A DNA stretch of 64,000 nt, from positions 1 to 64,000 of the forward strand of contig JAPLFH010000039.1 in NCBI GenBank assembly GCA_026390815.1. The letters are read 5' to 3'. Numbering within the stretch: the first letter of the stretch is position 1; each line of letters opens with the position of its first letter. Shown here one piece after another: positions 1 through 64,000 of the stretch. The translations under genes were made by a program, and so were the position numbers. This DNA is from Ignavibacteriales bacterium. Its GTDB lineage: Bacteria; Bacteroidota; Ignavibacteria; Ignavibacteriales; SURF-24. The notes under the pieces are model-generated. The model searched no databases, was not told where the DNA came from, and saw nothing but the letters and a program-made list of their open reading frames with translations.

Positions 1-139
1 GCCACCATGATACATTCCGCCCTGATACAAAAAAATCACTTACGCTTTGTGTGGCTCGCTTCCTTAACCATAGTGCTATTACCAGGTTGAAGACAAAATA
101 CAATGCGATAACTACTAAATCTGTAATGGTTAAATGCAT
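1..139 (-). CDS. Sodium:solute symporter, N-terminus only (cut by left window edge)
   Basis: Translating the minus strand from the ATG at 139 gives 46 residues open to the window edge. They form one hydrophobic segment (around DLVVIALYFVFNLVIALW), a basic loop, and then DFFVSGRNVSWW. The D-F-F-x-S/A-G-R-N-x-x-W-W motif is a hallmark of the first helix-loop of sodium:solute symporters (SSS family), and the other symporter in this window has DYFLAGRNMGWI at the same place. An AAAGGAA ribosome-binding site lies about 7 bases before the ATG, supporting the start. The rest of the gene lies left of the window, so substrate cannot be judged; a sugar is likely from context. Confidence 0.8.
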   Translation of the reverse strand, partial: MHLTITDLVVIALYFVFNLVIALWLRKRATQSVSDFFVSGRNVSWW

Positions 140-364
140 CTTGGTTCCTTTAAATTAATCTTAAAAATTATCCACGAAATAACTATTACCGATGACTGTC
201 TAAATTGAAATGATATTACATTTTTAGAATACAGTTAGAATTTTGACAAAAATTAATAAAAGAAATAATTAGTTCTTTCTAAAATGCAGTGAGTGCGTCT
301 ATTGTGCTGTAAGTAAGTCTTTATAAATTATGAACCAGGTAATAATTCAGAGAATATTCTATCT

Positions 365-1132
365 TTAGAAGTACAGATATTTTTTAAGCTTGCTAAAATA
401 TCTTTGACTAATTGTGAACGGCTGCTTAATATTTTTTAAATAAACAACATATGAGCGGTTAAAAAATTTTTCTACTCTATCTACATATTCAAAATTTATT
501 ATTGTAGAACGATGTATTCTGATGAACATATTATTAGGTAAAACATTCTCCCACTCTTTTAAAGCCTTTCTTATAACTATTTTCTTGGAATTATTTAAAT
601 ATATATTTGTGTATTCATTAAAAGCTGCAATACATTCAATATCATTTATCTTTACAAATTGTGGTTTATTCCCTTCAACAATAAATAGATGCTCATTAAT
701 ATTCTTTTTTAAATCCTGTTCTTCAGTAACTGCCCTTCCTGAATGAGAGCTATGTTTCATTTTTTGTTTTTTATTTAACCTTGTTTCTATGGATTTATAT
801 AAGTCAGCCGCTAAAAAAGGTTTGATGATATAATCATCTGCCCCTAAATTCATACCTTGTCTTAAGTCAGTCATTTCAGATTTAGCAGTTAAAAAAATAA
901 ATGGAATGGTAGCAGTAGCAGCAGTTTGACTTAGCATGGTTAGAACTTCATAGCCATCCATCTCTGGCATTTTAATATCGCTTATTATTAAATCCGGCAA
1001 AATTTCTTGTGCTAATTTTACACCCTCAACACCGCCATCAGCCGTAAAGGCTTTGTACCCTTTTATTTCAAGTAAATCTCTTATTCCAGTTCTAACCGGT
1101 TGTTCATCTTCAATTACTAATATTTTTTTCAT
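365..1132 (-). CDS. LytTR-type response regulator
   Basis: 255 residues. Residues 1-120 form a CheY-like receiver: acidic pair E8/E10-type pocket after KKILVIEDE, phospho-acceptor D52 in LIISDIKMPEMDG, T82 and K104 in the usual switch positions. Residues about 150-253 form a LytTR DNA-binding domain (IECIAAFNEYTNIYL, MFIRIHRSTIINFEYVDRVEKF). LytTR regulators bind direct repeats upstream of their targets. It lies 113 bases downstream of the PAS kinase on the same strand, so the two are probably a cognate pair. No target sites could be assigned in the window. Confidence 0.92.
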   Translation of the reverse strand: MKKILVIEDEQPVRTGIRDLLEIKGYKAFTADGGVEGVKLAQEILPDLIISDIKMPEMDGYEVLTMLSQTAATATIPFIFLTAKSEMTDLRQGMNLGADDYIIKPFLAADLYKSIETRLNKKQKMKHSSHSGRAVTEEQDLKKNINEHLFIVEGNKPQFVKINDIECIAAFNEYTNIYLNNSKKIVIRKALKEWENVLPNNMFIRIHRSTIINFEYVDRVEKFFNRSYVVYLKNIKQPFTISQRYFSKLKKYLYF

Positions 1133-1245
1133 CTGATTAAATTCCCAAAACGATATTTTTTATGCCGTGAAATATAATAAATATATGTTAGTCAAAATAT
1201 TTACATACGTGTAACAATCTATTATATTTCTGTTTCCAAGTTTCC

Positions 1246-2814
1246 TCATAAAGTCGTCATTAGCGGTATGGAAACTACAAACACTGTCCCTTCATTCAAT
1301 TTACTTCTGTAAGAAATTTTCCCACCATGCGATTCAACCGATCTTTTAACTATTGATAATCCTAAACCAGTCCCGGGTATGTTAATTGTATTTTTGCCCC
1401 TGTAAAAAGTTTCAAACAAGTTTTTTTGATCTTGCTCGGCAATACCAATTCCATTATCAGAGACAATAAATTCAATATTTGAATGCGATTGAACTACTTT
1501 AAAAATTACATCTCCTCCGTTTGGAGAATATTTTACTGCATTGGACAAGAGATTGGATATGATATGTTGTAAAAGTTTTTCATCTACAATGGCATGTTTA
1601 TCCTTTAATAAGTAATTGAAGATAATATTGTGTCCGGGGGTTGCAATGGTGTAAATTTCTTCCACCATTTTTATGCAACAACTATGTAAATTTATTATCG
1701 AAGGATTAAATTCCCATTTTCCTAAATCAGTTTTATTAATTGTCAGAATATCATCAAGCAATCCGGTCATATATACAACTGCATTTTGAATTTTTATTAT
1801 CTGTTCCAAATATTTTTCTTCTTTGCACGTTCTACCTATCATTGCAAGCAATTCAGAAGAAGTAAGAATTGTTGTAAGTGGTGTTCTAAATTCGTGGGAT
1901 GCTGTAGATAAAAATCTGGACTTTAGTTCATTCAATTGTTTTTCTTTTTCAAAGGCATTTTTATGAAAAACTTCCATTTGTTTAATTTCAGTTATATCAA
2001 TCAGTACACAAACAAACCCGGCAATCGATCTATCATCATTGTATAGTAGGTTTTCTGTAATCATTATACTCTTTTGATTCTCTGCATTCTCATTAAAAAA
2101 TATTTCGGCTACTTTAACAAGTCCATCTTTTAGTATATCCTCATCAATTTTTTGCAACTGATTTGCAACATCCGCGGGAAAAATATTAAATACATCTCTT
2201 CCCTTAATTAATTTCCTTTGTAGATCAAAATATTTTTCAAATGAAGAATTGCAATCTATCAATAATTTATTTTTATCTTTTATAAAGATTGGATTTGCAA
2301 CCGTATCAATAAGCGTTTGAAGATATGAAAGTTGATTCTTGAGTTTTTTTTCAAATGATTTTTCTTTTTTTATCTTTTCTTCTAATTGTAGATTCTCATT
2401 TTTTAAGTAAGATATTCTTTCTTCAAATGCTGCCTCAGATTTACTTTTGTGTTGTGGTTTTTTATCCAGGGTTATAATTTTTGGAAAATTATTTCCTACT
2501 ATTAAACAAAAAAATAATTCATCATTTATTTCGAAAGAAATGCTATTGATTTCAACGTTACACCGTGTTCCATTTTTTAGTGAATGTATGGCATAGAATT
2601 GTTTTTTTTTAAGATGATGCAATATGCTTAAATGTGGTTTACCTGTAAGGGAATTATCAATTTTTAATAAATTCAGTTTTTGAAATTTATTTTTGCTATA
2701 ACCGTAAAATTTACAGGCTGCATTATTTACTTCTTTAATCGAAAAATCTTTTGAATCGATTAACAATATTGCGGATGGATTTTTCTCAAATAATATGTTG
2801 TACTCATTACTCAT
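1246..2814 (-). CDS. Cytosolic PAS-domain sensor histidine kinase
   Basis: 522 residues with no membrane segment or signal peptide, so a soluble sensor. Domains in order: PAS at about 1-110, charged coiled coil at 125-165, second PAS at 165-285, HisKA with H307 in STASHEFRTPL, then a HATPase domain with N-box SNLLSNAVKYSPNGG, G1 box SDNGIGI and G2 box GTGLGLSIV. It therefore has all residues needed for autophosphorylation. It precedes the LytTR regulator on the same strand. HisKA kinases are less usual partners for LytTR regulators than LytS-type kinases. The signal sensed is unknown; the PAS domains suggest a small ligand or redox cue. Confidence 0.92.
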   Translation of the reverse strand: MSNEYNILFEKNPSAILLIDSKDFSIKEVNNAACKFYGYSKNKFQKLNLLKIDNSLTGKPHLSILHHLKKKQFYAIHSLKNGTRCNVEINSISFEINDELFFCLIVGNNFPKIITLDKKPQHKSKSEAAFEERISYLKNENLQLEEKIKKEKSFEKKLKNQLSYLQTLIDTVANPIFIKDKNKLLIDCNSSFEKYFDLQRKLIKGRDVFNIFPADVANQLQKIDEDILKDGLVKVAEIFFNENAENQKSIMITENLLYNDDRSIAGFVCVLIDITEIKQMEVFHKNAFEKEKQLNELKSRFLSTASHEFRTPLTTILTSSELLAMIGRTCKEEKYLEQIIKIQNAVVYMTGLLDDILTINKTDLGKWEFNPSIINLHSCCIKMVEEIYTIATPGHNIIFNYLLKDKHAIVDEKLLQHIISNLLSNAVKYSPNGGDVIFKVVQSHSNIEFIVSDNGIGIAEQDQKNLFETFYRGKNTINIPGTGLGLSIVKRSVESHGGKISYRSKLNEGTVFVVSIPLMTTL

Positions 2815-2885
2815 TCTTATTTAGATTCCACGTAAAGCAAACTTCAAAATTCGTATTCGCTTTTCTACTTAACACCTAATAATAT

Positions 2886-4883
2886 TTATTTAAGCAGAAT
2901 CATCCTCTTCACATTTCTAAACTCTTTACCATAATTGGACCTGGCATACATTGAGTAGAAGTAAACTCCTGAGTTTAAGTCTGAACCATTAAATGGAATT
3001 TCATATTGACCGGCTGATTGAGTTTGATTGAGTAATTCTTTTACTTCTTGTCCAATCGAGTTAAATATTTTTATTGTAGTGTAGCTTTCATTTGGTAAAG
3101 AATATTTAATTATCGTTATCGGATTAAATGGATTAGGAAAATTTTGCGAAAGAGAAAAGTCCTTGGGTAAATTATTTTCTTCTTCTACTTTAGTTGGTCG
3201 CTCAACAAATTCCAAATAATTGAAATTGAAGCCTCCAAAAAAGAACTGAATTTGTAGAGAATGATCTCCGGCTGATAGAAATTTATTTTCTAGTTTTATT
3301 GTGGACCATTTTTGCCACCCACCTGTAACAGGAACTGTTATAAAATCAGAAAAATTATTTCCATCCAATTTAAGAAGAATTTTTCCACCGGCTGTGTTGG
3401 CGGCAATTCTGATAAGTGCATCATAGTTGCCTTCTTGTAAGACAGTTACGGTAAATTTTAGCCAATCTCCAGTTTCTATCCATCCAATATCAAATCCATT
3501 TGTATAAACATCAGAACACTTTTCAATATCTACTCCATCATTTCTGTATTCATATCCATTATTATAGACAGCACCTCCACCAGTGTTTTCATAAACTTTA
3601 TCCTGATAAGCAAAACCTATTTTGCCAAGATCGTAATTAGCACCATAAATTCTACCCGGAATAAAACCATCTCCAAATGATATTGTCTCAGAATTCCCAG
3701 GTTGTCTAATTAGGGCATCAACAACATCTTTGTTTTGAGTGCAATTATCTATTCCAAGTTTTTCCGCTTGCTTAATTAATGCATTAGTAGCAAACTCAAC
3801 TGTTGGTTTCGTAACGCTTCCACTCCAATAATCAAGAAGCTTTTGGTAGTCTGTTGTAAGTGGTGCGGACAAAGGTCCAGCTATCGAAGCAATTTTTTTA
3901 TGAGGCCACCAAGCCCAGCCAATGTTATGTAGTTTCATTAGTTCAACACATTCAACAAACCAGGAGTTAGAGTTTTCTCCGGTTTCTCCTAACCAAAGCG
4001 GAACGTTAAAACTATTTTGAATATTTAAAAGATATTGTATGGATTGTGTGTTTGGTTCATTCCAGTATTTATGGAAACTGTAAACCATATTATTATCCCA
4101 AGGTGGAGTTAGTCCATTAAAGTCGGTGGCATACCAATTTCCTTCAATAAACAGAATATGGTTAGCATCTACATTCCGTATAGCATTAGTAATATTAATA
4201 TAAAGCTCGCGAAGAAGATCATTATTTGCACCTAAGTTGTATGCAGTTTCGTTTATCAAATCGTATCCGCCAATCCATTCTTTATCAGAATATCTCTCAG
4301 CAATTTTTTTCCAGAGATCAACTGTTCTTGTTCGATATGAAGCATCCAACCACAATCTTGCTTCGCCGTCGCTATCGCTTATGTTGTCTTTATTCTGCGC
4401 ACCTGGGGCGCAGTGCAAGTCAAGAATTAAATAAAGTTTGTTTTGCTCGCACCAACTAAGTAAACTATCGATAATTGCAAATCCTTCTTCTAAGTAAACA
4501 CCAGGCTGATTTGGCGGTGTAAGCATTTTATATGTTAATGGCAATCTAATTGAATTAAATCCCCATTGTGCTATTTTATCAACGTCTCTTTTGTTCACAT
4601 AATATTTTTGATAAGTTTTGTAAAATAATTCTGTGTTAGCAGTCCCAATTAGTGATTCAATTTTATTTCTTATTTGTGTTGGAGAATTTGCGAATCCCGA
4701 TGTATGTAGCATATAACCTTCCGGTACAAGCCAGCCACCCAAACCAATACCACGTAAATATATTTCCTTGCCTTGCGAGTCAACGATTTTTTTTCCGCTT
4801 GTTTTAAGAAAACCTTCTGCGTTAAGATTTACCGACTGTATAATAAGAATAAATATTAAAATTAAGATTCTATGTGTGGGCAT
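2886..4883 (-). CDS. Secreted GH5 endo-beta-glucanase with CBM6 and T9SS tail
   Basis: 665 residues from the ATG at 4883. A longer frame to 4994 exists but overlaps the upstream gene, and the signal peptide MPTHRILILIFILIIQ starts at 4883. Residues 25-400 are a GH5 (clan GH-A) barrel: LRGIGLGGWLVPEG start, acid/base E212 in DLINE, nucleophile E300 in WLGETGE; the opening resembles exo-1,3-glucanase-like GH5 members. Residues about 440-590 are a CBM6 (GWIETGDWLKFTV and FNFNYLEF motifs). The C-terminus is a T9SS sorting domain (NFPNPFNPITIIKYSLP, ending KRMILLK). Likely cleaves beta-1,3- or beta-1,4-glucan outside the cell. It follows the SGNH-TPR gene after 58 bases. Confidence 0.92.
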   Translation of the reverse strand: MPTHRILILIFILIIQSVNLNAEGFLKTSGKKIVDSQGKEIYLRGIGLGGWLVPEGYMLHTSGFANSPTQIRNKIESLIGTANTELFYKTYQKYYVNKRDVDKIAQWGFNSIRLPLTYKMLTPPNQPGVYLEEGFAIIDSLLSWCEQNKLYLILDLHCAPGAQNKDNISDSDGEARLWLDASYRTRTVDLWKKIAERYSDKEWIGGYDLINETAYNLGANNDLLRELYINITNAIRNVDANHILFIEGNWYATDFNGLTPPWDNNMVYSFHKYWNEPNTQSIQYLLNIQNSFNVPLWLGETGENSNSWFVECVELMKLHNIGWAWWPHKKIASIAGPLSAPLTTDYQKLLDYWSGSVTKPTVEFATNALIKQAEKLGIDNCTQNKDVVDALIRQPGNSETISFGDGFIPGRIYGANYDLGKIGFAYQDKVYENTGGGAVYNNGYEYRNDGVDIEKCSDVYTNGFDIGWIETGDWLKFTVTVLQEGNYDALIRIAANTAGGKILLKLDGNNFSDFITVPVTGGWQKWSTIKLENKFLSAGDHSLQIQFFFGGFNFNYLEFVERPTKVEEENNLPKDFSLSQNFPNPFNPITIIKYSLPNESYTTIKIFNSIGQEVKELLNQTQSAGQYEIPFNGSDLNSGVYFYSMYARSNYGKEFRNVKRMILLK

Positions 4884-4941
4884 AATTGTTCCGATCTTTG
4901 TTACGAAAAAATTGCAAATTAAACCAACTAAATATGGGACA

Positions 4942-6810
4942 TTATTTTCGTTTTTTAACTTCATTCTGAGCCAACTGAAGAACTGCTCTTCCATTAGGAT
5001 AATCAGGATTTAATTCCAGGCACTTTTTAATTGCATCCAATGCTTTATCAAACTTAGCATCTCTGCCATAAGCACCGGTTAGATAGAAATAAACTTCAGC
5101 ATCCAGGTGTGAGTATAATAAACTCTTTTCAAAATACTGAATAGCTTGCTTATTATTCTTCCTAGAAAAATTCACGTATCCAAGCCACTTAGTTGAAAAT
5201 GCATTTGGAGATTGATTATATCTGATTAATAAGAAGGGATAGGCTTCTTCATAAAGTTTATTTTTAATAAGTAGATCAATCAAATTGTCACAATATTCAA
5301 CTTGATATGGAAAAGTATTAATAAGGATACTCATTTCCTTTTTGTAAGCTGTAAAGTTTTTTTCTCTTAGAAATTTATCTGCCAATATTTTATGCGAATT
5401 GCCCCACCCAAGAGAACCAGATGCAACAAAGTAAGCCAACGAATCATAAATATTAGAAAGCTTAATCCGATTTAAGTTTTGTTCATTTACATCTTCAACA
5501 TAAGGCCAATCGTTTTTTAAAATTCTTATTCTGTACAATGCAATTAACGTATCTATCTTGGAAAAATTAAATTCTGCTTTAACAATACTATCCTGTTTTT
5601 CCTGGGGAATATTTTGCGGAATTGCATTCGGTAAATATTTGTTCTGTTCCAGGACTTCAAATATTTTTTTCCCCATTAATTGGTAACCAAAAAGATTTGG
5701 ATGCAAATGATCCGTCATTAAATTGTTACCAACAATTTTATTGGAACTGACAGAAGCAAACAAAGAATCAATGTTAGCCACTGGATAATTGAATTCTTTT
5801 GCCAGTTTATTAATTGTTAAATTAAATTTTTCCGGAGCACGAAAGCGAAGTAAATCCAGATCTTTTGCTAATCGAAAAAGAGAATCGGCATTGTTTTGTT
5901 TCCCAGACTTTAGCTCTGCAATTGCTTTCTCATAGATACTATCTGCACCAGCAATGTTTGCCTGATTTTTAGAGACAAATGGTTTTTGATCTTTTAAATT
6001 TGACACTAAGCTTGCTAATACAACATTTATATTATTCGCCTTAGCTAATTGAAGCATTTCACGTAAATTATCTTCAAATTGTTTTACACCCTTATTAAAC
6101 AACTCTGAGTTTAGTGGAACGTACTGCCCTTTAGCTAACTTAGCCATCAATGTAGAATTACTTTGATTCGTAAAACTTTTTTTGGTAAAGATTGATGAAA
6201 TCCATTTAATTGTATTCCGAAGCAATTCAGTTGTCTTAAACTTATCTACCCAAAGCGAAAATTTTATCAACCACCTTGAACTTCCAAAAGATTCTGTTGA
6301 TGCAACTCCTAAAGCGCCATAATATTCATTATGCCCACCGTAGAAAATAATCAAATCAGGTTTTTGATCCAGTATACCAGGGAAAAGATCCAGCCATGTG
6401 TAAGAATTGGTTGCAGTAATTCCACAATTAATTACTTCTATTTGAGCTTCGGGATATAGTAATCGTAATCTGTCTTCAATGTAGTTTGAAAAAGATCCGT
6501 TTGGTAAATAAGGAAAACCAGCAGCGCTACTTTCTCCAACTACAAAAACGCGGAAAGCATTTTTCTTTTTCTCTTTTAAAAAGCTGGAGCTTAAAACTAA
6601 AGGTGCGTTTAGTGTGGAATGGAAATACCGTTTTGCAATGTAGTTATTAAGAGTTATTTGATTTTCATTAATTTCAATCCATTGACGCTGGTCTATGCCA
6701 TAGTTAAACAATCTCAATGATAATTCAAGTACAATCAAAAGAAATATTGGAATCAATATTAGAACTAAATAAAACCATTTTGGATATTTCTTTTGTTTAA
6801 GATTTTTCAT
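4942..6810 (-). CDS. Membrane-anchored SGNH/GDSL hydrolase fused to TPR repeats
   Basis: 622 residues. One N-terminal membrane helix (about 12-31) anchors the protein with its catalytic part outside the cytoplasm. The SGNH fold shows block I GESSAAG (S94), block III YGGHNEYYG (N161) and block V DHLHPN (D367/H370), so the triad is intact. Residues 285-320 and 500-615 look like tetratricopeptide repeats (KAIAELKSGKQNNADSLFR; YFYLTGAYGRDAKFDKALD). SGNH enzymes remove acetyl or other acyl groups from sugars or lipids. The neighbouring glucanases suggest a polysaccharide deacetylase, but no substrate can be read from the sequence. No T9SS tail. Confidence 0.82.
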   Translation of the reverse strand: MKNLKQKKYPKWFYLVLILIPIFLLIVLELSLRLFNYGIDQRQWIEINENQITLNNYIAKRYFHSTLNAPLVLSSSFLKEKKKNAFRVFVVGESSAAGFPYLPNGSFSNYIEDRLRLLYPEAQIEVINCGITATNSYTWLDLFPGILDQKPDLIIFYGGHNEYYGALGVASTESFGSSRWLIKFSLWVDKFKTTELLRNTIKWISSIFTKKSFTNQSNSTLMAKLAKGQYVPLNSELFNKGVKQFEDNLREMLQLAKANNINVVLASLVSNLKDQKPFVSKNQANIAGADSIYEKAIAELKSGKQNNADSLFRLAKDLDLLRFRAPEKFNLTINKLAKEFNYPVANIDSLFASVSSNKIVGNNLMTDHLHPNLFGYQLMGKKIFEVLEQNKYLPNAIPQNIPQEKQDSIVKAEFNFSKIDTLIALYRIRILKNDWPYVEDVNEQNLNRIKLSNIYDSLAYFVASGSLGWGNSHKILADKFLREKNFTAYKKEMSILINTFPYQVEYCDNLIDLLIKNKLYEEAYPFLLIRYNQSPNAFSTKWLGYVNFSRKNNKQAIQYFEKSLLYSHLDAEVYFYLTGAYGRDAKFDKALDAIKKCLELNPDYPNGRAVLQLAQNEVKKRK

Positions 6811-6950
6811 TTTAGATGTTCTGATTTAATAAATGCTAAGACTAAATAAATCAAAAAAGTCATAATTAAAATGATTTTACAAATTGATAATTATTAAATG
6901 TCTTGCTGAGAACAATTTAACAATCTGGTAATGAACAATTATTTTATTAA

Positions 6951-9905
6951 CTACTTTAATAACAGGATTTTTTTACTTGAAGAATAATCTCCAGCATGAA
7001 AGCGTATTATATATGTTCCACTTACAACATCATTACCGGAATCATTTTTAGCATTCCAAACAATTGAATAAACTCCGGCGTTTTGCTTGCTATCAAATAA
7101 TGATGCGACTTTTTTCCCAAGAATATCATAAATAATAATTTTCACTTGAGATTCTTCAGGAAGAAAATACTTAATTGTTGTTGTGCTATTAAAAGGATTC
7201 GGAAAATTCTGATCAATATGAAAACTTAGTTCTGACTCTTCGCCTTTTTCTGTAAAAGTGTTTACACCTTTCCCAAATTTTTCTATTCCATACCATAACG
7301 TTTTGTTCTGGTTTTGGTCAAATGTAACATCAAAATAATTTGAGATTGTTGGCTGCAAAGTTTTAACCTGGTTAACATTTACTCTTCCATAACTATCTAA
7401 AGGTGAAATAATAATTGAATCAGCAAAAATTTTTAGTTGGAAAGAAACGCTTATCGGCTTCATCTGCGTTGGGTTTCTTCCCCAGTTGTTATGGAAAGTA
7501 TTAATCCCATCCCAAACCATTCCAGTATTTTGTGTAACGGTTGAAATTGACATTAAAGATTTTGAAGAAATCGAAAGAGAATCATTTGTTAACGTTGTCC
7601 AGGTGAAAGTCCCAAAGCCATCTGCATTTTTAATTTGTAGATTACCAATTTTAGTATTAATAAAATCATTCAGGAATCCTGCAGCTCCAATAAATTTTTT
7701 GGTATTAATAGAAATCAATCCATCAGTATTCCAGATTATCTCTTTCGTATTGCTTTTATATGGGTTAACAGGGTCATCTTGTATAGAAGTAAAATCAGTT
7801 GGAATACTGCTGTCAAAGGATTCATTTCTTAGTTCATTTATCAATGCGTTTCTTTTTGCAAAAAGTGATGGTCCCGACCAATCTCCGCTTTCATTTTTAG
7901 AAAGTAGACTAATTTGATTATTGGTGTAGTTGAGTTTTACAGTTTCAATTGATTTTGAAATGAATCCGTTTCTAAAAGCATATGCGCAGGAAGGCATCAG
8001 CGACATCATCGCAGTGTTTCTCTGAAGATCGAAATAGCTTGTTATTTTATCTGTGGACCAGTCATTGGATCCGTTGTAATCGAAAAACATAATTGCATCT
8101 GTATTATTAAAAGCGGAATACGCAGTAACAAAAATAAGTCCTTCAGTTTGATAGCGATTTGGAAAACAATAATTAACTTCGCTGATGGTGAATGGTTTAC
8201 CGACCGAAGGAACCCCCGCAAAAACATCAGCTATCGAAAATCCTGATTTTGATGTAACCATCGGTTGATTGGAAATTTGCCAATCAGTTGCAGACCAGGG
8301 AATATTTGGGAATGAAGGATGATCCCAATAAGTGTGGTTGTCAATATAATCTAATTTGGATTGAGTTGTTAAATCGCCAGGTCCAACATTCCAGTTTGAA
8401 CCAACAATTGGCACTTTAACTTTAAGTATGTTCACCAGATAATTTTTCATATCAGCAAAATAATCATCCTGAAGATTTATATAGAATGCTGACATATTTT
8501 TTACGCGTGCATCAGTAAATTTCACAGCCTCAGAATAATCAATTCTAAGTACTGAACTATTCTCAACCAACTCACCAGGCATCAAACCAGTTTTACCAGT
8601 TAATCCAAGTTTAATTTCATCGAACCAATAATTGCCAATTGAATTATTAAATTGAAATGCTAATCTTGTATTGCTGCAGTTATCACTAGCTTTGAAAGTA
8701 AAGGAATATACTTTCCAGTTGCTATTGATATTGAATTCTTTCCAGGCATATCCTGTCCACGGAGAAGTTTCCTCTCCAACTGAAACAAAAATTTTTTTAT
8801 TGCCATCGGCTCGGGCTGCAAACTCAACTGAATAGATTGAATCTTTCAAGATTTTTAAATTCACTTGCTTCCACTGAATATGCCAGCTTGTACCAGAAAC
8901 TTTTGTAACTGTTACTTTAGCAGATAAAAATCCTTGATAAGGATTAATAACATCTTTTGTTTGTTGGGCAGAAGCATTCGGTGAGTCCAACTCAACTTGC
9001 CAGTTATTTAACGCCGCAACAGATTCAAAGTCACCATTTTTAATCAGGTTAGAAAAATTTCCGTTAGTTGCATCAGCATTCCAGCTATTAGCAAGGTTTT
9101 GTGTTGAAGTATATTTCCCGGAAAGAAATTTATTCCACAAACTGTCGAGCATTCTGTTATGCCGCCATATTAGTTTTCCTCCATCACCAAAAGTTTTAAG
9201 CACATTATCGCGCCACATTCGATACAAAGAATTCTCATTTGTAATTTCTAACATTGCCATTACAGGGTCGTCAACAAGCGGTAAATTGGTGTAAGGATTA
9301 ATGTGTGTTAAAAGCTGCTGTGCATATTCCTTTTGTAGTTGAATTAAATAAGGATCAAAAATAGTAACCCCTTTTCCATAATCAGGAATTGAATCGGCAT
9401 TTGCTACGCCATCCATTTCTTTAAATGCCCGAGCAACATGTAGGTTAATATTAGCATAGATGCTATTCTTTTTTAACGCTGCAATCAAACATTCAAAATT
9501 ATCAAGATAAAAAGGATTTAATGAACGAGTATTTACTGCATCTGCAAATAAACTTCTTTCGCTCCAGGCATTATCCATATGATGAAATCGTACCAGGTTA
9601 AAACCCATCTTTCTCAGTCTTCCAGCAATAGCGTCTGCTTTATCAGGATCTGGAAAAGCTCCATCAGCAACTAAGTTTGTTCCCCAAAAACGAATTGGAG
9701 TTCCTCCTATTGCAAAATTTCCATTTGAGTTTACTGAAACAAATTCTGTAATTACATGAGCAGGAAATACAGGAAGAAATTTTTGTGATGTGGAATCATC
9801 CCATGGAAGATTAAAATTGAAACCACCAGAAAAATTTTGTGCTGTAAGAATTATATTAAAAGAGAATATAGCTGCCAGAACCAGAAATAATTTCATCATT
9901 TTCAT
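6951..9905 (-). CDS. T9SS-secreted clan GH-A glycosidase with CBM4/9-like domain inserted in the barrel
   Basis: 984 residues from ATG 9905 (signal peptide MKMMKLFLVLAAIFSF; an ATG at 9929 would add eight residues ahead of it). The N-terminal part has barrel motifs GTPIRFWGTNL, GFNLVRFHHMD, NINLHVAR and the acid/base-like Glu in LEITNENS (residue 224); a second candidate Glu lies in PFTISEVNY (residue 576). Between them, about 287-434, is a CBM4/9-type jelly roll (KNGDFES...NNW, WHIQWKQ, IGNYWFDEIKLG). The end is a T9SS domain (NFPNPFNSTTTIKYFLP, SSKKILLLK). Related to cellulase-like proteins of Ignavibacteria; I cannot assign a GH family. Activity on beta-glucan or mannan is an inference from context. 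Confidence 0.75.
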   Translation of the reverse strand: MKMMKLFLVLAAIFSFNIILTAQNFSGGFNFNLPWDDSTSQKFLPVFPAHVITEFVSVNSNGNFAIGGTPIRFWGTNLVADGAFPDPDKADAIAGRLRKMGFNLVRFHHMDNAWSERSLFADAVNTRSLNPFYLDNFECLIAALKKNSIYANINLHVARAFKEMDGVANADSIPDYGKGVTIFDPYLIQLQKEYAQQLLTHINPYTNLPLVDDPVMAMLEITNENSLYRMWRDNVLKTFGDGGKLIWRHNRMLDSLWNKFLSGKYTSTQNLANSWNADATNGNFSNLIKNGDFESVAALNNWQVELDSPNASAQQTKDVINPYQGFLSAKVTVTKVSGTSWHIQWKQVNLKILKDSIYSVEFAARADGNKKIFVSVGEETSPWTGYAWKEFNINSNWKVYSFTFKASDNCSNTRLAFQFNNSIGNYWFDEIKLGLTGKTGLMPGELVENSSVLRIDYSEAVKFTDARVKNMSAFYINLQDDYFADMKNYLVNILKVKVPIVGSNWNVGPGDLTTQSKLDYIDNHTYWDHPSFPNIPWSATDWQISNQPMVTSKSGFSIADVFAGVPSVGKPFTISEVNYCFPNRYQTEGLIFVTAYSAFNNTDAIMFFDYNGSNDWSTDKITSYFDLQRNTAMMSLMPSCAYAFRNGFISKSIETVKLNYTNNQISLLSKNESGDWSGPSLFAKRNALINELRNESFDSSIPTDFTSIQDDPVNPYKSNTKEIIWNTDGLISINTKKFIGAAGFLNDFINTKIGNLQIKNADGFGTFTWTTLTNDSLSISSKSLMSISTVTQNTGMVWDGINTFHNNWGRNPTQMKPISVSFQLKIFADSIIISPLDSYGRVNVNQVKTLQPTISNYFDVTFDQNQNKTLWYGIEKFGKGVNTFTEKGEESELSFHIDQNFPNPFNSTTTIKYFLPEESQVKIIIYDILGKKVASLFDSKQNAGVYSIVWNAKNDSGNDVVSGTYIIRFHAGDYSSSKKILLLK

Positions 9906-9954
9906 GTTATTAAAATTAATTATTGTCATTGTAAATCATTTTCTTATTCATTTT

Positions 9955-12567
9955 TTATTTTAAATAAACCATCTTCTTGCTTTTTGTTCCGGATAAAGTT
10001 TCCAAACAGTAAAAATAAATTCCACTTGTTAATCCTGGCTTTCCGTCAGGTAGATTTGAAGCATCAAAATCAAGGGAATATTCTCCAGGACCTTTTTCAC
10101 TATTTAGAAGCGTGGCTACTTCGTTACCCAATACATCAAAAATTTTTAAACTCGTATGAGAATGGTTTGCCAAGTGCCATTTAATAATTGTAGATGAATT
10201 AAATGGATTAGGATAATTCTGGTACAGAAAAAAATCATCAGGAATGGATGAGTTTAATTCTTCACCAATTGAAGTAAAAGCATCATTAATTTTTCCAGGT
10301 GTTCCTTTAGTAAATGAAGCGCCCCAGTTTTGCGGCAGAGAATTATCCTGATGCGGATTTTTTAATTCAAGAGTTGCGCCTTTACCATCTGGTTCTGTTG
10401 GCCAGGCCGAGTTGTTTTTATAAGTAAGTGAGTCAGCAATATTCAGGTTATTATCATAAAGCCTAATTTTTTCTCCCTCGCTATTTAATCCAAAATTAAA
10501 ATTCCCAATTCTATTTTTAACATTTGGAAAGAGCGCTGAAAATTTAGAAGTATCTCTGCATAAAACTAAATATTGATCGCTCCCAACCATCGTTCTCTTA
10601 GGAATTACGAATGAATGTGTGTCATCACCATCTTTAAATACCCAGTCAAAAATATCAATTGAAGAGGATGAACAGTTGTATAGCTCAACCCAATCTTCAG
10701 TATCAAATGAAGAAGCAGAATTATAATTTATTTCATTAATAACAACAGATGTATTTGTACTATCAACTTCGAAAAGTGCTGTAACTGAAACATTATTTGA
10801 TAGAGCTAAAGAAATAGTTGATGAATTTGTATCATCAACTCCTGTCCACTCTTTAAATTTATACCCGGCATTAGGTACAGCCGTTAGCTTGATTGGAATA
10901 CCAAGGAAATAGTTTCCTCGCCATGGAAAATCATTTAAAGTAAGCGAGTTAAGAACTATTCTGCCGGCATTTTCCGGAAAAGAATTTACCGAAACTGTTG
11001 CAACTCCGCTTAGGTTAAATTTTTGAGCAAAATGAGAAAGCATAAATATTACTCTTTTATCCGCAAAGTTTTCTAAAACAGCCACTCGTTTGTTCCAATC
11101 TGTTAGAGTTCCACCGTTCCATCGTTTTAAATGTCGTGTTATTTCTGGTTCAATATTATTTTTAAACTGTTTGATTTTTTTTATAACGGTATCAGCGATG
11201 AAAATTGAATTTGCATAATCGGAAAAACGAGTAATAAAATTATTTTTGAATTCAGTGCTTACTAATAATTTTCTTAAAAGCAATGTAGACCAGGGTGGAT
11301 TAGGCCAATTTGGACCGTTAGCAGCCGTTGCATCTTCTAACATATTATGTTTATATGCAAATTGATCGAATAAGCCAAAACCAAAATCCGTATCATATAA
11401 AATCCAGCGCCACTTTCCAGAAGGGCTCTGGGGACACCAGAATTTAATATTGTTGCCGGGCCAGTCCGTATTATCAAAATAAATTTGGGAAACCAAATAG
11501 CTTATATATTCATCAATATCAATCTTCGATTTAATATAATTGTAAATAGCTGGATTATTAATATCATATTTGGAAATGAAATTCATTAATGATTTATAAT
11601 CAACATTACTACCTGTTACCACAGAACCATCTGTTTCAAGAATATTTATGCTGTCGGGATTTAAATCATGATGGGAAGCAATATAATGTTCATTTACTTT
11701 TTCTCTGATATCATGAATTCCCCAGTATTCCCCATTTATAAAAACCACGGCAGGATGGTAAGCAAGTACATCAACACCAGTATTATTAATCAGAGAATGC
11801 ATTAGCGCATCTCTTAGCATTGTATTATTCCAATCGTTTCCGGAATTGCGTAAAACGATACTTTCAAATTTATCCAACGGCAGGTTATTAAAAAATTTGT
11901 AATTGATATTTTTGAAACCATATTTATTCCGGGCAAATATTGCAAGCGATTTTTGATTTTGTGCTCTTCCATAGGTGCCATAAATTTTTACTCCGGCATC
12001 TATACTAAATGCTAAACTACCATCCGGCTCAAATAACTCAACATGAATTGGTCTTTCCCAATCTTGCCAAAAATTAGCACCAAAGTATGGATACACTGGA
12101 TTTGCACTATCCCCAAACACGTATATTCCATAATTATTATCCCAAAGATTTTCCGGATTTGTTGAAATGGAAAAAATCTGCAAAGTTGTCTTTTCATTTA
12201 TAAAATAGGTGTGGGTTACCGATTTACTCCTAAGTGAATCGGAAATGAAAGAGCAAGCTCTTACCACCGTCGTCTTTGCAATAAGAATCTTGTTAATATA
12301 TTTGGTTGAATTATTTGTTGGTTCGGAACCATCCAGTGTGTAAAAAACATTTTCAGTTGATTGAATTGGATTTAGCTCAAGATAAAATGATGAATTATAA
12401 AACCCACCTTCAGCAGAAAATTGTGGCGGGATAAGTGACGTATCTATTTGCGCTGTTTGTGGTGGCGAATATAAATCCTGTAACTTATCTAAAGAATTAG
12501 ACTGAGAAAAAATTCTAATGGAAATAACGGTAAGGACTATAAATATTTTAAATGAGTTCTGATTCAT
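9955..12567 (-). CDS. Secreted CotH-kinase family protein with HEX_C, lamin-tail and T9SS domains
   Basis: 870 residues with a signal peptide. Order: chitobiase/hexosaminidase C-terminal-like Ig domain (about 50-115, TLDGSEPTNNSTKY); CotH domain (about 125-480) with WILYDTDFGFGL, the signature of the CotH protein-kinase fold; a bacterial repeat (KEWTGVDDTNSS); a lamin-tail domain (about 620-760, VINEINYNS...DWVELYN); and a T9SS tail (NYPNPFNSSTIIKWHL, SKKMVYLK). CotH proteins phosphorylate spore-coat proteins in Bacillus, and homologues occur near cellulolytic systems of anaerobes. Here an extracellular structural or substrate-modifying role is possible but unproved. It follows GH16 and precedes the GH-A glycosidase on the same strand. 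Confidence 0.87.
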   Translation of the reverse strand: MNQNSFKIFIVLTVISIRIFSQSNSLDKLQDLYSPPQTAQIDTSLIPPQFSAEGGFYNSSFYLELNPIQSTENVFYTLDGSEPTNNSTKYINKILIAKTTVVRACSFISDSLRSKSVTHTYFINEKTTLQIFSISTNPENLWDNNYGIYVFGDSANPVYPYFGANFWQDWERPIHVELFEPDGSLAFSIDAGVKIYGTYGRAQNQKSLAIFARNKYGFKNINYKFFNNLPLDKFESIVLRNSGNDWNNTMLRDALMHSLINNTGVDVLAYHPAVVFINGEYWGIHDIREKVNEHYIASHHDLNPDSINILETDGSVVTGSNVDYKSLMNFISKYDINNPAIYNYIKSKIDIDEYISYLVSQIYFDNTDWPGNNIKFWCPQSPSGKWRWILYDTDFGFGLFDQFAYKHNMLEDATAANGPNWPNPPWSTLLLRKLLVSTEFKNNFITRFSDYANSIFIADTVIKKIKQFKNNIEPEITRHLKRWNGGTLTDWNKRVAVLENFADKRVIFMLSHFAQKFNLSGVATVSVNSFPENAGRIVLNSLTLNDFPWRGNYFLGIPIKLTAVPNAGYKFKEWTGVDDTNSSTISLALSNNVSVTALFEVDSTNTSVVINEINYNSASSFDTEDWVELYNCSSSSIDIFDWVFKDGDDTHSFVIPKRTMVGSDQYLVLCRDTSKFSALFPNVKNRIGNFNFGLNSEGEKIRLYDNNLNIADSLTYKNNSAWPTEPDGKGATLELKNPHQDNSLPQNWGASFTKGTPGKINDAFTSIGEELNSSIPDDFFLYQNYPNPFNSSTIIKWHLANHSHTSLKIFDVLGNEVATLLNSEKGPGEYSLDFDASNLPDGKPGLTSGIYFYCLETLSGTKSKKMVYLK

Positions 12568-12806
12568 TAAGTATTAATTATCTCCAGTTTGATCTTTATA
12601 CAATCGAATTAAAAGTAAAAAATTCAATCGTAATATACCCGTAAATAAGATATTAATAAAATTAAAGATCGTTAGGAAGGTATTATAATTACTGCCCCTT
12701 GGACAATTATTCGAATTGTTGTTTGGATTCTTAGCATAAACCGTTTTACTAATAATTGAACCCAGATAGATAATTTCTCGAAAGGATTCAATTAAATAAA
12801 TTTGAA

Positions 12807-14621
12807 CTAATTTAATAAAATTAATTTCTTCGATTGTAGAAAGTCTTTTCCTTTTAACGAATAAAAATAAACATTCGAGCTAAGATGTTTTCCCGCGCCA
12901 TCAATTGCATTCCAAATAAACTCATTCTTACCTGGTTTAACAATTCCTAAATCTCTAAAAAAAATTTGTTTTCCCAGTATATCGTGAATAAAAAGACTTA
13001 AATGCTCTTCCCGCTGTAAATAAAATTGTATCTTTGTTGTGCCATTAAATGGATTAGGAAAATTCTGTCCAAGAATAAACGAAGATGGAAATTCTTTTGA
13101 TTCATTAAGAATACCAGTTGAAGCATCTTCAATAATAATTCCATTCAACAAAGTTCTATTAATCTGTGCCGCCAAATTTATTTCTAATATTTCATCAGTT
13201 ACAGAAACATTTTGTATCGTTAACTCATAGGCAGTGTTTATACCAGCAATCTTAAATAGATCAAGATCTTTAACTTCAACTTTACCTTCCACATAAACAT
13301 CAAAAACCCGGCTTTCATTCTGCGAGAAAAAATTTTCCGCCATCATCAGCTTTAACCTGTAAGTTCCATTTGGCACTCTTACTTTGTAACCAACAAGACC
13401 AAATCTTTCACTTCTATAAATTGCATCTTCATCAGTTCCATTTATTTGAAGAGTGGAAGGATATTGTGTTATTGATCCATCCATGTAACCATACTCCGCA
13501 CTCTCCTTCCATGGCTGGTCCGCAAGATAATCACCATTTGCTAATCCGCCAACATCTATTTTAATAGGAAAAACAACTGGCTTGGGCATGTTTATGGTTA
13601 CTGCCTTTAATGAAGAAATGTTTTGTGGAATTGCTCTATCTTTTATTTTTTGTGCTATTACATTATAAGTCTTGGATAAATCAAAATTAGTTAAATAAAG
13701 CATAACACTTTTCTGATCTGGGAGAAGGCTTGCACTATCAACAGTTACGTTTGGAATAAGATAATTAGCTTTATTTTCACTGCTTGCTTTATCAAGTTCC
13801 TCAGAAAAATTTACAACAACTTTATTTACAGATGCACGTGCAGAAACAAGCGAAGGAGGAAGTTTATCAGTATATCCTAAATTTGTTTTATCAGTAAGAC
13901 AAAGAATAAGATTGCCATCCTTGAAAACCGCATTCTCTACCATAAAGTCGCAATTGTTTCCGTCAAATGTATGTGTTGCTTTTTCCCATCTAGACTGATC
14001 CCAAGAATCAAAATTATCTGTCCACACATTTGTAAAGTTATTGTTTGTTCCATAATTGCCGGAATCTGGAGTAAAGGAGTAATAACTTACAAAGTCATAG
14101 TAAGAGAAAGCTGGAAGAGAATTAACATCCAATACCCCCGCCCAATCCACATATGCCGGAGGCCAAACATTCATCATTATTTTTTGTGGAAGGGTTAGTG
14201 TTTGAATATGAGCACCGGTTTGACGGTAAACTTCTTCACCATCGATAAACCATGCAACATATTGAGGAGTCCATTCAAACGCATAAGTGTGGTAATCTTC
14301 ACCAGGATTAAAATTTACAGGTTGGGCACGAACATGATTCGTTTGCCCTGGAGTTATAGTATTAAACTGAGCTTCATTATTATATCTTCCCATTATCTCA
14401 AGGTCAATTTCGTTCCATTTAGAAGTACCGCCACCTCCATCGTAATAAGTAAAAAAGGAAGCCAGCATTCCTTCGCGTTGTGCAGACTTATATCTTACTT
14501 CAAATCTTCCATAAGTATATGCTTCTTTTGTTCTGTATTCAGCACCTTTAAAATTCTTTGCCATTAAAGAATTTGAAAGTAGAAAAGCAAATAGTAAGAA
14601 TAAAATTGTTGCTTTTTTCAT
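12807..14621 (-). CDS. T9SS-secreted GH16 glucanase (EXDXE type) with Ig-like and malectin domains
   Basis: 604 residues from ATG 14621, where a signal peptide MKKATILFLLFAFLL begins. GH16 domain about 22-210 with catalytic NEIDLEIMG (E71, D73, E75), the EXDXE form found in lichenases and xyloglucan-active enzymes, with no beta-bulge. It is followed by an SbsA-type Ig-like domain (PPSLVSARASVNKVVVNFSE), a malectin-like carbohydrate-binding domain (about 360-505, KIDVGGLANGDYLADQ...LNGIIIED) and a T9SS tail (NFPNPFNGTTKIQFYL). Probably cuts mixed-linkage beta-1,3-1,4-glucan outside the cell. It sits 28-43 bases upstream of no gene on its own strand; the LamG phosphatase gene ends at 14664 just ahead of it, so the two could be co-transcribed. 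Confidence 0.9.
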   Translation of the reverse strand: MKKATILFLLFAFLLSNSLMAKNFKGAEYRTKEAYTYGRFEVRYKSAQREGMLASFFTYYDGGGGTSKWNEIDLEIMGRYNNEAQFNTITPGQTNHVRAQPVNFNPGEDYHTYAFEWTPQYVAWFIDGEEVYRQTGAHIQTLTLPQKIMMNVWPPAYVDWAGVLDVNSLPAFSYYDFVSYYSFTPDSGNYGTNNNFTNVWTDNFDSWDQSRWEKATHTFDGNNCDFMVENAVFKDGNLILCLTDKTNLGYTDKLPPSLVSARASVNKVVVNFSEELDKASSENKANYLIPNVTVDSASLLPDQKSVMLYLTNFDLSKTYNVIAQKIKDRAIPQNISSLKAVTINMPKPVVFPIKIDVGGLANGDYLADQPWKESAEYGYMDGSITQYPSTLQINGTDEDAIYRSERFGLVGYKVRVPNGTYRLKLMMAENFFSQNESRVFDVYVEGKVEVKDLDLFKIAGINTAYELTIQNVSVTDEILEINLAAQINRTLLNGIIIEDASTGILNESKEFPSSFILGQNFPNPFNGTTKIQFYLQREEHLSLFIHDILGKQIFFRDLGIVKPGKNEFIWNAIDGAGKHLSSNVYFYSLKGKDFLQSKKLILLN

Positions 14622-14663
14622 AATAAAAAATCTCATGTTTAATTAATTTTTAAAATTTCATTT

Positions 14664-17174
14664 TTATTTAATCAAAATAAGTTTTTTTGTTGAAACAAAA
14701 TTACCGGCTTTTAACTGGTAGTAATAGATTCCACTTGATAAATTACCAGCATTAAAATGTAGATCGTACCTGCCTACCTGTTTATCTTCATTAACAAGTA
14801 CAAACAGTTCCTTGCCCAATATATCATAAATTTTTAATGATACAAAACCAGCTTCCGGTATTTGATAATGTATGGTTGTAGTTGGATTAAATGGGTTTGG
14901 AAAATTCTGTTGTAATGCATAAACAGTAGGAACAGAATTATCTTCAACTCCAGTAGAAATGTCAAACGGAACATTATCAGACCAGGCACTCCACCGAAGG
15001 TTATGATCGCGATATCTAACTCTATAATAATATTGTTTATTATCTGCAAAATGCGATTTGGTTAGTGTAAGTTTCGTCAGATCAATTCCAGCATTTTTAT
15101 CAATAGGATTAAAATTAGAATCTACACCATAAATGTCTTCCCAGTTGGAAATTGAATCAATTACTGTTGGATTAAAATTAGGATTGTCACTAATCTGAAT
15201 TCTTGAACTCATCAAAGAATCACTGCCAGAATATGCCGAAGAATTGAAAACAAGATTATTCGTACTCTTAATTGGATTATTTGCAACAGGTTTGCCCGGT
15301 GCAGTTTGATTTAACTTTCTGTACCATCTATCCATAAGTTTAGAGTTAAGAGGTTTACTTGCATTACCAAGGCTATACATTGAAGATTCATACGATTTTT
15401 TTGCCACATCAATTTCCATTAACTGAAAATGATAGTGATCTAATGCTACATGAATTTGAGGATAATCATGATTTATAAATTCACCCCAATTATCAGTTTC
15501 ACCGCCACCGCCACCAGCACATACAATCCTAAAATCTCCATTATCTTTATCTGATTCAATAGTTCCTCTTTCAAATGCATGAGTGTGCCCGTATGTTACC
15601 TGTTGTACTTTAGAGTACTTTTTCAATATTGGAAATAATTCATTTAATACCCATTTAGGTCCAGCATCAAAAGTTAATGCTTCAACCCATAATTCAGTAA
15701 ATGGCATGTGGTGGAAAATAAAGAAAACAAAATCTATTTTAGGATCATTCTCAAATTCCTTTAATTTTGCTTCTACCAAAATTTTCTGAAGAACCCCGGC
15801 TGATTTAACAATATTAGTATTCAAACTAATAATAGCTGTATTTCCAATTGTGAATGAATAAAATTTTTCATTCTGTGCGTTTGGAGCTGGTAAAAATGAA
15901 AAATCATCATAATGGAAATAATCATAATAGAATTGGCTTTCACCTTCGTGATTGCCGATTGTTGTCATAATTGGAACATATGGTGAGATTGGCGAAAAAG
16001 GAGCAAAGTATTGGTCAGTAAATTGATTTACCGCGTTTCCGCTTACAACCAAATCTCCTGAATGCAGAACCAGATTAACTTGATTCTGAAAATCAGATCC
16101 ATATAATTGCTCAACTTTTTGTTTTGCTGCTCTAATAACTTTTGAAGCCATCGTTGTATCGTTCGAATGTGTATCACTGAATTGGAGAATTCTTATTTTT
16201 CCGGTAAAGCCAGAGTCCGGAAATGTTTTGAACGAGTATACTTTTGATTCGCCGGTTCCACTTACGGCTTTATAAAAATAGCTGGTATTTGGTTGCAAAC
16301 CCGTTAGTTTAACGGTGTGCCAGCGGTATGGGTCGCTTATAATTTCACTTGTTCCTGTTGTAGTTTGTCCCAATGCTTCTGTGGTTCCATATTCAACTCT
16401 TGTAAATGCAGATGCAGTATCGTGCCAGCAAACATAAATTGAATTAGGTGTTGGTGTTTGCAGATATGGATGCAATACTAACTGCTTAATTCCTGTTTGA
16501 TGTCCAAATCCACCCAAATTTTTAATCTCTTGCTCTGATAAAGAATAATTCCATATTTTTAATTCAGCGCAAGATATTTCGGAGTCTTCGCCATCATTAT
16601 CTGCAAAGATTAATAGAACATCGTTAAGTGAAAATCTGCCATCAATAACCTGAACATTTCCATTCTGAATTAATTGTCCATCCAGATAATATTTATATTG
16701 TAAACCATTTTTTACTGAAACAATTAAACGATACCACTCATCATTTTTTACCTGCATATTTGAATAACCCGTTGCTGCAACACCAATATTTCCAGTCGTG
16801 TTAATAAAGCAATCACCATCATCAGAATTAGCCGGATTTGTTTGAAAAAATGAATACCAAGTACCATTTGCCGGGATTTTAAAATCTATTTGAATTGAAT
16901 ATTCGTTAACACGAATTCCGCCACCATTTGCTATAATTCCATGTGTCATTTTATAATAGCTTCCAATGCCAATTTTAGCCGCACCATTTCCGGCGGCTGG
17001 TCCTTCAACGCTTTCCTGTGAACCGACAAGCTCAAGATCAGTTCCGATTTCGGACTTGGTAAGGTTCGTAGGTTCATCAAACTTCCATTGACCAACAGGA
17101 TTAGGTGTTTGAGATAGAATTGTTTGAAAACAAATTAGAATAAAGATGAGCAACGTGCTGTTAAGTTTTTTCAT
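14664..17174 (-). CDS. T9SS-secreted LamG + purple-acid-phosphatase-like metallophosphoesterase
   Basis: 836 residues from ATG 17174 (signal peptide MKKLNSTLLIFILICF; a frame extending to 17264 runs through a conserved non-coding repeat and lacks a signal sequence at its start). Order: LamG/concanavalin-like domain (about 25-230); fibronectin-like N-domain of purple acid phosphatases (RVEYGTTEALG...LQPNTSYFYKA); metallophosphoesterase core with FSDTHSND, HSGDLV, GNHEG and YGHTHAFERG metal ligands; a second Ig-like module; T9SS tail (NFPNPFNPTTTIHYQIP, TKKLILIK). Predicted to remove phosphate from an extracellular ester. A phosphatase in a glucan locus is unusual and may act on phosphorylated polymers or supply phosphate. 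Confidence 0.88.
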   Translation of the reverse strand: MKKLNSTLLIFILICFQTILSQTPNPVGQWKFDEPTNLTKSEIGTDLELVGSQESVEGPAAGNGAAKIGIGSYYKMTHGIIANGGGIRVNEYSIQIDFKIPANGTWYSFFQTNPANSDDGDCFINTTGNIGVAATGYSNMQVKNDEWYRLIVSVKNGLQYKYYLDGQLIQNGNVQVIDGRFSLNDVLLIFADNDGEDSEISCAELKIWNYSLSEQEIKNLGGFGHQTGIKQLVLHPYLQTPTPNSIYVCWHDTASAFTRVEYGTTEALGQTTTGTSEIISDPYRWHTVKLTGLQPNTSYFYKAVSGTGESKVYSFKTFPDSGFTGKIRILQFSDTHSNDTTMASKVIRAAKQKVEQLYGSDFQNQVNLVLHSGDLVVSGNAVNQFTDQYFAPFSPISPYVPIMTTIGNHEGESQFYYDYFHYDDFSFLPAPNAQNEKFYSFTIGNTAIISLNTNIVKSAGVLQKILVEAKLKEFENDPKIDFVFFIFHHMPFTELWVEALTFDAGPKWVLNELFPILKKYSKVQQVTYGHTHAFERGTIESDKDNGDFRIVCAGGGGGETDNWGEFINHDYPQIHVALDHYHFQLMEIDVAKKSYESSMYSLGNASKPLNSKLMDRWYRKLNQTAPGKPVANNPIKSTNNLVFNSSAYSGSDSLMSSRIQISDNPNFNPTVIDSISNWEDIYGVDSNFNPIDKNAGIDLTKLTLTKSHFADNKQYYYRVRYRDHNLRWSAWSDNVPFDISTGVEDNSVPTVYALQQNFPNPFNPTTTIHYQIPEAGFVSLKIYDILGKELFVLVNEDKQVGRYDLHFNAGNLSSGIYYYQLKAGNFVSTKKLILIK

Positions 17175-17254
17175 TTTGTACCTTGTTAAATTGTCTTTTT
17201 CCCTTTCTCCGCAAAGAAAATATGGAGGAAAAATAGAATCATTCCTTTGTATTA

Positions 17255-17279
17255 ACAATCGCATGTTTATGGTATTTTA
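17255..17279 (-). promoter_or_regulatory. 25-base conserved element, copy 1 (upstream of phosphatase gene)
   Basis: Matches 19067-19091 at 23 of 25 positions; the core TCGCATGTT is identical. It ends 81 bases upstream of the start at 17174, and the other copy ends 75 bases upstream of its own gene. Same orientation and nearly same distance argue for a regulator site. The regulator is unknown; the NarL protein encoded at 19178 is one candidate. Confidence 0.5.
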
Positions 17280-17609
17280 TTTGTTCTCCGGGCTCTTGTA
17301 AACATTTTCAAAATTTTACGTACAGACTTCTTGGTAATGGCGGTGTAATAACTCTTAAGCCAGCAGTCTGATATTAAATAAAATTGGAATGCGAGATTTG
17401 TTTGATTCCAAATTAGTGGATTGGAATTTTGCTTTATCTTCTTTTTGGGGCTTATAGAGAATTATTAAATTGTTTCTAATTCCAAAGTCATTTCTTTTTA
17501 AAACAAATTATCGCAAGCTCAGCGATTTTTTTTACAAACACAACTTAAGGATTAGACAAATAACCTTATGAAAAGCAATCGGATTGTAAAACTTTTTATA
17601 TGTTGTTTC
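17280..17609. other. Intergenic region without recognised gene
   Basis: About 330 bases between the repeat element and the end of the CE2-type esterase gene. No frame with coding character, no tRNA-like fold and no strong hairpin with a T-run was found on either strand. It contains the terminator region expected for the esterase gene, but no convincing stem could be identified. Confidence 0.5.
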
Positions 17610-18992
17610 TTATTTTAACAATACCATAGGTTTTGTCTGGATATTATTTTCACAGATTAATTGATAATAATAAATTCCAGAAGATAAATTTTTAGCATTA
17701 AAAACTTCTTTATAACTCCCGGCGCTTTTGTACTCATTAACAATCGTTTGGATCTCAGATCCTAATGCATTATAAATAACTATTTTTACCTTACCGGGTT
17801 TAGCAATTAAATATTCAATTGTTGTAGATGGGTTAAAAGGATTTGGATAATTTTGTATAAGTTGAAAATTAGTAGGTGCTTGTGCAACATAACTATTTTC
17901 TACATCACTAAGCCATCCTGTTTTTTCAGTAATATAAGCTGCAAGGTTTTGTCCCATTTCCTTATGATGGCGTATGCGTGGATGCTTAGTCCAGGTTGAA
18001 CTAAATGGGAAAAAATATGTACCAATATTTGAATCATTATCTTCAACCCGCAAATTTTCCACAGCATTTTTAATATACCCGGGCCAACGTGAACCAGTTT
18101 TTGTAGCATCCATACTACCTAATGTACAAACTATAAAAGCATTTGGATGATGGTTTCTGATTTCCCGAACAAAATCTGCATATGCTTTAGTAATTTGAGT
18201 TGAATCCGGAACAGGATTCAATTTGTAAGTAAGCCAACTATCATTCTGAAAAAGATTTATTACAACAACATCCGGAATGAATTGACTAAAATCCCAATTA
18301 CTGTCTGGCTTTTCTGGATCCAAACGATAATAATATTGAGACATAACCATATTAAACCAACTGATCATAATACCAATGCCGCTTTTTGCAATACACATAT
18401 ATTCAGCATTCAATAAACGCGAAGCTACTGCACCATACGCCAAAAAATTGTTTTCATATTTCAGGTTATCATCGGCATAAGAATCCGGTGCTTCATTTCC
18501 CATACCGCAAGTAATAGAATCTCCATAAAATAATATTTTTCGTTCATGTCTCGCCGGTGGTTCGTGGAGTGTTTTCCCATCACCAATTTCAATTCCTAAA
18601 AATTTTGTAGAGCCGGTAGATGCTTCAGTACGGCGAAAAATAAGAAGGCTATGAACTGTATCTGTAAGCGTTGTTGAAATAGCATAGCTGTTAATTCCTG
18701 CTTTGCAATCAATTAGATATGGATGTTCATAATCTTCATCAATAAAAACATTATAAAAGGATTGACCGGTGGAATCATTTAATAAAACAGCGATTGAAGT
18801 GCCTTCAAAATTAGCTTTAATATATGTTCCAGGCCAATAAATCACAGGTTTATCCGGTACAGCAAAGTTAATTCTTCCATTAAACTGAAAATTTGGGTTG
18901 TCTGCAGTTATTGTAGTTCCATTCAATTTGGATATTAGAATAAAAATAAATATTGGAATTATTAATAATGATTTTACATTATTCCTGATCAT
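17610..18992 (-). CDS. T9SS-secreted CE2-type SGNH acetyl esterase
   Basis: 460 residues from ATG 18992 (a frame to 19019 adds nine residues before the hydrophobic signal). Residues 30-140 form the N-terminal jelly roll typical of carbohydrate esterase family 2; residues 145-360 form an SGNH domain with GDSITCG (S159), NLFQNDSW and the histidine region HPRIRHHKEMG. CE2 enzymes are known to use a Ser-His dyad, which fits the absence of an obvious Asp three residues before the His. T9SS tail NYPNPFNPSTTIEYLI ending KPMVLLK. Predicted to deacetylate plant polysaccharides such as xylan or glucomannan outside the cell. Preceded by the 25-base element at 19067. Confidence 0.88.
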   Translation of the reverse strand: MIRNNVKSLLIIPIFIFILISKLNGTTITADNPNFQFNGRINFAVPDKPVIYWPGTYIKANFEGTSIAVLLNDSTGQSFYNVFIDEDYEHPYLIDCKAGINSYAISTTLTDTVHSLLIFRRTEASTGSTKFLGIEIGDGKTLHEPPARHERKILFYGDSITCGMGNEAPDSYADDNLKYENNFLAYGAVASRLLNAEYMCIAKSGIGIMISWFNMVMSQYYYRLDPEKPDSNWDFSQFIPDVVVINLFQNDSWLTYKLNPVPDSTQITKAYADFVREIRNHHPNAFIVCTLGSMDATKTGSRWPGYIKNAVENLRVEDNDSNIGTYFFPFSSTWTKHPRIRHHKEMGQNLAAYITEKTGWLSDVENSYVAQAPTNFQLIQNYPNPFNPSTTIEYLIAKPGKVKIVIYNALGSEIQTIVNEYKSAGSYKEVFNAKNLSSGIYYYQLICENNIQTKPMVLLK

Positions 18993-19066
18993 TTCAAAAC
19001 CTCTTGCAAATTTAAACATGGATGATTATTGGCTGCGTAGAAAATTAAATTTTTACTTTATATACC

Positions 19067-19091
19067 ACAATCGCATGTTCATGGTATCTTA
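19067..19091 (-). promoter_or_regulatory. 25-base conserved element, copy 2 (upstream of CE2 esterase gene)
   Basis: Second copy of the element at 17255-17279, differing at two positions. It contains CATGTTCATG, a 10-base palindrome that is broken in copy 1. It ends 75 bases upstream of the esterase start at 18992. The reading frame through this copy hits a stop shortly after, so conservation is not due to a protein sequence. Confidence 0.5.
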
Positions 19092-19177
19092 CAAATTACT
19101 TGAGTTTCCGGAAGCATATTTGAAAAGTAAATTGTTTTTTAACTTGGGGCGATTGCCAGTTGCACGTGTAATTAAAA

Positions 19178-19840
19178 TTAAATAAACAATAAATTTTCTT
19201 TATAGACTTTTGAAATTACCCCAGCCTGTGTATTTACGTGAAGTTTTTTATATATGTTTTTAACGTGTGTGTTAACGGTATGAAAACTTAAAAATATTTT
19301 ATCTGCTATTTGTTGTTTTGTTATACCGGAGATAATATACTGCAGAATTTCTTTTTCCCGCTCAGTTAGTCCATAGTCGTTTTTCTTTGGTTTCAAGCGT
19401 GCAAACATTTCCAAAACTTTATGAGCAATCTTCATATTCATCGGAGCCCCGCCTGCCAAAACTTCTTTTATAGAGTCAATTATTTTTTCCGGAGATGAAT
19501 CTTTTAGCAAATATCCGGAAGCTCCTGCGCATAATGCATCAAAAACATTATCGTTATCATCATAAACAGTAAGAATTAAAATTTGAGCCGATGGTGAAAT
19601 AGCTTTAAATTTTTCAATACCCATAATTCCACTCATACCAGGAAGCCCAATATCAAGTAAAATTATTTCAGGACTATTCTTTTGTGTTAATAATTCAAGT
19701 GCATCTTCACACGAAGGAAAGGAATGAGAACATTTCATTCCTGGTGTCCGATCAATTAATCCTGCCAATGTTTTTCTATACCGCAGGTTATCTTCAATTA
19801 TCCAAATATCTATTTGCGCTGTCGAATTTTCTGAACTCAC
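19178..19840 (-). CDS. NarL/FixJ-type (LuxR HTH) response regulator
   Basis: 220 residues. Receiver 1-125 with D17 acidic pocket, phospho-acceptor D63 in IILLDIGLPGMSG, T91 and K113 in GYLLKDSSPEK. LuxR-type helix-turn-helix at about 155-215 (LTEREKEILQYIISGITKQQIADKIFLSFHTVNTHVKNIYKKL). It begins 92 bases after the reg_prop kinase ends on the same strand. HisKA_3 kinases of that kind normally pair with NarL-type regulators, so this is the likely partner, controlling nearby glycosidase genes such as GH9. Confidence 0.93.
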   Translation of the reverse strand: MSSENSTAQIDIWIIEDNLRYRKTLAGLIDRTPGMKCSHSFPSCEDALELLTQKNSPEIILLDIGLPGMSGIMGIEKFKAISPSAQILILTVYDDNDNVFDALCAGASGYLLKDSSPEKIIDSIKEVLAGGAPMNMKIAHKVLEMFARLKPKKNDYGLTEREKEILQYIISGITKQQIADKIFLSFHTVNTHVKNIYKKLHVNTQAGVISKVYKENLLFI

Positions 19841-19932
19841 TTTTACCTTTTGGTGTAATTATTAATTCAAATGTAATGATAAATAAAAATTGCAGCCATA
19901 CCACGTTTGTGTCATTTAAAAAGAAATTATTC

Positions 19933-22900
19933 CTATGAATGGATTTGCAATTTGATGGAAGTACCCTTTTCTTCTTCGGATAAAATAAAAAGTTTAGCAT
20001 TCATTTTTTCAGCGCGTCTTTTCATGTTTTTTAGTCCATTGTTTCCTTTAACAGTATCAATATTAAATCCTTTTCCATTATCATTTATTAACAACTGAAA
20101 ATTCTTTGAATCTCCTGACAATTCAACAGAGCATTTTGTTGCATTGGCATGTCTTATTACATTTGTAAGAGCCTCTTTATACATCAGAAAAATGTTCCTT
20201 CTAATTTCAAGATTAAAAGCTTCAAGGTTAATTCCGGTTGAAGCATTAAAAGACCATTCCAGGTTTGATAAGATTTTTGCTGCAGTTTCTTTCATCTTGA
20301 AAATAATATCTTCACTTACATCGTTCCTTGGATTGATGAACCAAATAATATCTCTCATTGCCTCAACTGTTTCTTTAGCAGTTTTACTTATATCAGAGGA
20401 AAGCTCATGTTCTGTCTTGTTTAATAAATTACTTTGCATAAGCGTTTGGCTATCCACACTTATACTGCTTAAATTACTTCCGATTTCATCATGAAGATCG
20501 CTTGCAATATTAAATCTTATTCTTTCTATTTTTAAAAGCTGATTGATTCTATAACGATATCCGATGACGCCGATAACCAGCAAAATAATGAGAACTAATA
20601 TCTTGAACCACCAGGTATTCCACCAGGCTGGTAAGATTATAATTTTTAATATTTTTGGTTTCCCCCAAATTCCATCTGCATTGGTTGCCATTACAAAAAA
20701 GCGGTATTGTCCCTGCCGTATATCTGTGTAATAAGCTGTTGTTCTTGTTCCTGCATTTACCCAATCAGGGTCAATCCCCTCAAGCTTGTAAGCAAATTTA
20801 TGTTTGTAAACCGGCATCAGATCGAGTGCATTAAAATCAATTGAGAAGAAATTTTGATTATACTTTAATACAATTTCATTTGTAGTTAAAAGAGAATTTG
20901 GTAATGGTGTTTCAACATCAAAAACTTTAAATGAAGCCAGAACTACCGGCGGACCTACCGGATCAATTTTAATTGAATCAGGGACAAATGATATAAAACC
21001 ATCTATTCCACCAAAGAACATTGTTCCTTCTCTATTCTTAAAGTAAGAATGCCAGTTGAATTGATTATTAATTAATCCATCATTTTCATCATAAATTCTA
21101 AAAGATCCGCTAGTTTGATTAAACTTTGCCAAACCTTTCATCGTGCTAATCCAAAGATCATTATGGTTATCTTCCATTATTCCAAAAACCACATCGTTCG
21201 GAAGCCCGTTTAATGTTGTATAATGTTTAAATTTTCCTGTGGATTTTTCAAATTTATTTAGTCCACCACTAAATGTTCCTATCCAAATAATTCCTTGTTT
21301 ATCCTGGAAAACACAGGATACTTTATTTCCGCTAATAGAATTATCATTATTTGTTTGCGGTAAATAATGAAATAATCTTTTAATATTTGGATCATACCTG
21401 TAAAGACCATCCAGCCACGTTCCAATCCAAATGTTCTTTTCCCTATCCTCAAAAAGTGCATTAACAGATATTGCTTTGGGAAATCGATCTGCACTATTTT
21501 TTATTTCAGGATCAAATGGAAGAAATATTTCTTTCTTGGTATCAAAAATCTGTAATGCTTCGTTAGAACCTATTAAGAATAACCCATTGCTTGTTTCTAA
21601 TATTTGCTGAATCCAATTTGATCTTAGTGATAAAGAATTTCCAGGAATGTTTATGTAGTGTTTAAATCTGTTTGTAACCGGGTCATAACGATTTAGACCA
21701 TTATTGCTTGTACCGATCCAAATTATTCCATTTTTATCTTCATAAATAGCAACAACATCATCAGCGCTTAGGCTGTTGGTGTTGGTATGATCAAATCCAA
21801 AATGACGAATATTGTTTGTCTTAGGATCTATACAATCAAAGCCACCGCCGCCATAGCTTATCCACAATTTTTTATTTCTTCCTTCAATTATACCACTAAC
21901 AACTCTTCCGCCGAGTCCCGGTTTTTTTAGAGGCATATATCTGTATTGATTGAAAGATTTTGTCATCAGTAATTTATTTAATCCATCTTCAGTTCCAATC
22001 CAAATGTTCTTTTGATGATCTTCATATAACCAGCGGATTCTATTACACACCAATGAAGGAGTATTATCATCTTCATTATAAAAATGAGTGAAATGTAATT
22101 TGCCTAACGTATCATTTTCTAATAAGAAAAGTCCGCTATAGTTATAACTCCCAATCCATGTTCTATTTTTATGATCAACCAAAGTTTGTCTGATAGCAGT
22201 TGATAAAAGATTTCTATTGGAGGATGGAATATTCGGATTGTGAGTAATTGTATTGGAATTAATATTAATTAAATCCAGACCGCTATCTGTACTAATTAGT
22301 AATGAATGATCAAAAGTTTTAGAAATGTACCAGATTCTGTTATTTGACAAAGAATTTGGATTGCTTTGTTGGTGAGTATATTGAACTGTTTGTCCATTAA
22401 CAGGATTAAATTTTATAAGTCCGCTGCCCCACGTTCCAACCCAAAGATTGTTTTGATCATCCTCCGCTAATTCCATAATGTTGTTGTCTGGAAAGGAAAA
22501 TCCGTTTATAGAATCTTTATTATATGTTGTAATGTTCCGGGATTTTGGATTTAATTTATTCAATCCATTAGTTGTTGTTCCAAACCAAATATTTTTCAAG
22601 TGGTCTTCAAAAATACATTGAATGTAAAGATCTTCTTCGGGTTTGTTTATTTTAATGAAGGATTCATGAACTGGATCGTATTTGCACAAACCTCTACCCC
22701 AGGTTCCAACCCACAAAACTCCATCCTTACTTTCCAGTAAATACATAATATAATTTTCAGGAAGTGAGTTTGGATCCGAAGGATTGTTTTTAAATATTTT
22801 AAATGATTGACCATCATACCGGTTCAAGCCGTCTTTGGTGGCAATCCACAAATAACCATCTGATGATTGCGTAATACAATTGATGGAGTTGTTAGAGAGC

Positions 22901-23007
22901 CCATTGTTAATATTGAATTTTTCAAATTTGATATAACTGAATTGCGCTTGAACTATAACCTGACAGAATATAAAAATCATGATTATATTAAAAATGTATT
23001 TGATCAT
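19933..23007 (-). CDS. Periplasmic reg_prop beta-propeller sensor histidine kinase (HisKA_3)
   Basis: 1024 residues: signal peptide (1-21), a long periplasmic part of about 14 repeated reg_prop blades (pattern ...DxxGxLWIGTxxxGLNRYD, 40-690) that form two seven-bladed propellers, a Y_Y_Y domain (about 690-775), one membrane helix (about 783-802) and a cytoplasmic kinase with H839 in SDLHDEIGSNLS, NVIRHA N-box and DNGKGF ATP lid. This is the sensor half of Bacteroidota hybrid two-component systems that bind oligosaccharides, but the receiver and DNA-binding parts are in the separate gene at 19178. It lies 53 bases downstream of GH9 and likely senses cellulose or glucan fragments. Confidence 0.92.
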   Translation of the reverse strand: MIKYIFNIIMIFIFCQVIVQAQFSYIKFEKFNINNGLSNNSINCITQSSDGYLWIATKDGLNRYDGQSFKIFKNNPSDPNSLPENYIMYLLESKDGVLWVGTWGRGLCKYDPVHESFIKINKPEEDLYIQCIFEDHLKNIWFGTTTNGLNKLNPKSRNITTYNKDSINGFSFPDNNIMELAEDDQNNLWVGTWGSGLIKFNPVNGQTVQYTHQQSNPNSLSNNRIWYISKTFDHSLLISTDSGLDLININSNTITHNPNIPSSNRNLLSTAIRQTLVDHKNRTWIGSYNYSGLFLLENDTLGKLHFTHFYNEDDNTPSLVCNRIRWLYEDHQKNIWIGTEDGLNKLLMTKSFNQYRYMPLKKPGLGGRVVSGIIEGRNKKLWISYGGGGFDCIDPKTNNIRHFGFDHTNTNSLSADDVVAIYEDKNGIIWIGTSNNGLNRYDPVTNRFKHYINIPGNSLSLRSNWIQQILETSNGLFLIGSNEALQIFDTKKEIFLPFDPEIKNSADRFPKAISVNALFEDREKNIWIGTWLDGLYRYDPNIKRLFHYLPQTNNDNSISGNKVSCVFQDKQGIIWIGTFSGGLNKFEKSTGKFKHYTTLNGLPNDVVFGIMEDNHNDLWISTMKGLAKFNQTSGSFRIYDENDGLINNQFNWHSYFKNREGTMFFGGIDGFISFVPDSIKIDPVGPPVVLASFKVFDVETPLPNSLLTTNEIVLKYNQNFFSIDFNALDLMPVYKHKFAYKLEGIDPDWVNAGTRTTAYYTDIRQGQYRFFVMATNADGIWGKPKILKIIILPAWWNTWWFKILVLIILLVIGVIGYRYRINQLLKIERIRFNIASDLHDEIGSNLSSISVDSQTLMQSNLLNKTEHELSSDISKTAKETVEAMRDIIWFINPRNDVSEDIIFKMKETAAKILSNLEWSFNASTGINLEAFNLEIRRNIFLMYKEALTNVIRHANATKCSVELSGDSKNFQLLINDNGKGFNIDTVKGNNGLKNMKRRAEKMNAKLFILSEEEKGTSIKLQIHS

Positions 23008-23060
23008 AGTTCTGGCAAAGTATCTTTAGGATCTTTAAAAAGAATTGTTTGTCTGGGATT

Positions 23061-25067
23061 TTATTTCAGGACAATTAATTTTTTGGTTATTGAATTTGAA
23101 CTGCTATTTATCTGGTAAAAATATACTCCCGTAGAAATACTTTTACCATTTGAATCATTTGCATCCCACAAATAAAAGTTTTCTCCCTTTTTACCATAAC
23201 CTAAATTTTGTGAACGGATGATATTCCCAAGCGAATCAAAAATATTGATCATTATTTTTTCTTCGGCAGGCAAATAAAAACGAATGACCGTTGAACCGTT
23301 GAAGGGATTAGGATAATTTTGTTCTAATCGAATTTCTGAAGGAATAAACTCCTCTAATTTTCCTAAGCCGGTTTGTTCGCTTTCACCATTGAAATAACCC
23401 GAAACAAATACCAGCGGAGCATTCCAGTTAATGCAAATTTCATTAGAAGCATAACTCCCCTGGTTATCTATATAGCATAATGCCGGTGGTGTTGAACTGG
23501 TGAAATATGCTTTCAAAATGTCATCCTGCAAACCACTGTTTGGTCCACCAGCAAGTAAACCTGGAACTGGATTTTTAATTCCATCTGATGCTGAAGGGCG
23601 ATGATGGGGATTCATAGGAAACCTTGTTCCGGTACCTGTTACAAAAGAAATATCAATTGCATTAGAACCATAAATGTAATTTAGTTGATCCAGTGCTGTT
23701 TCAAAATATGATTCTGTTTTTGTTAATGTGTAACCCGCTATAAGCAAAATAGCTTTATTTAATACATCGGAATTGCAACCCCAGTTGTACTCATTTGAAT
23801 TCAGCACAACGTGGAGACCATTGGAATTTTTTCGCGTTACTAATTCATTGCAATAATTTTTTAAAGCCTGCAAAAGAGAATTTTGTATCCCTTTATCAAT
23901 AGTCGGATTACTGCCGAAAAGATAAGTAAGATGCGCCATCGGTCTTAGGTTTGCCCAACTCATTGAACTTGTAAATAATCCACTTTCTGCATAATGCGTT
24001 TTAAAGTATGAATGATATTTCTCCTCGCCAGTAGATACAAATAATTCCGCTGCAGCCCATAATCTTTCATCTTTATCATTACCGTCTCCATACTCTCCGG
24101 TAAAAGTATCTGAAGGATTTCTAAATCCGCCGGAAGGAACGATTGATGAATGTGCTTCTAAAAATGCCCAGGCATTTACAGCTGCTGTAAGACACTGATC
24201 TGAAAAAGCGGGATCGAAGTTTTTATAAATCCTGTATGCTCTTGCAAGCATGGCTGCAAAGTCCGCCGTAGCTGTGCTGGCAACTTCATAAACGTATCTG
24301 GTTCCGGAATCATAATTAGGCATTATGAATCCTTCAAAATTCTTTTTAGTAAGTTTTGCAAAAACTCCACCATCTGCATTCTGCATTTTTAATAACCAAT
24401 TCAATTCATAACGGGATTCATCCAGTATATCTGGAATGTTGTTTTTGCTTTCAGGAATATTCAAATCATCTTGATTAAAGCGATCCGGAAAATACTCATA
24501 AGCCATCAACAGTGTTCCAACGCTTACACCAGCATTAACAACATACTTACCATAATCACCTGCGTCATGCCAGCCGCCGGAAGTATTACGGTATCCGCTT
24601 TGCCCAGTTGAAGTGTGATAAACTCCATCAGTTGTATGACAAGAAGTGTGATAATAAAGCCCGGCATTTGCGCCAGCCAATATTGCTCCGCATCTTTGAT
24701 AGTAGAATCCTTTAAGTGATTTGTGGTAAGCATCATTAAATACAGTATCGGAAATTGAAAATGATGAGGAAGAATCATTTTGATCAGTTGTAATAAAATA
24801 TTTTCCGGTTTGTTTGAATGAAGAAAAATCCCCTTTATAAATTGTTAAACCAGTAGATTCATCATTCAACGCCCACAAACTTAATGCTCCGCTATACAGA
24901 ATTTGTTTTGATTGGGAATCGTGAATGTAAAAACTATCAGCCGAATTGGTAACGAATAAATACTTGGCTGTTTTAGGTAAGTAACCAACCTGGTTTAATA
25001 AAACATTTTTTGCGGGAAGTGATAAACTCATCGCTATCAATAATAATATTACAAACTTCGTTTTCAT
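23061..25067 (-). CDS. T9SS-secreted GH9 endoglucanase with CelD N-domain
   Basis: 668 residues. Signal peptide 1-19; CelD-type Ig-like N-domain 20-105 (LLNQVGYLPKTAKYLFV); GH9 (alpha/alpha)6 domain about 110-560 with GGWHDAGDYGKY (D168 and D171), substrate-binding HHRPSASD and acid E543 in ASNEICINWNAPLVF. The C-terminus is a T9SS domain (NYPNPFNGSTVIRFYLP, TKKLIVLK). All catalytic residues are present, so an active inverting endo-beta-1,4-glucanase is expected, acting on cellulose or beta-glucan outside the cell. It is the first gene of a probable unit with the reg_prop kinase and the NarL regulator. Confidence 0.95.
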   Translation of the reverse strand: MKTKFVILLLIAMSLSLPAKNVLLNQVGYLPKTAKYLFVTNSADSFYIHDSQSKQILYSGALSLWALNDESTGLTIYKGDFSSFKQTGKYFITTDQNDSSSSFSISDTVFNDAYHKSLKGFYYQRCGAILAGANAGLYYHTSCHTTDGVYHTSTGQSGYRNTSGGWHDAGDYGKYVVNAGVSVGTLLMAYEYFPDRFNQDDLNIPESKNNIPDILDESRYELNWLLKMQNADGGVFAKLTKKNFEGFIMPNYDSGTRYVYEVASTATADFAAMLARAYRIYKNFDPAFSDQCLTAAVNAWAFLEAHSSIVPSGGFRNPSDTFTGEYGDGNDKDERLWAAAELFVSTGEEKYHSYFKTHYAESGLFTSSMSWANLRPMAHLTYLFGSNPTIDKGIQNSLLQALKNYCNELVTRKNSNGLHVVLNSNEYNWGCNSDVLNKAILLIAGYTLTKTESYFETALDQLNYIYGSNAIDISFVTGTGTRFPMNPHHRPSASDGIKNPVPGLLAGGPNSGLQDDILKAYFTSSTPPALCYIDNQGSYASNEICINWNAPLVFVSGYFNGESEQTGLGKLEEFIPSEIRLEQNYPNPFNGSTVIRFYLPAEEKIMINIFDSLGNIIRSQNLGYGKKGENFYLWDANDSNGKSISTGVYFYQINSSSNSITKKLIVLK

Positions 25068-25114
25068 AAGAAAAATCTTGTTAAAATTGATTATTAAATC
25101 AGTCCTAAAATAAT

Positions 25115-25138
25115 AGAGACACGCTTTGGCGTGCCTCT
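25115..25138 (-). terminator. Hairpin terminator of the TonB receptor/PorV operon
   Basis: AGAGACACGC (25115-25124), loop TTTG, GCGTGCCTCT (25129-25138): a 10-base-pair stem with one G-U-type mismatch. It lies about 30 bases past the PorV-like stop codon and is followed, on the minus strand, by a T-rich stretch (TATTATTTTA). Confidence 0.8.
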
Positions 25139-25167
25139 AAATCAGAATAAATTATTTTGAATCTATT

Positions 25168-26199
25168 TTAAAAATTCAATCCTAAAGTGAACTTCTGGAT
25201 ATTTTTCAACCTTCCAAAATCCTGGTATGCGTAATCGAACCGGATTCCAAAATTTCCAAGCAATTGCTGTTTAATACCAAGACCAACAGCAAATGTTGCT
25301 TCAGAATTCTTTAGAAACATTGAATTATATCCGCCTCTAAGAGCAATTAAATTCATAAACCAATATTCCGCACCAACATTAATGCTTTCATAATTATCGC
25401 TTGGATGCATTGCATCAATTGCAAGAGTTAGTTTATTTTGATCATTGAATTCGGCAGTATATCCCAAACCGACTCTGAAGTTAAGCGGTAACGCCCATTC
25501 ATTAGTCTGTAAATACGCAGGAATTTTATCATTATTACCACCATTCCGGGTATCAAGATCAACTAAAATTAAATTTGATTCTCCGGTAAGCTTCATCTTT
25601 GTTCCAAAGTTAGAAACTGCCGCTGCCAATATAATTCCGGCAAATGGAGTTCTGTATTGAACACCAACATCTAATGCCACAGCCATTGCACTCATTTTCC
25701 ACAAGGATTGGTAAACAAATTTTGGATTAAATCCAATTGCAAAATTATCTGTTAGATTAAGAGCATACGCCAGACTGAAAGCAGCATCCCGCGCAGTGAA
25801 TGATTCTCCGGTGCCGTTTGGTTCTTCTATGGTGGTTACTTTCATATCACCGTAATCGGATGTTGTAAAACTAAATCCAAGTACACCCATATCACCAAGG
25901 TTATAAGAAGCTGCAAGGAAGTTATAGCTTACATCAGCAAGCCAGCTGGTGTGGTCAAAAATTACTCCAATACCAGATGTCTTTGCAAGCCCTGCCGGGT
26001 TCCAATAGATAGCACTCTGGTCATCAGAAACACTTACAAATGCGCCACCCATAGCAGTGGCTCTGGCTCCCTGTGCAATTGATAGGAATGGAGCCGCTGT
26101 TGTACCTTTCTTTGAAACATCTGTAACAAAAAGCTGGGCAAATGCTGCAGATGTAGTGAAGAAAATTAAAACTATGGTAATATATAATTTATTTTTCAT
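25168..26199 (-). CDS. PorV/PorQ-family outer-membrane barrel protein
   Basis: 343 residues with signal peptide (1-21). Sequence around 38-75 (FLSIAQGARATAMGGAFVSVSDDQSAIYWNPAGLA) is the family signature of PorV/PorQ (UPF0164) proteins, a FadL-like outer-membrane barrel; the C-terminus ends with an aromatic beta-strand (FTLGLNF). PorV carries T9SS substrates to the attachment complex at the cell surface. Here the gene is the third of an operon with a TonB receptor, 12 bases after the large partner gene, and has an AAAGGAG site before the ATG. It could be a dedicated PorV for the partner protein, which has a divergent sorting-like tail, or an extra porin for sugars. Confidence 0.87.
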   Translation of the reverse strand: MKNKLYITIVLIFFTTSAAFAQLFVTDVSKKGTTAAPFLSIAQGARATAMGGAFVSVSDDQSAIYWNPAGLAKTSGIGVIFDHTSWLADVSYNFLAASYNLGDMGVLGFSFTTSDYGDMKVTTIEEPNGTGESFTARDAAFSLAYALNLTDNFAIGFNPKFVYQSLWKMSAMAVALDVGVQYRTPFAGIILAAAVSNFGTKMKLTGESNLILVDLDTRNGGNNDKIPAYLQTNEWALPLNFRVGLGYTAEFNDQNKLTLAIDAMHPSDNYESINVGAEYWFMNLIALRGGYNSMFLKNSEATFAVGLGIKQQLLGNFGIRFDYAYQDFGRLKNIQKFTLGLNF

Positions 26200-26211
26200 T
26201 GTTAATCTCCT

Positions 26212-29200
26212 TTACTTTATTACCGCAAATTTGCCGATGTGTTCACCGATTCCAGGAGCATCGACGTGATAGATATATACACCATAGGCAACATCCATCC
26301 CGTCTTCTGAAACAAGATTCCAGGAAAGAGCGCCATCAAGAGAGTTGGATTCTTTATCATTCCTTATAGCCGGAATGTTATTGAAAACTCCGGTGTATCC
26401 TCTCCGAAGCGTTTTTATTAAAGCACCTGCCATAGTGTAAATCCTTATTGTGCAATTATCAGGCAGATTAATAAAATCAATTTTACGTTCTCCTCTGCCT
26501 GTTGAGTTAAGATTTTTTCTTTCCCATATTGCAGCACCTAAATAAGGATTAGGGACAACACTAATGTTGGAAAGTTGAGTTTTTGCTATTGCATTATCTA
26601 CCGAAGGAGCTTTTAATGCAAAGGAGAAATAATCCCCAGTTAAAAATTGTTTGGAAATTTTAATTTGAAACTTATCTCCTAATACAGGTTCAACAACAGC
26701 AGCACCGGGATCTGCCGGACGGTTATACCCTACTTTCCATGCAATCCTGGAATTACCAACTGTTTGTGTACCGATAAATTCCAGTATCTGAATCTCATCC
26801 CCAAAAGTTAAAGTACCGGTTCCATCCATATCTTTAATGGCAATCTTGTTTTTCTTTCCGGTATACAGGTTAGTTATTTTTAAGTTGACCGGCATTTTAA
26901 TAAAAAGCTGCGCAGGTGCATTAATAAATCCTGTATCTTGTGGTGTATCGAAAAATTCGATCTGGTAATCGTTTGGCCACGGCATGCCTCTGCTTGTATT
27001 ATCAGCGGTAATAACTAAATTGATGTTACTCTTTCCTACTATCCAGTTTGTTTTATCCGGTATTGGAAGTATAGTTGTATCGTTATTAACAGTTACAGAC
27101 ATACCATCAAAAACAGGAGTCGGTCTGCCAGAACCAATATTAGAAGTATCCAGCCCTGCAATAAGAACAGAATCTTTTCCATTAAGCATCCGATGTATTT
27201 CAAAAGTACTGGTTTTGTATTTAGGCATTTCCCCGGTAGAATTAAAAGTAACTTTATAATTAGCTTCGGCAAGTATTTGTGCCGGATCAAGGATATCTAA
27301 TTTAATATTTCCGGTTCCAAGTCCCTGTTCTACCCGTTTAACACTTTCAGGATTTTGCAACCCTGCCGGTACATAACCGGTTGCAGGAGCATTTGGTGTT
27401 ATTACTGCACAGTTTATGTCAATAAATTGTATGGTACCAGCAAAGTCTTCGTTAATTATTTTTGTGCATTCGGTAGGTTGTAAACCCTTAGTACCATAAT
27501 TAGGATCTCCCATATCATAGGAAACGAGTGCATAATAATAACGCTGCCCATTATTAACAAGAGTATCTTTAAAACTGTGTTGTAAACTGTTATCTTCACC
27601 GCGCCAAAATCTTGCACCATTAATACCAACAGGATCGGGACCTTTAATTCCATCTTTTAAATCAAACTGGGCAAGAGGTTTCCAATATTTTGGATTACCT
27701 TTTGAATCAGTAATAATTTTAGCATCATTAAAAGCTGATTCTGTGCTTTTGTAAATTAAGTATCCTTCAAAATCTTTTTTATATCCTTTTGTTGGGTCTC
27801 CATCCTGGTAACCAAGGAATTTATCTACGGATGCTTCAGCCTTATTATCCCAGAACAGATAAACAGCCCCGTCTCCAGGTACTGCGGTTAATTTTGGTTT
27901 GCTTGGCGGTTTGGAAAAATTATAATTAGCATTGTAAATTTGTTGAACAGTTTCCTTATTAAAAATAAGATCTTCCAGGTTATTGCCAAACATTAATGCC
28001 ATCGAGAATCTTTCTCTTTTATTCTTAAAAAGAGGAAATGGTCCGGAGGCAAATACCATGCTAATATTTGAATTTTGAAGAGAAGTATCGAACGTACCGG
28101 CAACCATTTTCATCCACATAGTTTCATCATCTTTTGGCCAGCCGCCGCCAACACCACCATCGCCTAACCTGTAAATTGAAACTGCTGTCAAACCGATCTG
28201 ATCAGATTCGTCTTTATCGGTTTTATCAACATTCGGTTCGCCGGGGAATTCAGTGGCAACAGGGTATGCACCACTTGTGGGTAATCCATCACCTTCGCCC
28301 TGATCTGGTAAGGTATAGCCTTCATCAAGTGGTCCAATTCCGTCTAAACCAACATCATCATTAAGCGGTTCGTGTAATTCTGGATTCCATTTACCATCAC
28401 CGTTCAAATCGGAAAAGCCTATCCAATCATGGTCATTATCAATACCATCATCTCTTCTCTCATCAACAAGTCCATCTTCATCATCGTCCTTTCCATTAGA
28501 TCCATTGCCAGGACTTTCAAGATATGCATAACCATACATACCTGTAGCCCATCCATCCGGTAATCCTTTGCCATTACCATCAAATGCATAGGCAATATCC
28601 AATTTTGTATCGAATGAAGCACAGTCATCACCGGAGTCATTAGTTCCGCCAACACCGGGATCAGTATAAAGTCCGAAAGAAGCGTTACTATAATCATTAT
28701 CAGAAATGTTAATTATATCAAAATGCCAGAAAATAAGATTTTCAGCAAGTACGTGAGACCATTGAAAACCTCTTGTTTCAACGCGTATTCCTAAACCGCC
28801 CCTATCAGAATCCGCAGCGATAGGGAAAAATAAAAAAGGAAGACGTGTGAATTCTTTATCTTTTGAATCATCCATTATAAAAAATGTTTCAAAATCCGAA
28901 TTAGTTATTCCTTTACCAAAATAACCGCTCCATTTACCTGCCCATCCCGGGTCATTAAGATCGGTCATTTTATCGGGCCAATACAAAGGCCAGGATTTTG
29001 GATCGCCACTAATAGCCGGTTTTATTGATTGCGGATTTGCATATCCCGGCACCGGTGTTAAAGTCCAAAGTGCGCCGGTTACGGGATCTTTATCAACCCA
29101 TTCTCTGTAATAAGTTTCCAGCGGGTGAATTTTTTGTCCTGTTCCAGGTGCAGTAACTTCTGCGGCAATAAGAACGCAAATTCCATCTTCGTAGGAATGT

Positions 29201-29427
29201 CCTGATCCGCTTGGCCATTCTCCGGAAGGTTGGTTGGGCCAATGACCAATCTGACCAACATTGTCAAATAAAGTTCTAACGCGGTTACCATTCATAATGC
29301 TTTCTCTTCTATATTGGATGTCACCTTTCGGTTCATTGCGGTAGAACCTTGTTAGGTTATCTGTTTGTGTATAGAAAGAGGAGCTGATTAAGAATAATAA
29401 AAAAAGTATTAAATATTTTTTTGTCAT
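26212..29427 (-). CDS. Large exported partner protein of the TonB receptor (function unknown)
   Basis: 1071 residues from ATG 29427, which has GGAG six bases before it; an in-frame TTG at 29439 is less likely. Signal peptide about 1-20. No catalytic domain recognised. An Asp-rich, probably calcium-binding stretch lies near 310-390 (KDDDEDGLVDERRDDGIDND; DLNGDGKWNPE), followed by a fibronectin-like region (PSKPKLTAVPGDGAVYLFWDN) and a C-terminal domain that resembles a T9SS/FlgD-like tail but lacks NFPNPFN (SVVPNPYLGAAIWE; GVYIYHVDAPGIGEHIGKFAVIK). It lies between receptor and PorV genes with gaps of 23 and 12 bases. It may replace SusD as the surface glycan-binding subunit; that is an inference. 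Confidence 0.75.
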   Translation of the reverse strand: MTKKYLILFLLFLISSSFYTQTDNLTRFYRNEPKGDIQYRRESIMNGNRVRTLFDNVGQIGHWPNQPSGEWPSGSGHSYEDGICVLIAAEVTAPGTGQKIHPLETYYREWVDKDPVTGALWTLTPVPGYANPQSIKPAISGDPKSWPLYWPDKMTDLNDPGWAGKWSGYFGKGITNSDFETFFIMDDSKDKEFTRLPFLFFPIAADSDRGGLGIRVETRGFQWSHVLAENLIFWHFDIINISDNDYSNASFGLYTDPGVGGTNDSGDDCASFDTKLDIAYAFDGNGKGLPDGWATGMYGYAYLESPGNGSNGKDDDEDGLVDERRDDGIDNDHDWIGFSDLNGDGKWNPELHEPLNDDVGLDGIGPLDEGYTLPDQGEGDGLPTSGAYPVATEFPGEPNVDKTDKDESDQIGLTAVSIYRLGDGGVGGGWPKDDETMWMKMVAGTFDTSLQNSNISMVFASGPFPLFKNKRERFSMALMFGNNLEDLIFNKETVQQIYNANYNFSKPPSKPKLTAVPGDGAVYLFWDNKAEASVDKFLGYQDGDPTKGYKKDFEGYLIYKSTESAFNDAKIITDSKGNPKYWKPLAQFDLKDGIKGPDPVGINGARFWRGEDNSLQHSFKDTLVNNGQRYYYALVSYDMGDPNYGTKGLQPTECTKIINEDFAGTIQFIDINCAVITPNAPATGYVPAGLQNPESVKRVEQGLGTGNIKLDILDPAQILAEANYKVTFNSTGEMPKYKTSTFEIHRMLNGKDSVLIAGLDTSNIGSGRPTPVFDGMSVTVNNDTTILPIPDKTNWIVGKSNINLVITADNTSRGMPWPNDYQIEFFDTPQDTGFINAPAQLFIKMPVNLKITNLYTGKKNKIAIKDMDGTGTLTFGDEIQILEFIGTQTVGNSRIAWKVGYNRPADPGAAVVEPVLGDKFQIKISKQFLTGDYFSFALKAPSVDNAIAKTQLSNISVVPNPYLGAAIWERKNLNSTGRGERKIDFINLPDNCTIRIYTMAGALIKTLRRGYTGVFNNIPAIRNDKESNSLDGALSWNLVSEDGMDVAYGVYIYHVDAPGIGEHIGKFAVIK

Positions 29428-29450
29428 TTTTTTCTCCAAATCAAAAGTAT

Positions 29451-32162
29451 CTAAAATCCGAATCCGAACCCAACACGAATTTCTCTTGGTGTTGAATAAA
29501 AGGATGGGTCTTTGACATATTGTTCAATTGTATTTAAGCCAATTACATTAACCGGACTAAACCTGTAACCTAAATCTGAATTAGCTCTGCCGGTTGTTCC
29601 ATAAACCCCGTATTCATTTTTAATATCCAGAATATTATAAACCAGCAAGAATGTATTAATGTCTATTCCGGCAATCTTAAATACTTTTTCGGCGCGAAGA
29701 TCAAGATTGTAAAACTCAGGTCTGGTTCCACCATTTTCAAACCGTACTCCTTTCGAAATTCTAACATCTTCTGTATAAGGAGTGCCGCTTCCATATTGGA
29801 AAATCAATCCAATCGTCCAATCGCCAGGTTCGCCAACTGTAACAGAAGCGTTAAGCGTATTTCTTTGATCCCAGTTTAGTGGAACTACAACTTTTGTTTC
29901 TTCAATTGGAGGATCTGTTTGATTATTATTAAAAACCGTATTAGGATCTGAAGAATTACCTTCAGCTATCTGGAATGTATAATCCAATTTAAAACCAAAA
30001 TAATCAGAAAAACGTTTATCCACCGTAACAATAAATCCTCTTACGTTTCCGTAATCTCTGTTAATATATCTTGCATATCTTACAGCATCATAAGTTCTAA
30101 TAATTTCCATACCCAGTAAGTTTCTTATGTCTCTGTAATACATGGTAACATCCAGTGCAAGATTTTGAAATAAAACCTGTTGTAAACCAATTTCATATTG
30201 AACTGTTTTTTGCGGTTTGAGATCAGGATTTCCGATTATTGAGCTTAACTGATCTTGCCCTTGCGGAACAAAATAATCAGGATTTGTATAAAGATTATCA
30301 AAGGAAGGAATTTGAAAGAAATGTCCATATGAAAATCTTATAATTCCTTGATCTGTAATAGGGAATGACGCACCTAAACGGGGACTAACCTGCCATTTTT
30401 TTGTGGCTTCTTTCATAATAAGATTTCCGCCAGCATCTGTTCCGTAAAAGTTTGTATTTCTATCTACGTTTTTCAAATCAACTGGCACTTGTGCGCTTGG
30501 ATCAAAATAATCCAGGCGAACACCTGCGTTGATTATCATAATATCATATTCCATTTTATCTTGCACATAGGCAGAAAATTCATTCGGTTTTCTTACATAA
30601 AGAATATTGCTTCCTACATCTGTAATTGTACCAAGATTTGGATAACCTGGTTTAAAAGCAACGTATCCATTTGTATCGGCTATTCCCACATTAATTAAAT
30701 CGTTGCTGTGGTTAAAAATTTTGTGTGCTCTGTATTCTGCGCCAATACCAATCTTATGCTCTTTGGAAATTTGTGAAGACAATGCCCATTGTATAATATT
30801 GGTTGAAGTATTTCTTTCATATCTGTTTCCTTCATTACCACCGGATCTAAAAGTGTAACCACTAAGAGCGAGTCCCTGCCGTGGATCCACATATCTTGGA
30901 TCGTATGGATCATCATATCTGTTTCCCCAATATTTGTACAAAGCAGATGAAAACTTGAGAGTTTGGAAAGTACTTTGTGAAGGAAAAAATGAAATCTGAA
31001 AATTATGTATTAAGTCGGTTCTGTGATGAGCCATTTTACCGTCAGGAGTCCAGGAATAATAATGGTCGTAACCTTTGTTATAATTATTATCCCAAAAAAT
31101 ACTATAGCTTAATTTTAATGAAGGAAGAGCGTAAGAAAGTTTTCCGTTGAATGATAATTTTTTATCTGGATTCATCGATACATATTTACCATCTCCTGTT
31201 GCAATCGGAATGTATTCATTATTAGGAAGTTGGATAGGAGCAATATCTGTAATATTATAAACTCTTTTACCATACAGGTAGCCCTCGTTTTCATAGTAAC
31301 GCCCTGTTAAAAAGAAAAATAAATTGCTTACAGGTTGAACCGGTCCGCTAAAACTGAATTGTAGATTTTTAGTGGGTACACGGGCAACCTTATCAAGGTT
31401 CTGAAAAAGATCGGTATGAGAAGTAACATAATTACCAACATATCCGTTAACAGAACCTTCAAATTTTTGCGAACCATCCTGTGTAACAATATTTACAATA
31501 CCGGACATTGCCTGCCCATATTCAGCATTAAAGGTACCGCTAATTACTTCCATCTGCCGGATTGATGAGTTTTCTACCTGAAGAACGAAGCTGTTATCAA
31601 AAGCGTCAGTAACTGAAACACCATCAACAAGGTAAGAAACTTCATTGGAACGACCGCCTCTGAAGTGACCATCCATAACACCAGCCTGCAGATTAACAAT
31701 CTGTCCCACGCTTTCTACCGGCATCATTTTTATATCACTTGCAGAAATAGTTACTGATGTTGAAGTTAAATCTTTTTGAACTAAAGGACGTTCAGCTCTA
31801 ACAATAACTTCCTGTTTCATAGTAACAGAAGTAGAATTTAAGGAAACGTCCAGCTTGGTTGTTAAATCAATTTTAATAACAACATTTTCCACAATTGTTT
31901 TTTGGAAACCGACAGCCGTAACGATTGCTCTATATTCTCCGGGTGGTATATTATTAATATAATAATACCCATCAATATCTGCTGCCGCACCTAAATAAGT
32001 TCCTTCTATAATTATATTTGCGCCAACAACTGGTTCCTTGTTTTCATCAAGTATTTTTCCGGAAAGTTTGCCGGTTGTTCCCGCATATGTAATTATTGGA
32101 AAAAGGAAAACTAAATAAAGAAATAATTTTAATACTCTGAAATTTTGTACAGAGGATCTCAA
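29451..32162 (-). CDS. TonB-dependent outer-membrane receptor (SusC-like position)
   Basis: 903 residues. It starts at TTG 32162, which is preceded by a strong GGAGG with six-base spacing; no ATG lies in a suitable place. Signal peptide 1-27; carboxypeptidase-regulatory-like domain 30-110 (GKLSGKILDENKEPVVGANI); plug about 120-235 (VSYLVDGVSVTDAFDNSFV, IRQMEVISGTFNAEYGQAMSG); then a 22-strand-type barrel ending IRVGFGFGF. TonB receptors import ligands using proton motive force. The first gene of the operon with the 1071-residue partner and the PorV-like gene. It has no SusD neighbour, so the ligand-binding lid must be another protein if the system is SusCD-like. Confidence 0.93.
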   Translation of the reverse strand: MRSSVQNFRVLKLFLYLVFLFPIITYAGTTGKLSGKILDENKEPVVGANIIIEGTYLGAAADIDGYYYINNIPPGEYRAIVTAVGFQKTIVENVVIKIDLTTKLDVSLNSTSVTMKQEVIVRAERPLVQKDLTSTSVTISASDIKMMPVESVGQIVNLQAGVMDGHFRGGRSNEVSYLVDGVSVTDAFDNSFVLQVENSSIRQMEVISGTFNAEYGQAMSGIVNIVTQDGSQKFEGSVNGYVGNYVTSHTDLFQNLDKVARVPTKNLQFSFSGPVQPVSNLFFFLTGRYYENEGYLYGKRVYNITDIAPIQLPNNEYIPIATGDGKYVSMNPDKKLSFNGKLSYALPSLKLSYSIFWDNNYNKGYDHYYSWTPDGKMAHHRTDLIHNFQISFFPSQSTFQTLKFSSALYKYWGNRYDDPYDPRYVDPRQGLALSGYTFRSGGNEGNRYERNTSTNIIQWALSSQISKEHKIGIGAEYRAHKIFNHSNDLINVGIADTNGYVAFKPGYPNLGTITDVGSNILYVRKPNEFSAYVQDKMEYDIMIINAGVRLDYFDPSAQVPVDLKNVDRNTNFYGTDAGGNLIMKEATKKWQVSPRLGASFPITDQGIIRFSYGHFFQIPSFDNLYTNPDYFVPQGQDQLSSIIGNPDLKPQKTVQYEIGLQQVLFQNLALDVTMYYRDIRNLLGMEIIRTYDAVRYARYINRDYGNVRGFIVTVDKRFSDYFGFKLDYTFQIAEGNSSDPNTVFNNNQTDPPIEETKVVVPLNWDQRNTLNASVTVGEPGDWTIGLIFQYGSGTPYTEDVRISKGVRFENGGTRPEFYNLDLRAEKVFKIAGIDINTFLLVYNILDIKNEYGVYGTTGRANSDLGYRFSPVNVIGLNTIEQYVKDPSFYSTPREIRVGFGFGF

Positions 32163-32168
32163 CTTATA

Positions 32169-32173
32169 CCTCC
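32169..32173 (-). promoter_or_regulatory. Ribosome-binding site that fixes a TTG start
   Basis: GGAGG on the minus strand, six bases before the TTG at 32162 that opens the TonB receptor. Shine-Dalgarno sites this strong are uncommon in this window, so it supports a TTG start. Confidence 0.75.
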
Positions 32174-32224
32174 ATTTTAATGTTCATCTTAAACGAAATT
32201 ATATAATAATTAAAATCTATATAT

Positions 32225-32238
32225 CGGGAATAATCCCG
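32225..32238 (-). promoter_or_regulatory. Short perfect inverted repeat upstream of the receptor operon
   Basis: CGGGA-ATAA-TCCCG, a perfect 5-base-pair palindrome about 65 bases upstream of the receptor start. It stands out from the AT-rich surroundings. It could be an operator or part of the 5' leader; no T-run follows on the minus strand, so it is not a terminator. Confidence 0.35.
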
Positions 32239-32358
32239 GATTATTTTCTTGCTTAAAATTCAATTTGAAACTACAAACGAGAAATATTTCAATTAACGAT
32301 AATTACTTTCATTCAAAATTAAGAACAGGTTATATTAATTATTATTTATCCTTAAAAC

Positions 32359-32386
32359 GAAGAGGCGGTATTTCAACCGCCTCTTC
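32359..32386 (-). terminator. Strong hairpin terminator after the CBM-rich secreted protein gene
   Basis: GAAGAGGCGGT (32359-32369), six-base loop, ACCGCCTCTTC (32376-32386): a perfect 11-base-pair GC-rich stem 20 bases past the stop codon at 32407, followed on the minus strand by GTTTTAAGG. It separates this gene from the TonB receptor operon. Confidence 0.88.
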
Positions 32387-32406
32387 AAGGAGGAGTTCAT
32401 AGGAAA

Positions 32407-35070
32407 TTATTTAACAAGCATCATCTTTTTTGCACTCTGGAATTGACCAGAAGTGATTTGATATAAATAGATTCCGCTTGATAAGTTGCTTGCATCGAAG
32501 TTTACTGAATAGACGCCAGCACTTTGGAACTGATTAACTAATTCTTTTACTTCTCTTCCTAAAACATCATAGATCTTCATTGAAACCAATCCTGGTTTTT
32601 CAATTGAGTATTTTATTTGTGTGGCAGGATTGAATGGGTTAGGATAGTTTTGATCTAATGCATAACTATATGCAAGCGCTTTGTTATCATTTACACCAAC
32701 AGCCCACTTATTGCCAATCCACGTCCATAACCAACGTGAAGTAGTACCCCAGGATAGATCGTTGTTATTAGGTGAATAGCACATAATACCTTCTCTTGAA
32801 CCAACAGGATCATCATTATCGTTTATAGAGAAGTCAATTGGAATTCTCATTCCTTCCTGTGGAACAAAAACATCATCAAAATTAGTTTGACCGGCATTAC
32901 GTTTCTTTGCTAAATTTTCCCAGGAAATTCTTGCTTCTACAGTATAACCAGTTGGGAACTTTTCACCCCAAAAATAATCTGCAGTTCCAGGTATAACTAA
33001 TGAATCAGAATTTGTTCCATCAAGTAAACATCTGTTTTTTGAAAAACGGAAATGGTAATCTGGTGTTGCACCTCTCTTATAAGCTCCGTGTGGAGCGCCA
33101 TGCCAATTATATGTGCCTAGAAAAAGATCCGGACAGTCGCTTAAGTAAGATGCTATTTCAGATTCAGGTCTAACAACAACTACATCATCTTCAATATCAA
33201 AAGCAACATACAAGTAAGTTGGATCTACAGCTACATAGGCAGTAACTTTTAAGTCAGCATCACCATTTATTAATGTATTTGGCGCAACTGTTCCCGAACC
33301 GTCTGTAACAGACATAACTATTGGAGTAATGCCTGCCCATTCTTTAAGATCGCCATCTGCAACAAAAGTAGAAGTTGGAGCATTAAGAGAAATTGTAGAA
33401 ACACCTTTTGCCATATTTGTAATTGGTTGAGGAGTCTGAACGATTTCTCCAACATTACCTGCTTTATCAACTGCATTAACAGCATAATAATAGCTAACAG
33501 ATTGATCAGTATTCGGAGACCTTAAAAGTTGTTCCCATACTGAAGTGCCTTCTGGAACTGCAAGTTTTGCAACTTCAACACCTGCAGGCAGTGGATCTGG
33601 AATAGGATTAGGAATTGGATTTTCGCTATAATAAACATTATAAATTTCACCTGATTCACCAGGAACATCGTTCCAGGTAACCAAGTTAGAGTAAGTGCCC
33701 TGAACTGCTAACAAACCATCTGGTGGAGGTGGAGCAGTAACGTCTGTAGATCTGTATCCTTCAGGGGTTAATAAATCTACCATCAATGAACCTTCGCAAA
33801 TTTCTCCCTGAACATAAGGAGCATCTGCACTACCTGAAAATTCTATTTTCCAGGATTTAATTTTATCTAAGTTTAAATTTCCATCCCCGATATTACCTGA
33901 TTCCCAGGAAGGAATAGTAAAACCATCCCTTGGAAGAACACTAAGACCAACTCCTTTACTTTCAAGACGAAGTTTGATCATCTGCCAATCAGATGTTTGA
34001 TAGAGATTGACAGGAACCGTCATTTGCCAGGGTTCAGTTGCCACACTTCCATCATATAGGAAGAAGCGCATAGTAACTCGTTGATCTGCACCGGTGAAAG
34101 GAGTGAGGACTTTTATAAAAAATACAAGATCTGTATTAGCAGATAAATCTGGTAAAAAGGTGCCATCTGGCATACTGTGCTGGGCATTTACATAACCGCC
34201 CCAGCTTTGACTGTTATTCACTTTAATATCAAGTTTAAGTGATGAATAACCTTCAAATGGTTTATCGGTAACATCTGTTAAGGCAATAATGCCATCATTA
34301 CCAGCGCCTGCCCAAGACATATTATCAAGAGCAAAGAAACTATTTACTGCAGTAGAATCAAAAGTAGAAACTGGTGGGTAAGCAGTATCAAGAAATTCCA
34401 ATTTATCAAAAATGATTGTACCAGTTCCTTTTCCATTATTTACAATACCAGGTGTTTCCCATTCTAAAACATATCCGCCAACTTTGTTTAGATCTAGTAC
34501 TCCATTATTTTCTGTTCCAGCCCATCCTGGTAATGAAAATCCTGTAGCATTTGGTGCACCTTTTCCTAAATCAGTTAAAGGTATAATAAGCGACTTCCAT
34601 CCTGGTGTATCATCATACATTGCTGTACCCATATTAATATACCAGCTTTCGTGGTCACCTCCACCATCCCAATAACCAGCACCACCGTCAAAAATCTGCA
34701 TTCTGAATTCTACAGAAGCAACCGGATTTGCGGGTGTAACAACATTGTACCAAAGTCTTAATGCCTTGGCACTAGACCAATCCAGATAAGTAGAATCACT
34801 CTGCGGAACCTGATAGGTAAGCTGTGTATAGCCTCCGTAGCTTTCCGAACTATGCACAACATAATCACATTGTAAAGCGCCAGTTCCATCGTATTGACCA
34901 GTGGTTAGATCGGTCAACGTTAATGCACCTTCACCTGATGCTTGACCTGGTGTAGGTGGATGTCTGAAAAGAGTATCAGCCGCAACATTTTCAAACCCAT
35001 TTACAATCCATTGGGCGTTAATAAATGATGCACAGGAAAAAAGGAATAGAACCATTAAAAGTTTCTTCAT
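32407..35070 (-). CDS. T9SS-secreted protein with tandem glycan-binding-like modules and CBM9-like domain
   Basis: 887 residues. Signal peptide 1-19. Two related beta-sandwich repeats at about 20-235 and 240-445 share SYGGYTQLTYQVP / SWGGYVNAQHSMP and GFSLPGWAGTENNGVLDLNK / GFTIPSWESGNIGDGNLNLDK; they resemble CIA30/CBM11-like folds. A fibronectin-like domain follows (about 450-545), then a CBM9/DOMON-like domain (about 555-790, DGDLKEWAGI...YTVEARISWENLA) and a T9SS tail (NYPNPFNPATQIKYSI, SAKKMMLVK). No catalytic residues recognised, so probably a surface glycan-binding protein. It lies 77 bases downstream of the symporter and has GGAG ahead of the ATG. Confidence 0.82.
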   Translation of the reverse strand: MKKLLMVLFLFSCASFINAQWIVNGFENVAADTLFRHPPTPGQASGEGALTLTDLTTGQYDGTGALQCDYVVHSSESYGGYTQLTYQVPQSDSTYLDWSSAKALRLWYNVVTPANPVASVEFRMQIFDGGAGYWDGGGDHESWYINMGTAMYDDTPGWKSLIIPLTDLGKGAPNATGFSLPGWAGTENNGVLDLNKVGGYVLEWETPGIVNNGKGTGTIIFDKLEFLDTAYPPVSTFDSTAVNSFFALDNMSWAGAGNDGIIALTDVTDKPFEGYSSLKLDIKVNNSQSWGGYVNAQHSMPDGTFLPDLSANTDLVFFIKVLTPFTGADQRVTMRFFLYDGSVATEPWQMTVPVNLYQTSDWQMIKLRLESKGVGLSVLPRDGFTIPSWESGNIGDGNLNLDKIKSWKIEFSGSADAPYVQGEICEGSLMVDLLTPEGYRSTDVTAPPPPDGLLAVQGTYSNLVTWNDVPGESGEIYNVYYSENPIPNPIPDPLPAGVEVAKLAVPEGTSVWEQLLRSPNTDQSVSYYYAVNAVDKAGNVGEIVQTPQPITNMAKGVSTISLNAPTSTFVADGDLKEWAGITPIVMSVTDGSGTVAPNTLINGDADLKVTAYVAVDPTYLYVAFDIEDDVVVVRPESEIASYLSDCPDLFLGTYNWHGAPHGAYKRGATPDYHFRFSKNRCLLDGTNSDSLVIPGTADYFWGEKFPTGYTVEARISWENLAKKRNAGQTNFDDVFVPQEGMRIPIDFSINDNDDPVGSREGIMCYSPNNNDLSWGTTSRWLWTWIGNKWAVGVNDNKALAYSYALDQNYPNPFNPATQIKYSIEKPGLVSMKIYDVLGREVKELVNQFQSAGVYSVNFDASNLSSGIYLYQITSGQFQSAKKMMLVK

Positions 35071-35147
35071 AACTTTTATTCTCCTTAGTTGTTTAGATTT
35101 TTAATTATTTAACATCGGGCAAAACACTTTTAATTTATTTTAAAAAA

Positions 35148-36773
35148 TTACCACAAACTCCACATTCCAAGGATGATAATTAGAATAAATACCGATAAAA
35201 GCAAGTTAGTTCTGTATCCACTTACTGCACCGGAGTTATTGAAATTGTAACTAAATTCCTTAAAGCTATCTGCAAAAGAATATTTGATTTTTTGTACTTT
35301 AGATACTTCTTGTTTTTGGAATAGAAAGCTGACGGCTAATAGTAAAAAAGAACTTATTGCAAATAAAATTATTGCAAAATGTAAAAAGTTTATTTCTTTA
35401 ATAGCAATTAGAAAAGAATTTTGAACATAACCCATATTTACCAACATATCCAATGCAAATCTTGATAATCCAATAATCTCTCCAATTATCAAAGTCCATA
35501 TTGCAGCTTTAGCAGTTATACGTTTCATAGTTAATCCAAAAATAAAAACTGCGGTTATTGGAGGACTAACATAACCTTGTAAACTCTGTAAGTAAAGATA
35601 GACCTGGCTGGTAATTATTTTAACTAACGGTACACATAAAATTGCTACAACAACAAATATGGTTGTAGAAAGCCTTCCTATAAGAACTAGTTCTCTTTCC
35701 GATGCTTCAAGATGTTTAGGTTTGTAAATATCGTTGGTATACAATGCCGCCATACTGTTAAACACACTTGCAAGTGATGACATTATTGCTGCTAATAAGC
35801 CGGCAACTACAAATCCTTTAACCCCGATGGGAAGCAAGTTACTTGCAAGCAATACCGGGTATGCTTCATCTCCGGAAATTTCCGGATATAAAATTGCAGC
35901 AATTAAACCGGGTAATACCAAAACAAATACCGGCAGAATTTTTAGAAAAGCTGCCAGAAGAGATCCTCGGCGGGCATCGTTTATACTTTTAGAACTAAGC
36001 AGCCTTTGCATTATATATTGATCGGCACACCAATACCAAAAAGCAATAATCGGTGCGCCAAAGATAATTCCTGTCCACGGAAAATCAGGATCGGAAGCTG
36101 GTTTGAACATATTAAAAAAGTGGCTTGGTAGTTTTGCTTTCAAACCGCTTATTCCACCAACTTCAGATAAACCATATAGTGTAAGTATAATTGCAGCTAA
36201 TATAAAAAGTATTGCCTGAAAAACATGAGTACGCATAACCGCATGAGCACCACCAATAACACAGTATAAACCTGTAACTAAAATTATAATTATAGCCGAT
36301 GCATAAATATTTAATCCGAAAATTTTAGAGAATAGTATCCCGCCAGCAAATAAAGTAACCGATATTTTTGTAAACAAATAAATTACAAGTGAAAAGATTG
36401 TGAAAAATTTTCTGCTTCTCGAGTCAAACCGTTCTCCCAGAAATTCCGGCATTGTAATAACTCCCGATTTTAGAAAAATCGGCGCTAGAAACCATCCGAG
36501 AAGAATCAATATAAAGATCGCCATAAGTTCAAACTGCCCAACAGCTAAACCTCGTGAAGCGCCCGATCCTGCCAATCCAATAAAATGCTCGCTGGAAATA
36601 TTTGTAGCAAAAATAGATAAGCCGACAACTATCCAACCCATATTTCTTCCGGCAAGAAAATAATCGGTTGTATTTCTATCCCTTTTACGAGAGTAGTTAA
36701 AACCAATACTTAATACAACGATTAAGTATATAAAAAGAATAAAACTATCAAGTAATGAAAAATTACTAATCAC
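35148..36773 (-). CDS. SGLT-type sodium:sugar symporter (SSS family)
   Basis: 541 residues, about 13-14 hydrophobic helices, no cleavable signal. The start is GTG 36773 (no ATG near). Family motifs: DYFLAGRNMGWIVVGLSIFATNISSEHFIGLAGSGA, the sugar-symporter-like FWYWCADQYIMQRLLS and MSSLASVFNSMAALYTNDIY, where the S-S-x-x-S/N region holds the sodium site. This pattern is that of SGLT-like sugar symporters rather than proline or pantothenate permeases. It probably moves glucose or a related sugar across the inner membrane. A sigma-54-like promoter candidate and a repeated AT-rich operator lie upstream at 36803-36928. Confidence 0.92.
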   Translation of the reverse strand: MISNFSLLDSFILFIYLIVVLSIGFNYSRKRDRNTTDYFLAGRNMGWIVVGLSIFATNISSEHFIGLAGSGASRGLAVGQFELMAIFILILLGWFLAPIFLKSGVITMPEFLGERFDSRSRKFFTIFSLVIYLFTKISVTLFAGGILFSKIFGLNIYASAIIIILVTGLYCVIGGAHAVMRTHVFQAILFILAAIILTLYGLSEVGGISGLKAKLPSHFFNMFKPASDPDFPWTGIIFGAPIIAFWYWCADQYIMQRLLSSKSINDARRGSLLAAFLKILPVFVLVLPGLIAAILYPEISGDEAYPVLLASNLLPIGVKGFVVAGLLAAIMSSLASVFNSMAALYTNDIYKPKHLEASERELVLIGRLSTTIFVVVAILCVPLVKIITSQVYLYLQSLQGYVSPPITAVFIFGLTMKRITAKAAIWTLIIGEIIGLSRFALDMLVNMGYVQNSFLIAIKEINFLHFAIILFAISSFLLLAVSFLFQKQEVSKVQKIKYSFADSFKEFSYNFNNSGAVSGYRTNLLLSVFILIIILGMWSLW

Positions 36774-36802
36774 AGTTGTCCGATTTTAAACAAGCCTCTA
36801 CT

Positions 36803-36818
36803 CTCACAAAAAGTGCCA
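36803..36818 (-). promoter_or_regulatory. Candidate sigma-54 promoter of the symporter gene
   Basis: Minus strand reads TGGCAC-N7-GA (GG-N10-G), a perfect -24 box TGGCAC with a weak -12 box (GTGAG in place of TTGCA). The expected start point is near 36793, about 20 bases ahead of the GTG. The operator at 36874-36928 is centred about 105 bases upstream, the usual distance for a sigma-54 activator. Confidence 0.45.
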
Positions 36819-36873
36819 GAAAGAGTAAAGTTATTTTTATCGAATAAAAGAAGATTTTTACTTTGGAAAATGC

Positions 36874-36928
36874 AATTGATAAGTTGTTCTTATTAAATTG
36901 ATAACTGGATGGTTATTATTTTAATAAG
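36874..36928 (-). promoter_or_regulatory. AT-rich operator of the sugar regulon, symporter copy
   Basis: Contains TTATTAAATTGATAA (36890-36904), identical to 44250-44264; AATTGATAAGT (36874-36884), identical to 44256-44266; and a 16-base stretch at 36913-36928 whose reverse complement is identical to 39608-39623. These shared words in three separate intergenic regions argue for a binding site rather than chance AT richness. Confidence 0.65.
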
Positions 36929-37134
36929 CAGACTTTTGCAATGACACAACAATACAATTCAAATGATTTTCTTTTAGTGGTTAGTTGAATACAAATGAAA
37001 TGTTTTAAATTTAAGGAGTGATTTACTCAAATCCATTATTATAAATTTAGCAATATGTTTTGCTTAGGATGATGGTTCACAAAATATTCATAATCTAACC
37101 TCCAACATATTAAATCCAAAAACAAACATCCATT
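36929..37134. other. Intergenic region, remainder
   Basis: Between the operator and the end of the GH2 gene. No coding frame, repeat or clear terminator stem seen for GH2. Confidence 0.5.
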
Positions 37135-39462
37135 TTACTTAAGCAAAACTATCTTCTTTATATCAATAAAACTACCAGCTTTAATCTGGTAAAAATAAAT
37201 TCCGCTTGGCAATTGATTATTAGCTATCGAAAATTGATTGTTATAAGAACCAGCATCTCTCTCTTCATCAACAAGTGTTGCTACTTCCTTTCCCAAAATA
37301 TCAAAAATTTTTAATTGTACATAACTGCGGATTGGCAACTGCCAGCTTATAACTGTGGCAGGATTAAAGGGATTTGGAAAATTCTGTTCTAACTTAAATT
37401 CTTTCGGAACTTCACTTTTTTTAGTTTCTTCAATACCTGTTACAACACCACCAAGATTGAAGTATGGTTCATATGTATCTTTTAATGTTTGCCCGACAGG
37501 TTTTAATTTACTTCTGTTCATAGTATACAAACCCATGCTCTGAAAACCATTAGGATGCCCATGAGAATACCAGTCAAAAATACACCACCAGGTTGTTCCC
37601 ATCAAAAATCCATTTGTATTAAAGTTACCACTGGAAGAAATTGGTGCAAATGTTTTGAATGCGTTAAACGTATCATTAAAGATTTTAACCTGCTTATCTA
37701 ATGTTGAATTATCCTCACTTGACCAGTATCCAAATTCAGTATCCATAACCGGTTTACCTGGATTTTTTGCTTTTGCATTAACTAAGAAATTTGTTGTGCC
37801 GCCAAAGTAGGATGATCCATAAAAAATCCCAAAGTAAAGTGTCCAACCCGCAACATCGCAAACTGCTTGTGATGGATCATCCGGTCCAGGTCGATCCGCC
37901 GCAGCTGACTGTATAACCAATCTGCCATCTTTAAATTTGCCATTTAATTCAGCCCACATCTTCTGAATAAAAACCTTCCGGTTATCAACATCATTACATT
38001 CGTTACAAGTGCTCCAGAATAAAATTGAAGGGCGGTTATAATCTTTAAAAATCATTTCCTTAAACATTTGTTCATGAATATGCCGGTCATTGTTTTGTAT
38101 TTGCCAGGCTTCTGCCAAATCGAATTGCCATACCGGAATTTCTTCAACGATGGCTATACCGAGCCTGTCTGCTATAAGATATGTGAAAAGATGGTTTGGA
38201 TAGTGAGCGGTACGCAGCATATTTGCATTTACATCTTTAACTTTTTCAAGATCAGAAAAAATTGTGTCGATTGGTATGCTTCTGCCATAAAGCGGGTGAT
38301 CTTCGTGCCGTGCAACTCCGGTAAAGAACACAACTTTTCCATTTAGCAATACTTTATCCGATGATCTGACAACGGTTCGTATTCCAAATTGTGTATAAAA
38401 CTCATCTAACACATTTCCGTTTTCTTTAAGAGTTATTTTCATCACGTACAAATTGGGATTTTTAGGCGACCACAATTTTGGGTTTTCAATCTGAAGATTT
38501 GTTTTGAAAATATGAATTGAATCTTTTAATACATCAAAATTTGCCGATGAATTACCGTTAATATTTTCAGCGTTGCCAATCAGTTCCGAGGCTTTTTCTG
38601 TCTTTAAATTGTTTGGGTTAACATCCGCAGAAAAGACTTCAATATTTACATCAGCATTTTTTGTTATAGTTGATTTATTATAAACTGTAACTGATGTTTG
38701 AATATTTCCATTAGTATCTTTGGGAACGATGTCCGCTCTTACTATAGAAACCGGATTAGATATTTCAAGGTAAACATCGTGAATAATTCCAGCATAATTA
38801 AACCAATCAACTTTAGGGTAAGGAACAATATCAGTCCTTGTTCCCCAAGCGGGATTATCAACTCTTACCGCCAAAACATTTTGCCCGCTAAAATTCAACT
38901 TGCCGGAAACATCAAATGCAAATGGAGTATAACCTCCTTCGTGATAGCCGAGGTAATTTCCATTTAACCAAACATCTGCTATATAATTCACAGAATAAAA
39001 AATCAGTTTGATAAATTTACCGTTAACAGAATCCGATAAGTTAAACTTGTATCTATACCACACTCCGTCCTGATAGTATTCCGGCACTTTAGGAAAAGCG
39101 TACATTGTGTTTTCAACGCCAGGAATATTTTTATCCTCCCAGGTATTATCATCATAAGCTGCTGTAAAACGATCCTGCGCCTCTGTAACAATATTGTTGT
39201 ACCCATCAGTGTTTCTTTCAGCTAATGAAAAATCATGATTTGCTGTGAACCGTTGTTTCTTCCATATTCCTCTCAAATCAATTATCTGTCGATCCTGTTT
39301 TTCAAAAGAAGGAACCGGCATACCATTTTGATATGGAACGAAAACGCCATCACTTATTGGCAGCGATAAAGTTGGTTTTAGTGTTCCTACCTGAGAATGA
39401 AGAAATGAGGTTGAAAGAAATAAGTTAATTAAAGTGATTATAATGAAAAATTTTCTTGTCAT
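37135..39462 (-). CDS. T9SS-secreted GH2 beta-glycosidase
   Basis: 775 residues with a signal peptide (1-23). Jelly-roll sugar-binding domain about 60-235 (GVWYRYKFNLSD, YIADVWLNGNYLGYHEGGYTPF), Ig-like domain about 236-365, TIM barrel about 366-665 with acid/base E488 in WSTCNEC and nucleophile E576 in MDTEFGYW. T9SS tail NFPNPFNPATVISWQLP, KKIVLLK. Closest in pattern to GH2 beta-galactosidase/glucuronidase; the exact sugar cannot be read. The only glycosidase on this strand with a good sigma-54-like promoter and the AT-rich operator upstream, so probably co-regulated with symporter and MFS genes. Confidence 0.92.
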   Translation of the reverse strand: MTRKFFIIITLINLFLSTSFLHSQVGTLKPTLSLPISDGVFVPYQNGMPVPSFEKQDRQIIDLRGIWKKQRFTANHDFSLAERNTDGYNNIVTEAQDRFTAAYDDNTWEDKNIPGVENTMYAFPKVPEYYQDGVWYRYKFNLSDSVNGKFIKLIFYSVNYIADVWLNGNYLGYHEGGYTPFAFDVSGKLNFSGQNVLAVRVDNPAWGTRTDIVPYPKVDWFNYAGIIHDVYLEISNPVSIVRADIVPKDTNGNIQTSVTVYNKSTITKNADVNIEVFSADVNPNNLKTEKASELIGNAENINGNSSANFDVLKDSIHIFKTNLQIENPKLWSPKNPNLYVMKITLKENGNVLDEFYTQFGIRTVVRSSDKVLLNGKVVFFTGVARHEDHPLYGRSIPIDTIFSDLEKVKDVNANMLRTAHYPNHLFTYLIADRLGIAIVEEIPVWQFDLAEAWQIQNNDRHIHEQMFKEMIFKDYNRPSILFWSTCNECNDVDNRKVFIQKMWAELNGKFKDGRLVIQSAAADRPGPDDPSQAVCDVAGWTLYFGIFYGSSYFGGTTNFLVNAKAKNPGKPVMDTEFGYWSSEDNSTLDKQVKIFNDTFNAFKTFAPISSSGNFNTNGFLMGTTWWCIFDWYSHGHPNGFQSMGLYTMNRSKLKPVGQTLKDTYEPYFNLGGVVTGIEETKKSEVPKEFKLEQNFPNPFNPATVISWQLPIRSYVQLKIFDILGKEVATLVDEERDAGSYNNQFSIANNQLPSGIYFYQIKAGSFIDIKKIVLLK

Positions 39463-39508
39463 TACTTTTACACCCTATATATTTGTTGGTTCTGGAATCT
39501 AATAATTT

Positions 39509-39524
39509 TACAATAACAGTACCA
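39509..39524 (-). promoter_or_regulatory. Candidate sigma-54 promoter of the GH2 gene
   Basis: Minus strand reads TGGTACTGTTATTGTA against the consensus TGGCACG-N4-TTGCA: the GG, AC and TTG boxes match and GG-N10-G spacing is correct. The start point would be near 39499, 37 bases before the ATG. The operator at 39584-39623 is centred about 100 bases upstream. Confidence 0.55.
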
Positions 39525-39583
39525 GTTCAAAATAAATTCATTTTGAATAAAAACATCAACTGGAATTTGATTTGAAAACATGT

Positions 39584-39623
39584 ACTTATCAATCTAATAA
39601 GTAGCGACTTATTAAAATAATAA
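39584..39623 (-). promoter_or_regulatory. AT-rich operator of the sugar regulon, GH2 copy
   Basis: Plus strand ACTTATCAATCTAATAAGT continues to AG and matches 44226-44246 at 20 of 21 positions; CTTATTAAAATAATAA (39608-39623) is the exact reverse complement of 36913-36928. The first half is itself palindromic (ACTTAT...ATAAGT). It lies between the GH2 gene and the sigma-54 activator gene. Confidence 0.65.
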
Positions 39624-39703
39624 TTATCAAAGCTGTTCAATTATTAAGTGGTTTTTGGTAAAGCATTTAATAAATTTTTAAAACTTATCTGATTTACCCA
39701 AAA

Positions 39704-41164
39704 TTATTTTAATCCCAATTCTTTTGCCATGCGATAATAATTTGGTGGTGCCAAGCCAAGTTTTTTTGCTGCTTCAGTATCCGATGTTGAATTCCTTCTT
39801 ACAAACATAAAATATTTTTCTCTAATCATTTTTTCCATCTGTTTAAGTGGAATTATCTCACCATCATCTAAAAATTTTATTCCTTCAAATTTTTTCGTTT
39901 CTAAAGAATCTGCTTCAGTTACACCCAAAGTCCGTTGTGCAACCAGTGGAGTTATAATTCTTTCATCTATAAATAGAAATCGTTGAACAACATTAATCAG
40001 TTCTCTTATATTACCAGGCCATTCATAATTGAGAAGAATTTCCTGCGCCCCGGCGTCTATAAACGGTTTTTCCTTACCCATATCAATACTTAATTGAGCC
40101 ATATAATACTGTATTAAAAGTGGAATATCAGCTGGTCTTTGCTTTAGCTCTGGCACTTCAATCGGAACAACATTTAACCGGTAATAAAGATCTTCTCTAA
40201 ATCTTTTAGCTTTAACCTCTTCCTCAATATTTCTGTTAGTGGCAGCAATTATTCTAACGTCAACTTTTATTTTTTCTGTTCGACCTATCTTTTCCAATTC
40301 ACCATCCTGTATAACTCTAAGCAACTTTACCTGAGCTAATAGCGGTAGTTCTGTAATTTCATCCAAAAAAATTGTACCGTTGTTGGCAATTTCAAATAAT
40401 CCTAACTTCTTTTTATCCGCTCCGGTAAAAGCGCCTTTTTCATAACCAAAAAATTCACTTTCAACAAGTTCGTTAGGAAGACTACCACAGTTAATCGGAA
40501 TAAAATTCTCAAACTTTCTGTTGCTGTTGTAGTGAATATTATAAGCAACTAATTCTTTACCGGTACCGGAAGCGCCTTTAATAAGCACAACTACGTTACC
40601 GTGAGAATATTTTTTAATATCTTCCCGCAGTTTAACCATCAACGGAGATTCACCGATGATTCTTTTTTGTCTTAATACATCGTTAATATTCCTCATTAAT
40701 TTTTGATTAGACTTCAATCTTTCTCTTTCAAGCACGCATTTTTCGTAAGCATTAAAAATGCTGATTATAAAATCAGTTGGCTGGTAAATATATTCTTCAA
40801 TATCACCGGGATATTTTGTGCAGTACCAAAACGCACCTGCTTTAATTAGTTTATTCGCAAAATTGTAATCTGTTATGTTAATAGTCATTTTGGTAATTAC
40901 AATAATTTGAATTGAAGAATTAATTTCTTTAATTCTTTGAATTAAGCTTTCTCCCATTAAGCCGCCGGCTATCTGGAAATCCATAATTACAACATCAAGA
41001 TCAATTTCTTCATCCTCTAGTAGATCTAAAGCATCTTTACCGTTAGATACAATTTTAATTATAGAAATCTGATCTGAGAATGGAGCAATAGTATTCTGAA
41101 CTCTTCGAACATCAAATTCTTCATCTTCAATCAATAAAACCTTTACCTGACTATTTGCAAGCAT
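39704..41164 (-). CDS. Sigma-54-dependent response regulator (NtrC type)
   Basis: 486 residues. Receiver 1-130 with acidic pair at E13-D14, phospho-acceptor D62 in VVIMDFQIAGG, T91 and K117. AAA+ domain about 165-400 with Walker A GASGTGKE (197-204), the sigma-54-contacting loop GAFTGA (244-249), Walker B GTIFLDE (263-269) and the WPGNIREL sensor region. Fis-type helix-turn-helix at about 445-486 (SDTEAAKKLGLAPPNYYRMAKELGLK). All features needed to activate RNA polymerase with sigma-54 are present. It is encoded with a histidine kinase and a sugar-binding-like protein, and probably binds the AT-rich operators at 36874, 39584 and 44226. Confidence 0.95.
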   Translation of the reverse strand: MLANSQVKVLLIEDEEFDVRRVQNTIAPFSDQISIIKIVSNGKDALDLLEDEEIDLDVVIMDFQIAGGLMGESLIQRIKEINSSIQIIVITKMTINITDYNFANKLIKAGAFWYCTKYPGDIEEYIYQPTDFIISIFNAYEKCVLERERLKSNQKLMRNINDVLRQKRIIGESPLMVKLREDIKKYSHGNVVVLIKGASGTGKELVAYNIHYNSNRKFENFIPINCGSLPNELVESEFFGYEKGAFTGADKKKLGLFEIANNGTIFLDEITELPLLAQVKLLRVIQDGELEKIGRTEKIKVDVRIIAATNRNIEEEVKAKRFREDLYYRLNVVPIEVPELKQRPADIPLLIQYYMAQLSIDMGKEKPFIDAGAQEILLNYEWPGNIRELINVVQRFLFIDERIITPLVAQRTLGVTEADSLETKKFEGIKFLDDGEIIPLKQMEKMIREKYFMFVRRNSTSDTEAAKKLGLAPPNYYRMAKELGLK

Positions 41165-41285
41165 TTCTTATTCCTTTAAGAATTAATCTGAATTTTAATA
41201 ATAATTTCAAAGTTTTTTGTTATCATTCACTCGTTAATCTTTTAATTTGATCACCGTAAAAAAAATCAGTTTTTGAATTTCTCTA

Positions 41286-42764
41286 TTAGTTTTTTATAGC
41301 AATAATTAATGCACATCCTTTGCCGCTGAAATTTTTAGCATGCAATTCCCAGCCGCAGCGTTTGCTAATCTCATAAGCTATATAGCAACCATACCCAACA
41401 TTTTGCATATCGGTTTTTTTGCTTGTTACATTTTCCAAAAATATTTTTTGAATTCCATCATCAGTTTTTTCTATCAATTCTGGCAAAATACCTTTCCCAT
41501 CATCAGAAATTTCTATGGTTGATAGTTTTTGTTCCGGATTGTATTTCGTCTTTATAATTATGGTAAGAAACTGTTCGCCGCCGTGTTCAATGCTGTTTTG
41601 TATTAACGGTTCTATAATTTCCCAAATAACAAATTCATTTACCGGAACGATGGGGAGATTTTCATCCAAATTTAATTCTATTTGATAAGCATTCGACTTT
41701 CTTGAAATTCTTAAGAAAATATGCTCAACAATAAAACGAATAACCTCATTTAAATTTGTCCTGAAGATTGGATTCCTAATTGTCTGCACCGGCGGATCGT
41801 ACCATTTCATATCATAAATTACACGCGAAATGAAGTTGGAGTATTTTGTAACTCTATCTTTAATTTCTTTAGTGTTCTCCGGGTTAAGCTGTCGTAAATC
41901 GTCTTTAATAAAACCCATCACCTTTTCTGCTTTATGATGAGTGTGATAAATCCTTTTAGTAAAAAGCAATTCTTTTTCATAGTTGAATTGTTTTTTTAAA
42001 TTCTTTTCGTGCTCCTCAAATAAAAGTTTTTGTGCTTCGTCTCTTTCCTTTACAGTGTAACTGGAAATAAAGTACATTGCCAGTAAACCAAATAGAATTA
42101 ACGAAAGATATATAACAGAAGTTTCATCGTAGCTTGAACTGATTTGATTTGTTATGAAAGAAAAATTTGGAGTATTTTTCATATAAAGTGCGCCAACAAA
42201 TTCTCCGCGTAAAACAAACGGCACTAAAATATGAAAAGTCTGTTTGTCCGTTAAGATGCTGTAAATTTGTTCTTTTGAGATCAAATCATTCTTTATACTT
42301 TGAAAAATTTTTATTGCGTTTGAATGCCCAACCTTTGGTTTCGGTGGATTGTATTCATTCTTAAATAAGAAAGAAAATAAAATACTGCCATCATCAATTG
42401 CGTAAATGTTTTTATCCTTTGTTACCAACACACAAATCTCTTCAATATTATGCTGAAGCACTTGCTGGCTAAAAATTATATCGAATGACTGAATGATTCT
42501 GTTCACTTCATCATCTTCAAGTTTTTCTTTTGGATTTAGAGTTTCCACTAATAGCTCCAACGATGTAGTTGTTAAATTAGCAAGTCGCTCAGCGGAATCT
42601 TTTTGATACCAATCCTGGGTTTTACTTAAAAAGCTATTGATAGAAGATTTATTTATGAAAGAAAGTATTAATTGAAATGAGAAAAGAATAATAAAGAGAA
42701 CGGTAAGATGTTTGAACTCGAAATGATATTCCTTCAATTTCTCAATTATTTTTTTTTTGCTCAT
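41286..42764 (-). CDS. Membrane sensor histidine kinase with atypical H-box
   Basis: 492 residues. Membrane helices at about 18-38 and 220-240 frame a periplasmic domain of about 180 residues. The cytoplasmic part has a charged coiled coil, a His-rich helix RIYHTHHKAEKVMG where the HisKA box should be (without the usual HExRTPL), then a HATPase domain with N-box IEPLIQNSIEHGG, G1 DDGKGI and glycine-rich GYGCYIAYE. The ATP-binding residues look intact. It starts 12 bases after the sugar-binding-like gene and ends 121 bases before the activator gene, so it most likely passes a signal from the former to the latter. Confidence 0.88.
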   Translation of the reverse strand: MSKKKIIEKLKEYHFEFKHLTVLFIILFSFQLILSFINKSSINSFLSKTQDWYQKDSAERLANLTTTSLELLVETLNPKEKLEDDEVNRIIQSFDIIFSQQVLQHNIEEICVLVTKDKNIYAIDDGSILFSFLFKNEYNPPKPKVGHSNAIKIFQSIKNDLISKEQIYSILTDKQTFHILVPFVLRGEFVGALYMKNTPNFSFITNQISSSYDETSVIYLSLILFGLLAMYFISSYTVKERDEAQKLLFEEHEKNLKKQFNYEKELLFTKRIYHTHHKAEKVMGFIKDDLRQLNPENTKEIKDRVTKYSNFISRVIYDMKWYDPPVQTIRNPIFRTNLNEVIRFIVEHIFLRISRKSNAYQIELNLDENLPIVPVNEFVIWEIIEPLIQNSIEHGGEQFLTIIIKTKYNPEQKLSTIEISDDGKGILPELIEKTDDGIQKIFLENVTSKKTDMQNVGYGCYIAYEISKRCGWELHAKNFSGKGCALIIAIKN

Positions 42765-42776
42765 AATTTTATCATT

Positions 42777-44075
42777 CTAAAAATTACTAGTTTGATTTAT
42801 TTTTTCTTCTGCCTTTGTCAACGCATCTTTAACAGTAATTTTTTGCTGCATTGCCAAATTTAAATAGTACGAAAGTATGTCTGAAATATTTGTATAATTT
42901 TCTAAAAATGGTCTGTGGAAACCATGCTGCAGAAGTGTCTTGTAAAATTTTAGTTCATTATGTTTGTTAATATAAGCTGAATCAGAGTATATTTCATTGT
43001 TGATGGGTAAATATCCGCCAACCTCGTACATAATTTTTTGTGCTTCTTTACTTTGAATAAAATTAATAAATGTCATTGATTCCGATACTTTGGTTGAATA
43101 TTTTGAAATCATTAAATTCCAGCCGCCAAATACAGAAGTTACTTTTCCACCTGCAAAGTGCGGAGTTGGTGCTTTTTCAATTGTTGCATTAGGAGATTTG
43201 AATTTATCCTTGTAGTTAACCTCAAAGCTTGCCCAACCGCGTAAAAATATACCGTTATTTTCAACAAAATAATCATAGCTTGGATTTTCTTTAAACTCAC
43301 ATACCTGTTTTGGGGAAACGCCATATTTATTTACTAAATCTACAAGTAGCTGTAAAGATTTAACTGCTTCTGGTGAAATAAGATTTAGTTTATTGTACTC
43401 AACAATACTTTTGTTTTGTTCAGCCATCATTTCTGCAAAGCTGCATATAAGCCCTTCATAATCATCTGCGGGGAATAAGAAGAAAGGATTTTGCTTTTTA
43501 AGTCTTTGATTAAGCAGTATAAAATCCTCCCAGGTAATAGATTCGCTTAGCTTCTTTTGCCATATTTTAAAATCTGGCAACTCCATCAATAAATCTTTCC
43601 TGTAAAACATCACAGCTATATCAATGTAAATTGGAATAGCAACTAAAGTATTTTTATAAATACTGGATTCTAATGCTTGCGGCAATAAATTGTCTTTTTG
43701 TTTTTGTGTGATAAGTTTATCCAACGGGATACACCACTTAGCAAAACGGGGAACCCATATCTGGTCGACGGCTAAAACATCAATTCGTTCACTTTTACTT
43801 CGCAAATACCTTGCAAGAAGTTCTTTCCTTTCATTTGTGCTAAACTTTTCAAATGGAGTATTTATAGCAACAACCTGAATTTGACCCTTGTATTTTTGAT
43901 TAAAAAGATCAATCACTTTTTGATGAGCAATAGAAATATGATCGACAAAATATATCTTTTTAACTGGACCTTCCGGGTTTCGGGAATTTAATGGTGAAGA
44001 AACATATCCAATTAGTATAAAGGCTGTAATAAGAATAGTGCTTACAATAACATAAAAAAGTTTCTCAAATTTCAT
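42777..44075 (-). CDS. Sugar-binding-protein-like (ABC family 1) periplasmic sensor protein
   Basis: 432 residues. An N-terminal hydrophobic helix (about 7-27) without a lipobox cysteine may remain as an anchor or be cleaved. The rest matches family 1 solute-binding proteins of sugar ABC importers: IDVLAVDQIWVPRFAKWCIPLD, VAIPIYIDIAVMFYRKDLL, TSVFGGWNLMISKYS, ESMTFINFIQSKEAQKIMYEVGGYLPIN. No permease genes lie nearby; the next genes are the kinase and the sigma-54 activator, 12 and about 1600 bases downstream. I infer that it binds a sugar and presents it to the kinase rather than to a transporter. The sugar could be glucose, cellobiose or a beta-glucan fragment. Confidence 0.87.
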   Translation of the reverse strand: MKFEKLFYVIVSTILITAFILIGYVSSPLNSRNPEGPVKKIYFVDHISIAHQKVIDLFNQKYKGQIQVVAINTPFEKFSTNERKELLARYLRSKSERIDVLAVDQIWVPRFAKWCIPLDKLITQKQKDNLLPQALESSIYKNTLVAIPIYIDIAVMFYRKDLLMELPDFKIWQKKLSESITWEDFILLNQRLKKQNPFFLFPADDYEGLICSFAEMMAEQNKSIVEYNKLNLISPEAVKSLQLLVDLVNKYGVSPKQVCEFKENPSYDYFVENNGIFLRGWASFEVNYKDKFKSPNATIEKAPTPHFAGGKVTSVFGGWNLMISKYSTKVSESMTFINFIQSKEAQKIMYEVGGYLPINNEIYSDSAYINKHNELKFYKTLLQHGFHRPFLENYTNISDILSYYLNLAMQQKITVKDALTKAEEKINQTSNF

Positions 44076-44225
44076 TTGATTTTAATTTTATTTTAAAAAC
44101 CTCATTTTCTCAAAATCGCTAATGCAAGTTAAAAAAAATCCGAATAGTTTACACTTTACATTTGGGTCAAATAATTAAATCTTATTGTGTAGTGAATTTC
44201 CTTGAGCAGACTTTTATTTCATTTC

Positions 44226-44266
44226 ACTTATCAATTTAATAAGTAGTTGTTATTAAATTGATAAGT
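44226..44266. promoter_or_regulatory. Perfect 17-base-pair inverted repeat operator (MFS operon copy)
   Basis: ACTTATCAATTTAATAA (44226-44242), seven-base centre GTAGTTG, TTATTAAATTGATAAGT (44250-44266): a perfect inverted repeat. It lies between the divergent sensor operon (44075) and MFS operon (44460) and shares words with 36874-36928 and 39584-39623. Lack of G+C and T-run argues against a terminator. Its centre is about 115 bases upstream of the sigma-54-like start point at about 44361. Confidence 0.72.
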
Positions 44267-44335
44267 AGAATATCAGCTTGAATATATTTTTATGGAAAAA
44301 TTTGAGATATAATTTATTCCTTTAATTGTAATAAC

Positions 44336-44351
44336 AGGCATAATATTTGAC
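44336..44351 (+). promoter_or_regulatory. Candidate sigma-54 promoter of the MFS-ROK-GH3 operon
   Basis: AGGCATAATATTTGAC against TGGCACG-N4-TTGCA: GGCA and TTG match, GG-N10-G spacing is correct, and C of the -12 GC is A. The start point would be near 44361, giving a 99-base leader. The weakest of the three promoter candidates in sequence but correctly placed relative to the operator. Confidence 0.4.
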
Positions 44352-44459
44352 CTTTGCCAACTTAATAAATAGCATTCAAGTGTCAAAAAATTCATCTTTT
44401 AATAAAAATATTTTAACTGAGTATAAACGATTTTTTTAACCTAATCATTAGGAGTATTT

Positions 44460-45785
44460 ATGGCTGCATCTAGTCCTACGATGTCAACAAATGTTAAGTC
44501 GACAGGAAATGGCGCAAACTATACGCCGGCACTAATAGTTCTTACTTCATTATTTTTTATGTGGGGATTTTTAACCTGCTTAAATGATATTCTAATTCCA
44601 CATCTAAAAGCTGTCTTCGATTTGAACTACACGCAAATAATGTTAATTCAGTTCACTTTTTTTACAGCATATGCAATTATCTCACTTCCTTCTGGAATGC
44701 TTGTAGAAAAAATTGGTTATAAGAAAGGGATTATCATTGGGTTAATAACGGCTGGTATTGGCTGTGTATTCTTCTATCCTGCAGCAGGTATGCGTTCATA
44801 TCCCGTATTCTTGTTCGCTCTTTTTGTTTTAGCAAGTGGAATAACTTTGCTTCAGGTAGCAGCAAATCCTTATGTGGCAATATTGGGTAAACCGGAAACT
44901 GCTGCAAGCAGATTAAACCTTTCCCAGGCATTTAATTCCCTTGGAACAACCATTGCACCTTATCTGGGTTCAGTATTAATTCTTTCAGTAGCTGTAAAAG
45001 GTGCGGATGAATTAACTAAATTATCTCCAGATCAGGTTGCAATATATAAAGCTACCGAAGCAAGCTCTGTACAGTTACCATATCTTGGATTAGCAGCAGC
45101 TTTGATCTTAATTGCTGTTATCTTTGCTATGTTCAAACTGCCTAAAATTGAAGCAGCAGATGTTTCGGCAAGTGGTGGAAGCGGAGGAAGTTTTGATAGT
45201 GTACACAAGAGCGCCTGGGGTTACAAGCATTTGGTTCTTGGAGCTGTGGCAATCTTTGTTTACGTCGGTGGTGAAGTTTCAATTGGAAGTTTTTTAGTAA
45301 ACTATTTTGGTGTTAAAGAAATTGCCGGACTGGCTCCAGAGCAAGCCGGAAAATATGTTTCATTCTACTGGGGTGGTGCAATGGTTGGAAGATTTATTGG
45401 AGCCTATGTTCAAAGAAAAATAAAACCTGGAACTGTATTGGCATTTAATGCAGTTGTTGCCGCTGTATTAGTTATTACAACAATGCTTACCAACGGTTCA
45501 GTTGCAATGTGGTCTATACTTTTAGTTGGATTATTTAATTCAATTATGTTTCCAACAATCTTTACACTTGCAATTGACGGATTAGGCAAACATACCGGAC
45601 AAGGTTCTGGAATTTTATGTGCCGCAATTGTTGGTGGAGCCATAATACCAGTTGCACAAGGATTCTTTGCAGATAACATTGGAATTCATCACGCCTTTTT
45701 CTTGCCAGTACTTTGCTATATCTATATAGCATATTATGGCATTAAAGGACATATTCCTTCATTTCTAAAAACTGCAAGAGCTTAA
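44460..45785 (+). CDS. MFS sugar permease, FucP/GluP family
   Basis: 441 residues with about 12 hydrophobic helices and no signal peptide. Starts at ATG 44460 after AGGAG (44450-44454). Family motifs: [88 protein letters not shown], as in glucose/galactose and fucose proton symporters. The next gene, a ROK kinase, follows after four bases, so the pair likely imports and phosphorylates glucose released by the GH3 enzymes. Confidence 0.93.
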
Positions 45786-45789
45786 GTTG

Positions 45790-46764
45790 ATGAAGAAAGA
45801 AGTAACACTTGGAATAGACATTGGCGGAACCAATACAGTTTTTGGGTTTGTAGATATTCAGGGGAATTGTATGGCGGATTCTTCAATTCCAACAAATGCT
45901 CATGAAGACGCTCCGTTTCTGTTTGCCAGGTTATTTGAAAAGGCAGAAGAAATTTTCAAAAGCATTTCAAATTCCTGCCAGTTAGTTGGAATTGGTATTG
46001 GTGCTCCCAATGCTAATTATTATAATGGAACCGTAGAACAACCACCTAATTTAAGCTGGGGAATTGTTAATGTTCTTGAAATAATTAAACAATATCACGA
46101 TTTACCCTCAGCAATTACCAATGATGCAAACGCTGCGGCAATTGGTGAAATGCAATTCGGTGCCGCAAAAGGAATGAAAGATTTTATTGTAATTACTTTG
46201 GGTACAGGATTAGGCAGCGGAATTGTTGTTAATGGCGAATTGGTTTATGGTCACGATGGATTTGCCGGCGAGATTGGACATACTATTGTAGATATTAATG
46301 GAAGACAGTGCGGTTGCGGTAGAAAAGGCTGTTTAGAAACTTATGCTTCTGCATCTGGAATTAGAAGAACTGTTTATGAACTGCTTTGTACTTCTATGGA
46401 AGAAAGCTCTTTAAGAAATATTCCATTTAACGATTTAACTTCAAAAATGATTTTTAATGCTGCCGTAAATAAAGATAAGATTGCCCTGGATGCATTTGAT
46501 TATACTGCTAAAATTCTTGGAATTAAATTAGCCGATGCAGTTGCTCATACAAGTCCGGAAGCAATTATTCTCTTTGGTGGGTTAGCTGCTGCCGGTGATT
46601 TGATTTTCAATCCAACTAAAAAATACATGGAAGAAAATATGCTTAACATTTTCAAAAATAAAGTAAAGCTGCTTCCATCCGGTTTAACAAAAGGAAATAC
46701 TGCCGTACTTGGTGCAAGTGCATTGATTTGGAAGGAATTAGATAAGGAAAAAATAACAAACTAA
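45790..46764 (+). CDS. ROK-family glucokinase-like sugar kinase
   Basis: 324 residues from ATG 45790 (a TTG at 45787 sits directly before it). ATP-binding DIGGTN near residue 11, phosphate loop ITLGTGLGSG, ExGH motif GEIGHTIVD and zinc-binding CGCGRKGCLE, all typical ROK kinases. No N-terminal helix-turn-helix, so an enzyme rather than a NagC-type repressor. It most likely phosphorylates glucose to glucose-6-phosphate in the cytoplasm, feeding glycolysis. Directly after the MFS permease and before GH3. Confidence 0.92.
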   Translation: MKKEVTLGIDIGGTNTVFGFVDIQGNCMADSSIPTNAHEDAPFLFARLFEKAEEIFKSISNSCQLVGIGIGAPNANYYNGTVEQPPNLSWGIVNVLEIIKQYHDLPSAITNDANAAAIGEMQFGAAKGMKDFIVITLGTGLGSGIVVNGELVYGHDGFAGEIGHTIVDINGRQCGCGRKGCLETYASASGIRRTVYELLCTSMEESSLRNIPFNDLTSKMIFNAAVNKDKIALDAFDYTAKILGIKLADAVAHTSPEAIILFGGLAAAGDLIFNPTKKYMEENMLNIFKNKVKLLPSGLTKGNTAVLGASALIWKELDKEKITN

Positions 46765-46843
46765 TTTATATGTAAATTTTTCCCGGCTATTCAAGCTGGA
46801 TTATATAAGCTAAATCAATTTAAAAATAATTTAAGAGATTAAA

Positions 46844-48682
46844 ATGCGAAGGAAAATATTTATACCAATTATACTTATAACAATTTTATTTCTTGGATTT
46901 GTTGGAGATAAATACCAAATGAACAAGTCATCAAAAAATAAAAATGATAAGGCAATCGAAAAGAAAGTTGCCTCATTACTTTCAAAAATGTCGCTCGATG
47001 AAAAGATCGGGCAAATGACACAAGTGGATTATAGCGCCATCAAAAATAATCTTGATGATATTAAAACGTACTACATTGGTTCGATACTTTGGGGTGGCGA
47101 TACAGAAATTGATGATCTTTCTCCTCAAGGTTGGGCAAAAGTTTATGATCAACTCCAATCCTATGCACTTCTAACTCCGTTGAAGATTCCAATTATTGCT
47201 GGTATTGATGCTGTACATGGACATAACAATGTTAAAGGTGCAGTAATATTTCCACACAATGTTGGCTTGGGTTGTACGCGTAATGCAAAATTGGTGGAAA
47301 AGGCTGCCGCAGTTACAGCAGCAGAAATTGCCGGAACTGGAATCGATTGGGATTTTGCCCCTTGCATTGCTGTTGCACGAAATGAAAGATGGGGTAGAAC
47401 ATTTGAAAGCTTCGGCGAATCTCCGGAGTTAGCAAAGTCTCTTGGTGCAGCTTATGTAAAAGGTTTGCAGGGGAAAAATCTGTCAGAAAAAACTTCTATT
47501 CTTGCCTGTGCAAAACATTTTGTTGGTGATGGTGGAACAACTAATGGAATAGATCAGGGCAATACAGAAGTAGATGAACAAACTTTAAGAAAACTTCATT
47601 TGCCGGGTTATGTTGACGCAGTTAAAGCTGGTGCCGGTTCCGTTATGGCTTCTTACAATAGTTGGAATGGACAGAAGATGCACGGTAATAAATTTTTAAT
47701 GACTGACGTTTTGAAAAAAGAACTTGGCTTTAAAGGATTTATAGTTTCGGATTGGGCTGCAATAGATCAGCTGGACAGTAATTATAAACGGGCGATTGCC
47801 ATTTCTATAAATGCTGGAATGGATATGGCAATGATTCCAAACGGGCATAATGCCAAAAATAGTTATCTTGATTTTATAAAGGACTTGAAAGAATTAGTGA
47901 ACGAAGGAACAGTTCCAACATCTAGAATTGATGATGCTGTCTCCCGGATTTTAAGAATAAAATTTATGATGGATTTATTCGAACACCCAATGACAGATAA
48001 AGAACTAACTGCAAAAGTTGGCTCAGCAGAACATAGAGCAGTTGCGCGCGAGTGTGTCCGTCAATCATTGGTTCTATTAAAGAATGATAATAAGACTCTT
48101 CCATTAAAGAAAAATGCAAAGACAATTTTAGTGGCAGGTAAGAATGCAAATGATCTTGGCAACCAATGCGGAGGCTGGACAATTATCTGGCAAGGATTAA
48201 GCGGAAACGATTTGACAACCGGCACTACAATTTTGGATGGAATAAAGAAAACTGTTTCTCCAAAAACTGAAGTTAAATTTTCTAAAGATGGTACCGGTGC
48301 TGCCGGATGCGATGTGGTAATTGTTGTTATTGGTGAAACTCCCTATGCTGAAATGAAAGGTGATAAACAAGATTTAAAGCTTGATGAAGAAGATGTACAG
48401 GCAATTAAAAACGCAAAAACTGCTGGTGTTCCAGTAGTGGTTGTTCTTCTTTCCGGCAGACCAATGATTATTGATCCCGTATTAAACCTCAGCAATGCGT
48501 TTGTTGCTGCCTGGTTGCCCGGTACAGAGGGGCAGGGTGTTGCGGATGTTCTGTTTGGTGATTATAAACCAACTGGAAAACTATCTCATTCCTGGCCCAA
48601 AGATATGACGCAGATTCCAATAAACGTTGGCGATAAAGATTATAAACCACTATTTAAATATGGATTTGGATTAACGTATTAA
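46844..48682 (+). CDS. GH3 exo-beta-glucosidase (two-domain ExoI type)
   Basis: 612 residues. N-terminal hydrophobic signal/anchor about 5-20; (beta/alpha)8 domain with KHFVGDGGTTNG and nucleophile D303 in FIVSDWAAIDQL; alpha/beta sandwich domain with probable acid/base region GETPYAEMKGDKQDLKLDEED. It ends with GFGLTY right after domain 2 and lacks the fibronectin-like domain, as in barley ExoI and bacterial ExoP-type glucan exohydrolases. Removes glucose from 1,3- or 1,4-beta-oligosaccharides, probably in the periplasm. No T9SS tail. It follows ROK after 79 bases and ends before a terminator hairpin at 48813. Confidence 0.93.
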   Translation: MRRKIFIPIILITILFLGFVGDKYQMNKSSKNKNDKAIEKKVASLLSKMSLDEKIGQMTQVDYSAIKNNLDDIKTYYIGSILWGGDTEIDDLSPQGWAKVYDQLQSYALLTPLKIPIIAGIDAVHGHNNVKGAVIFPHNVGLGCTRNAKLVEKAAAVTAAEIAGTGIDWDFAPCIAVARNERWGRTFESFGESPELAKSLGAAYVKGLQGKNLSEKTSILACAKHFVGDGGTTNGIDQGNTEVDEQTLRKLHLPGYVDAVKAGAGSVMASYNSWNGQKMHGNKFLMTDVLKKELGFKGFIVSDWAAIDQLDSNYKRAIAISINAGMDMAMIPNGHNAKNSYLDFIKDLKELVNEGTVPTSRIDDAVSRILRIKFMMDLFEHPMTDKELTAKVGSAEHRAVARECVRQSLVLLKNDNKTLPLKKNAKTILVAGKNANDLGNQCGGWTIIWQGLSGNDLTTGTTILDGIKKTVSPKTEVKFSKDGTGAAGCDVVIVVIGETPYAEMKGDKQDLKLDEEDVQAIKNAKTAGVPVVVVLLSGRPMIIDPVLNLSNAFVAAWLPGTEGQGVADVLFGDYKPTGKLSHSWPKDMTQIPINVGDKDYKPLFKYGFGLTY

Positions 48683-48812
48683 AATGGCAATGAACAAACA
48701 TCGGATAAGAAACAACTTCAATTTGCCAAAAATAAAAATCTAGTAATTGTTATCTGGAATTTGTTCGGAATTTTAAATTTATAAATTGATACTTAAATAG
48801 AACTCCTCCTCC

Positions 48813-48861
48813 AACCATCTCTTAGTTTGTGATTTGATATTTTAATGACTAAGAGGTGGTT
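48813..48861 (+). terminator. Hairpin terminator-like stem between two GH3 genes
   Basis: AACCATCTCTTAG (48813-48825) pairs with CTAAGAGGTGGTT (48849-48861) with one G-U-type mismatch; loop 23 bases; followed by TTAATTTTA. It probably ends or attenuates the MFS-ROK-GH3 transcript 130 bases after the GH3 stop. Confidence 0.6.
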
Positions 48862-48891
48862 TTAATTTTACAATTCTTTAAAGAGGTAATT

Positions 48892-51120
48892 ATGCACTTA
48901 CTTTTACGTAAAACTATTATCGGGCTAATTTTATTTCTTGTATTATCTAGTGCAATTAATTCTCAATCAAAATCATTTGAAACAAAAATCGATTCAATTA
49001 TTGCCGTAATGACGCTTGAAGAAAAAGTTGGACAGTTAAACCAGCTTTCAAGTGGCTTGGGATGGGGACCTGTTGTTAAACAGGAAGATATGGACGCGCA
49101 GAAGAAATTAGTAAAAGAAGGAAAGGTTGGTTCGTTTCTAAATGCAGTTGGAGCAGATATTACAAGACAGCTTCAGAAAGTTGCAATAGAAGAAACCCGC
49201 TTAAAGATTCCATTAATTTTTGGATTAGATGTTATACATGGTTTTAAAACTACTTTTCCAGTTCCCCTTGCAGAAGCTTCCAGTTGGGATCCTTCCGCTG
49301 TTGAAAAATCTGCAAGATATTCTGCAAAGGAAGCATCTGCATCCGGAATTCATTGGACTTTTGGACCAATGGTAGATATTGCACGCGATCCGCGCTGGGG
49401 AAGAATTGTAGAAGGTTCTGGTGAAGATACATATCTTGGTTCAGTTATGGCAGCCGCACGTGTTAAAGGATTTCAGGGAAATTTAACATCAAATGAAAAT
49501 ATAATTGCATGTGCAAAACACTTTGCCGCTTACGGCGCTGCAGAAGGTGGAAGAGATTATAACACAGTGGATATTTCTGAAAGAACTTTACGTGAAGTTT
49601 ACCTACCACCATTTAAAGCCGCTGTTGATGCCGGTGTAAAAACTTTTATGTGCAGCTTTAATGAAATTGCTGGAGTTCCTTCATCAGCAAACCATCACCT
49701 GCTTACAGAAATTTTACGCGGTGAGTGGAAGTTTAAAGGATTTGTTGTTAGTGATTGGAATTCTGTTGGCGAACTTATACCTCATCAAATAGCTGCCAAT
49801 CCTAAAGAAGCTGCTCTACTTGGTTTGAATGCCGGTGTTGATATGGATATGGAAGCGCGCGCTTACATTGATCAGCTTCCTGAATTGATTAAGCAAAAGA
49901 AAATTTCTGAAGAAATGTTAAATGAATCTGTTCGTAGAATTCTCCGCGTAAAGTTTGAATTAGGACTCTTTGATAATCCTTACCGAAATTGTAACGCAGA
50001 ATTAGAAAAAACAAATATCCTTACAAAAGAAAATAAAGAAGCGGCTCTTGATGTTGCGCGCAAGTCGATTGTTCTTTTAAAAAATGAAAACAATCTTCTT
50101 CCTTTAAATAAAACGCTAAAAACTATTGCGGTTATTGGTCCATTAGCAGATAGCCAGCAGGATCCTTTGGGTTCCTGGGAACAGCTTGGCGATCCGAAAA
50201 ATGTTGTTACTCTTTTGCAGGGAATAAAAACCAAAGTTCCTACAGCCAACATACTTTATTCAAAAGGATGTAATATTCTTGGCAATTCAAAAAAATATTT
50301 TGATGAAGCAATTGAAACTGCAAAAAAATCTGATGTTATAATTTTAGCGCTTGGTGAAGAAGGACATATGACTGGTGAAGCAAGAAGTCGTGCATCCCTC
50401 GATCTGCCGGGTGTTCAGGAAGATCTAGCAAAAGAAATTTTTAAAACCGGCAAACCGGTTATTGTAATTTTAATGAACGGAAGACCACTTTCAATAAATT
50501 GGATTGCAGCAAATATTCCTACAGTTGTGGAAACCTGGTTTTTAGGATTGCAGGCGGGCAATGCAATTGCAGATGTTTTATTCGGTGATTATAATCCTGG
50601 TGGAAAACTTACTGTTACATTTCCAAGAACAGTTGGACAGGTTCCGATTTATTACAACCATAAAAATACCGGGCGTCCATACGATCCCAAAAACTTTTAT
50701 ACATCATATTACATAGACACGCTTAACACTCCGCTTTATCCTTTCGGATTTGGGTTGAGCTTTACTAAATTTGAATATGGGAAAGTAAAACTAAGTGCTG
50801 ATAAAATTTTAACTGATGGTAAACTAAAAGTATCAGTCGATGTTAAGAATAGCGGCGAATACGATGGAGAAGAAGTCGTTCAGCTTTACGTCAAAGATGA
50901 TTTTGCTTCTGTAACCCGTCCGGTTAAAGAGCTTAAAGGATTTAAAAAAATATTTCTTAAGAAAGGTGAATCCCAAACTGTAAATTTTGAACTTGGCAAA
51001 AATGATTTGGCATTTTATAACAAAGATATGAAGTGGACTGTAGAGCCCGGTACTTTTAAAGTTTTTGTCGGCACAAATTCCGTGGACGTTCAGGAATCTT
51101 CATTTGAAGTAGTGGAGTAA
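48892..51120 (+). CDS. GH3 beta-glucosidase, BglX type
   Basis: 742 residues from ATG 48892, which has AGAGG seven bases before it; the longer frame to 48856 starts within the terminator stem. Signal peptide 1-23. GH3 N domain with KHFAAYGAAEGGRDYN and nucleophile D288 in FVVSDWNSVGE; C domain with GEEGHMTGEARSRASLDLPG, where E in GEAxSR is the acid/base; fibronectin-III-like domain at the end (VKNSGEYDGEEVVQLYVKDD). Expected periplasmic beta-glucosidase acting on short beta-glucans. First gene after the terminator, followed by the GH-A glycosidase after nine bases. Confidence 0.94.
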   Translation: MHLLLRKTIIGLILFLVLSSAINSQSKSFETKIDSIIAVMTLEEKVGQLNQLSSGLGWGPVVKQEDMDAQKKLVKEGKVGSFLNAVGADITRQLQKVAIEETRLKIPLIFGLDVIHGFKTTFPVPLAEASSWDPSAVEKSARYSAKEASASGIHWTFGPMVDIARDPRWGRIVEGSGEDTYLGSVMAAARVKGFQGNLTSNENIIACAKHFAAYGAAEGGRDYNTVDISERTLREVYLPPFKAAVDAGVKTFMCSFNEIAGVPSSANHHLLTEILRGEWKFKGFVVSDWNSVGELIPHQIAANPKEAALLGLNAGVDMDMEARAYIDQLPELIKQKKISEEMLNESVRRILRVKFELGLFDNPYRNCNAELEKTNILTKENKEAALDVARKSIVLLKNENNLLPLNKTLKTIAVIGPLADSQQDPLGSWEQLGDPKNVVTLLQGIKTKVPTANILYSKGCNILGNSKKYFDEAIETAKKSDVIILALGEEGHMTGEARSRASLDLPGVQEDLAKEIFKTGKPVIVILMNGRPLSINWIAANIPTVVETWFLGLQAGNAIADVLFGDYNPGGKLTVTFPRTVGQVPIYYNHKNTGRPYDPKNFYTSYYIDTLNTPLYPFGFGLSFTKFEYGKVKLSADKILTDGKLKVSVDVKNSGEYDGEEVVQLYVKDDFASVTRPVKELKGFKKIFLKKGESQTVNFELGKNDLAFYNKDMKWTVEPGTFKVFVGTNSVDVQESSFEVVE

Positions 51121-51129
51121 ATTAAAAAA

Positions 51130-52527
51130 ATGATAATAAAGAAATTTCCATTTACCGTAAATATAACTTCGGCTTTTTTTTACATTGCACGAATGCTGGT
51201 TTTAATTTTTTTGATTACTTTTTTTCATGTCAATTGCAGCGATGCTTCACAGGCAGAATACTCCAACCCGACAATTATTTCCGGAATTGTGAAAAATACT
51301 GAAGGACAGCCGGTTGGCAATTCTAAAGTTACTCTTTCAACCGCACCTGATTTTGAGGGCGCATTTACTGATGATAATGGAATTTTCCAGTTGAAGAATT
51401 TTTCAGCAGGAAAACATAAATTAAAAGTACAACACATTGGCTATAACGATTTTGAAGCTGATGTTCCTTCTGCAAATAATGGTACTTCATCATTATATCC
51501 TGTTCTTTCACATAAAACCTATGATATTCCTTCTGTTAAACCATTAAGCAAAGGCAAGGTAAGAGTAAGGAATAAAATCCTTGAAACTGATTTTGATGGC
51601 GATGGAATTTATACTCCGTATATCGTAAAAGGCGCTGCGTTCTCACCAACACCAATTGGTGATAAACCTTACCTCCAGGGAATTGACGACAGAAGCGTTC
51701 AATTGTTGAAAGCTATGAATGGAAATACATTTAGAACTTACAGCGGAGTTGGAAAATATTTGCTGACGAAAGCTGCAGAAAACAATGTACGAGTAATCGT
51801 TAGTTTCTGGGTTCAATATGGTTATGATTTTTCTGACATAAATATTCGTAAACAGATTGTGGATGAGTTTTCACAAATGGTTCTTGATCTTAAAGATTAT
51901 CCTGCAGTGCTTATGTGGAATATTGGAAATGAACAAAACTATCAAAATGGAAATACTCCTAATTGGTATACGCTTATTCAGGAACTTGCAATTGCAGCAT
52001 ACAAAATTGAAGGAGAAACTTATCATCCTGTGTGTGGAAATAATGGAAGTATAAATAACATTGGAAATGCCTCTTTGAATGCTGATGATGCTTCACTTAC
52101 TTATATGGATTTGTGGGCATCCAACATTTATGAATGGGACATTGCTTCCAAAATTTCCGAGTATAAAAAGAAATCGCAAAAGGCAATTGTTGTTACGGAA
52201 TGGGGAATTGATGCTTTGGATAACCGGAATAAAAAGGAATATGAAGATGTTCAGGCAAGTTTTGACAGCACTAACTGGGTTCAGATATCTTCAAGCAGTG
52301 ATGTTTGCGTTGGTGGAACAGTATTCGAGTTTACTGATGAATGGTGGAAAGGTGGAACTCCTGATGTTCATGATTTTGGTGGTTATGAAACAGGTGCCCA
52401 CCCCGATGGATACTCCAATGAGGAATGGTGGGGAATAATTGCCACTACTCCCGATAACAATAATGATGGTATGGATGAATGGCGCCTCCGGAAAGCTTAT
52501 TATATGTTTCAAAGAAACTGGAAATAA
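51130..52527 (+). CDS. Exported clan GH-A glycosidase with regulatory-like N-domain, family unassigned
   Basis: 465 residues. Signal region with a possible lipoprotein cysteine (FFHVNC near residue 36, relaxed lipobox). Residues 45-120 are a carboxypeptidase-regulatory-like beta sandwich (SGIVKNTEGQPVGNSKVTLS). The rest is a clan GH-A barrel: YIVKGAAFSPTPIGD, NTFRTYSGVGKYLL, MWNIGNEQNY with the acid/base Glu, VVTEWGIDAL with the nucleophile Glu. It recalls GH2_C barrels and fungal GH72-like glucanosyltransferases but does not clearly fit any. Between GH3 and GH16 genes, with GH16 overlapping its stop by one base, so likely a beta-1,3-glucan enzyme or transglycosylase. Confidence 0.8.
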   Translation: MIIKKFPFTVNITSAFFYIARMLVLIFLITFFHVNCSDASQAEYSNPTIISGIVKNTEGQPVGNSKVTLSTAPDFEGAFTDDNGIFQLKNFSAGKHKLKVQHIGYNDFEADVPSANNGTSSLYPVLSHKTYDIPSVKPLSKGKVRVRNKILETDFDGDGIYTPYIVKGAAFSPTPIGDKPYLQGIDDRSVQLLKAMNGNTFRTYSGVGKYLLTKAAENNVRVIVSFWVQYGYDFSDINIRKQIVDEFSQMVLDLKDYPAVLMWNIGNEQNYQNGNTPNWYTLIQELAIAAYKIEGETYHPVCGNNGSINNIGNASLNADDASLTYMDLWASNIYEWDIASKISEYKKKSQKAIVVTEWGIDALDNRNKKEYEDVQASFDSTNWVQISSSSDVCVGGTVFEFTDEWWKGGTPDVHDFGGYETGAHPDGYSNEEWWGIIATTPDNNNDGMDEWRLRKAYYMFQRNWK

Positions 52528-53363
52528 TGATGAATAAAATGAAATTTTTATTCTCAATGTTATTATTTTTTTTCGTTTCATCTCTCTTTTTATTCGCAGA
52601 TCTGAATTGCAAGAAAGAAGATTCTGGAATTACAAACTCGGCAACAGATACAATCCCAACTCCCGCTGGCTATACTTTGGTATGGAATGATGAATTCACA
52701 GGCACATCAGTTGACAAAAAGAAATGGGAATATGAGGTTAATGGTGATGGTGGTGGAAATAATGAACTTCAGTACTACACTAACCTCGCGGAAAATTCAT
52801 ATGTTGAAAATGGAATTTTGGTTATCCAGGCTTTGAAGAAAAATTATCTCGGTAAAGAATATACTTCAGCAAGAATTAGAACTAAGTACAAAGGTGATTG
52901 GACTTATGGAAGATTTGAGATTAAGGCAAAGCTGCCATATGGTCAGGGATTGTGGCCAGCTATCTGGATGCTTCCAACAGACTGGACTTATGGCGGTTGG
53001 CCCGAAAGCGGTGAAATTGATATTATGGAAATGCTTGGTAATGAAACCACTAAAATTTATGGTACACTGCATTATACTACAAACAACCAACATCAATCGG
53101 ATGGCGGTAATTACAGTCTTAAAAGCGGAACGTTTGCTCAATACTATCATGTTTTTGCACTTGAGTGGGATGCAACCGGATTCAATTGGTATGTAGACAA
53201 CAATTTATATTATACCACAAAGCATACAAAACCATTCGATAAACGATTTCATATTATACTTAATGTTGCTGTTGGTGGAAATTGGCCCGGTAACCCGGAT
53301 GCAAGCACGTTGTTTCCGCAAAAAATGTTTGTGGATTATGTCCGTGTTTTTACTAAGAAGTAA
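52527..53363 (+). CDS. GH16 laminarinase (EXDXXE type), probable surface lipoprotein
   Basis: 278 residues from ATG 52527, whose A overlaps the previous TAA (TAATG); ATGs at 52530 and 52539 are alternatives. Signal sequence then C28 followed by KKED, which matches the relaxed lipobox and Lys/acidic export signal of Bacteroidota surface lipoproteins. GH16 domain with WNDEFTG, catalytic GEIDIMEMLG (E163, D165, E168) and WPAIWMLP. The EXDXXE form with a beta-bulge is characteristic of beta-1,3-glucanases (laminarinases). No T9SS tail or CBM. Translationally coupled to the GH-A gene. Confidence 0.93.
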   Translation: MMNKMKFLFSMLLFFFVSSLFLFADLNCKKEDSGITNSATDTIPTPAGYTLVWNDEFTGTSVDKKKWEYEVNGDGGGNNELQYYTNLAENSYVENGILVIQALKKNYLGKEYTSARIRTKYKGDWTYGRFEIKAKLPYGQGLWPAIWMLPTDWTYGGWPESGEIDIMEMLGNETTKIYGTLHYTTNNQHQSDGGNYSLKSGTFAQYYHVFALEWDATGFNWYVDNNLYYTTKHTKPFDKRFHIILNVAVGGNWPGNPDASTLFPQKMFVDYVRVFTKK

Positions 53364-53381
53364 AAATTGTTCGATTGCTTT

Positions 53382-53416
53382 ATTGCTAAAATGTTTTTTA
53401 ACATAGTAATAGCAAT
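53382..53416 (+). repeat. Imperfect hairpin after GH16
   Basis: ATTGCTA (53382-53388) with TAGCAAT (53410-53416), inner ATGTT (53391-53395) with AACAT (53400-53404). A nested imperfect stem. It lacks a T-run after it, so a terminator is doubtful; it could be an operator for the next gene, whose promoter candidate lies at 53466. Confidence 0.35.
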
Positions 53417-53465
53417 TTAGCAATTATCAGGAAAGCACAAGAACTAATGCAATTTAATCTCAGTC

Positions 53466-53481
53466 TGGGCACGCTTGTGCA
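53466..53481 (+). promoter_or_regulatory. GG-N10-GC promoter candidate
   Basis: TGGGCACGCTTGTGCA: GG at 53467-53468, ten bases, GC at 53479-53480, as sigma-54 requires. The start point would be near 53492, 14 bases before the ATG at 53506. It lacks the TTATCAAT-type operator upstream, so it is not clearly part of the same regulon. Confidence 0.3.
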
Positions 53482-53505
53482 AGATACAAAATTATGAGTT
53501 AGTTA

Positions 53506-55047
53506 ATGAAACCATATCTGTACACAACAATATTAATCCTTTTTTTCATTCAGGCAAAAATCTTTACTCAATATGAAGACACAGGTAAGCGCGGTTCTTA
53601 CTTTTCAAAAAAAGAATATTCAGGTAATCAAATTCCAACATTTGATGCAAACAAAGAAAAACTGCCATCACCAATTCTTGAAGACAATAAAGATTATGTT
53701 GATCTTTACTGGAAAGCATGGGAATTAGCCTTCAAGCATTATAAAAAGCCGCCGCAAGGCTCTCCATTCGTTTCCAATTATATTGATGAAGCGTTCTCCC
53801 CATCTGTCTTTCAGTGGGATACAATTTTTATGATTATGTTTGCGCGTTATGCTCATTTCATTTTTCCAGCAATTCAATCTCTGGATAATTTTTATTGCCG
53901 GCAATATGAAAACGGTTATATGTGCAGAGAAATTCAGGAAGCAGATGGTAAGGATTATGTTTATGAGGGAAGGGAAAATACCGTCAATCCACCTTTGTTT
54001 AGTTGGGCAGAAGTTGAAAATTATAAAATCACCGGCGACAAATCCAGGTACCAATCCGTTCTTCCAGTTTTGGAAAAATATGCTGAGTGGCTGGAAAAAT
54101 ATCGCAAAAAAGAAAATACTAAACATGGATTATTCTGGCAGACTGGACTTGGTTCCGGAATGGATAATACTCCGCGCAGTGGTTCTGCCTGGGCTGATAT
54201 GTCTTGCCAGGTTGCAATGCTTTACAGCGATATGGCAAAGATGTGCGATGAATTGAAATACTCCGAACGAGCAGAAAAATTTCGTGTGAAAGCAAAAGAA
54301 ATCTCGGATAAAATAAATCAGCTTATGTGGAACGAAGATGATGGTTTGTATTACGATCTTGACGATGATGGCAACCAGATAAAATGTAAAACAGTTGGAT
54401 GTTTCTGGGCAATGTTAGCGGGAATCGCTTCTCAACATCAGGCTGAAAAACTTTTAGAACATTTGAAGAATCCAAAAGAATTCTGGCGACCAATTCCCTT
54501 TCCTTCCCTATCTTATGATCATCCGGATTATAAAGCCGATGGACAATATTGGCTTGGCGGTGTTTGGGCTTCTACAAATGTTGCAATTATTAAAGGACTT
54601 GAGTTTTACGGTTTTGAAGAGTTTGCAACTTTAGCTTCACAAACTTATCTGGATGGAATTTACAAAGTTTATAAAAAAAACGGAACCATCTGGGAGAATT
54701 ATTCGCCAGAATCTTTTTCGCAGGGGAATCCTGCTAAACCTGATTTTGTTGGCTGGAGCGGCTGCGGTCCTATTCAATTATTAATTGAAAATGTTATTGG
54801 TTTGCGTCCGGAAGGAGCGAAAAATAAATTAACGTGGAAACTTAACCGGATTGATAAACACGGCATTGAAAATCTTCACTTTGGTGAAGTTACTGTCTCA
54901 ATAATATGCCAACGAAGATCCGATGTGAATAGTCCGGCAAAAATATCCGTTACTTCAAATAAACCATTTGAGTTGATTGTTGTAAACAGAAATGGTACAA
55001 AAAACTTTAACATCAATCCTGGAAAGGAAACAATTAATGTTGAATAA
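53506..55047 (+). CDS. Exported (alpha/alpha)6 glycosidase, GH63/GH37-like (MGH1 type)
   Basis: 513 residues with a signal peptide (1-21). The body is an (alpha/alpha)6 toroid: FQWDTIFMIMFARYA, NPPLFSWAEVENY, SGMDNTPRSG with the candidate catalytic Asp, FWRPIPFPSLSYD, YWLGGVWASTNVAIIKG and IWENYSPESFSQGNPAKPDFVGWSGCGPI with the candidate catalytic Glu. This is the pattern of mannosylglycerate hydrolase/GH63 and trehalase-like proteins. It sits inside a series of beta-glucan enzymes, so an alpha-glucosidase or alpha-mannosidase role would be out of place; perhaps it removes alpha-linked side groups. No T9SS tail. Confidence 0.82.
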   Translation: MKPYLYTTILILFFIQAKIFTQYEDTGKRGSYFSKKEYSGNQIPTFDANKEKLPSPILEDNKDYVDLYWKAWELAFKHYKKPPQGSPFVSNYIDEAFSPSVFQWDTIFMIMFARYAHFIFPAIQSLDNFYCRQYENGYMCREIQEADGKDYVYEGRENTVNPPLFSWAEVENYKITGDKSRYQSVLPVLEKYAEWLEKYRKKENTKHGLFWQTGLGSGMDNTPRSGSAWADMSCQVAMLYSDMAKMCDELKYSERAEKFRVKAKEISDKINQLMWNEDDGLYYDLDDDGNQIKCKTVGCFWAMLAGIASQHQAEKLLEHLKNPKEFWRPIPFPSLSYDHPDYKADGQYWLGGVWASTNVAIIKGLEFYGFEEFATLASQTYLDGIYKVYKKNGTIWENYSPESFSQGNPAKPDFVGWSGCGPIQLLIENVIGLRPEGAKNKLTWKLNRIDKHGIENLHFGEVTVSIICQRRSDVNSPAKISVTSNKPFELIVVNRNGTKNFNINPGKETINVE

Positions 55048-55109
55048 TTTTTTGTTTTATAATTAAATAAAGGAAAAACAATTTCCATTTAAAATAAAAG
55101 GTGTAAGAC

Positions 55110-57620
55110 ATGGTACCCAAAATGAAATATTTAATTCTAATTGTAATTTCTACATTGATTTCCGGTAGTATGTTTCTTTCAAAAAAGGATGACATTCCGC
55201 CATACAAAAATCCAAAACTTTCCCTGGATGAAAGAGTGGAAGACCTGCTTAAGCGAATGACTCTTGATGAAAAAATTGATATGCTGGGCGGAACTGGATT
55301 TGCAACCAAACCTAATGCACGTTTAGGAATTCCTGAGTTGAGAATGACTGATGGACCACTTGGAGCAAGATGGGGTAAGTCGACAGCATTTCCATCAGGA
55401 ATTTGTCTTAGCTCAACATGGGATCCAGCGCTCGCGAATAATGTTGGCGCAGCAATCGGGCGCGAGGTTAAAGGGCACGATCGCCATGTAATTCTTGGTC
55501 CTTGTGTAAACATTGCAAGAATTCCGCAGGGTGGACGCAATTTTGAAAGTTATGGTGAAGATCCATACTTAGCTTCAAGGATGGCGGTTGATTATATCAA
55601 AGGAGTTCAAAGTGAAGGTGTTGCAGCAACAGTAAAACATTTTGCATGCAATAACCAGGAAGACCAAAGGATGTTTGTGGATACAAAAGTTGATGAAAGA
55701 ACTTTAAATGAAATTTATCTCCCTGCATTTAAAGCCGCTGTGCAGGAAGCAGATGTTCTTTGTTTGATGAATGCGTACAATAAAGTGAATGGGAATTATT
55801 GCAGCGAGAATGATCATCTCTTGATTGATAAGTTGAAAAAAGAGTGGGGATACAAGTGGCTCGTTATGTCTGATTGGGGTGCAGTTCATAGTTCAATTCC
55901 TACAGTAAATGGCGGAATGGATTTGGAAATGCCGAAAGGTGAATTTCTGAATAAGAACACTTTGATGGATGCAATTAAAAGTGGAACAGTAAAAGAATCT
56001 ACTATTGATGATAAAGTTAAAAGAATATTGAGTGTAATTTTTAAGTTGGGATTATTTGAAAAACCAAGTTTGAAGGATGAGAGTCTCATCGGTTCAAGGG
56101 AAAACTTAAACGTAGCTTTTGAAGCAGCACGCTCCGGAATAGTGTTACTTCAAAATACTGAAAACATTTTACCATTAGATTTTTCAAAGTTGAAATCGAT
56201 TGCTGTAATTGGTCCAAATGCAAGTATCGCAAGAACTGGTGGAGGTGGCAGCTCTCAGGTGGATGTGATTAAAGCACTAAGTCCGCTGGATGTTATCAAA
56301 GAAAAATTTGGGGGTAAGCTAAAAATCAATTTTGCCGCTGGTGTTCATATTGATGGAGAATCAGATGCAATTCCATCTAAAAATTTATTTACAGATAAAA
56401 ATGAGCAAGGCTTGCTTGGAGAATATTTTGATAATATGGAGTTGAAAGGTACACCTTCATTTTCAAGAATTGATAAGCAGGTTAATTTTGATTTTGGAGA
56501 AGATGGACCAACAGCTGGCTTTAATAAATTTAATTATTCAGTCAGATGGACCGGAAAAATAAAAGCGGAAAAGACCGGCAGCTATTCACTGGAATTAACA
56601 AGTGATGATGGTGTACGTTTATGGCTTGATGATAAAATGCTGATTGATTATTGGAATGATCATGCACCGGAAGCAAAAAATGTAAATGTGAGTTTGGAGA
56701 CAGGTAAAGAACATAAAATTAAAATTGAGTTTTATCAGAATAAAGGTGGAGCTGTAGCCAAGTTAGGTTGGTATATGCCGGAAGACGATCCGATGAAATC
56801 AGCTTTAGACGCAGCAAAAAATTCCGAAGCTGTAATTTTATTTGTGGGTACTTCTCCAAGAATTGAATCAGAGGGAGCAGATAGAGAAAACATTGTTCTC
56901 CCGGCAGATCAGGATAAGTTGATTGAAGAAGTTGCTAAAGTAAATAAAAACGTTGTTGTGGTTATTAATTCCGGTTCGCCTGTTTTAATGGAAAAATGGA
57001 TTGGAAAAGTAAAAGGATTAGTTCAAGCTTGGTTTGGTGGAAGCGAAATGAGCCGTGCTGCACTTGATATTTTGAGCGGTGTATATAATCCATCCGGAAA
57101 ATTACCAATGTCGTTTCCAAAGAAATGGGAAGATTGCTCAGCCTATAAATATTATAAAGCCAAGGACAGCGTTACGGAATATACAGATGGAATTTATGTG
57201 GGTTACCGCCATTTCGATAAAAATAATATAGAACCATTATTCCCGTTTGGATTTGGTTTTTCTTATACAACTTTTGCTTACAGTAATTTGAAAATAACGA
57301 AGCTGCAAGATTCCAAAGATCTTGTTAAAGTCACTTTCGAAATTAAAAATACAGGGAAGGTTGCTGGCGCAGAAGTAGCCCAGTTATATGTAAGAGACAT
57401 AGAATCAAAACTGGATAGACCGGTTAAAGAATTGAAAGGATTCAAGAAAGTATTTCTTAAACCAGGCGAATCTAAAACCGCGGAATTAACTTTAGATGCA
57501 AGCTCATTTTCATATTATGAGCCTTCATTAAAATATTGGCTGCTTGAATCCGGTGAGTTTGAAATTCTTATTGGTGCTTCATCAAGAGATATTAAACTGA
57601 AAGGAAATTGTAGTTTGTAA
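55110..57620 (+). CDS. GH3 beta-glucosidase with inserted PA14 domain
   Basis: 836 residues from ATG 55110 (AAAGG eight bases upstream; ATG 55122 is an alternative). N-terminal hydrophobic segment 5-23. GH3 N domain with RMTDGPLGARWG, KHFACNNQE and nucleophile D255 in VMSDWGAVHS; C domain interrupted at about 430-570 by a PA14 domain (GLLGEYFDNMELKG...LTSDDGVRLWLDDKMLIDYW); fibronectin-III-like domain at the end. This architecture is known from yeast and bacterial beta-glucosidases, where PA14 shapes the active site and restricts chain length. Last gene of the plus-strand glycosidase series, followed by a strong terminator. Confidence 0.94.
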   Translation: MVPKMKYLILIVISTLISGSMFLSKKDDIPPYKNPKLSLDERVEDLLKRMTLDEKIDMLGGTGFATKPNARLGIPELRMTDGPLGARWGKSTAFPSGICLSSTWDPALANNVGAAIGREVKGHDRHVILGPCVNIARIPQGGRNFESYGEDPYLASRMAVDYIKGVQSEGVAATVKHFACNNQEDQRMFVDTKVDERTLNEIYLPAFKAAVQEADVLCLMNAYNKVNGNYCSENDHLLIDKLKKEWGYKWLVMSDWGAVHSSIPTVNGGMDLEMPKGEFLNKNTLMDAIKSGTVKESTIDDKVKRILSVIFKLGLFEKPSLKDESLIGSRENLNVAFEAARSGIVLLQNTENILPLDFSKLKSIAVIGPNASIARTGGGGSSQVDVIKALSPLDVIKEKFGGKLKINFAAGVHIDGESDAIPSKNLFTDKNEQGLLGEYFDNMELKGTPSFSRIDKQVNFDFGEDGPTAGFNKFNYSVRWTGKIKAEKTGSYSLELTSDDGVRLWLDDKMLIDYWNDHAPEAKNVNVSLETGKEHKIKIEFYQNKGGAVAKLGWYMPEDDPMKSALDAAKNSEAVILFVGTSPRIESEGADRENIVLPADQDKLIEEVAKVNKNVVVVINSGSPVLMEKWIGKVKGLVQAWFGGSEMSRAALDILSGVYNPSGKLPMSFPKKWEDCSAYKYYKAKDSVTEYTDGIYVGYRHFDKNNIEPLFPFGFGFSYTTFAYSNLKITKLQDSKDLVKVTFEIKNTGKVAGAEVAQLYVRDIESKLDRPVKELKGFKKVFLKPGESKTAELTLDASSFSYYEPSLKYWLLESGEFEILIGASSRDIKLKGNCSL

Positions 57621-57628
57621 AAACGTTA

Positions 57629-57660
57629 AACCTTCAAGGTTCTCATAAACCTTGAAGGTT
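57629..57660 (+). terminator. Rho-independent terminator of the plus-strand glycosidase series
   Basis: AACCTTCAAGGTT (57629-57641), six-base loop, AACCTTGAAGGTT (57648-57660): a perfect 13-base-pair stem nine bases past the GH3 stop, followed by ACCTTTTTC. Confidence 0.92.
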
Positions 57661-57900
57661 ACCTTTTTCACCATGTCTGTTTCCACTACAAGTATTCATC
57701 AAGTAAATCTTCATTTTAAAATTGCAGAATTGGAGATACCCCGGTTCATCGATTCCCCGCTTATTAAATTCTTAGTTCCGCTAAGTACGATAGTGGAATT
57801 CTAAATCATTATATTTGTTTAGTAAAATGCAAAAGCCCTTGGTATAAATTTGCGTTTCACTTAAGATAGTTTGATAAATCCAAACAATAGGAAATTTTCG

Positions 57901-59091
57901 ATGTATGAATATCAACAAAATAATGTTTTCTTTGCACAAATTACTGGAATGATGGAAGAACTTGGTGAGCAAGAACTGTTAGAACTTGGAGCAATAAATA
58001 CGAAGATAGCTTATCGTGGAGTTTACTTTGAAGCTGATAAAACTGCTCTTTATAAAATCAATTATACAGCACGATTATTATCAAGAGTATTGGCGCCGTT
58101 AAAAACCTTTTACTGCGATAATACCGGTGTTCTTACAAAAACCGCATTAAATATTAATTGGGATGAGTTTTTTCCAGTTGATAAAACATTTGCGATAAGT
58201 GCTTCTGTTTCAAACAGCAAGATTAACAATTCGCTATATGCCTCACAATGTTTAAAGGATGGTATTGCAGATTATTTCAGAGCAAAATTTGGAGAGCGCC
58301 CTGATGTTAACACTGTAAATCCAGATGTCCGTCTAAATCTTCACATTGAAAAAGATGTTGCGGTAATAAGTTTGGATACTTCTGGTGAATCACTTCATAA
58401 ACGAGGATACAGATTACTAGCAGGTGAAGCACCAATGCAGGAAACACTTGCCGCAGCCATAATACGTTTAAGCAAATGGAATGGCGATAATCCACTGTGG
58501 GATTGTATGTGCGGTTCCGGAACAATTCTTTGTGAAGCACTAATGCACTATTGTAGAATTCCAGCACAGACGCTACGGAAGAATTTTGGATTTTTTTATA
58601 TGCCTGATTACGATCAACAAATTTGGAAAGTATTAAAAGAAGAATGTGATAAAAAAATTCGACCATTACCAAAAGGACTTATCATTGGAAGCGATAAATC
58701 TCAGAAGGTGATAACTGTTGCTATGGAAAACTTATCCCATCTTCCTTATAGTGAATCAATTGATTTATCCTGCAAACCTTTTCAGCATGTAAAGCAATTT
58801 GAAAATGGAACACTGATTACAAATCCTCCATATGGAATCCGGCTAAGTAATCCAACTGATGTACAGGTTTTATATAAAGAGCTTGGGGATTTTCTAAAAC
58901 AAAACTGTAAAGGTACAACCGCTTTTATTTATACAGGTGAACCATCACTGCGTAAATATATTGGTCTTAAAACATCAAAACGAACTCCGTTGGTAAACGG
59001 AAAACTTACAGGTGTACTTTTACAAATTGATAGTTATGAAGGGACAAAAAAGAAACACAAATTTTCTGATGATGCTGAAAGCCAGAATTAA
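57901..59091 (+). CDS. RlmL/TrmN-type THUMP RNA methyltransferase
   Basis: 396 residues from ATG 57901, with AGGA nine bases before; a frame to TTG 57871 is less likely. Residues 1-160 contain a ferredoxin-like/THUMP RNA-binding region. Residues 165-375 form a class I methyltransferase (UPF0020) with WDCMCGSGTILCEA as the SAM loop and TNPPYGIRL as the catalytic NPPY motif. Such enzymes methylate guanine N2 in 23S rRNA or tRNA. It is a housekeeping gene that marks the boundary of the polysaccharide island. Its TAA stop overlaps the stop of the converging ABC ATPase gene. Confidence 0.92.
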   Translation: MYEYQQNNVFFAQITGMMEELGEQELLELGAINTKIAYRGVYFEADKTALYKINYTARLLSRVLAPLKTFYCDNTGVLTKTALNINWDEFFPVDKTFAISASVSNSKINNSLYASQCLKDGIADYFRAKFGERPDVNTVNPDVRLNLHIEKDVAVISLDTSGESLHKRGYRLLAGEAPMQETLAAAIIRLSKWNGDNPLWDCMCGSGTILCEALMHYCRIPAQTLRKNFGFFYMPDYDQQIWKVLKEECDKKIRPLPKGLIIGSDKSQKVITVAMENLSHLPYSESIDLSCKPFQHVKQFENGTLITNPPYGIRLSNPTDVQVLYKELGDFLKQNCKGTTAFIYTGEPSLRKYIGLKTSKRTPLVNGKLTGVLLQIDSYEGTKKKHKFSDDAESQN

Positions 59092-60182
59092 ATTTTAGTT
59101 TCCAGAGTTTTATCAAAGAAATGAAGCTTGTCTAAGTTCAGATATAAATTTACCTTCTTCCCTACATCTGGTTTTTCTCTTGCCGGTATTCTTGCTATTA
59201 TTTGTGAATCTGCAAGTGTGAAGTACAGGAAGATTTCGTTTCCCATCGGTTCTACCACTTCTAGCGTGGCTTCTATCTGCTGTAAATTTTTGTTCTCTAT
59301 CCTTGTATCAGATATATCTTCCGGTCGGATTCCAACTGTTACTTCCTTTTCCTGCTGGGTTATCAACTTTTCATTCTTATCATCTAATTTAATTTTCAGC
59401 TTTCCATCCTTGCTTATAAATGTTATTCCATCTTCCTTGATTATTTTTCCTTCGATAAAATTCATTGATGGACTTCCGATAAATCCAGCTACAAACTTGT
59501 TTATTGGATTGTTATATAATGTAAGTGGTGCATCTATCTGATGTACATCTCCATCCTTCATTATCACTATTCTTTCGCCCATCGTCATTGCTTCTGTCTG
59601 ATCGTGCGTTACATATATCATCGTTGCTTCCAGCTTCTTGTGCAGTTTCGATATTTCTGTTCTCATCTGTACACGCAGTTTTGCATCAAGGTTACTTAGT
59701 GGTTCATCAAACAGAAATACTTTTGGCTTTCGTACTATCGCTCTGCCTACTGCCACTCTTTGCCGCTGTCCGCCAGATAATGCTTTTGGTTTTCTTTCTA
59801 AGTATGGTTCTATATCAAGTATCTTTGCCGCTTCTGTTACTCTTTCCTTTATTTCCTTTTTAGGAAACTTCCTTAGCTTTAATCCAAATGCCATATTTTC
59901 ATAAACGGTCATATGTGGATATAGTGCATAGTTCTGAAATACCATTGCTATATCTCTATCCTTTGGTGATACATTGTTCATCAGCTTATTATCGATATAC
60001 AATTCGCCGCTGGTTATTTCTTCCAATCCGGCAATCATTCTTAGCGTTGTTGATTTTCCACATCCCGATGGACCAACAAGCACTACAAATTCCTTATCCT
60101 TGATTTCAATATTCACTTCCCGAACTGCTACATTTCCGCCATCATATATCTTGGTTACATTTTTTAGTTTTACTTCTGCCAT
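59088..60182 (-). CDS. MsmK/UgpC-type sugar ABC transporter ATPase
   Basis: 364 residues. Walker A GPSGCGKST (37-45), Q-loop FQNYALYPHMTVYENMAFGL, signature LSGGQRQR (135-142), Walker B VFLFDE (155-160), switch H in YVTHDQTEAM, and a C-terminal TOBE/OB domain (from about 240) as in MalK, MsmK and UgpC. It has no permease or binding-protein genes nearby. Such ATPases may serve several importers. It overlaps the methyltransferase stop at 59088-59091 tail to tail. The sugar-binding-like protein at 42777 is far away and associated with a kinase, so no link is implied. Confidence 0.94.
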   Translation of the reverse strand: MAEVKLKNVTKIYDGGNVAVREVNIEIKDKEFVVLVGPSGCGKSTTLRMIAGLEEITSGELYIDNKLMNNVSPKDRDIAMVFQNYALYPHMTVYENMAFGLKLRKFPKKEIKERVTEAAKILDIEPYLERKPKALSGGQRQRVAVGRAIVRKPKVFLFDEPLSNLDAKLRVQMRTEISKLHKKLEATMIYVTHDQTEAMTMGERIVIMKDGDVHQIDAPLTLYNNPINKFVAGFIGSPSMNFIEGKIIKEDGITFISKDGKLKIKLDDKNEKLITQQEKEVTVGIRPEDISDTRIENKNLQQIEATLEVVEPMGNEIFLYFTLADSQIIARIPAREKPDVGKKVNLYLNLDKLHFFDKTLETKI

Positions 60183-60270
60183 TTTGTTTAATATTAATTG
60201 TTTGTTATAAAATTGTTTATTAATTCCTGTCCAAAATAAGAATATTCTATTTATGATTAAATTTTATTTT

Positions 60271-62811
60271 TTAGAATTTTGTAATTACCTCGCAAGAGTT
60301 CTTGCCCAAATTATGTTTTATAATAATTTCATAACCACCAACTATTTCTTCCAAAGAAAAATCTTTAATCTCTTGTTTATCAATTAAGATTGAACAAGGT
60401 TTTTGCGGCGATATTATTTTTAATGATATTTCCTTTCCTTGATATGCGCTAATATTACAGATTAAAGAATTGCGGGAATAAACACATGATGATAATAAAC
60501 CATTTACTTGGCTTATGTATGGTTTAGTTAATTTTCCTAAAACAAGCATTATAGATTTGGGCTTGATATCAACTGGGATTACTGAAGAAGAATAATCTTT
60601 ATCATCGTAAAGAATCTTTTCCAATAGTTCGCCGCTTCCTTCGATTCTTACTTTTGTCATCTTTCCGTTCACCATCAAATCAAACTCACAATTTTTGATT
60701 TCATTATTCAGATAAGGATTAAAACTTACATTCCATTCATTCTCTTCAATTCCAAAGAGATGATAGAGTGCATAAACATACCAACCAGCTGCCCACATAA
60801 ATTGAGGTTTATCTATCTTGCCATAAACTGAAGGATCCAGGTTATTGCTGTTTCTATATTCATACATAGCGGGTTGCCCGTTGGGACTTTTTAATACTCC
60901 ATTAATTGTCATAATATTTTTAATAAACGTATAAGCCTTCTCTTTTTCTTTAGCTGCTATTAAAGCTAAAACATACCAGGTGTTTCCATGAGTCCAGATT
61001 CCGCCATTAATATATTTAAATGGGTCGCCTGCTTCGTTGCCAGCAAATTTTAGAAACTCAATCTGCTTATCAAAATCCATTGGATATGCGGCATATATTC
61101 CCAGTTTTGGATCAAGAAGTTTTTGTGAAGCTGTTTCAACAAGTTCTTTCTTCCTATCATCAGGAATTAAACCATAAGGTGCGGCAAGCAATGAGCCGAT
61201 GTAGTAATGGGAATCAAGACTTCCATCTTCCCAATAATTAACCAAATATTTTAAATCTTTGCTCCAAAGCTTTTCATTTAATTTCTTTTGCATGTTATCT
61301 GCCATCGTTTCATATTCTTCAAGTTTGGTTGCATTTTCATCAAGTATAGTCGAAATAAAAACATATTCTCTGATTGCCTTAATAGCTTGTATTGTCATAA
61401 ATGAACGTGGACCAAAATTTCTTCCGATGTCCCACCAGTCGGGACGATAAGCCCACATCAAATCATCTTTTCTGTTCTGCAGTGTTTGTTCTAAACTTTT
61501 AGTTAGATATGGATATAAAGTTTTAAGAAATGGTTTATCCATTGAATGCCGCAGGTAGCTGCCCGAAAGAATGATAAACCAAAAGTGGTTCCAGTTATCT
61601 GGTGTACAGTATTCGGTAATATAAGATGTATCCCGCCAATAATAGGCGTGGGGAATAATATAATCTTTTGTAGCATGTTTTATTATGAATTGCAAATTAC
61701 TCTTCACCCGCACAAGATCAAAATTAACAGCAGCTAAATTGGTTAACAGAACATCGTGAGTGAAATAGAAATTATATTCTGCTGGACAAGGCATCGGTTG
61801 AATGCTTCCATCGATATAATGTTGATTAACTGCCAAAAGAGATTTCGCCCAAGCGTAAGTTTTGTCTAAATCTTCATCTCCCGTTTTAAATTTTACCTTA
61901 CCAACTTCGTTACTGATATACTTTTCAAACTCATTAACTTCCTTTTTGAAATTAACCTTGAGATATTTTGTAATTGATTTCCCTTCATCTTGCTTGCACA
62001 TTCCAACTATCTGAATGATTTTCATCGTCTCCATCGGTTTTAACTTTTTTCTGTAGAGAAAATAAGCCGCTGGTCTTTGCTTGTTTTCTTTTAAGATAAT
62101 TTTTTGTTTGTTATTCCAATCAACATTCTGCCACCATCGATTTGGAATGATTGAACCATTTCTTAAGTAACTGATCGAAGTGCAATCAACAGGATTTTGT
62201 CCTGCGTTTGCAACAAAGATTTGTGCATTCTGAGTTTCCCGATCTTCAAAGTTGGTGAAGATTGTTGCACCATCATTAGCAAATTCCGTCCAGGCAATCT
62301 CCTTTGATTTGTATGAATGACAGGTTTTTACTGATGTTTCAAGTTGTGTCTCAAATTCAAATTCTTTTGCTTCCTTTCCAAGATTTGTAATTTCAAAAGT
62401 AATAATCATTGCTGGTTTGTTCTTGCAAAAATCGTAAGAAATTTTTAATGATTTTATCGCATCACTCTTTTGCAATTTTACTGAATAAGGATTTGAAACG
62501 AGCTCATATGGTTCTAAACCAATCCATTCTTTTTTGCCGTCAATCGATAGTGACGCTGCCATTATAAAGTTAGAATCTCTCTTCCAATAATCGTTGCTTA
62601 GATCAATACTGTTAGCAGTTGGATAATAAAAGCTGATCCGTTGGAGCATTGGTGAACTATGATGAAGTTCAATTCCCACGTAATGATTACCGACTTCAAT
62701 TTGTGCATCATCTTTAAAATTAACGGAAGGAAATTTTTGTGTTTGTGAATGCAAAGGAAAATTGATAAGAACAAAAATGAATAACAAAATACTTGTAAAT
62801 TTTAAAAACAT
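60271..62811 (-). CDS. Exported six-hairpin (GH94-like/GH-L-type) glycosidase or phosphorylase-like protein
   Basis: 846 residues with a signal peptide (1-22). A beta-sandwich N-domain (about 30-300) is followed by an (alpha/alpha)6 domain (about 320-720) with PAEYNFYFTHDVLL, MWAYRPDWWDIGRNFGPRSFMT, YINGGIWTHGNTWYVLAL and PQFMWAAGWYVYALYHL. The GGIW(T/P)HGN motif resembles cellobiose phosphorylase and endo-beta-1,2-glucanase families, but export with a signal peptide argues against a phosphorylase, which would be cytoplasmic. No T9SS tail. Function unknown; could cut beta-1,2-glucan or glucan side chains. It lies between ABC ATPase and mannosidase, and may be co-transcribed with the mannosidase (49-base gap). 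Confidence 0.68.
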   Translation of the reverse strand: MFLKFTSILLFIFVLINFPLHSQTQKFPSVNFKDDAQIEVGNHYVGIELHHSSPMLQRISFYYPTANSIDLSNDYWKRDSNFIMAASLSIDGKKEWIGLEPYELVSNPYSVKLQKSDAIKSLKISYDFCKNKPAMIITFEITNLGKEAKEFEFETQLETSVKTCHSYKSKEIAWTEFANDGATIFTNFEDRETQNAQIFVANAGQNPVDCTSISYLRNGSIIPNRWWQNVDWNNKQKIILKENKQRPAAYFLYRKKLKPMETMKIIQIVGMCKQDEGKSITKYLKVNFKKEVNEFEKYISNEVGKVKFKTGDEDLDKTYAWAKSLLAVNQHYIDGSIQPMPCPAEYNFYFTHDVLLTNLAAVNFDLVRVKSNLQFIIKHATKDYIIPHAYYWRDTSYITEYCTPDNWNHFWFIILSGSYLRHSMDKPFLKTLYPYLTKSLEQTLQNRKDDLMWAYRPDWWDIGRNFGPRSFMTIQAIKAIREYVFISTILDENATKLEEYETMADNMQKKLNEKLWSKDLKYLVNYWEDGSLDSHYYIGSLLAAPYGLIPDDRKKELVETASQKLLDPKLGIYAAYPMDFDKQIEFLKFAGNEAGDPFKYINGGIWTHGNTWYVLALIAAKEKEKAYTFIKNIMTINGVLKSPNGQPAMYEYRNSNNLDPSVYGKIDKPQFMWAAGWYVYALYHLFGIEENEWNVSFNPYLNNEIKNCEFDLMVNGKMTKVRIEGSGELLEKILYDDKDYSSSVIPVDIKPKSIMLVLGKLTKPYISQVNGLLSSCVYSRNSLICNISAYQGKEISLKIISPQKPCSILIDKQEIKDFSLEEIVGGYEIIIKHNLGKNSCEVITKF

Positions 62812-62860
62812 TATAAAATCCTTTTTCTACAAATATGAAAAATAACTTTGCAAAAAATTT

Positions 62861-64000
62861 TTAGTCCAGAAATTGATTTAAACTTTTATATGAAACCTTC
62901 TTCCCTTTCCCTTTTTCCATTTCAAGTTTTATTTCCTCGCCTGGCAGAAGAATAAAACCGTTTTCCTTAAAATTAAAATCCGCACTTTGCAGATAAACAA
63001 AGAAAGCAGGTTTGTTACTGGAAATTATTAATTCACCCTTTTTCTTTTTCATCGCAATTTTAACTTTTGGCAACAAAAGATATTTCCATTCCTGTGCGAT
63101 GAAAACATTCCTATGAAGGATTTGCTTTTCATTATTAAACAAAGTAGAGATCAGAACTGTTCTCCCAATTTCAAAAGAATTAACCATAGGTAGAGTTAGA
63201 ATTATTTTCTTTTCAAGTGATTTTAATTTTACTTCTGTGGTTCCTAACTCTTCTATCTTTCCTTTGGGAAGATGAATTAAATCAAGTCGTACTGTACCTT
63301 CAAATTCCGTAAGCGAATTATTTATTGCAGTTACATCAATTTCATTTTCTCTTTTGATGAGTCCACAGATCTGAGGAGCAAAAGCGTTCTTTACAAAATA
63401 ATATGGAAGTTTTGTGCGCAGTTCAGAATCAATTAAAGCCCAGCTTGAAACAGGCCAGCAGTCATTCAATTGCCAGATAATGGTTCCGTTCGTTTCAGGA
63501 AATCGGAATCGCCAATGCTCCAGGCATTCTTTCATAGCAAAGCCGTGGTTAAGCTGAGTTAGATATATGAAGTCATTCATTTCCGTTTTAACTGGCAAGT
63601 GTGCAGATAAAAATTTAAATAGTCTCTCAGGTCCTTCAACCTGTTTGTTGTGGAATTCAAAAATCCTGCTCTGAATTTTTCTTACCTTTTTGGGGAGAAT
63701 CTTTTTGAAAGTTTCAAAGTTCGCGGGACTTTGGAATCCAAATTCTGATACGAACAAACTTGTATCATATATTACTTTTTTATAATCCGTCCACATACTC
63801 CAAATTTCCCACTGGTGCCTGTTCCCGCTTAACGATGAGTTTGGATTTTCTTCGAAACCAAAAGGTGTAGACTGCCAGTATGGTCTCGAAGAATCTAATT
63901 CCTTTAAAATATCTGGTATAAGCTTATTGTAGATTTTGTAACCAGACATTTTTTTATAAGATTTTTGATGCTCCTGAAACCAGATCCACTCATTTTCATT
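62861..64000 (-). CDS. GH2 beta-mannosidase, C-terminal part (cut by right window edge)
   Basis: The frame is open to the window edge, so the N-terminus lies outside; an ATG at 63949 is internal. The first visible residues NENEW are the acid/base motif of GH2 beta-mannosidases; the nucleophile is in FVSEFGFQS (codon at about 63743). NGTIIWQLNDCWPVSSWALID is the conserved mannosidase motif near the barrel end. The last 130 residues form the Ig-like mannosidase domains. Expected to remove mannose from manno-oligosaccharides or glucomannan, which agrees with the deacetylase and CBM-bearing GH-A genes in the window. Confidence 0.93.
   Translation of the reverse strand, partial: NENEWIWFQEHQKSYKKMSGYKIYNKLIPDILKELDSSRPYWQSTPFGFEENPNSSLSGNRHQWEIWSMWTDYKKVIYDTSLFVSEFGFQSPANFETFKKILPKKVRKIQSRIFEFHNKQVEGPERLFKFLSAHLPVKTEMNDFIYLTQLNHGFAMKECLEHWRFRFPETNGTIIWQLNDCWPVSSWALIDSELRTKLPYYFVKNAFAPQICGLIKRENEIDVTAINNSLTEFEGTVRLDLIHLPKGKIEELGTTEVKLKSLEKKIILTLPMVNSFEIGRTVLISTLFNNEKQILHRNVFIAQEWKYLLLPKVKIAMKKKKGELIISSNKPAFFVYLQSADFNFKENGFILLPGEEIKLEMEKGKGKKVSYKSLNQFLD

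Follow-up and report, generated by a model that had tools for sequence, protein, structure and literature searches.

A CBM4 module within the GH-A barrel of a putative type IX-secreted GH148 beta-glucanase from an Ignavibacteriales bacterium

The founding member of glycoside hydrolase family GH148 is EngU, described by Angelov et al. in 2017 (PMC5725463). It is a 905-residue protein with a CBM4 module (residues 293-430) between GH-A1 (83-241) and GH-A2 (476-616), and with an unassigned C-terminal part that is required for a functional enzyme (PMC5725463). Its authors placed the CBM between beta4 and alpha4, noted partial similarity to GH42 in GH-A1, and defined the family by sequence similarity to the catalytic domain (A1 plus A2) of EngU (PMC5725463). 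Activity is lost altogether in the mutants E239A (in INNEN) and E581A (in VTEYN) and falls to 3% in D123A (PMC5725463). Taken by itself, the CBM4 binds beta-glucan, lichenin and CMC, holding a single glycan chain; the enzyme prefers mixed-linkage glucans, cutting mainly their beta-1,3 linkages (PMC5725463). Full-length homologues are found in Latescibacteria and other uncultured bacteria, with up to 48% identity (PMC5725463).

The initial annotation of the locus analysed here remarked that binding modules normally sit at the ends of such enzymes, which is fair, although internal CBMs have already been reported in GH10, GH13, GH26 and GH148 (PMC13357471). The GH10 xylanase BiXyn10A and the GH26 enzyme BcWH2_GH26 (PMC13357471) likewise have a CBM inside a clan GH-A catalytic domain; they belong to other GH families and their insertions are, as far as is known, independent.

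The window (the whole 64,000-nucleotide stretch of contig JAPLFH010000039.1 that was analysed) contains at 6951..9929 a coding sequence for 992 amino acids, with Met9 (9905) as an alternative start; this gene and all of the neighbours referred to below lie on the minus strand. Residues 9-30 (9840..9905) resemble a signal peptide, as judged by eye from MKMMKLFLVLAAIFSFNIILTAQ. The first half-barrel, GH-A1 (residues 60-272, 9114..9752), comprises beta1 to beta4 and is placed by a profile match in all relatives, by the strands of a structure model and by fold alignment. The inserted CBM4 module (residues 293-427, 8649..9053) is followed by the second half-barrel, GH-A2 (residues 470-645, 7995..8522), which has a profile match in all relatives and is modelled with low confidence, by a C-terminal domain that is kept across the relatives (a profile match; residues 646-886, 7272..7994), and by a T9SS type A sorting domain (residues 909-989, 6963..7205). 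In the 992-residue protein, Pfam matches only CBM_4_9, FlgD_ig and the T9SS tail. Searches of Pfam and NCBIfam gave no catalytic-family model for it, and in Pfam neither PF00150 (Cellulase, GH5), which three relatives (L051, L056 and L057) match below the cut-off only, nor GH42, which is matched above the cut-off in the distant relative L073. The annotation libraries used thus detect the CBM and the sorting tail of this protein and miss the enzyme between them. That the gene is an annotation artefact was rejected, because the uninterrupted frame is conserved across more than 15 genomes, and the succession GH-A1, CBM, GH-A2 is not a chance pattern. A scan around the gene for promoters and terminators gave a number of sites not above that in shuffled sequence.

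Two glutamates stand out as candidate catalytic residues: E232 (9234..9236), the putative acid/base, in AMLEITNEN, and E584 (8178..8180), the putative nucleophile, in PFTISEVNY. Motif and conservation pick out both, and they are 352 residues apart. The initial annotation had named the same pair, with the right spacing, as Glu 224 and Glu 576; these numbers are 8 too low because they were counted from Met9. No full-length homologue of the close group lacks either residue; around the first the group has NE[ND], and around the second SE[YIV]. The pair is of the GH148 type, with NEN on beta4 and [TS]E[YV]N on beta7 (strands taken from the model). D119 (9573..9575, in VRFHHMD) is conserved in nearly all relatives and, judging by its spacing, is the probable counterpart of EngU D123.

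The module between the two glutamates, which lies between beta4 with the acid/base and beta7 with the nucleophile, matches Pfam CBM_4_9 (PF02018) over residues 293-427 (E 8e-14; 52.6 bits, the cut-off being 25.9). Its nearest solved relative, by sequence and by fold, is 1GUI, the CBM4 of laminarinase 16A of Thermotoga maritima, to which the modelled CBM aligns with Z 20.5 and rmsd 1.4; a score above the Pfam cut-off and a CBM4 fold thus both place it in CBM4. 1GUI comes from a laminarinase with no split GH-A barrel, and its ligand specificity may differ. The structures 4mgs and 4qpw of GH10 CBMs also match the insert.

Set side by side from the published description, EngU and the 992-residue protein share a split GH-A barrel, a CBM4 after beta4 (293-430 in EngU, 293-427 here) and the pairs INNEN E239 with ITNEN E232 and VTEYN E581 with ISEVN E584; each also has a C-terminal part, conserved among the relatives in the case of the protein described here. 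Unlike EngU, that protein is an uncharacterised one from Ignavibacteriota and ends in a T9SS sorting tail, and the likeness is one of description, not of alignment. The GH148 traits present in it include the insertion after beta4 and a CBM4 as in the nearest relatives of EngU. It had been proposed that this protein may found a new GH family or subfamily. That proposal is not supported, EngU already showing the same architecture, a published hallmark of GH148 since 2017 (PMC5725463); the architecture is a known one, to whose family the 992-residue protein most likely adds a member. Reading from the layout of EngU, we consider the protein very probably to be a T9SS-secreted endo-beta-glucanase of GH148, clan GH-A, with CBM4 in the beta4-alpha4 loop.

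The principal alternative is a sister family of GH148, with the same clan and insertion site, distant enough from EngU to count as a new family or subfamily and perhaps with a different substrate (beta-1,3-glucan or mannan, for example). It would draw on the likeness to EngU being descriptive, on a CBM whose nearest relative is that of a laminarinase and on a barrel fold nearest to GH5 mannanases. We consider it improbable nevertheless: the positions and motifs of all parts match EngU almost residue for residue, EngU has homologues in uncultured bacteria whose identity reaches 48% (PMC5725463), and the homologues from KSB1 are about 50% identical to the 992-residue protein.

An AlphaFold model of the 992-residue protein (mean pLDDT 62.8, built from an alignment of only 9 sequences) places four strands of the barrel ahead of the CBM, the last of them at 224-230, directly before E232. 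The CBM sandwich is followed by a helix (473-501) and by three strands (508-513, 528-532 and 580-585), with E584 on the third. Confidence is good as far as residue 512 or so; beyond that it is low over much of the chain, the second half falling below pLDDT 50 in long stretches. Across the CBM, the barrel aligns to GH5 mannanases (1rh9, Z 21.1 over 271 residues, model residues 31-585; 9m20, Z 21.2) and, with Z about 17, to GH42 and GH164 barrels. The barrel therefore continues past the CBM, since four strands precede the module and the structural alignment crosses it. This upholds the claim of the initial annotation that a CBM4/9 jelly roll lies inside a GH-A barrel, between its candidate catalytic glutamates; Pfam, the relatives, the model and the fold alignment agree on it. 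A barrel complete before the jelly roll, the outcome that would have told against this claim, is not what the model shows. In the model, then, CBM4 interrupts a single GH-A barrel, of which the second half is predicted with low confidence.

Relatives without any insertion also bear on whether the barrel is a single one. In a verrucomicrobial protein (L056) and a spirochaetal one (L057), GH-A1 is followed by GH-A2 with a gap between profile matches of 4 and 0 residues, respectively, and the Glu pairs are intact and 145 and 141 residues apart; the two halves are therefore one domain. These are related proteins without the insertion, unlike what was reported in 2017, when no GH148 protein without inserted sequence was found (PMC5725463). 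Both (L056:3657-6881 and L057:3240-6899) carry a long N-terminal extension of about 440-570 residues. A second fold run, on L056, was poor (pLDDT 52.9), its first half still matching GH5 and GH42 barrels. That the barrel is finished before the CBM, with the second Glu in a separate domain, is scarcely credible, since the low confidence of the second-half model in its favour is set against a model with no more than four strands of the barrel ahead of the CBM, both halves back to back in the CBM-less relatives, a fold alignment that covers both halves and the essential role of both Glu in EngU (PMC5725463). A reading as a pair of independent enzymes linked through a CBM was also considered and rejected.

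In two further proteins, L059 (a Paraburkholderia plasmid) and L060 (Sinorhizobium meliloti pSymB), 29 and 67 residues lie between the profile matches. The genes of these CBM4-less proteobacterial proteins (L059:2791-4920 and L060:3836-5995) adjoin genes of polysaccharide biosynthesis (the nucleotide-sugar genes rfbA and rfbB) or of glycosyltransferases, and the neighbours suggest a role in exopolysaccharide handling rather than in biomass breakdown.

Of the 95 related genomes searched, 11 encode full-length homologues, 43-62% identical; one further homologue, split into two ORFs, and a C-terminal fragment also occur among them. The homologue of genome G086 (L032:1501-4451) consists of two overlapping ORFs with the break inside the CBM, a probable frameshift. 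Further homologues come from KSB1 and Bacteroidetes metagenome bins, and distant ones from one verrucomicrobial and one spirochaetal bin; a search of viral contigs found no relatives. Every full-length relative in the close group has the order GH-A1, CBM4, GH-A2, C-terminal domain. The GH148 architecture accordingly recurs in Ignavibacteriota and KSB1 genomes, where it is coupled to type IX secretion. On the tree, presence of the CBM takes 2 changes, and the insertion-free L059, L060 and L073 are on long branches.

One Bacteroidota clade (support 99/98, with 12 members in the tree) has the same domain order, including a CBM4-like insertion and the C-terminal domain. In all 21 of its sampled sequences (L080-L097 and L106-L108, many of them identical with the genes L067-L072 and L074-L079) another residue (S, A, G, R, H, D, F, T or N) stands in place of the nucleophile Glu, and only some retain Glu as the acid/base. 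The alignment around the nucleophile site is gap-free, with KP or KA from six positions before it and usually Pro six after. The members of the clade look like secreted, probably non-catalytic relatives, possible pseudo-glycosidases. We give even odds to a reading in which the site after beta4 where the CBM enters is an evolutionary switch and the nucleophile-less branch may now act as a secreted glycan-binding pseudo-glycosidase. The insertion-free relatives and this clade would together allow a comparative test of what the inserted CBM does.

As for the enzyme itself, the two half-barrels would close around the inserted CBM4, which, lying next to the cleft, would hold a single glucan chain. 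If the analogy with EngU and clan GH-A holds, E232 as acid/base and E584 as nucleophile would carry out a retaining double displacement, presumably on mixed-linkage beta-1,3/1,4-glucan or a related beta-glucan. The neighbourhood fits such a role, the substrate being a matter of inference. At 12807..14636 lies a GH16 gene resembling 1,3-1,4-beta-glucanases, with a malectin domain, whose best solved matches are the beta-glucanases 3axd (1,3-1,4-, E 8e-51) and 1mve; at 2886..4994 lies a GH5 gene with CBM6/35 and a T9SS tail. GH5 is also found beside four homologues (L030, L062, L065 and L066) and a CBM6-like piece beside L052. Between the GH16 gene and the 992-codon gene, 25 bases upstream of the latter, is a CotH kinase-like/lamin-tail protein with a T9SS tail (9955..12567); this gene and the GH16 gene also occur beside homologue L050. 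On the other side is a GDSL-like hydrolase with TPR repeats (4942..6810, from Pfam).

Type IX secretion is indicated by the C-terminal sorting tail, which matches TIGR04183 with 41.5 bits against a cut-off of 23. In the 4.5 Mb genome to which the window belongs (G000), the protein has matches at no fewer than about 150 places, the T9SS tail alone accounting for nearly all of them (150 of 219 candidates scored), and the type IX secretome predicted from these tails is very large.
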